Shown in pieces: positions 1 through 28,168 of a stretch of DNA of 28,168 nt; the stretch's first letter is position 1; each line of letters opens with the position of its first letter. Below the pieces are notes generated by a model. That model was given only the letters and a program-made list of their open reading frames with translations, had not been told where the DNA came from and searched no databases. Position numbers and translations under genes: made by a program. The stretch comes from a virus: positions 1 through 28,168 of the IMG/VR virus record IMGVR_UViG_3300015360_000157; one strand, written 5' to 3'.

Positions 1-9
1 TATAAAACT

Positions 10-210
10 ATGATAGATATTAACTACAGATTCCAAACAGATAAACGCAAAAGAGTTTTAGTACTATGGAAACAGTGGGTAAACGAATACAACAACGGAA
101 AAACAGTTGAGATGATTTCAAACGAGTACATAAATCCAAAAACTGGCAAAAACTATAGTAGGTCGGCTATATATTATGCGTTTGAAATAATGAAGGATGT
201 ACAGCTATGA
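10..210 (+). CDS. Small hypothetical protein, possible helix-turn-helix
   Basis: A 66-residue basic protein I cannot assign to a family. The N-terminal half is rich in Lys and Arg. The second half (about residues 28-62, from NNGKTVEMIS to SAIYYAFEIM) looks like two short helices separated by a turn, as in helix-turn-helix DNA-binding segments, but this is an impression only. It starts at ATG 10, right after a TATAAA at positions 1-6. Its stop overlaps the ATG of the annealing protein by 4 nt (ATGA), so the two are probably translationally coupled. The upstream context is cut by the window edge, so a longer start cannot be excluded. Confidence 0.6.
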   Translation: MIDINYRFQTDKRKRVLVLWKQWVNEYNNGKTVEMISNEYINPKTGKNYSRSAIYYAFEIMKDVQL

Positions 211-890
211 AACCTACTCTATTAGAGGAACCAAAGAAAAAAGCACGGTTAACTATTGCCAAGAACACACCGTTTGAAAATGGGCAACTGCTGCACATTC
301 TTCAAAAGACACCTAAAGACCATATTTATCAAAGACCTGGTAAGGGCGGGGGTAAGTGGGATTATGTAACGGGGACGTACGTAAAAAAAGTCTTAAACTA
401 TGTATTTGGATGGATGTGGAATTTTGAGGTAAAAGAACACCTGGAGAAGGGCGACGCTATCATTGTGTTAGGCAGGTTAACGGCACAGGTTGGGGACAAG
501 TCTATCGTAAAAGAGCAATGGGGAAGGGCTGAAATTAAATATAAAAAAGATGGAAATAAAATACCATTGGATTATGGAAACGATCTAAAAGCGGCCACCA
601 CTGATGCACTTAAAAAATGTGCGTCTGAATTTGGTATTGCCAGTGACATATATGGCGCGGAAGAATTTAAAGAGATAAACAGAGAATTGTTTGAGGACTT
701 GCCAGAACCAATAAAGACAAAAAAAGAGGCAATTGAAGTCATACACGGCGCACCAGATAAAGATTCGACCGCTACACCTATTACGGGACAAGAAGAAATA
801 AAACTTGTACCCCCAATACCAGTTCAACCACCAGAGAAGACAAAGACACCCGATTTTAAAACTTTGCTTGATCAAAACAAAAATACATGA
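207..890 (+). CDS. Rad52/Rad22-like single-strand annealing protein
   Basis: A 227-residue protein with the signature of the Rad52/Rad22 superfamily of phage annealing proteins, which pair complementary single strands during recombination and repair. Supporting segments are VKKVLNYVFGWMWNFEV (the family's helix followed by a Trp-rich strand), IIVLGRLTAQ with its strand-strand hairpin, and DLKAATTDALKKCASEFGIA, the family's conserved helix near the end of the fold (about residues 128-147). The last 70 residues are Pro/Lys rich and probably disordered, as is common for linkers that recruit SSB. A PD-(D/E)XK nuclease and an SSB lie a few kilobases downstream, which fits an exonuclease/annealase/SSB recombination set. 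Overlaps the genes on both sides by 4 nt. Confidence 0.82.
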   Translation: MKPTLLEEPKKKARLTIAKNTPFENGQLLHILQKTPKDHIYQRPGKGGGKWDYVTGTYVKKVLNYVFGWMWNFEVKEHLEKGDAIIVLGRLTAQVGDKSIVKEQWGRAEIKYKKDGNKIPLDYGNDLKAATTDALKKCASEFGIASDIYGAEEFKEINRELFEDLPEPIKTKKEAIEVIHGAPDKDSTATPITGQEEIKLVPPIPVQPPEKTKTPDFKTLLDQNKNT

Positions 891-1135
891 TTAAAAAAGA
901 TTACACCTATTGGAAACTATGGTGTGACTCTGTAGAAAATTTGGACGAGTTTGAGTCAAAGATAAAAACAGATTCAAGACTAAAAGAAAATTACGATGAT
1001 CTTGCGTTGGTAGTACGCTCCTATACCTATTTGATAGAAAGACAGGCAGAAGACATTAAGGGTCTGGAACTTAAGGTTCCAAGTGTAACAGAAGACATAA
1101 ATAAAGTACTTGACAAACACTGTAAATTAGATTAA
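887..1135 (+). CDS. Hypothetical protein
   Basis: An 82-residue acidic protein with no recognised family. It is predicted to be mostly helical: Asp/Glu/Lys-rich segments with aromatic residues at the N-terminus (YTYWKLW). It starts in an ATGA overlap with the annealing protein gene and lies in the same transcription unit, so a role alongside recombination is possible but only by position. The last bases of this gene carry the -35 and -10 elements of the promoter for the next gene. Confidence 0.6.
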   Translation: MIKKDYTYWKLWCDSVENLDEFESKIKTDSRLKENYDDLALVVRSYTYLIERQAEDIKGLELKVPSVTEDINKVLDKHCKLD

Positions 1136-1138
1136 TAT
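1110..1138 (+). promoter_or_regulatory. Sigma-70 promoter, leaderless for the gene at 1145
   Basis: A perfect -35 TTGACA (1110-1115), a 17-bp spacer, then -10 TAATAT (1133-1138). Only 6 nt separate the -10 from ATG 1145, so transcription would begin at or beside the start codon. There is no Shine-Dalgarno sequence. This is the clearest example of the leaderless arrangement in the window. Confidence 0.75.
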
Positions 1139-1144
1139 ACAATT

Positions 1145-1582
1145 ATGCAAATAAATATTGAAAAAATAGCACAACTTGTACTTGACGCGGATAAGATCTT
1201 TATGAAGCCTGAGGCAGAAGAAAATCTAGTACAATTGTTAGAAATTCAGACTCAAGTTGAGGCGGCCATTGTTGAGGTAAAAGCAAAGCTAGAAGCAACG
1301 GCATTACAGATTGACCCGAATTTCAGATCAATACAATCAGATCTAATAAAAGTTCATTACCGTTCATTTGGCCAACGCTATTACGTTGACGAATTGCAAA
1401 AGAATCTAGCACCCAAAGAGCTGTACACTGAGGAAACAAAAGTGGTCTATAAAGTAGATGCTAAAGCGGTGGAAAAATGGATAAAAGAAAATAATGGCAT
1501 GCCAGCCGGTATTTCAGAAGTTGAACGTCAAAAGAAGTTAACCATATCGTTAAAATCGGAGGCAACAAATGACGATCAGTAA
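1145..1582 (+). CDS. Hypothetical recombination-module protein, coiled-coil N-terminus
   Basis: A 145-residue protein not assigned to a family. Residues 1-60 are a long amphipathic helix rich in Glu, Ala, Leu and Gln (AEENLVQLLEIQTQVEAAIV), probably a coiled coil. The C-terminal half is more mixed, with two Lys-rich strands. It sits between a Rad52-like protein and a PD-(D/E)XK nuclease, so a partner role in recombination (for example nuclease inhibition or oligomer bridging) is a guess from position. It has its own consensus promoter directly against the ATG, which marks it as the head of a transcription unit. Confidence 0.65.
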   Translation: MQINIEKIAQLVLDADKIFMKPEAEENLVQLLEIQTQVEAAIVEVKAKLEATALQIDPNFRSIQSDLIKVHYRSFGQRYYVDELQKNLAPKELYTEETKVVYKVDAKAVEKWIKENNGMPAGISEVERQKKLTISLKSEATNDDQ

Positions 1583-1730
1583 ATTTAGATTCTTACTAGA
1601 AAGACTTATTGAGGCTGGCGATAGTGAATTTGTGGTTGACACAACCATGTTAGCCGAAAATGAAATAGTGGTCACTGGCCTGGACATGAGAGATTCTTTC
1701 ACTTTAACGATAGATAAGGTTGCGGAGTAA
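1569..1730 (+). CDS. Small hypothetical protein (53 aa)
   Basis: A 53-residue open frame beginning MTISKFRFLLERLIEAGD and ending DKVAE. It overlaps the end of the previous gene by 14 nt in another frame. It fills a gap that would otherwise be empty, follows the packed layout of the region, and its product looks protein-like: a helix, then short strands EFVVDTT and EIVVTG. Similar small phage proteins beginning with 'KFRxLLERLIEAGD' are plausible, but I cannot name a family. No clear ribosome-binding site; translational coupling is likely. Confidence 0.5.
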   Translation: MTISKFRFLLERLIEAGDSEFVVDTTMLAENEIVVTGLDMRDSFTLTIDKVAE

Positions 1731-1734
1731 GACA

Positions 1735-1821
1735 ATGAAAAATAAAAACCATTTTAAAAACGCCGTAAGTATGATTTTAAACCTTATTAAAATTGCTATT
1801 AAAAAGTTTTTGTCTTATTAA
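1735..1821 (+). CDS. Tiny basic peptide ORF (28 aa)
   Basis: A 28-codon frame starting at ATG 1735, with GGAG eight bases upstream (1725-1728) as a ribosome-binding site. The product is Lys-rich, with a hydrophobic helix (AVSMILNLIKIAIKKFL) that would be amphipathic or membrane-associating. It exactly fills the space between neighbours, stopping 3 nt before the next ATG. It may be real, or it may be a leader that keeps ribosomes on the nuclease gene. Marginal call. Confidence 0.3.
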   Translation: MKNKNHFKNAVSMILNLIKIAIKKFLSY

Positions 1822-1824
1822 ACT

Positions 1825-2427
1825 ATGAAAAATAAATTTCGAGCCAGCTATACAATTTTGGACATGTGGTCATCTGGAAACTGGGAGATGGCAATCAAAC
1901 AGTATTTTAAGTTGGATAAGTACTCAAGCCCCGAAATGGAAGACGGTTTGCGGTGGCATGAGAAATGGAGAAAACACATCGAAGACACAAAAACTATGCC
2001 CGTTGAGTTTGGTGGTCGTCCACTTATAGCGCCCGTAACTGAAAGAAAAAAAGTTGTAGAACTTGATAGTTGGTTGGATTTAGTTGGAATAATCGATTGT
2101 TACGACAGCCCCACCGTCTATGATTGGAAAACAGGTAAGACTTCCAGCGAAGTATATGCAGGAGGGAAGCAAGGGGCGATCTATGGTGTACTAGCTACAC
2201 TTCTTGGATATTACGTCGAAAAAATAGAAATACACCACTATGACCAGTACATGAAGACTGCCGACATGTCTATTGTTTGGATCACACCAAAGCTATTGGA
2301 AGATGCCCACAATTATATTGTCACAGTGTCATCTGAAATGTACCAATATTTTTTATCTAACAACTTATTTGATAAGTTCGGCGCTCAACAATCAGAAGCG
2401 ACGATACCAGAACAAATACTTTTATGA
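1825..2427 (+). CDS. PD-(D/E)XK nuclease, Cas4/RecB-like
   Basis: A 200-residue protein with the ordered motifs of PD-(D/E)XK exonucleases of the Cas4/RecB type. These are a His in GLRWHEKW (H45), an Asp in VGIIDCYDS (D91), the core DWKTGK (D100, K102), and a QxxxY-like GGKQGAIY (Q116, Y120). Such phage enzymes degrade DNA ends to single strands for an annealing partner; the Rad52-like protein at 207 is the obvious one. Family members often carry an Fe-S cluster held by Cys residues. Only one Cys is present here (C92), so this is the cluster-free type. The start is ATG 1825 with no strong ribosome-binding site; the stop overlaps the next ATG by 4 nt. Confidence 0.82.
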   Translation: MKNKFRASYTILDMWSSGNWEMAIKQYFKLDKYSSPEMEDGLRWHEKWRKHIEDTKTMPVEFGGRPLIAPVTERKKVVELDSWLDLVGIIDCYDSPTVYDWKTGKTSSEVYAGGKQGAIYGVLATLLGYYVEKIEIHHYDQYMKTADMSIVWITPKLLEDAHNYIVTVSSEMYQYFLSNNLFDKFGAQQSEATIPEQILL

Positions 2428-2717
2428 AAAATAAAGTTCGCAACACATCGGTCGAATCATTCCATGACCTAGATAATGTAGGAAAAAAACAAATGAACGT
2501 TTTAAACGTCTTGAAGTATGAGTTGAAAACGGCCTGCAACCTAGATTTGGCAGATTTTCTCGATTGGCCAATAAACCACATCACTCCAAGGGTAAACGAG
2601 TTGGTCAAAAATGGATTCTTACAAGAAGACAGACGGGATATTTGTGTAAAGACTGGCCGCAAAGTTATTTTCTGGCGCATTACGCTAAAAGAGCCGGAGC
2701 AATTATCTTTTATATGA
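2424..2717 (+). CDS. Winged-helix DNA-binding protein
   Basis: A 97-residue protein resembling a MarR/GntR-like winged-helix domain. A first helix (KKQMNVLNVLKYEL) is followed by a helix-turn-helix (LDLADFLDWPINHITPRVNELVKNGFL, with the recognition helix around HITPRVNELV), then a wing hairpin (ICVKTGRKVIFWRIT). It may regulate phage genes or serve as a replication accessory factor; the sequence does not say which. Overlaps the nuclease upstream and the aminopeptidase downstream by 4 nt each, so it is expressed with them. Confidence 0.68.
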   Translation: MKNKVRNTSVESFHDLDNVGKKQMNVLNVLKYELKTACNLDLADFLDWPINHITPRVNELVKNGFLQEDRRDICVKTGRKVIFWRITLKEPEQLSFI

Positions 2718-3463
2718 AACCCCACGAAGCAGTAAGTCAGGTTTTAATAAAGATGGCTGAAATGGCTAAAATTGGTGTGAGGACTATTGATATTGATTCT
2801 ATGGCTGAAAAAATGATATTGGATATGGGGTGTAAGCCCTTTAATAAGGGGTACAAGCATCAGTCGGCAAAACAAGCCTATCCGTTCACAACTTGTATAA
2901 ATATTGACAATGTCATTGCACACGGCAAACCAAGTGAGTACAAACTACAAAACGGCGACCTGGTTTCTTTGGACGTCGCCCTAATTACTCCAGATGGCTT
3001 GTGTGGTGACGCAGCGTTATCTCTTGGATGTGGCGAAATATCAAACCGTAAGGAAAGACTGCTTAAATATGCAAAAAAGACACTCTATGAGGTCATTGAT
3101 CACATGAAACCGGGTAGAAGCACTGAAGATTTGGCGAGAATTTGCGAATATTACACCGCAAATATGGGCTACCGTGTAAATTTACGGATGGCCGGACATG
3201 CCATAGGGACAGAAATGCACATGAAACCAAATATTTATAGCGGTACCGCTGACCATTGTGTGTGGGGTGAATTAAAAGTTGGAGATGTGTTTTGTGTTGA
3301 ACCTATGTTGACACCAGGTAAGGATAATCTGGGTATATGTGTGGATCCGGACGGGTGGACATTCGTCACAGTAGATGGCCAACCAAGTGCATTTTTTGAA
3401 CACATGGTGGAGATAACGGCCACTGGGTGTAAAATATTAACAACCCACTTTGACAGAAACTAA
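2714..3463 (+). CDS. map: Methionine aminopeptidase, type I-like
   Basis: A 249-residue enzyme of the M24 family that would remove N-terminal Met from new proteins. All five dinuclear metal ligands are present: D87 in VSLDVA, D99 in LCGDAA, H162 in GHAIG, E196 in FCVEPM and E229 in FFEHMV. The substrate-site histidines H70 (IAHGKP) and H169 (EMHMKP) are also there. Length matches bacterial type I enzymes without extensions. ATG 2714 is chosen because it gives the usual N-terminus and a 4-nt overlap with the gene upstream; the frame stays open further upstream inside that gene. An intact, probably active host-type enzyme in a phage recombination module is unusual. Confidence 0.92.
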   Translation: MKPHEAVSQVLIKMAEMAKIGVRTIDIDSMAEKMILDMGCKPFNKGYKHQSAKQAYPFTTCINIDNVIAHGKPSEYKLQNGDLVSLDVALITPDGLCGDAALSLGCGEISNRKERLLKYAKKTLYEVIDHMKPGRSTEDLARICEYYTANMGYRVNLRMAGHAIGTEMHMKPNIYSGTADHCVWGELKVGDVFCVEPMLTPGKDNLGICVDPDGWTFVTVDGQPSAFFEHMVEITATGCKILTTHFDRN

Positions 3464-3464
3464 C

Positions 3465-3704
3465 ATGAATATCACAAACATTGTCTTATTACTGATTTTT
3501 GCAATATCAACATTGATAGGTGTTTGGATGATGGTTATTTCCCGAATGTTTATAAAATTGCTTCAGATGCTAGTAGAGAAAGACGGGGCAACTGTTTTTA
3601 ATACCATCTTGCACGACTTACAACAGATAAAAACACGCCTAACCTGGTCAAAAAGACGAGAAAAAAAAGTCCTGCCAAAAAAGGTGGTGAAAAAACATGT
3701 TTAA
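3465..3704 (+). CDS. Small single-pass membrane protein
   Basis: A 79-residue protein with one strong hydrophobic helix at residues 5-30 (NIVLLLIFAISTLIGVWMMV), then a second amphipathic stretch and a very basic C-terminus (SKRREKK, KKVVKKHV). The layout suggests an inner-membrane anchor with a cytoplasmic basic tail. ATG 3465 is preferred to an in-frame TTG at 3450, which lies inside the previous gene. Function unknown; it does not sit beside a recognisable endolysin, so I do not call it a holin. Confidence 0.6.
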   Translation: MNITNIVLLLIFAISTLIGVWMMVISRMFIKLLQMLVEKDGATVFNTILHDLQQIKTRLTWSKRREKKVLPKKVVKKHV

Positions 3705-3885
3705 AAGAAAATGTGCTAAATGTGGTTTAAAAACTATAAATATAATATCTGAGTCGTTTGGCGCTCGCCTATGGCGAATCACTAAAAATATTATGTTTCC
3801 AATTCGGATTTTAATGAGTGTATCCAGAAGACCCAAATCAACTAATGTTTGCCGTAGTTGCGGTTTTAGTTGGGAAGATCGATAA
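3697..3885 (+). CDS. Small zinc-ribbon protein
   Basis: A 62-residue basic protein with a CxxC near each end: CAKC at residues 6-9 and CRSC close to the C-terminus (NVCRSCGFSWED). This is a classic four-Cys zinc ribbon with a long insert of basic and hydrophobic residues. GGTGGTGA precedes ATG 3697 by six bases and serves as ribosome-binding site inside the end of the upstream gene. Function unknown; nucleic-acid or protein binding is the usual role of such folds. One of five small Cys-rich proteins in the window. Confidence 0.62.
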   Translation: MFKRKCAKCGLKTINIISESFGARLWRITKNIMFPIRILMSVSRRPKSTNVCRSCGFSWEDR

Positions 3886-4139
3886 TGAACAAAGAAATGC
3901 AAAAACAACCGTGGGTTGAATTCTACGCAAGGCGTATCTGTGATGCCAAAGCCGTTATCGAAAGTCCTGAAGCCTCAAGCTATGAAAGACTAGTGGCAAC
4001 GGAAGCAATGGAACTAGACCAACTCAAGGCTATTCACAACGAACGAAGAAATTTGATTATGGATAACGGTACACGGTTGGAACAGTTACAGGTAATAATC
4101 GATTTTCATATTAAAAAAGACGACGTTTCCAAGGTTTAA
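3885..4139 (+). CDS. Hypothetical helical protein
   Basis: An 84-residue, mostly helical protein (charged and Leu-rich segments such as SYERLVATEAMELDQLKAIH). The stop of the zinc-ribbon gene and this start share one base (TAATG at 3883-3887), a termination-reinitiation arrangement. ATG 3885 is preferred over an upstream in-frame TTG at 3870. No family recognised. It immediately precedes ssb. Confidence 0.55.
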   Translation: MNKEMQKQPWVEFYARRICDAKAVIESPEASSYERLVATEAMELDQLKAIHNERRNLIMDNGTRLEQLQVIIDFHIKKDDVSKV

Positions 4140-4143
4140 ATAT

Positions 4144-4578
4144 ATGTCATTTTCAATAAATCAAATTATATTAGTCGGCAATGTTACAAAAGAGCCAGAA
4201 CTAAAATACACACCAGCGGGCAAACCTGTATTGACGTTTAGTATGGCCACTAATAGAAGGGTAAAAAACGGGGAGGAATGGAAGGATGTACCCACGTTTC
4301 ATAAAATCGTAGTTTGGGGTAACTTTGCAGAGTGGCTATCTAAAAATATTGCTACGGGACAACCAGTGACGGTTCGCGGCAGAGTGGACAATAGGTCGTA
4401 TCAAGACAGTAGTGGTGCCAAAAAGTACATAAGTGAAGTAGTAGCGGATGATGTGATACCGTTTGCGTCTCGATCAAATCACGAAGCAGCAGCAAAAAAG
4501 CCAGAGGAAGTCCAGATTGATGACGTGTTACCGACAGAAGAAGTTTCAAATGTTGCGACAAATGAAATTCCATTTTAG
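4144..4578 (+). CDS. ssb: Single-stranded DNA-binding protein
   Basis: A 144-residue SSB with the bacterial-type OB fold over about residues 1-110. The start is typical (NQIILVGNVTKEPELKYTPA), followed by VLTFSMATNRR, then the WKDVPTFHKIVVWG strand pair and VTVRGRVDNRSY. The linker is short and acidic and ends in NEIPF, matching the C-terminal tip that recruits partner proteins in bacterial SSBs (usually DDIPF). It should coat phage single strands and supply the annealing protein and nuclease. An AAGG sits 9 nt before the ATG as a weak ribosome-binding site. Confidence 0.93.
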   Translation: MSFSINQIILVGNVTKEPELKYTPAGKPVLTFSMATNRRVKNGEEWKDVPTFHKIVVWGNFAEWLSKNIATGQPVTVRGRVDNRSYQDSSGAKKYISEVVADDVIPFASRSNHEAAAKKPEEVQIDDVLPTEEVSNVATNEIPF

Positions 4579-4595
4579 AAAGTAGGTGATTTTTT

Positions 4596-4742
4596 ATGAG
4601 TATCGGACAAAAACTTTTATGGACAGGTGTAGTTGCATTTATAATGCGGGAAACAATTCCACACACAGTGTCCCCTATTGAAGTCATAGCCCTCGTGATC
4701 ATATTGTTATGTGGATTGCTATTGGCTTGGTTGAACAATTAA
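4596..4742 (+). CDS. Small membrane protein (48 aa)
   Basis: A 48-residue frame with a convincing ribosome-binding site: AGGTGA at 4584-4589, six bases before ATG 4596. The product starts MSIGQKLLWTGVVAF and ends in a hydrophobic helix (EVIALVIILLCGLLLAWLNN), so it should insert in the membrane. It fills the gap between ssb and the next gene. Function unknown. The next gene's -10 element lies just after its stop. Confidence 0.55.
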   Translation: MSIGQKLLWTGVVAFIMRETIPHTVSPIEVIALVIILLCGLLLAWLNN

Positions 4743-4753
4743 CCATCTTTATT

Positions 4754-4762
4754 TGCTATACT
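4754..4762 (+). promoter_or_regulatory. Extended -10 promoter, leaderless for the gene at 4769
   Basis: TGC-TATACT, an extended -10 element, ends 6 nt before ATG 4769. The same nonamer at the same distance precedes the portal gene at 7049. A TTGAAC lies 20 bp upstream, too far to be a good -35; the extended -10 may compensate. Confidence 0.6.
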
Positions 4763-4768
4763 TACACC

Positions 4769-4960
4769 ATGCCCATAGACAGTCTTTCACAAACAAACAA
4801 TATTGACGAAGAACTGCGAATGGTCGGTGAAATAATAGAGATTGAGAAGACAGTCAAGGGAATGATGAGTATCACTTTACGAGGTAATAACTATGAACTG
4901 TTAGAATCAGGCAGACAAGATGGCAAGGAATATTGGAAATTTAAAATATTAAATAAATAA
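4769..4960 (+). CDS. Hypothetical protein (63 aa)
   Basis: A 63-residue protein beginning MPIDSLSQTNNIDEELRM, with a predicted mostly beta C-terminal half (MMSITLRGNNYELLES, YWKFKIL). The frame opens further upstream at 4709, but that extension overlaps the small membrane gene. ATG 4769 is exactly 6 nt after a TGCTATACT promoter, so I choose it. Its stop lies 2 nt before the small-terminase start. No family recognised. Confidence 0.55.
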   Translation: MPIDSLSQTNNIDEELRMVGEIIEIEKTVKGMMSITLRGNNYELLESGRQDGKEYWKFKILNK

Positions 4961-4962
4961 AT

Positions 4963-5457
4963 ATGGCAAAACTAGACTGGGGACGACCACTAATATCAGA
5001 GGACACGTTTAATACATGGCTAAGTGAATTACGCCCACACCTCGTTTTAGGTGTGAGTTTATACCGTGCAATACATAAATCAGGACTAGATGGACACTCA
5101 ACTTCTATATACGAAAAATACAAGCTAAAAGATTGGTTTTCTGTAGGCGTAGATAGATTGCGCTTAATTCCAGGAGAGAAAGCAAACGAGGCAATGACGC
5201 GATTAATAGACGCTATACACTTAAAGACGTTACAAGAGAAGACACTAACGTCAGAAGAAATTAAGATCCTGACGTTCTTTAGTGAAAAACACCGAAGCGC
5301 ACAACACTTTTTTGTGAACAGAACCGAGACATCAGTAGCAAGACCCATAGAAGATATTATTTCTGATTTAGAAAGGGCTGATAATATAGACGATGTTGCA
5401 TTTGAAGCTGAGAAGCAAATGGTGGAGGCTCAACCACCTATACAAAGTCAAGAATAA
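4963..5457 (+). CDS. terS: Probable terminase small subunit
   Basis: A 164-residue protein immediately before the large terminase, the standard place for the DNA-recognition subunit of the packaging motor. The N-terminal third (HLVLGVSLYRAIHKSGLDGHSTSIYEKYK, about residues 26-54) looks like a helix-turn-helix of the kind that reads the packaging site. The middle is helical and could form the oligomeric ring; the end is acidic. I recognise it by context and layout rather than by a firm family motif. The large terminase starts inside its last 65 bases, in the +1 frame. Confidence 0.62.
   Translation: MAKLDWGRPLISEDTFNTWLSELRPHLVLGVSLYRAIHKSGLDGHSTSIYEKYKLKDWFSVGVDRLRLIPGEKANEAMTRLIDAIHLKTLQEKTLTSEEIKILTFFSEKHRSAQHFFVNRTETSVARPIEDIISDLERADNIDDVAFEAEKQMVEAQPPIQSQE
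5379..5387 (+). promoter_or_regulatory. Extended -10 promoter inside terS, before terL
   Basis: TGA-TAATAT, an extended -10 one mismatch from consensus, lies within the terS coding sequence. It ends 5 nt before ATG 5393 of the large terminase. A transcript from here would start at about the terL start codon. No -35 match at 17 bp. Confidence 0.5.
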
Positions 5458-7009
5458 GAGCGGGACGATTGTCGTATTCAAGCCCAACCCCATGCAATTG
5501 AGATACCGCGTCGACTCGAAGGGGTGTCGCTATTGTTATATTGTTAAGCCTCGACAATTTGGATTTACAACGGATGCCGTCATCGACATGTTTGACGATG
5601 CTTGTTTTGTACCTGGATCATCGGCGGCCATAACTGCACACGATAGAGAGTCTGTAAGTAGGATATTTCAAATAGCAAAACGAGCCTATGAGAACATGCC
5701 ACCTGAATTGCGCCCCGTTACACAGTACGACACGCGAAACGAATACAAATTTTTAACTCGATTTGATGGAATCCCTCTAGACAATGAATTTTATGTGGCA
5801 TTAAAAATACGCGGCACTACGATACAAAGACTACATGTATCGGAAGCAGCACACGTCGATGATCGGGATGAGTTAAAGATGGGAGCTAAACAAGCCGTGC
5901 CAAAGACGGGAAGAATTACAGAAGAGACGACGGGAAACGGAATGAATGAATTCTACGATGACGTCATGTACGCCCTAGACAGGCAACAAAAGGGACTATC
6001 TGGAGAGATGGATTATCGGGTTTTTTTCTATCCGTGGTTTAGCAATCCAGAATATACGCTATATGGCACGTTAGGTTCAATAGACGCGGCAAAATATGAA
6101 GATGAAAATAAATTGCGCAGTCAATACGGGTTAACAGACGGCCAATTGCTATGGCGCAGATGGAAATTAGATGAGTTTAGAACAAACCGCACTGATGGTG
6201 TCACATTAAACGTATTTCAGAGATTTAAGCAGGAATACCCGGCCACTATATTGGAAGCTTTCCAGTCTGGCGCAGGCAATGTATTCAACTTGGAGGCGGT
6301 AACAGACATTAGCGCACCTGTCCCACTAACGATAGATCAAGTTTATGCGCTCATTGATTCCGACACAAATCAGAATCAGACCGTCAAGGATGGCATGAAA
6401 TATCTATATGATCAGGGTTTTAGGTGTTGGGATATTCCGCGCTATGGTAAAAAATATGTGCTGGGGTGTGATCCAGCTGGTGATGAGGGTCAAGATAACG
6501 CGGCCATTGCCTTATGGGATGGTAGTACTGTTGCAATTGAAGGAAAGATCGAGAAAATTGGGGAATTCTGGCAAAAGATACGACCCGATTTGTTGGGGGA
6601 ATTGTGCGTGGCCATCGCCAAGGTATACAACAAAGCTTTTATAGGTATAGAAAATAACATGCTGACAACCATCATTACGGTGGTCAATTCTGGCTATGAC
6701 CACTATTATTCCTATGTTGAAATTGATAAGCGTACAGAAAAAACAACGCGCAAAATTGGCTGGAATACAAACACCAAGACACGCGACGTGATGATAGATG
6801 AGTTTATAAAACAGTTTGAAGAAGGAAGTTTGGAAATACGATCAACGGTCACAAAATCAGAGATGCAAACGTTTATTCGTAACGATGTAGCAAAGCGTGA
6901 ACATGCAAAAGGTAAACATGACGACATGTTATTTGCAGACTTCGTTGCGCTCCAGATGCGCAAATATAACGGGCCAATAGCTAGAGTCTTTGCCAAAAAC
7001 CCGTTTTAG
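5393..7009 (+). CDS. terL: Terminase large subunit (packaging ATPase-nuclease)
   Basis: A 538-residue packaging motor with both domains intact. ATPase: an adenine-binding Q motif in KPNPMQLRY (Q35), Walker A-like KPRQFGFTT (52-60), Walker B with catalytic Glu in LHVSEAAHV (E151), and coupling motif ETTGNG (178-183). RNase H-like nuclease: acidic residues in LGCDPAGD (D360), IGIENN (E420) and KHDDML (D510, D511). It pumps DNA into the prohead and cuts concatemers. ATG 5393 keeps the Q motif with a normal N-terminal length. An in-frame ATG at 5492 would remove most of the region before Walker A. The start lies in the 3' end of terS. Confidence 0.93.
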   Translation: MLHLKLRSKWWRLNHLYKVKNKSGTIVVFKPNPMQLRYRVDSKGCRYCYIVKPRQFGFTTDAVIDMFDDACFVPGSSAAITAHDRESVSRIFQIAKRAYENMPPELRPVTQYDTRNEYKFLTRFDGIPLDNEFYVALKIRGTTIQRLHVSEAAHVDDRDELKMGAKQAVPKTGRITEETTGNGMNEFYDDVMYALDRQQKGLSGEMDYRVFFYPWFSNPEYTLYGTLGSIDAAKYEDENKLRSQYGLTDGQLLWRRWKLDEFRTNRTDGVTLNVFQRFKQEYPATILEAFQSGAGNVFNLEAVTDISAPVPLTIDQVYALIDSDTNQNQTVKDGMKYLYDQGFRCWDIPRYGKKYVLGCDPAGDEGQDNAAIALWDGSTVAIEGKIEKIGEFWQKIRPDLLGELCVAIAKVYNKAFIGIENNMLTTIITVVNSGYDHYYSYVEIDKRTEKTTRKIGWNTNTKTRDVMIDEFIKQFEEGSLEIRSTVTKSEMQTFIRNDVAKREHAKGKHDDMLFADFVALQMRKYNGPIARVFAKNPF

Positions 7010-7033
7010 GCTTGATTGTTGTAATAGGTACGG

Positions 7034-7042
7034 TGCTATACT
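7034..7042 (+). promoter_or_regulatory. Extended -10 promoter, leaderless for portal
   Basis: TGC-TATACT ends 6 nt (AATTTT) before ATG 7049. A TTGATT at 7012-7017 is a possible -35 with a 19-bp spacer. It lies in the 39-nt gap between terL and the portal gene, and no Shine-Dalgarno sequence is present. Confidence 0.62.
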
Positions 7043-7048
7043 AATTTT

Positions 7049-8584
7049 ATGGCTGACAATTACCCACAATCCCCCGATGTTTCAATGGCGGCAACTATCG
7101 CAAATACTGGAACATTGGAGAAAACACCAAATATAGAACCTATAGCAAAAATTGGTAAGTTTCCCCTAGCAAGTGATTTAAATCGTTTAAACGATTATGA
7201 GTATTACAAGAAGCTATTCATGGGTAAACATTTTGAGGCGTTCAATGTTCGCATTGGGGACAAAGACTACAACCGTGCGCACGCAAAGTTGCGTTTTCTT
7301 GTAGTAAATTTTGCAGGTCTTTTGTCAAAAATAATGGCAGATATGTTATTTGGTGAACCCGTATCAGTCAAATTGCCAAACGGTGATCAAGAGTGGCTCG
7401 ACGCTTTCTGGAGGGAAAACAACATGGATGTGCAGTGTTACGAAAGTGCATTGGGGAATAGTTACAACGGCGACGCTATCTTTAAATTGCGCATTGGACC
7501 TAGAAACGAAAAATCAGAAAGCACAGTAATAGTCGAAGATATTGTGCCAAAGATTTATTTTCCTAAGATAGACGGGTTTAATGTACGAGCAACGTCAAAA
7601 GAACAGGTATTGGCTTGGACGTTTGTTTTAGATGGGGAAACTTATTTGAGACAGGAAATACACACACCAGGGAAAATACAAAATAAGGTATTTAAAATGA
7701 AGGGCGAAGATATTGTGGCTCCAGTGTCAGTAAGCACATTAGGTGATGGGTCGATAAAAGAAGAAGAAGACACAGGAATCAACGAATCTTTGATTGTTCA
7801 TATCCCCAACTGGAAAACCGGCGATAGACATTTTGGATTGTCTGATTATTTAGATTTGGATACGTTGTTTTATGCCTTGTGCAATAGACTTTCAAAAATA
7901 GACAATATTTTGGATACACATGGTGATCCTATACTTATGGTTCCACCTGGAATAATTGATGAGCATGGAAACGTAAATAAAAAAGCACTTGGCGTTGTTG
8001 AGGTAAAAGAGGGGGAAAACAACAAACCAGAATATATTGTCTGGGACGCTTCACTTGATTCGGCATTTAAAGAGGTTGAAAAACTAGTGGAAATGTTATA
8101 TTTGACGGCTGAGATAAGCCCCGATGTCCTTGGTATGGGTACGGGAACTAGTGATAGCGGTAGAGCTTTAAAGTTTAAGTTAATGAGAACACTTGCAAAG
8201 GTTTCAAGAAAGCGTTTGTACTATGATCATGCAATAAAACAGCTAGTGTACACAGCACAAAAGTTTGCTAAAGCCAACAATATAGCTATCAATGGAAAAC
8301 AACTGTCTGGTGAGCCTGTAATGCCTGAAATTGACTGGAAGGATGGATTGCCTATTGATAATCATGAACAACTCTTGGATGAGATACAGGCGGTTGATGC
8401 TGGACTTACTCCAAAGACTGAGGCTATCATGCGACTCTATGATGTAGATGAAAAATCGGCCGAGGAACAACTAAAAGTCATTGAGAAAGAGCGGCCGGCA
8501 ATAACAGTTCCATCCATGGATGCCTCAAAGTCAAATCCGTTTATGCAAAAGAAAGACGATAAAACACAACCGACAACTAAATAG
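7049..8584 (+). CDS. Portal protein, SPP1 gp6-like
   Basis: A 511-residue protein of the size and character of SPP1 gp6-family portals, which form the dodecameric DNA channel at one capsid vertex. Typical features are RLNDYEYYKKLFMGKH near residue 50, the VNFAGLLSKIMADMLFGEPV segment, HIPNWKTGDRHFGLSDYLDLD, and the helical ALCNRLSKIDNILDTHGDPILMVPPG. A DVLGMGTGTSDSGRALKFKL segment follows, then a long helix before the C-terminal wing. It lies directly between terL and the minor capsid gene, as expected. The start is fixed by a leaderless-type promoter. Confidence 0.9.
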   Translation: MADNYPQSPDVSMAATIANTGTLEKTPNIEPIAKIGKFPLASDLNRLNDYEYYKKLFMGKHFEAFNVRIGDKDYNRAHAKLRFLVVNFAGLLSKIMADMLFGEPVSVKLPNGDQEWLDAFWRENNMDVQCYESALGNSYNGDAIFKLRIGPRNEKSESTVIVEDIVPKIYFPKIDGFNVRATSKEQVLAWTFVLDGETYLRQEIHTPGKIQNKVFKMKGEDIVAPVSVSTLGDGSIKEEEDTGINESLIVHIPNWKTGDRHFGLSDYLDLDTLFYALCNRLSKIDNILDTHGDPILMVPPGIIDEHGNVNKKALGVVEVKEGENNKPEYIVWDASLDSAFKEVEKLVEMLYLTAEISPDVLGMGTGTSDSGRALKFKLMRTLAKVSRKRLYYDHAIKQLVYTAQKFAKANNIAINGKQLSGEPVMPEIDWKDGLPIDNHEQLLDEIQAVDAGLTPKTEAIMRLYDVDEKSAEEQLKVIEKERPAITVPSMDASKSNPFMQKKDDKTQPTTK

Positions 8585-8601
8585 TCTATGCTCTATATAT
8601 T

Positions 8602-9522
8602 ATGTCTTTGTATCCCACACACGTCGAAATCAACGAAGAAAATATTCTCAAAATAACAAACACGTTTAAGAGTGCCTATAAACAGATTGTTTCGGAGATT
8701 AGCACGGCAACTGATTTTGGGGTCAAAAATCGTCGCGCAATTCTTGCACAAATTGATGTAATACTTACTACTTTGGGAACTAATACGCAGGAATTTTTGG
8801 CTAAAGAATTGCCCGAATATTATAAATCAGGTGCTGATGATGCAGTAAAGCAACTATCAAACGTTGGGGCAGATGTGGGCGTATCAGAGGGATTTAATCG
8901 TCTGCATGAACAAGCTATTGTTGCATTGGTTGATGACACCGCCAAAGCGTTCGGAGAAAGTCTGACAGGAGTCGGAAGAAGTGCAGACTTGTTGTTGGGA
9001 AAGACAACGCGTGAGACTATAACCCAAAAGTTGGCAGAAGGGTTGATCGGCGGTAACAATTTAAAAGCGGTGAAACGTACAATCAAGGGTATTTTGCAAG
9101 AACAGGGGTTGGACGCGCTAAAAGATAAGGGCGGACATGGTTGGACTCTTGATAGGTATGCTGAAATGCTATTTCGTACCAAAGCAGTGGAATCACGAAA
9201 TAGAGGCCTAGTAAATCGAATGGTAGAAAACGAATACGACTTGGTACAGGTTTCAAACCATTTCGGAGCATGTCCCCTATGTGCGCCGTGGGAGGGCAAG
9301 ATCTTGTCGTTAACTGGTGTGTCCAAGGGGTATCCGACATTGTCTGACGCGGAATCTGGGGGTTTGTTCCACCCAAGTTGTAGACATAGTATAAATGTAT
9401 TAATTCCATCGCTCGCTAAGATGACCAGGGCATACTATCCAGATGAAAGAACAAAATTTATTTCTGAATCTGAAATCGCCAAAGCCAGTAAGTTGGATCT
9501 TGAGAAGAACGCCAAGAGTTGA
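8602..9522 (+). CDS. Minor capsid protein 2 / MuF-like head morphogenesis protein
   Basis: A 306-residue protein. Its C-terminal third carries the Cys/His pattern of phage minor capsid protein 2 and SPP1 gp7/MuF proteins: FRTKAVESRNRGLVNRM, then GACPLCAPWEGKI and GGLFHPSCRHS. The paired CxxC and HPxCRH residues probably bind metal. The N-terminal two thirds are helical. In related phages a few copies sit inside the head near the portal and affect DNA exit. It follows the portal by 17 nt and precedes the scaffold, the standard order. TATGCT and TCTATA elements lie just upstream of the ATG but at unusual spacing. Confidence 0.87.
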   Translation: MSLYPTHVEINEENILKITNTFKSAYKQIVSEISTATDFGVKNRRAILAQIDVILTTLGTNTQEFLAKELPEYYKSGADDAVKQLSNVGADVGVSEGFNRLHEQAIVALVDDTAKAFGESLTGVGRSADLLLGKTTRETITQKLAEGLIGGNNLKAVKRTIKGILQEQGLDALKDKGGHGWTLDRYAEMLFRTKAVESRNRGLVNRMVENEYDLVQVSNHFGACPLCAPWEGKILSLTGVSKGYPTLSDAESGGLFHPSCRHSINVLIPSLAKMTRAYYPDERTKFISESEIAKASKLDLEKNAKS

Positions 9523-9548
9523 CATTTTATTGATCGATTGTGTATATT
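9519..9548 (+). promoter_or_regulatory. Sigma-70 promoter for the scaffold/capsid genes
   Basis: A perfect TTGACA (9519-9524), overlapping the stop of the minor capsid gene, an 18-bp spacer, then TATATT (9543-9548). Transcription would start near 9555, giving a leader of about 50 nt before the scaffold ATG. This is the strongest conventional promoter seen and suits high capsid expression. Confidence 0.72.
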
Positions 9549-9566
9549 AACCATAGAGTGTTTTAC

Positions 9567-9581
9567 CGTGGACTTACCACG
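9567..9581 (+). promoter_or_regulatory. Leader stem-loop before scaffold gene
   Basis: CGTGG (9567-9571) and CCACG (9577-9581) form a 5-bp stem with loop ACTTA in the untranslated leader. The A-rich, unstructured stretch up to ATG 9604 follows. No T-run follows, so it is not a terminator; it may stabilise the message end. Confidence 0.35.
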
Positions 9582-9603
9582 TTAAAAAACGAAACAAAAA
9601 CAC

Positions 9604-10293
9604 ATGGCAGAAAATACAAATAGTGATGCCACCACAAGTGGTACACAAACTACTGGTAGTGTAGCCGTGACCGACACGACAAAAACGAGAGATACACAAA
9701 ACCAAAACGTGTTCGATACTAAAAACATCGGTGATGATGACTTTTCAAAAGTTTTCGATGACCCGAGAGTTTTTTTGCATCCACGATTCAAAAGCCTAAA
9801 CGAACGCGCCAAAAAAGCGTCTGAGTACGAAGCCAAGTTAAACGAGGCAGAGGAAACGAAGCTATCTGAGAACAAAAAATTCGAGGAACTGGCCGCAAAA
9901 CGTGCTGAAGAATTGTCGGGTGTGAAAACAAAATACACACAAACCCTTCAGGACATGCAGATAATGAATGCAGCGGCAAAAGTAGGCGTGATTGATTTGG
10001 ATGCAGTTTTAAAACTAATCGATCGATCTAAAATTTCAGTAAGTGACAGCGACAATACTGTTTTAGGTGCTGATGAGGCATTAACGACATTGTTGGACAA
10101 ATCGCCATATCTTAAAGGTAAAGCAGCAAACGTAACCGTTGGATCCGCAACAGGACCCGGCGAAGAGTCAACTGCTGGTACTAAGAAATTTAAACTTTCT
10201 CAATTACAAATTCCTTCATTTTGGAGAGAAAACGAGAAAGAAATCCAGGTCGCATTAGCAAATAACCAAGTCGAAAACGACATGGTTAAATAA
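9604..10293 (+). CDS. Capsid scaffolding protein
   Basis: A 229-residue acidic protein with the layout of phage scaffolds (minor structural GP20-like). It has a Thr/Ser-rich disordered start and a central coiled coil rich in Glu, Lys and Ala (about residues 64-125, from NERAKKASEYEAKLNEAE onward). A VGVIDLDAVLKLID helix follows, which is typical of this family, then a short basic C-terminus that would bind the coat protein. It guides prohead assembly and leaves before DNA packaging. It sits directly before the major capsid gene. No Shine-Dalgarno sequence is evident in its A-rich leader. Confidence 0.85.
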   Translation: MAENTNSDATTSGTQTTGSVAVTDTTKTRDTQNQNVFDTKNIGDDDFSKVFDDPRVFLHPRFKSLNERAKKASEYEAKLNEAEETKLSENKKFEELAAKRAEELSGVKTKYTQTLQDMQIMNAAAKVGVIDLDAVLKLIDRSKISVSDSDNTVLGADEALTTLLDKSPYLKGKAANVTVGSATGPGEESTAGTKKFKLSQLQIPSFWRENEKEIQVALANNQVENDMVK

Positions 10294-10305
10294 ACTTCTT
10301 CAAAT

Positions 10306-10369
10306 CCCCTTTTAGGCTTCAAATTAGACCTATTTTATTTATTATAGGAATTCAAAAAAAAGGGGGTGA
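10306..10369 (+). promoter_or_regulatory. Structured leader of the capsid gene with occluded G-rich site
   Basis: CCCCTTTT (10306-10313) can pair with AAAAGGGG (10358-10365). Inside lies a second hairpin, CCTAT (10329-10333) with ATAGG (10344-10348). The 3' arm overlaps AGGGGGTGA (10361-10369), a Shine-Dalgarno-like sequence 14 nt before ATG 10384. The structure could modulate capsid translation or act as an intergenic stabiliser. Confidence 0.4.
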
Positions 10370-10383
10370 AATATTAAAAATAT

Positions 10384-11298
10384 ATGATAGAAAATGTAAT
10401 GAACACAACGACCGACGCGTCGTTTATTCCAACGATCATTTCTAATAAGGCTCTACAACGTTTCGGCTCATACCTGAATCTGGCTAGGACTATTAGTAGA
10501 AATACCGATTGGACGACAGCGACCGAAGGTACAGTTCTTAAAGTTCCAAAAACTGGTACAGTTTCCGCTAACGATAAAGTTGTTGGTAATAACTTCACAA
10601 AGCAAAACCCAACAGCCACCGATGTGAGCGTTACTCTTAACAAAAATAAAGAAGTAACACTAACTATCGATGATGTCGATAAAGTGGTTACAAACCAGGA
10701 CACTCAAATGCGTTATGCAGAAGATGGAGCTATTGCACTTGCAGAAGCGGTGGAAACATCCGTGGCTCAATTGCACACTTCACTTTCAAGTACCGTTACA
10801 TGGAATCGTACGAGTGCAGCCACTATTGACACCTCAATGCTGGCCATTCGCAAATTTTTCACAGACCAAAAAGTACCAAAGACCGAACAACGTTATATGT
10901 ACGTTGACTCAACCGTCTTTAATGATCTTTTGGGTGTGCAAAAATACACCGATCAATCATGGCGCGGTAGTCAAAACACAGTAGCAGATGGTCAAATGAT
11001 CAGAACCTACGGTTTTGAAATTTGGGAATCCCAAATGATTGACTACACCGGGTCACCTGGTGCTTATCACAATTTGGCTTACACCAAAAACGCATTCGTT
11101 CTTGCTTCACGACCATTACCAAGTCCAAAAGGGTTTGGTGGTGTTTCAACAATCATGAATGATGAAAGTGTTGGTTTGAGTATGCGAACTCTATTTTGGT
11201 ATAACGCCGACCTCGGCGCTCACCAATTGACCCTTCAAATTCTCTATGGCGTAGCCGTTTTGGATACACGCAGAGTTGTTGAAATCGAGAGTTTCTAA
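10384..11298 (+). CDS. Major capsid protein, P22 coat-like HK97 fold
   Basis: A 304-residue protein directly after the scaffold. Its features fit the P22-like branch of HK97-fold coat proteins: an N-terminal arm with TTTDASFIPTIISNKALQRF, the EGTVLKVPKTGTVSANDKV strand pair, LTIDDVDKVVTNQDTQMRYAE before the spine helix, then IRKFFTDQKVPKTEQRYMYVDS and a beta-rich P-domain end. It forms the icosahedral shell. Two in-frame ATGs (10384, 10399) are close; I chose the first. A terminator-like hairpin and T-run follow, so the transcript probably ends or thins here before the glycosylation region. Confidence 0.85.
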   Translation: MIENVMNTTTDASFIPTIISNKALQRFGSYLNLARTISRNTDWTTATEGTVLKVPKTGTVSANDKVVGNNFTKQNPTATDVSVTLNKNKEVTLTIDDVDKVVTNQDTQMRYAEDGAIALAEAVETSVAQLHTSLSSTVTWNRTSAATIDTSMLAIRKFFTDQKVPKTEQRYMYVDSTVFNDLLGVQKYTDQSWRGSQNTVADGQMIRTYGFEIWESQMIDYTGSPGAYHNLAYTKNAFVLASRPLPSPKGFGGVSTIMNDESVGLSMRTLFWYNADLGAHQLTLQILYGVAVLDTRRVVEIESF

Positions 11299-11314
11299 TT
11301 TCAAACAAGAAAAC

Positions 11315-11350
11315 TCCCATCTGCAACTTATACTTGTGGGTGGGTTTTTT
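11315..11350 (+). terminator. Probable rho-independent terminator after capsid gene
   Basis: AAAAC plus CCCA at about 11310-11319 can pair with TGGG plus GTTTT at 11337-11348, giving an imperfect stem with a 1x3 internal loop. It is followed by seven T's (11344-11350). The position, 10-50 nt after the capsid stop and just before a new promoter, supports a terminator or attenuator. The imperfect stem suggests it is leaky. Confidence 0.45.
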
Positions 11351-11362
11351 TGTGGGTACAAT
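11334..11362 (+). promoter_or_regulatory. Promoter at the head of the glycosylation region, leaderless
   Basis: TACAAT (11357-11362) ends 6 nt before ATG 11369. TTGTGG (11334-11339) gives a half-matched -35 at 17 bp, overlapping the terminator's 3' arm. A terminator and promoter back to back would separate capsid from glycosyltransferase expression. Confidence 0.55.
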
Positions 11363-11368
11363 AGGGGT

Positions 11369-12574
11369 ATGGCACTCCTGATGTCCCCTATTGGAAAATA
11401 TGTCGAAGTTAGCAGTGACAGTAGAGAACAAGAACTGTTAAACGAAGGATTCACTATTGTCGATACTAAACGGGAGTTGGAATATAGACAGGAACGGATA
11501 ATCCTTGCGACGAAAATGAACCATTCCGACGATCAAGGTTTAAACGGCGTGTATTTTACAAGTGTAAGCGGTGGAAGTAAGGATGGTTATGGTAGCTCAA
11601 GCGGTCACATGATCAAAGAATTAGAGATATTGGGCGTCAATATAAAAAGCCAATATAACGGCGAAAAGATCGCTATTTTGTACCATAATCCGTATGGACT
11701 GCCCCGTCTTGAAAGCCCGTATAGAATTATATATACAATGTTTGAATCGGACAAAATACCCGATGATTGGATTGAATACCTAGAGGCCGCTGATGAGGTG
11801 TGGGTGCCAACAAAATGGTGCCAAGGTGTATTTTTGAAGTCTGGTATAAAATCAGAAGTTGTACCACTTGGATACAACGACCGAGTGTTTCAATATATAG
11901 AACGCAAATCACCAGAAGAAGAAAAACGACCATTTACGTTTTTGCACTATAACGCTTTTAACTTGCGCAAGGGATTCACCGAGGTATTCAAAGCCTTCAA
12001 TAAAGCGTTTGAGAAAACCGACAACGTAAAGATGATTTTCAAATCAGTTCTTCCCCATGCGCCGATCCCCATTATTCCATCTGAGTATCCAAATATAGAA
12101 GTCATATTGGGAAAAAGTACAGAAGAAGAACTAGCGACATTGTGCGGCAGATCCGATGCGTTTGTGTTTCCAAGTCGTGGGGAGGGTTTCGGATTAACCC
12201 CATTGGAGGCTATGGCAACAGGTTTACCCACAATCGTCCCCAATGCTCATGGTATTAGTGAATATTTCGATAGTAAATATATGTATGAAGCGAAAGTGGC
12301 CGAAATGACACCCGCTACATATTCCAGATACAAGGGTATCGATGTCGGTAAAATGGTTGTGTGTGATGTGGATCAACTAGCAAATCAAATGCGCTGGATG
12401 TACCACCACTATAAGGAAGGCGTAAAGATGGGAAAACTTGCGTCTGAGTATGTAAAACAGTGGACGTATCAAAAAACTGCTAGAATAATTAAAGACAGAA
12501 TCGACAAGGTGATGATGATGCCAATTGAATCTAAAAAGCACACCAACATCTTAAATCTGGAATTGGTGAGGTGA
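11369..12574 (+). CDS. GT-B glycosyltransferase (GT4/GT1-like)
   Basis: A 401-residue GT-B glycosyltransferase. The C-terminal Rossmann domain has the nucleotide-sugar EX7E motif in GEGFGLTPLE (E272, E280) followed by AMATGLPTIVPNAHG. NLRKG (around K201) supplies the donor-phosphate contact. The middle carries FESDKIPDDWIEYLEAADEVWVPT, a hallmark of bacterial and phage members of this class. The first 35 residues (SPIGKYVEVSSDSREQELL) look like a small extra module rather than part of the GT fold, possibly a targeting domain. The frame opens further upstream, but ATG 11369 matches the promoter spacing. Substrate unknown; the virion fibre or host surface glycan are candidates. Confidence 0.87.
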   Translation: MALLMSPIGKYVEVSSDSREQELLNEGFTIVDTKRELEYRQERIILATKMNHSDDQGLNGVYFTSVSGGSKDGYGSSSGHMIKELEILGVNIKSQYNGEKIAILYHNPYGLPRLESPYRIIYTMFESDKIPDDWIEYLEAADEVWVPTKWCQGVFLKSGIKSEVVPLGYNDRVFQYIERKSPEEEKRPFTFLHYNAFNLRKGFTEVFKAFNKAFEKTDNVKMIFKSVLPHAPIPIIPSEYPNIEVILGKSTEEELATLCGRSDAFVFPSRGEGFGLTPLEAMATGLPTIVPNAHGISEYFDSKYMYEAKVAEMTPATYSRYKGIDVGKMVVCDVDQLANQMRWMYHHYKEGVKMGKLASEYVKQWTYQKTARIIKDRIDKVMMMPIESKKHTNILNLELVR

Positions 12575-12579
12575 TCAAT

Positions 12580-12762
12580 ATGAAAGATAAAAACAATGTA
12601 CAAGCAATAGAAAAAACGGAAAAACTGATTTTTCGTTATATGTGCGAAGGCTGTACCAACGTTGCAATATATACAACTAATAAAATGGTCGGGGTCGAGA
12701 TAGATTGTACAAATTGTCACAAACGCCAAGTCACATTAGCATCCAACTATATTTCAGTGTGA
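12580..12762 (+). CDS. Small zinc-ribbon protein
   Basis: A 60-residue protein with CEGC and CTNC pairs about 25 residues apart (MCEGCTNVAIYTT, DCTNCHKRQVTL), a four-Cys zinc ribbon. A strong ribosome-binding site, GAGGTGA (12567-12573), lies six bases before ATG 12580, inside the end of the upstream glycosyltransferase gene. It overlaps the next glycosyltransferase start by four bases. The role is unknown; its fixed place between two transferases hints at a link with them. Confidence 0.62.
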   Translation: MKDKNNVQAIEKTEKLIFRYMCEGCTNVAIYTTNKMVGVEIDCTNCHKRQVTLASNYISV

Positions 12763-13892
12763 AAATAAAATACACGGGACCAGCCAAAGATTATAGTGGC
12801 TATGGAGAGGCAAACCGCCACGATATTGGCGCATTGTTTGAAGCTGGTGTCGAGTTGACCACCCAAATACCTATATACACCCCCGAACAAGCGGGGTATG
12901 GTCGACTGGGTGAACTGGCGGCAAGTCTGGAAGGTAGGGACATTGGATACTCGATCAAAATAATACACACCACGCCAAACGTATACAAGCAATACTTTGA
13001 ACATGGAAAATACCACATTGGTAGAGCTTTTTGGGAGACAGATAAAATACCGCTTGATTTTGCAATCAATCTACAGATGGTAGACGAAATCTGGACTAGC
13101 TCACAGTTTAACGTGCAAGCTATCAAAAACGCTGGCGTGACAATACCTATATATGTAATACCTCAAGCTATTGATACAAGTATTGATCAAGAATCCATCC
13201 ATCCATATATTTCACCTAATCGCGGTTCGTATAACTTTTACTCGATATTTGAGTGGACAGAACGAAAGAATCCAATGGCACTACTTGAGTCCTACTGGAG
13301 AGAATTTGAGGGAGTCGAGGGTGTAAGTCTCACAATTAAGACTTATCTTGTCGGTTTTACTAATGAAAAACGGGATGCTATTAAACAGCAAATTAAAAAA
13401 CTAAAACAAAGACTGAATCTAAATAGCTATGCCCCCGTTTATTTATATACACAGCTCATGGACAGATTCCAGATTTACAGGTTCCACAAGACGTTTGATT
13501 GCTTCATAAGCGCGCACCGTGGCGAAGGCTGGGGACTTCCACAAATGGAAGCTTTATTGTTGGGGAAACCAATCATTTCCACTAATCGTGGTGGTATCCA
13601 TGAATATCTAACACATGGCAAGGACTCGTATTTAGTTAAAAATAAACTTGTCCCCTTGACTAATATGGCTTACAATTCCCAATGGTACACACCCGACCAG
13701 AAGTGGGCAGAAGTGGACACGGAAGACTTCCGCCGAGGTATGCGGTGGGCTTATGAGAACCGACTGGAGGCAGAAACTATGGGCAATGAGGGCAAAGTAC
13801 TAGTGGAACGTGAATTCTCGCTTAAATCGGTTGGTAGGCGTATGAATGAACGTTTAAGGCAAATACAAACAGGACTAGAACCAAAACTATGA
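12759..13892 (+). CDS. GT-B glycosyltransferase (GT4/GT1-like)
   Basis: A 377-residue GT-B enzyme. It opens with KYTGPAKDYSGYGEANR, an N-terminal acceptor-side glycine-rich loop typical of this class. FWETDKIPLDFAINLQMVDEIW follows, homologous to the matching segment of the transferase at 11369. The donor-site EX7E is in GEGWGLPQME (E256, E264), followed by GKPIISTNRGG. The start is GTG 12759 in a GTGA overlap with the upstream stop: the frame is open further upstream, but only from this point does the sequence fit the family. The two tandem enzymes are distant paralogues. Confidence 0.87.
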   Translation: MKIKYTGPAKDYSGYGEANRHDIGALFEAGVELTTQIPIYTPEQAGYGRLGELAASLEGRDIGYSIKIIHTTPNVYKQYFEHGKYHIGRAFWETDKIPLDFAINLQMVDEIWTSSQFNVQAIKNAGVTIPIYVIPQAIDTSIDQESIHPYISPNRGSYNFYSIFEWTERKNPMALLESYWREFEGVEGVSLTIKTYLVGFTNEKRDAIKQQIKKLKQRLNLNSYAPVYLYTQLMDRFQIYRFHKTFDCFISAHRGEGWGLPQMEALLLGKPIISTNRGGIHEYLTHGKDSYLVKNKLVPLTNMAYNSQWYTPDQKWAEVDTEDFRRGMRWAYENRLEAETMGNEGKVLVEREFSLKSVGRRMNERLRQIQTGLEPKL

Positions 13893-14077
13893 GTACACGT
13901 GAGCATAATTTTAAATTAGTAGTAAAACACGACAGGGACAAGAAGGGTTTCAATATATGGAAGTGCGAACGTTGTGATTCTGAGGTAATGTTTGCTAAAA
14001 GCAGAACACAAACCGGTGTAAATCAAATAATGGCCATTCGCATGCACTGTATAGCTAAAGAATTTATAAATGAATAG
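13889..14077 (+). CDS. Small Cys/His protein
   Basis: A 62-residue basic protein with a CERC pair in IWKCERCDSEVMF, an upstream His (EHNF) and downstream His and Cys (MRMHCIAKEF). This could make a single zinc site of mixed ligands, like a degenerate ribbon. It overlaps the transferases on both sides (ATGA upstream, 8 nt downstream), so it is translated with them. No family name is offered. Confidence 0.55.
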   Translation: MSTREHNFKLVVKHDRDKKGFNIWKCERCDSEVMFAKSRTQTGVNQIMAIRMHCIAKEFINE

Positions 14078-15083
14078 TATGAAACTTTTATATTTATCCT
14101 GCCACTCTATATTGGAATACGACGAATTGCGTATATTTGAGGAATTGGGGATTGATTATTTTTCCCTTGGTAGTTATGTCGATCCAAGGAGTCCGGTTGA
14201 TCCTATTCGCCCCGCTTTAAAACATGTCCCCGATGATTGGGCATACCACAACACGCCAGATAGAGACTCAATACCAAAAGAGTTTTTCGATAAGTTCGAC
14301 GTCATTGTTATCATGCACAAGCCGGAATGGATCGAAAATAACTGGGAAAATATGAAACACAAGCGTGTTATTTGGCGCACTATCGGACAATCTACCCCAT
14401 CCATAGAGCAACGTTTGTGGAAGTATCGGCTAGCGGGATTGGAAGTGGCACGATATTCATTGAGAGAAGCAAATATTCCTCAAAATATCGGATGTGACAA
14501 ATTAATTCGTTTTTATAAGGATGAAAATGAGTTCAAGGCTTGGAGTGGTTCGACAGATGAGGTTATAACGTTTGCGCAAGACATGATGCACCGTGGAGAG
14601 TTTTGCAATTACAATGCTTTTACCCAAATTGTCCAAGGGTTCAATGCCCACGTATATGGTCCGAAAAATGAGGCGTCGGGAGATCTGAATGGCGGTTTTA
14701 TGACCTACGATCAGATGCAACAGAAGATGAGAGACGCCAGAGTATATATTTATACCGGCACTCAACCGGCTAGCTATGTATTAAACTTTATTGAATCATG
14801 GATGACTGGTGTACCTGTTATTGCGCTTGGTAAGACCCACGCAGGGTCGTTAAGTTCCACATTAGGTATCAATGCCGATATTTACGAGGTGCAAGATTTT
14901 ATAATTAATGCAACAAATGGGTTTATTTCAGACAATATTGATGAAATCCGCGAATGGGTTAAATTCTTACTTGATAATAAACAGGCAGCCAAGAGAATTG
15001 GTGAGACAGGAAGGCAGGCAGCCATTAAATTGTTCGGTAAGGAAGTGGTAAAGTTAGAGTGGAAAAAGTTTTTAAATATATGA
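14070..15083 (+). CDS. Glycosyltransferase-like protein, GT-B fold
   Basis: A 337-residue protein that looks like a GT-B glycosyltransferase. The N-terminal domain starts MKLLYLSCHSILEYDELRIFEE, and FDVIVIMHKPEWI and KRVIWRTIGQS form strand-ends of the first Rossmann fold. The C-terminal half has MRDARVYIYTGTQPASYVLNFIESWMTGVPVIALG, the donor-site helix. The second Glu of the EX7E motif is present, but the first is replaced by a small residue (Ala), so activity or donor use may differ. ATG 14070 overlaps the upstream stop; ATG 14079 is an equally good start. Ends in an ATGA overlap with the methyltransferase. Confidence 0.72.
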   Translation: MNSMKLLYLSCHSILEYDELRIFEELGIDYFSLGSYVDPRSPVDPIRPALKHVPDDWAYHNTPDRDSIPKEFFDKFDVIVIMHKPEWIENNWENMKHKRVIWRTIGQSTPSIEQRLWKYRLAGLEVARYSLREANIPQNIGCDKLIRFYKDENEFKAWSGSTDEVITFAQDMMHRGEFCNYNAFTQIVQGFNAHVYGPKNEASGDLNGGFMTYDQMQQKMRDARVYIYTGTQPASYVLNFIESWMTGVPVIALGKTHAGSLSSTLGINADIYEVQDFIINATNGFISDNIDEIREWVKFLLDNKQAAKRIGETGRQAAIKLFGKEVVKLEWKKFLNI

Positions 15084-15787
15084 GCATAACTAATAAACTA
15101 ATTGAACTTGACCCAACCTTGGTTCGCCACAACGAAGGACACTGGGACACTCCATTTCATGCCACATTGCCTGGGTTTAGTTCATTTAATGATGCTGGTG
15201 TGGAATGTGAGACTGGCGAATTTCTCTATTCAATGACACGCATACTTAAACCACACCGAGTACTTGAGACTGGGACACATGTCGGAGTAGGAGCATCTTA
15301 TATAGGCATGGCACTAAAAGATAACAACACTCCTGATGGTTTACGGGCAAAGCTGGACACCATAGAGTTTTTACCAGAGATAAACAAAAGAGCAGTTGAG
15401 AGGTTGCGTACATTAAATTTACTCGAATATGTTACACCACACCTAATGGATGTAATGAAATTTGTGCCATCTGAAAGTTATGGACTGATTTTATTAGACA
15501 CGGAACCACAAACACGCTTTGCTGAGCTGATTAGATTTTACCCATATTTAGAAGAAGGCGGATTTGTGTTTATTCACGATTTACACAGACATTGTCACCA
15601 GATAAATGCAACAAGATTTAATTCAGATCATCCCAATGCTCCATATTGGCCTTATGGGGAAATGCCACAAGAAATAAAGTCGTGGGTAAAGACAGGCGAG
15701 CTTGTCCCCTTCCACTTCTCGACCCCACGCGGACTCACAGGTTTCTATAAAAAGTCAAGGAATGACTATTTCCAACCCACGCTGTAA
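15080..15787 (+). CDS. SAM-dependent methyltransferase
   Basis: A 235-residue class I methyltransferase. Motif I is VLETGTHVGVGASYIG (61-76), which binds S-adenosylmethionine. LDTIEFLPE (92-100) carries the acidic residue for the ribose. YGLILLDTEPQT and GGFVFIHDLHRH are motifs IV and V, with a His/Asp cluster that could bind metal as in O-methyltransferases of the Methyltransf_24 type. Placed inside a glycosyltransferase operon it most likely methylates sugars on the finished glycan, a common capping step (inference). ATG 15080 gives the 4-nt overlap; an upstream GTG at 15059 is less likely. Confidence 0.82.
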   Translation: MSITNKLIELDPTLVRHNEGHWDTPFHATLPGFSSFNDAGVECETGEFLYSMTRILKPHRVLETGTHVGVGASYIGMALKDNNTPDGLRAKLDTIEFLPEINKRAVERLRTLNLLEYVTPHLMDVMKFVPSESYGLILLDTEPQTRFAELIRFYPYLEEGGFVFIHDLHRHCHQINATRFNSDHPNAPYWPYGEMPQEIKSWVKTGELVPFHFSTPRGLTGFYKKSRNDYFQPTL

Positions 15788-15811
15788 GTGATACTATAGA
15801 CATATAGTCAC
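15788..15811 (+). promoter_or_regulatory. Extended -10 promoter within an inverted repeat
   Basis: TGA-TACTAT (15789-15797) is an extended -10, 15 nt before ATG 15813. It overlaps an imperfect inverted repeat: GTG..ACTATA (15788-15798) against TATAGT.CAC (15803-15811), with loop GACA and a 2-nt bulge. The symmetry would suit an operator for a dimeric repressor, or a small 5' hairpin. Confidence 0.4.
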
Positions 15812-15812
15812 C

Positions 15813-16025
15813 ATGAACGATGATCAAGTAAAGATAGTCAATGAATGTAAACATACTGGAAACTATACCGCGGTTGCCCAAGACGTTTTAGCCAATCCAT
15901 CGGAATTGTTGGTAATAACAAGCAGGTCTTGTAGTAATTGTGGCAAAGTATTTACAAGTATCAGTCCATTTAAACTTGGTTCACCTTCAAGTGAACAGAA
16001 GAGAAATCAAATACTGAGAACTTAA
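15813..16025 (+). CDS. Small Cys/His zinc-ribbon-like protein
   Basis: A 70-residue protein with a C-x-H pair (NECKHTGNY, C12 and H14) and a CSNC pair (RSCSNCGKVF) about 28 residues later. Together they make a plausible CHCC zinc site. The C-terminus is polar and basic. It is the third small zinc-ribbon-like gene wedged between the sugar-transfer genes. It has its own promoter-like element upstream. Function unknown. Confidence 0.58.
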   Translation: MNDDQVKIVNECKHTGNYTAVAQDVLANPSELLVITSRSCSNCGKVFTSISPFKLGSPSSEQKRNQILRT

Positions 16026-16031
16026 AAAAAA

Positions 16032-17087
16032 ATGAAACGCTCCCGTGCTGCCATCCTTCCGTATCCAGGGGATCCATTTCTTCTTAACTATTGGCTAGAA
16101 ATCTATTATAAGTTTTGGGAACCAGAAGTCGACAAGCTGTATATAGTTCTTAATTCTCCAATAGAAGACAGTGTCGTCGAGCATATCAAATACTTATGCA
16201 ACGACGAGGGTAAAAAGATTAATTTTACCTATATTCCTAGACAAATGGAGCATGGCGACGTCTTGAAAATTGCATTGGAGGCAGCCACCGAAAAATACGT
16301 CATGTTGATAGAGGACGACGCTTTCATATTCAAATCAGGTGTTGTAAATTATTGTTTTGAACTGCTCGAAAGTGGCCAATATGACATAGTTGGAAGCAAG
16401 CGTGGAAGTTGTAGTGCTGAGATATTGGAAGCGGCAAAAAACCGCTGGGGGTTAAATTATAGTGGCCATGGCGATCAAGGGTGCAATTTCTGGCCATGCT
16501 ATTTCTTCTCAGAACGACAATTATTACTAAACACTGACCGGCACTTTAGCGCACGAGCTTGGACTATAGGGGAAACGGTTTCATCCCTTGGCTACGTCGT
16601 CGAGGTGCCGGTAATTGCTGGCGATACTTTTGTAAATACAAGTTTACAGCTACAAAACATTGTTCCGCAGACAAGAATTAAGTATTTGCCCCAAAACCAC
16701 GGCAGTCCAGAAGATTTGCAGCATTATGAGCGACATAGTGACCTATTTGATGGTACGGCATGGTGGACGCATATAGGCAGTTTGAGTAGTGGTGTGGGTG
16801 GGATACTTATGGATGGCAACAATCGGTCACTAGCTAGACGTAAAAAGGATCCTGAGGGGGCAGAAACTGTATTAAACAAGCAGTGGTGTCAGACAACACA
16901 AGAACACCACGAGTTTGAGCGCAGGGTGCATTGGTGGCTTACATTCTGGGAAAAAAGAGTACCAGGCGAACTAAAAGAGTTTGCGCAGTTGTACAGAATA
17001 GCGATAGACAGGGTGATTACCCAATACGACCTGGACATTAATTTAATAAGACAGGGACAGAGAATATATAGGACACTGGGTTTATGA
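16032..17087 (+). CDS. Glycosyltransferase-like protein, GT-A type
   Basis: A 351-residue protein with the features of a GT-A enzyme. The N-terminal strand-helix units (AAILPYPGDPFLLNYWLEIYY, DKLYIVLNSP) lead to YVMLIEDDAF (E94, D95, D96), a DxD-like metal and nucleotide-sugar site. A GSKRGSC loop and a Trp/Cys-rich GCNFWPCYFF acceptor-side segment follow. The C-terminal 100 residues are helical and Trp-rich and do not look like a GT domain. The family assignment is by fold pattern, not a named family. Overlaps the following gene in ATGA; the two encode similar N-terminal layouts. Confidence 0.68.
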   Translation: MKRSRAAILPYPGDPFLLNYWLEIYYKFWEPEVDKLYIVLNSPIEDSVVEHIKYLCNDEGKKINFTYIPRQMEHGDVLKIALEAATEKYVMLIEDDAFIFKSGVVNYCFELLESGQYDIVGSKRGSCSAEILEAAKNRWGLNYSGHGDQGCNFWPCYFFSERQLLLNTDRHFSARAWTIGETVSSLGYVVEVPVIAGDTFVNTSLQLQNIVPQTRIKYLPQNHGSPEDLQHYERHSDLFDGTAWWTHIGSLSSGVGGILMDGNNRSLARRKKDPEGAETVLNKQWCQTTQEHHEFERRVHWWLTFWEKRVPGELKEFAQLYRIAIDRVITQYDLDINLIRQGQRIYRTLGL

Positions 17088-17797
17088 TCACTGATTTGAT
17101 TGTCACCTGGCCAAGAAATTGCGATTATCCCTTGTGGCGGCAATTCATAAGGGACAATAGGACTCGATTTAACGAGGTGATAATTTCGTTTATGGAAACA
17201 AACCAAGGCGAGGACTACCGTTTGGAATTGACAGAAATGATGCGTAATGATTATGTACTGACAATCCAGCCGCCATTAATTATCGCTGGCGAAGATTGGC
17301 GTAATGCTTCAATAAATTCGGCGTTGCTTCATTCGTATAATGCGCCGTGGGTTTGGTTTACAGAACAAGATTTTTTCCCCAAGGATGGTTTCTGGGAAGA
17401 AGTCCAAAGAATGCAAGATGAGGGGTGCAATGTCATTGCAGTTTATCAAGGGGACAGAATGCACCCATGTTGCATATTTATGAAACGAGAAATATTAAAC
17501 AAGACGCATAAAAACTTTGGAATTATCCCTGATATTGCGGATCATTTTTCTTTAATTCAAAAAGACCTTGAATCAATTGATGATTCTATTATTGGTGTTA
17601 TTTCTCCAAAACTATATACACACATGAATGGTTTGTCGCACAACTGGAGTTTGTTAGTTTCTGGCCAGATGCCAAACCACAATCCAGACCAATTTTTCGA
17701 CTATTTAATGAGTTGTTCTAGGCTTAATATTCCAATTCCAGAACATTGGTGGAACATGGCCAGTGCGGGAATAGAACGGTCATATTATAAAGAATAA
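17084..17797 (+). CDS. Glycosyltransferase-like protein, short GT-A type
   Basis: A 237-residue protein starting with a Rossmann-like strand (TDLIVTWPRNCDYPLWRQFI) and a second (FNEVIISFMETN). PWVWFTEQDFFPK follows, where E94-x-D96 stands where GT-A enzymes have DxD. NVIAVYQGDRMHPCCIFMKRE matches the acceptor-side strand of GT-A folds. It is shorter than most GT-A enzymes and may be a domain-minimal or divergent member. It is the last gene of the first sugar operon; the C/G-run element follows immediately. Confidence 0.6.
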   Translation: MITDLIVTWPRNCDYPLWRQFIRDNRTRFNEVIISFMETNQGEDYRLELTEMMRNDYVLTIQPPLIIAGEDWRNASINSALLHSYNAPWVWFTEQDFFPKDGFWEEVQRMQDEGCNVIAVYQGDRMHPCCIFMKREILNKTHKNFGIIPDIADHFSLIQKDLESIDDSIIGVISPKLYTHMNGLSHNWSLLVSGQMPNHNPDQFFDYLMSCSRLNIPIPEHWWNMASAGIERSYYKE

Positions 17798-17809
17798 ACA
17801 CAAAATGTA

Positions 17810-17904
17810 CCCAACCCCCCTCCCCCACTCCCCCACCGTCAAAAAGTGGGTGTTTCGAGGCTAGAGTAGGGGGACACCCCCGAATAGGGGATAGTGGGGG
17901 AGTG
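17810..17904. repeat. C-run/G-run element with 11-bp inverted repeat and G-quadruplex motif
   Basis: This intergenic block differs sharply in composition from its surroundings. C-tracts of 3, 6, 5 and 5 bases at 17810-17834, with linkers of 2, 1 and 3 nt, give a canonical G-quadruplex motif on the - strand and an i-motif on the + strand. CACTCCCCCAC (17826-17836) is an exact inverted repeat of GTGGGGGAGTG (17894-17904). Between them GGGGG-ACA-CCCCC (17869-17881) is a second hairpin, and the same C5 can instead pair with GGGG at 17887-17890. It separates two transcription units and may end or pause transcription. Confidence 0.75.
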
Positions 17905-17912
17905 AGTCAAAA

Positions 17913-17918
17913 TAGTAT
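17913..17918 (+). promoter_or_regulatory. -10 element, leaderless for the gene at 17925
   Basis: TAGTAT (5 of 6 bases match the -10 consensus) ends 6 nt before ATG 17925, the spacing seen for other genes here. No -35 match is visible in the G-rich sequence upstream. Confidence 0.45.
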
Positions 17919-17924
17919 ACATAT

Positions 17925-19042
17925 ATGAAAAAAAACAAGCATTATCGAGTATTTACAGACTTTCATCACGCATCACTTCTGCAATCATTTATATTGTTAT
18001 TTGAGAAGCGTTTGGGTGGCCAAGTGTATCGGCCAATAGGTCGAGAATGGTTTGATCAAGGATTCTGGAAAATATACGACCACCCTGCTACCGTAGAACA
18101 GTATTTAAGTATTGGTGGAGCTACACCAGATGGCACGGCTAAACTAAATGAAGTTTTAACAACAGGTGAAGATTTTGATGGTATTTCCACTATTTACAAT
18201 TGCCAGGATATTGATAGTGGGCAGACAAACAAAGCAATCACTTTTGATGGCTTCATGTCCAGTCACTTCGACATTGTCATTGCGTCTATTCCGGCGCACA
18301 TTGAGCCATTCAAACGATTATGCGAACTGCATCCAGATCATCCGAAATTTATTTTTCAGATTGGCAATTCCTGGACGGTTGACGCCGGCTTATCTCCAAA
18401 CATTATGGCATCGGCCTTGATCGATAATGTACCAGCAGATATTCACTTTATTACATACCACCAAGAGTTTGATTTAATGTTGTTTCACCCAAGAACTAAC
18501 ATAAACGGAAGATGGAACAAACACAACTTTGATGTTATGCCAGAAAACAACGTGTATTCATTTATAAACTGTTTTGACAGTGCTGGACATTTTGCCCAAG
18601 ATTGGCAATTGTTTACACAAGTTGAGGCAGCCATGCCCGACTACAAATATAAAGTTTATGGTGGCCAATGTAGAGACGGGTCTGCAAATGGTGCAACAGA
18701 AGTGGCAAAAAAGATGCGAGAGGCTATGTTTATATGGCATACCAAGTTTGGCGGTGACGGATACGGACATGTTATCCACAATGCTCCAGCAGTTGGTAAA
18801 CCTTTAATTGTGAAGAAACAATACTATAGTGGAAAGATAGCCGAACCTCTTTTAATCGACGGTGAGACATGTTTAACCATAGACGGTTTGGATTGTACAC
18901 AGGTTATCAACAAAATACGGCACTTCTCAAATCCAGATTTATATATACCAATGAGCAAGGCGGCATATTCAAAATTCAGGGAAGTTGTGAACTTTAATGT
19001 CGAAGCTGACAAACTTGCGGATTTTTTACTTTGCTTAAAATA

Positions 19043-19043
<1 letters not shown>
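17925..19043 (+). CDS. Glycosyltransferase-like protein, divergent GT-B
   Basis: A 372-residue protein with a probable GT-B layout. The first domain starts HYRVFTDFHHASLLQSFILLFEKRLGG, then FDIVIASIPAHIEPFKRL and KFIFQIGNSW. The second domain carries YKYKVYGGQCRDG and the donor-site region GGDGYGHVIHNAPAVGKPLIV. The EX7E motif is degenerate: Asp and Asn stand in for the two Glu. So it is either a different clade (some glycan-processing GT-B enzymes lack EX7E) or catalytically altered. First gene after the C/G-run element and immediately before the collagen-like fibre gene, which makes that fibre a candidate substrate. Confidence 0.66.
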
Positions 19044-21291
<2,248 letters not shown>

Positions 21292-21292
<1 letters not shown>

Positions 21293-23097
21293 TGGCAGTT
21301 TCAAGCACATTAATTGACAGTTTTAGTGACAACTCAGTCGACACGGGGAGATGGCCGAATAATTATTTTGGATCGGCGACAGTTACAGAAGTTGGAGGGT
21401 TGGCAGTCATAACACTAGCCATATCCACAGCAGGGGGTAATTATGCAGGCTATTTGTCGGCAAATTACGACATAACTGGTAGCTATATTTTTGTGAAGAT
21501 AGACACCACCCCAAATCAAGCAACAGGCGCGGGTATGTATTTAAAACTAAACGGGACAGACTCTATAGATTGGTATCTGGAGTCAAACACTTTATACGCC
21601 AGAAAAAATGTAGGAGGTGTCGGAACGTCTCTTTATAGTGTGGCTTTCAACTCAACTACCCACAAATGGTGGAAGATTAGAGAAAATAATGGAACGACAT
21701 ATTGGGAGACATCGACCGACGGTTTGGAGTGGTCAATCCGACATAGCGTCACAAACCCCATTACTATGACATCTTTAAAAATTGAACTTGGTTCTGGAAC
21801 ATACCAGAGCGAAGTGGCACCAGGCGCGGGAAAATTTGACAACTTTAACATGGTCCCCGTCAATAAAGATGGTTTGCAAGCGTATGTAGGTACTTATACA
21901 GGCAGGACAACAACTGGTTTAAAAGAAGTGAGGGATGCAAACTTTATGCCCAAACTTGGTATATTTATTTGTACTGGGAGGACATCGTCTGGTAGTGGTG
22001 CGAGTTCGTATTTATCAATAGGTATTGCTATTGGTCCAACTATTAGTCAACGAGCCATAACCAATACATCTTTAAACGCCGTGGGTACTTCTGATACGGA
22101 ACGGGGATTGGATGCGACACAGTCTGTATTGATAGCAAACACATCTGGTACGGCTATATATAAAAGCGCTATAAGTTCATGGGAGGCCGACGGATTTACA
22201 GTAAATGACGCGACAGTAGACGCTAGTGCGCGCAGTGTTCTTTATATGGTTTTAGGTGGTAATGGCCTTGGTACGGCAGATCAAGGGAAATTCAACCCAT
22301 CGGCGGGTACAGGCAGCAAGACCTATTCAAGTATGGCTATCCAACCCAAGGCGTTGCTGGTTTTTGGTGTCAATACGACAGCCTACCCGCAAACTAATTT
22401 CAATATCGGGATCGGTATGACTTCGGGGTCTGGACAAAGTGGATCAATGGCGACGTCTGACTATGACGCACAGAATTTTTCAAACAACCGAAAGCTACAG
22501 CAAAACAGCAAGTTTTTTACGTTTCTAAGCTCTACATCATCCACAAACCAAGGGTCGGCATCGTTGACATCTTTTGATTCGGCTGGGTTTACATACGACG
22601 TTGATGTTGCAAATACTAACGACATAAATTATTTGGCATGGTCTGGCGCAGTACAAAAAGTGATGATCGTAAATTTTGGGGCATCTACTGGGGAATTAAC
22701 TATAACTGGCGTTGGATTTACGCCACAAGCAATGATTGTTCTTAGTGCAAACAGTGCGGCGAATGCTGGAATAACTGACAATCTCAGAATTTCCATTGGT
22801 ATGGCTACTGGGGCAAATAATCAAGGATGTGTGTGGGCTGGAGCAACCGACAACGTTGATACTACGGTGGTTTCTGAGAATTTAGACACGACAAAAGTTA
22901 TAAAATTTATGACCGAGGCTGGAGCTAGTCCAGTAGTAGTTGCCGCTGCATCTCTTACGACGTTTACAGATGATGGTTGTATTTTAGATAGAACCACGGC
23001 CGACGCAACAAGCAGGGAAATGATTATAATGTTTATTGGTATGCCGAGAAAGCCAAGAGGTGTGGTTAATTATCAAAACCCTGGAGTGTTTGCATGA
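21292..23097 (+). CDS. Beta-rich virion structural protein with three tandem modules
   Basis: A 601-residue protein. Residues 1-193 look like a LamG/concanavalin-type carbohydrate-binding jelly roll (STLIDSFSDNSVDTGRW, then TYWETSTDGLEWSIRHS). Residues about 219-322, 351-456 and 477-585 are three copies of one beta module. The common pattern is F/I-x-PKA-(I/L)-hydrophobic strand, (S/N)IGI(A/G)(M/I), then GFT and a final hydrophobic strand. Such proteins are seen on phage surfaces as decoration or adhesion proteins. Its ATG shares a base with the collagen gene's stop (TAATG), suggesting they are made together and may form one complex. TATACT lies 8 nt upstream as a possible extra promoter. Confidence 0.7.
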
Positions 23098-24218
23098 AAT
23101 ATCGATTTCATGTATTTGGACTGCCTCATACTGAGACTATTAGACAATATTGCCATTGTGCGTACACGGAAAAAGTGCGCAAGTTTTGTAATATGATGAT
23201 AAGTCGAGGGCATGAGGTGTTTTTATATGGTGGCCAAGAGAATGAGGCCAAATGTACCGAATTTATCTCTTGTATCTCAAAAAAAGAACAGTTCGATTTG
23301 ATTGGGATAGAAAAACCAACCGATAATCTAAAGGCTCAGTTCAATTCAAATACTGATTATTGGCAGTTGTTCAATAGTCGGTGTATTGAAGAAGCAAGAA
23401 AGCGAATGCAGCCCAAGGACTTTATTTGTGTGATTGCGGGACTACGACAGAAACCCATTTCGGATGCTTTCCCTGAAACAATGACCGTCGAATATGGTAT
23501 TGGATATGGTGGCACGTTTTCAAAATTTAGAGTTTTTGAATCCTACGCATGGATGCACACGGTTTATGGATCCCAAAGTTCTGATGCACATGGAATAGAT
23601 GGCAATTTTTTTGATTCAGTTATCCCCAACTACTACGAATTGGCAGACTTTCCGTTGGTTGAACATAAACAGAACTATTTCTTGTTTATCGGTCGCTTGA
23701 TCGAGCGTAAGGGCTACAAGATAGCACTTGATGTGTGTAAACGCCTTGGCAAACGTTTGGTTGTTGCTGGTCAAGGTGAGGCTCCAGAAGGAACCGACTA
23801 TCGGGGGGTTGTTGGAGTAGAAGAACGGGGAAACTTAATGTCTAACGCAAGTGCTGTATTTGTGCCAACGCAATATATAGAGCCGTTTGGTGGTGTAGCA
23901 GTCGAGGCACAACTTTGTGGCACTCCTGTTATTACTACAGATTGGGGGGCATTTGTAGAAACAGTTATTCATGGAAAAACAGGATACAGATGCCGAACGT
24001 TACAAGATTTTATAAATGCGGCCAACAACTTGGATGGTCTATCCACACCCAAAGAAATATCGGAGCATGCCGCGATAAACTATGGAACGGTGCATGTGGC
24101 GAAGTTGTACGAACAATATTTTGACCGTCTGTACTCACTATGGGGCGATGGGTGGTATCAAGTCGATAGATTATCAGATAATATAAACCAATATGGCGTG
24201 GTTTACGAAAGACAATAA
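23094..24218 (+). CDS. GT-B glycosyltransferase (GT4-like)
   Basis: A 374-residue GT4-type enzyme. LFIGRLIERKGYKIALDVCKRLG supplies the donor-phosphate Arg and Lys (R201, K206), and VVAGQGEAPEG follows. EX7E is intact in IEPFGGVAVEAQLCGTPVI (E263, E271). The N-terminal domain has VRKFCNMMISRGHEVFLYGG, typical of this class. A GGAG lies 7 nt before ATG 23094, and the gene overlaps the structural gene upstream by 4 nt. A transferase co-translated directly behind two surface proteins is the strongest local argument that the phage glycosylates its own virion. Confidence 0.88.
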   Translation: MKYRFHVFGLPHTETIRQYCHCAYTEKVRKFCNMMISRGHEVFLYGGQENEAKCTEFISCISKKEQFDLIGIEKPTDNLKAQFNSNTDYWQLFNSRCIEEARKRMQPKDFICVIAGLRQKPISDAFPETMTVEYGIGYGGTFSKFRVFESYAWMHTVYGSQSSDAHGIDGNFFDSVIPNYYELADFPLVEHKQNYFLFIGRLIERKGYKIALDVCKRLGKRLVVAGQGEAPEGTDYRGVVGVEERGNLMSNASAVFVPTQYIEPFGGVAVEAQLCGTPVITTDWGAFVETVIHGKTGYRCRTLQDFINAANNLDGLSTPKEISEHAAINYGTVHVAKLYEQYFDRLYSLWGDGWYQVDRLSDNINQYGVVYERQ

Positions 24219-24429
24219 TTTATGGTTCACAGCGGCCGCCGTTTCCTGGCTAGCTAAGGTTTCAAATGCGTGGTGGTCTGCAATATTGTTTGTTATTTAT
24301 CAAGCTACATGGAACGATTCGACTGTTGTTTGGGATTCGGCAACCTCAAGCTGGGATGCTGTAAGTGATGGGTTATATGGGAATTGGTATACAAAATCAC
24401 CTATTTCATGGCAAAGCCCCACTATTTAG
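24193..24429 (+). CDS. Small Trp-rich hypothetical protein
   Basis: A 78-residue protein with an unusually high number of Trp residues, spaced like alternating strands: WFTKDN, LWFTAAAVSWL, NAWWSAILF, then TWNDSTVVWDSATSSWDAV and GNWYTKSPISW. It overlaps the glycosyltransferase end by 26 nt. TATAAA lies 5 nt before its ATG. Trp-rich beta repeats suggest a surface or carbohydrate-contacting role, but no family is recognised. The last gene of the inserted region before the connector. Confidence 0.5.
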   Translation: MAWFTKDNNLWFTAAAVSWLAKVSNAWWSAILFVIYQATWNDSTVVWDSATSSWDAVSDGLYGNWYTKSPISWQSPTI

Positions 24430-24438
24430 TGCTATTAT
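24430..24438 (+). promoter_or_regulatory. Extended -10 promoter, leaderless for the connector gene
   Basis: TGC-TATTAT ends 6 nt before ATG 24445, in the 15-nt gap after the Trp-rich gene. No convincing -35. Confidence 0.6.
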
Positions 24439-24444
24439 TTTTAT

Positions 24445-25143
24445 ATGGGTGTTACTTCTACATTACCAAGTTCACGACGCGGCTATTTAAGTCAAGACGA
24501 ATTAAAACAGTACGTCAATATTACAATCAATGATATTGCTGAGGCTGACGACGTTATAAATCAAGCAGAAGAAATGATCGATGGATTTGTTGGGTATCAA
24601 ATTAAATTTATGGTTGAAAAAGTCGAAGGTCGGATGGCAGCAAATACGCCTACTAGTTTTACACTTCAAAGCAATCAACAAAACAACTATGATATTAATT
24701 ATTTTTCTTTGTGTGAGATAGAAATCATTGGTGGAACTGGGCAAGGGCAACGCCGAAAGATAACAACAAGCACAAAAGCGGGCGTGCAAACAATAGATGT
24801 GGCCTGGACAACTACACCATCGACCGATAGTTTTTATAGGATCTATCAACTAGGGAAGTTTCCTCGTGCATGTGACGTTGTAAGTTATAGCGAACAAACA
24901 CCGACTACTTACTACAAACAGATCCCCGAGGCAGTAAAAAGGGCAGTTGCGGCTCAAATTGGTTTTATGATTGAAATGGGGGACGCTTATTTTGCAGGCA
25001 GTAAATCGGATTATCAAAGTGAATCCATTGGTGACTATTCCTACTCGAAGGGCGCTGGGTCAAATAATGACCGTCTTATTGGTCCACGAGTGCAAACGTT
25101 GTTAAATGGTATTTATAAAAGAACTGGCCGCTTGTTAGTATGA
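24445..25143 (+). CDS. Head-tail connector (adaptor) protein
   Basis: A 232-residue protein in the connector slot. The N-terminal helix bundle (SQDELKQYVNITINDIAEADDVINQAEEMID) is typical of gp6/gp15-like adaptor proteins that bind under the portal. Between the helices is a beta insert of about 90 residues (FTLQSNQQNNYDINYFSL, GGTGQGQRRKITTST), and a final helix carries PEAVKRAVAAQIGFMIEMGD. The insert makes it longer than minimal adaptors and is seen in some phage homologues. Marks the return from the inserted sugar region to conserved morphogenesis. Confidence 0.72.
   Translation: MGVTSTLPSSRRGYLSQDELKQYVNITINDIAEADDVINQAEEMIDGFVGYQIKFMVEKVEGRMAANTPTSFTLQSNQQNNYDINYFSLCEIEIIGGTGQGQRRKITTSTKAGVQTIDVAWTTTPSTDSFYRIYQLGKFPRACDVVSYSEQTPTTYYKQIPEAVKRAVAAQIGFMIEMGDAYFAGSKSDYQSESIGDYSYSKGAGSNNDRLIGPRVQTLLNGIYKRTGRLLV
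25133..25141 (+). promoter_or_regulatory. Extended -10 element before the head-closure gene
   Basis: TGT-TAGTAT overlaps the end of the connector gene and ends 5 nt before ATG 25147. Weaker than the others because it lies in coding sequence. Confidence 0.42.
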
Positions 25144-25146
25144 AAT

Positions 25147-25467
25147 ATGAGTTTCAAAAGTTTATTAAATCAACAAATAACAACATATGCCAGAAATGGC
25201 TATGATGCGTACGGGCGGGAGTCTGTAGGAAGTGCAACAACAGTACAGGCAAGATTCCAGAGGACTTCAAAACAACGATTGCAACCAAATGGGACATTGA
25301 TGACTATTGATGGAGTTGTATATATAGCTACGGCTTCAAATATAGCCATTGGTGACAAAATAACCCATGACAGTAACAATTATAAAGTAATTGGTCGATA
25401 CGACGCCATTGATGGAACAGGGAACACACAACATGTAAAGCTGGAGGTGGTGAAGTGGCTAATATAA
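25147..25467 (+). CDS. Head closure protein (head-tail stopper)
   Basis: A 106-residue beta-barrel-like protein. The pattern of an N-terminal YARNGYDAYGRESVG, QARFQRTSKQRLQPNGTLMTIDGVVYIA, then IGDKITHDSNNYKVIGR and a final strand VKLEVVKW resembles SPP1 gp16-like stopper/head-closure proteins. These plug the portal and later receive the tail. Position after the connector and before the gp10-like protein agrees. Assignment rests on length, strand pattern and order. It overlaps the next start by 13 nt. Confidence 0.65.
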   Translation: MSFKSLLNQQITTYARNGYDAYGRESVGSATTVQARFQRTSKQRLQPNGTLMTIDGVVYIATASNIAIGDKITHDSNNYKVIGRYDAIDGTGNTQHVKLEVVKWLI

Positions 25468-25814
25468 CATGGGACAAGAAAGATTTTGTTAATAAATCAC
25501 GAAAATTAAATGGTCGGGTAGAAAACAAAATACTAGGTGCTGTTACGGCTGTAGGCGACGAAGTGTTGAGGTTGAGCCAGTTTGAAGTTCCGCACGACAC
25601 TGGTCTGTTGCAAAATAGCGGTCATGTAGAGAATGATGGCAACGATGGGGCTATTGTTGGGTATAACAAAGTGTATGCCGCCCGTCTGCATGAGCATCCA
25701 GAGTATAAATTCCAGGGTGGAAGGAAGGGAAAATATCTAGAAGACCCTATTAAAAATAACATTGATGTTTTTAAAAACTTTTTTACAAAAGTTATGGCAG
25801 AGGCTTTTAAATAG
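25455..25814 (+). CDS. HK97 gp10-like tail completion protein
   Basis: A 119-residue protein with the gp10-family centre: VPHDTGLLQNSGHV followed by AIVGYNKVYAARLHEHPEYKFQGGRKGKYLEDPI. There the DTGxL-S turn and the YAxxxHE motif are the family signature. It is needed to finish the tail or its junction with the head. The start is GTG 25455, supported by GGAGGTGG at 25443-25450, the best Shine-Dalgarno match in the area. Confidence 0.82.
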   Translation: MANITWDKKDFVNKSRKLNGRVENKILGAVTAVGDEVLRLSQFEVPHDTGLLQNSGHVENDGNDGAIVGYNKVYAARLHEHPEYKFQGGRKGKYLEDPIKNNIDVFKNFFTKVMAEAFK

Positions 25815-25820
25815 TATACT
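25815..25820 (+). promoter_or_regulatory. -10 element, leaderless for the gene at 25828
   Basis: TATACT directly after the gp10-like stop, ending 7 nt before ATG 25828. No Shine-Dalgarno sequence. Confidence 0.5.
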
Positions 25821-25827
25821 AGTTATT

Positions 25828-26199
25828 ATGTTAATAGACGACGTTGCATCATATTTACAAACGGCAGGGGTTGGCACTGTAGGTACTGATATTTTTAAAT
25901 CATACTTACCAGATTCCGCAAATGCTGGCATAGCAGTGTTGGACACTGGTGGGATGTCGCCAAATATACACGTTCCACTTTATAATCCAACTGTTCAAGT
26001 GTTTATTCGAGCGGCCACATATACGGCGGGCAAAACGAAATTATTGGCTGTTAGGACACAATTGCACCAACTAGCCAATACGACGATGGGTGGTACTTAT
26101 ATTTATTTTTGCTTGGCACAATCGGAGGGTGGCCATATTGGGAGAAACGACAGAGGCCAGGATGAGTTCAGTATAAATTTTATATTCAAAACAAGATGA
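25828..26199 (+). CDS. Tail terminator / minor capsid protein
   Basis: A 123-residue protein in the tail-terminator position. LIDDVASYLQTAGVGTVGTDIF at the start, VQVFIRAATYTAGKTKLLAVRTQLHQL in the middle and the final strands (DEFSINFIFKTR) match Gram-positive phage minor capsid proteins of this slot. Those proteins adopt the tail-terminator fold and cap the tube. ATG 25828 is chosen for the TATACT just before it; an in-frame ATG at 25762 lies inside the upstream gene. Overlaps the next gene by 4 nt. Confidence 0.72.
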   Translation: MLIDDVASYLQTAGVGTVGTDIFKSYLPDSANAGIAVLDTGGMSPNIHVPLYNPTVQVFIRAATYTAGKTKLLAVRTQLHQLANTTMGGTYIYFCLAQSEGGHIGRNDRGQDEFSINFIFKTR

Positions 26200-26426
26200 T
26201 TGTAATAAACGGTAAAAACTACAAAGAGTTGCGGTGTGTAAAATGCCAAAGATTCATAATATACCAAAATATAAGTGCGGGGATTTTGGCCACTCAATGC
26301 GACAAGTGTGACTTTATGAATGAATGGTCATTTAAGTATTTGAATACGGCCGATAATGTGGCCGAAATAAAAAAGAAATACGAGTTAGAAATCAGACAAT
26401 CAGAAATGAAGGGGGGTGAAATTTAA
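26196..26426 (+). CDS. Com-like zinc ribbon protein
   Basis: A 76-residue protein with a zinc ribbon of four Cys: KELRCVKCQRFIIYQN, then ATQCDKCDFMNEW. The spacing and the KELRC...C start resemble phage Mu Com, which binds mRNA and lets the mom gene be translated. A Com-like role in controlling a downstream message, possibly the abundant tail-tube gene just after it, is conceivable but not shown. Its end carries the G-run ribosome-binding site for that gene. No mom-like gene is visible in the window. Confidence 0.66.
   Translation: MIVINGKNYKELRCVKCQRFIIYQNISAGILATQCDKCDFMNEWSFKYLNTADNVAEIKKKYELEIRQSEMKGGEI
26411..26419 (+). promoter_or_regulatory. Strong ribosome-binding site for the major tail gene
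   Basis: A run of six G followed by TGA (GGGGGGTGA) within the end of the Com-like gene, 8 nt before ATG 26428. It resembles AGGGGGTGA before the capsid gene, so the two most abundant virion proteins share a G-run initiation signal unlike the leaderless genes. It also decides for ATG 26428 over the in-frame GTG at 26416. Confidence 0.6.
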
Positions 26427-26427
26427 T

Positions 26428-26937
26428 ATGCCAGATGTAACAAACGTAAAATTGGGAGCTTGTAGCGTCACATTCAACAATGTCGACCTTGGACATACCG
26501 AGGGCGGAGTTGAAGTGTCCTATGAACCAGTATATGCCGACGTAAAAGTCGACAAATATGGTGAAACAGTTGTTGAGAAATATTTAGTTGGTGAAAAATG
26601 GACAGCTAAAGTACCACTCGCTGAATACACTATTGCCAACCTAAAAATTGCCGTGCCAAACGCCACGTTCGCCGGTGCAGGTAATGCCCGCATGACCGTT
26701 GGACAAGTAGCCGGACAACGTATGGGTGCAGTTGCAGCACAACTCGTGCTTCATCCACTCAATATGGGTACACGTGCAAACGACATAGTTTTGCACAAAG
26801 CAGTAGTCACCAGTTCCGTGTCGCTAAACCACAAAGTCGATGAACAAAAGACCGTGGAAGTGACATTTGAAGCGTTGTTGGATGAAACCAAATCCGCGGG
26901 TAACTACCTCGGACTCATTGGAGATTCCGGCGCCTAA
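26428..26937 (+). CDS. Major tail (tube) protein
   Basis: A 169-residue beta-rich protein in the tail-tube slot. NVKLGACSVTFNNVDLGHTEGGVEVSYEPVYADVKVDKYGETVVEKYLVGEKWT is a common start of siphovirus tube proteins of this class. Its end (KTVEVTFEALLDETK) forms the closing strand pair. It polymerises into the hexameric-ring tube. Synthesis from a strong ribosome-binding site suits high copy number. Codons appear regular, and the C-terminus is short and small (GLIGDSGA). Confidence 0.83.
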   Translation: MPDVTNVKLGACSVTFNNVDLGHTEGGVEVSYEPVYADVKVDKYGETVVEKYLVGEKWTAKVPLAEYTIANLKIAVPNATFAGAGNARMTVGQVAGQRMGAVAAQLVLHPLNMGTRANDIVLHKAVVTSSVSLNHKVDEQKTVEVTFEALLDETKSAGNYLGLIGDSGA

Positions 26938-26946
26938 TGTTTGAAC

Positions 26947-27330
26947 ATGGCATACCGTGGGTCTAGTACCCCGCCAAATCAAATGACAATAATAATTAAT
27001 GAAACAACAATTGAAATTAAAAAGTTGCCGCTGGGTAGATACGCAGAGCTTTTAAAAGCCTTGCGTGATTTACCAAAAAAGATTGGTAATTTGGGCGAGT
27101 TGAACAATGAAAACATGTTGCAACTTCTACCTGAAATACTTGTTGAATCTTGGCCAGAGGCGATAGCAGTAATGTCAATCGCAACAGGTCTTGAGGAAAA
27201 CTTTTTAAACGAGATTGGTCTGGACGACGCCGTAAATATTTGTACAGCAGTCATTGAAGTCAACAACTACAAAGACGTGTACGAAAAAATAAAAAAAATG
27301 ACAGCTCGTCCAAATCAAATAAGCCAATAG
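26947..27330 (+). CDS. Tail assembly chaperone, short form (gpG-like)
   Basis: A 127-residue protein between the tube gene and the tape measure, where siphoviruses encode gpG-like chaperones. NQMTIIINETTIEIKKLPLGRYAELLKALRDLPKKIGNL is a typical start, with a strand pair then a helical bundle. It binds the tape-measure protein with its frameshifted longer form. ATG 26947 is chosen over an upstream in-frame TTG at 26941. Its last 11 codons follow the A-run slip site at 27291-27297. Confidence 0.78.
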   Translation: MAYRGSSTPPNQMTIIINETTIEIKKLPLGRYAELLKALRDLPKKIGNLGELNNENMLQLLPEILVESWPEAIAVMSIATGLEENFLNEIGLDDAVNICTAVIEVNNYKDVYEKIKKMTARPNQISQ

Positions 27331-27659
27331 AGATAGAAGAATGGCTCTATTGGTCAATCGACCTACTGGCGAGCGAGTATGGGTGGTCGAAAAAAGACAT
27401 ATTGGAAAACGTCTATTTAGACGAATTACCCCTATTGTCTAAACACATAAACAAACGGAAGATAGGCACGATGAGGGAACAATTGGCTATTGTTCAAAAT
27501 CCACATGTCAACGATCCTAAACAGATCTGGAGAATTATTGACTATAGAGAAAAAGAAATGGAAGGGAAATCTTATTTAGATGAGGAATTTGATCAAGTGG
27601 CTTTCAATGCTTTTAAAACGACTGTTTCCAACCACACTAAATGGATTGCCATAAAATAA
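26947..27659 (+). CDS. Tail assembly chaperone, frameshifted long form (gpGT-like)
   Basis: The -1 frame is open across the end of the short form and continues to 27659. It has no ATG until codon 23 of MREQ, well inside conserved sequence. Slippage at the A-run (join 26947-27297 with 27297-27659) gives a product of 237 residues: 117 from the short form, then NDSSSKSNKPIEIEEWLYW and on through GWSKKDILENVYLDELPLL. The GWS...DI...YLDELP motif is typical of gpT-like extensions, which recruit tube protein to the tape measure. Without a frameshift this segment would have no start signal. Confidence 0.75.
27291..27297 (+). promoter_or_regulatory. -1 programmed ribosomal frameshift slip site
   Basis: Heptamer A-AAA-AAA in the chaperone reading frame (codons 27292-27294 and 27295-27297, both AAA), then ATG. 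tRNA-Lys can re-pair one base back. The longer A-run is 27291-27298. No strong downstream hairpin is obvious by eye. Confidence 0.72.
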
Positions 27660-27660
27660 C

Positions 27661-27689
27661 TTTAAAGTAGTGACCACGAGTGATAGACT
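27661..27689 (+). promoter_or_regulatory. Promoter for the tape-measure gene, leaderless
   Basis: TTTAAA (27661-27666), a 17-bp spacer, then TGA-TAGACT (hexamer 27684-27689), 6 nt before ATG 27696. Both boxes are 4 of 6 matches, so it may be weak, but the spacing is the same as at 1145. Confidence 0.5.
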
Positions 27690-27695
27690 GAAATT

Positions 27696-28168
27696 ATGTC
27701 TTTTGATCTTGGCTCAGTGGTCGCACACATTAAAGCGGATATTTCTGGTTTTCAGGATGGTTTAAATAAAGCCCATTCTGAAGTTGGAAGTTTTACCAGT
27801 AAAGTTTCTGCTGGATTTGGAGCGTTAACTAGGATTGCGGGTGTGGCAGGTCTTGCGCTTGCGGGTGCAGGCATAGCAGGTGCAAAAGTTGGACTTGACT
27901 CGGCCGCCAAGTATGAGCAATCCACGATTGCATTTACTACGCTTCTAAAAGATCGAACAAAAGCACTTGAAACCCTAAAGGTTATCGAAGAAGACGCAAA
28001 GAAAACACCGTTCGATTTGGCACCACTGATTGACATGAATCAACGATTGATCGGCGCAGGAATGAGTGCAGAGGGGGCTAGAAAGACTGTTTTAGGCCTT
28101 GGCGACGCTGTATCTTCTACTGGTGCCGGATCGGCTGAGATGATACGTATCGGTAATACAATTGGTCA
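27696..28168 (+). CDS. Tape-measure protein, N-terminal part (cut by window end)
   Basis: The first 157 residues of a longer protein. It opens DLGSVVAHIKADISGFQDGLNKAHSEV, the classic start of phage tape-measure proteins. A Gly/Ala-rich hydrophobic helix (AGVAGLALAGAGIAGAKVG, about residues 48-66) follows, then AAKYEQSTIAFTTLLKDRTKALETLKVIEEDAKKTPFDLAPL, the conserved head domain. It sets tail length and passes into the host membrane on infection. It follows the chaperones, as expected. The end is not in this window. Confidence 0.92.
   Translation, partial: MSFDLGSVVAHIKADISGFQDGLNKAHSEVGSFTSKVSAGFGALTRIAGVAGLALAGAGIAGAKVGLDSAAKYEQSTIAFTTLLKDRTKALETLKVIEEDAKKTPFDLAPLIDMNQRLIGAGMSAEGARKTVLGLGDAVSSTGAGSAEMIRIGNTIG

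Follow-up and report, generated by a model that had tools for sequence, protein, structure and literature searches.

A family of paired-box elements in late-region gaps of uncultured phages, possibly a protein-bound DNA site

Paired operator or box arrays act on DNA through looping or bending, and in cosB of phage lambda the R-boxes are placed around an IHF bend. Repeats built of C- and G-runs are known from cyanobacteria, where heptanucleotide units form tandem arrays. The element described here is located in a gene gap of a phage fragment, and its box sequence is unlike any box known to us. It belongs to a family of DNA elements carried by phages. Our tentative reading is that its paired boxes would be bound by protein and looped to form a control point of the late gene block; we give this reading a probability of roughly 0.42.

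The window, i.e. the whole stretch of DNA analysed, is a phage fragment, a virus record of 28,168 bases. All its genes are on the + strand, including those for terminase, portal, capsid, glycosyltransferase, collagen-like and tail proteins. The element lies in a non-coding gap of 127 nt (17798..17924, + strand), which is the largest in the window; the stretch 27766-28168, considered as a longer gap, is merely the tape-measure frame running past the window end. Upstream of the gap, an open reading frame of the sugar region (17084..17797, +) encodes 237 aa. Searches against Pfam and PHROG gave no match for this gene, and twenty viral-contig relatives of it were found, which, leaving aside the same phage, are 35-62% identical. 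The downstream open reading frame (17925..19043, +; 372 aa; alignment A1) is conserved together with the upstream gene in relatives. The first-pass annotation had placed the element exactly between two transcription units; this is partly borne out, since the element lies exactly between two co-directional genes. Elsewhere in the window, a consensus promoter (TTGACA-18-TATATT, 9519-9548) is present upstream of the scaffold and capsid genes, and the capsid gene is directly followed by a textbook terminator (11316-11344) that ends in a T7 tail. Shine-Dalgarno-like sequences are nearly absent upstream of the start codons, and the stretches preceding these are A/T-rich, which is a clue to the host.

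Inside 95 nt, six C/G runs of at least five bases were read from the sequence, namely C6 17815-17820, C5 17822-17826, C5 17830-17834, G5 17869-17873, C5 17877-17881 and G5 17896-17900, the exact tract lengths resting on a single record. None of 300 dinucleotide-preserving shuffles of the window gave more than three, their highest count, and the clustering of the runs is far above chance. The exact 11-bp inverted repeat reported earlier is also present (CACTCCCCCAC at 17826-17836 and GTGGGGGAGTG at 17894-17904, with 57 nt between the arms), together with an imperfect 15-nt repeat (17820-17834 and 17888-17902). Taken alone, the exact repeat is unremarkable, since 0.9 such repeats within 80 nt are expected by chance per window. 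The four C-tracts said to satisfy the quadruplex rule on the minus strand do so at 17810-17834, and two quadruplex patterns were observed in the window against 0.16 expected. Nevertheless, this minus-strand pattern was absent from the relatives' elements that were scanned, the only occurrence being on the other strand (L011). A functional G-quadruplex or i-motif as the active feature is therefore very improbable, its potential not being kept in relatives.

In a second assembly of almost the same phage, 99.84% identical, contig L003 ends at 17811 and contig L002 starts at 17877, and the 65 nt in between (17812..17876) are missing. The assembly breaks exactly at the element, which suggests that this sequence is difficult to read or varies within the population, and which fits the earlier worry about an assembly artefact. 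However, the boxes and the core recur independently in relatives from many other samples. The element is therefore regarded as real, and an artefact as extremely improbable.

The search for the same element in relatives, suggested by the first-pass annotation, was made through homologs of the upstream and downstream genes, 80 loci being retained out of 129 relatives in the downstream-gene search. It revealed a look-alike in the same gene gap in about 16 diverged relatives, and the junction is retained in relatives whose proteins are roughly 50-60% identical. Within each locus, the element words are almost confined to that single spot. Other relatives are without the element, and in several of them the two genes abut; no close relative with an empty site was found. 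In the tree of the downstream gene, many forks of which are unresolved, presence and arrangement of the element vary between neighbours. Since both change among relatives, the element is not essential. In three relatives, genes of HNH-type endonucleases, recognised by their motifs by eye, occupy precisely the interval that separates the element (or its place) from the downstream gene (L005 10905-11390; L040 2484-3020; L014 10844-11323). These genes are apparently of two unrelated sorts, and the gap between the element and the downstream gene looks like a repeated landing site for them.

The unit shared by the element family is a box of 13 nt, RGTRGGGGAGWGG, usually present in at least two copies and in either orientation. 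Between the boxes, the family core consists of AGGCTAAAA, usually an A-tract, and GGGGNACA (alignments A2 and A3). The box scan of the window located two inverted boxes (C-boxes) on the - strand: CCACTCCCCCACC at 17825..17837, which agrees with the consensus at 13 of 13 positions and spans the left arm of the exact repeat, and an extra one, CCCCTCCCCCACT, at 17817..17829 (12/13). Two G-boxes were located on the + strand, AATAGGGGATAGT at 17883..17895 (10/13), whose start lies 58 nt beyond that of the C-box at 17825, and AGTGGGGGAGTGA at 17893..17905 (12/13), which holds the right arm. The core of the window, AGGCTAGAG..GGGGGACA (17858..17876, +), corresponds to the family consensus AGGCTAAAA..GGGGNACA, and unlike in most family members the A-tract precedes it. 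A model of the element matched the window at 17853-17906 with an E-value of 2.8e-5, the window itself being among the 16 training sequences.

Direct boxes around the core have start-to-start distances of 53, 53, 54, 54, 55, 55 and 55 nt, and the starts of an inverted box and the next G-box are 54-60 nt apart, both values coming from a box scan in which the choice of box boundaries is coarse. In helical turns, the paired boxes are separated by about five to five and a half. At the glycosyltransferase locus the spacings come from members reached through protein homology, where no scan dictated them, and those of L026, L030 and L031 derive from a scan permitting 36-66 nt. A later scan, in which 39-69 nt were allowed, added two phage groups that have C-boxes, again with 53 and 54 nt (L247, L248), and two other groups with 46 and 50 nt. 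In most members the box is repeated at a fixed spacing, exceptions as well as new cases being seen; the outliers are L037 (81 nt), L012 (59 nt), L253 (46 nt) and L256 (50 nt), and the box arrangement of L008 is odd. The box preceding the core occurs in either orientation at nearly constant spacing, and four members (L010, L011, L034, L035) possess G-boxes only, with no C-run arm. Because the box occurs in both orientations, the C/G-run hairpins and the minus-strand quadruplex rule are read as its by-products. In L257, a textbook terminator (GGGGCGTTTCGCCCC with a T8 tail) lies between two G-boxes 53 nt apart (10061-10124). The paired boxes of L253 (871-1393) adjoin a gene that resembles, by eye, Lsr2, a nucleoid protein of actinobacteria; the G+C content of this record is high (0.61).

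Pattern scans revealed similar elements in very different uncultured phages, in other gaps of the late region. They are located upstream of small or large terminase genes (L026, L030, L031, and by inspection only L261), of scaffold/capsid genes (L114, L087) and of a head-tail adaptor (L071), or downstream of a likely major tail protein (L118; L116 is similar). A sequence-only model gave matches in 26 of 50 whole records, some of which had trained it, nearly always at a single locus. The element is mostly co-oriented with the neighbouring genes. A divergent neighbour was found in L242/L030 and L263, and in L256, L261 and L262 the element is reversed or ambiguous, since inverted boxes read alike on both strands. 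The box is common to phages that differ in terminase and portal families, and the use of one module, at about one place per genome, by phages whose capsid and terminase genes differ suggests a host factor common to them. Record L239 (G021) carries two separate elements, one (2550-2621) before a small gene of unknown function that itself follows a glycosyltransferase-like gene, and the other (10308-10409) before the large terminase gene.

The usually single locus per record, with paired boxes flanking a core, would also suit a packaging (cos/pac-type) or replication start site, that is, one initiator-bound point per genome. In L026, L030 and L031 the element directly precedes a small or large terminase gene, and contigs of the second assembly end at it, both of which are consistent with such a site. 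However, many copies lie far from terminase genes, those of the window family included, the two contigs are parted by 65 nt and not by a clean cut, and the ends of the other records lie elsewhere. In addition, a terminase-specific site is unlikely because the box is shared across different terminase families, which weakens the corresponding cosB reading. A packaging or replication start is, on this evidence, unlikely. We likewise judge it improbable that the element is a MITE- or REP-like palindromic repeat, selfish or shuffled horizontally, which is acquired by phages of a shared host and has no role in the phage. Neighbours do differ between phages, loss and rearrangement are frequent on the tree, and the two-sided boxes resemble terminal repeats; nevertheless, a phage record usually has one locus and not many copies, the same junction is kept across relatives of roughly 50-60% protein identity, and the orientation mostly follows that of the genes.

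The first-pass annotation also proposed that the element could block or end transcription or protect RNA. As an RNA hairpin boundary, a stem between C-box and G-box would pause or end upstream transcription, or protect mRNA ends. The position in a gap and the predominant co-orientation with transcription are consistent with this, and strong folds are predicted in most family members. In the window the predicted fold is strong in itself (-41.2 kcal/mol), but with a z of only -1.28 against same-composition shuffles it is ordinary for its composition. Matching changes in both arms, as expected of an RNA stem, were detected in L007 and L012 and are the best evidence for RNA. However, in a coarse arm-swap test of 27 members, pairing between a member's own arms was not stronger than that between arms exchanged among phages (p = 0.91; p = 0.75 when restricted to the same locus), and the members with G-boxes only lack a C-run arm. 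The terminator scan of 17798-17924 revealed no terminator-like site and no T-run after the stem, although the phage has an ordinary terminator after its capsid gene. Rfam 15, searched at gathering and permissive thresholds, gave no match. With no co-evolution of the stem and no T-run, the RNA hairpin boundary appears rather unlikely. Of the first-pass reading, a real landmark that looks functional stands, a look-alike recurring at the same place in diverged relatives, while quadruplex and stem pairing are not supported; a recombination or packaging landmark, also suggested there, is conceivable. Consensus promoters of the TTGACA..TATAAT type were found 37-44 nt after the element in L116, L118 and L247; over all members, -10-like hexamers downstream of the element were not enriched over shuffles (p = 0.16).

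Because the quadruplex tracts are not conserved, a U-tract is lacking and own arms have no pairing advantage over swapped ones, a site on double-stranded DNA, to which a putative shared and probably host protein would bind, is preferred to an RNA hairpin terminator. The members with G-boxes only, and the free orientation of the boxes at near-constant spacing, argue for the DNA site as well. In the proposed mechanism, one DNA-binding protein would bind both boxes, and since unrelated phages with different terminase and portal families use the same box, we infer that it probably comes from a shared host. Two bound boxes about five turns apart would then loop or bend the double-stranded DNA across the core. 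The looped complex may act as a control point where the late gene block begins, here the glycosyltransferase, collagen-like and tail genes, and separate this block from the upstream genes. A broader form of the idea, which we hold as doubtful, is a nucleoprotein site that unrelated phages of a common uncultured host group share, at which one DNA-binding protein of the host loops two G-boxes about five turns apart and marks one point per phage genome, be it a late-gene switch or a start of replication or packaging. With the element as a sequence marker, orphan phages could be linked to hosts. Quadruplex and hairpin predictions from a single sequence can mislead, and here the comparison with relatives shifted the reading from fold to box.

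The gene pair was compared by BLAST with phages, and the element sequences with phages and plasmids; nothing meaningful was detected. Model searches of 247 genomes of one phylum (reached through a Bacteroidales genome) and of 398 genomes of another (reached through a genome titled Actinobacteria) were empty; as neither had a positive control, both results show little. Within the literature library searched, the box string gave no relevant match, one unrelated plant paper containing the string. The genome pattern scan matched palindromes of the form CACTCCCCCACCCGGCCACCC..GGGTGGGGGAGTG in alphaproteobacterial genomes (L119-L237), many of them Sphingomonadales, with up to many copies per genome; these were set aside as decoys with the same ends and no core.

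The 11-nt ends of the alphaproteobacterial palindromes are nearly identical to those of the element. However, the palindromes form a compact G+C-rich hairpin of about 58 nt, reach many copies in some genomes and lack the AGGCTAAAA core, and the likeness is probably coincidental or unrelated. The cyanobacterial heptanucleotide repeats appear to share CCCCACT-like units with the element, whose boxes are instead about 55 nt apart and occur once per phage. Similar to intrinsic (rho-independent) terminators, the element has a G+C-rich inverted repeat in an intergenic gap, but it differs in having no U-tract, a loop of about 57 nt and arms that do not co-evolve. The element family itself seems undescribed, while a paired-box control element is of a familiar kind. 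Compared with arrays of the lambda cosB type, the element is shared across different terminases and its binding protein is only putative; it has in common with them short repeated boxes, a fixed spacing, a bendable core and free orientation.
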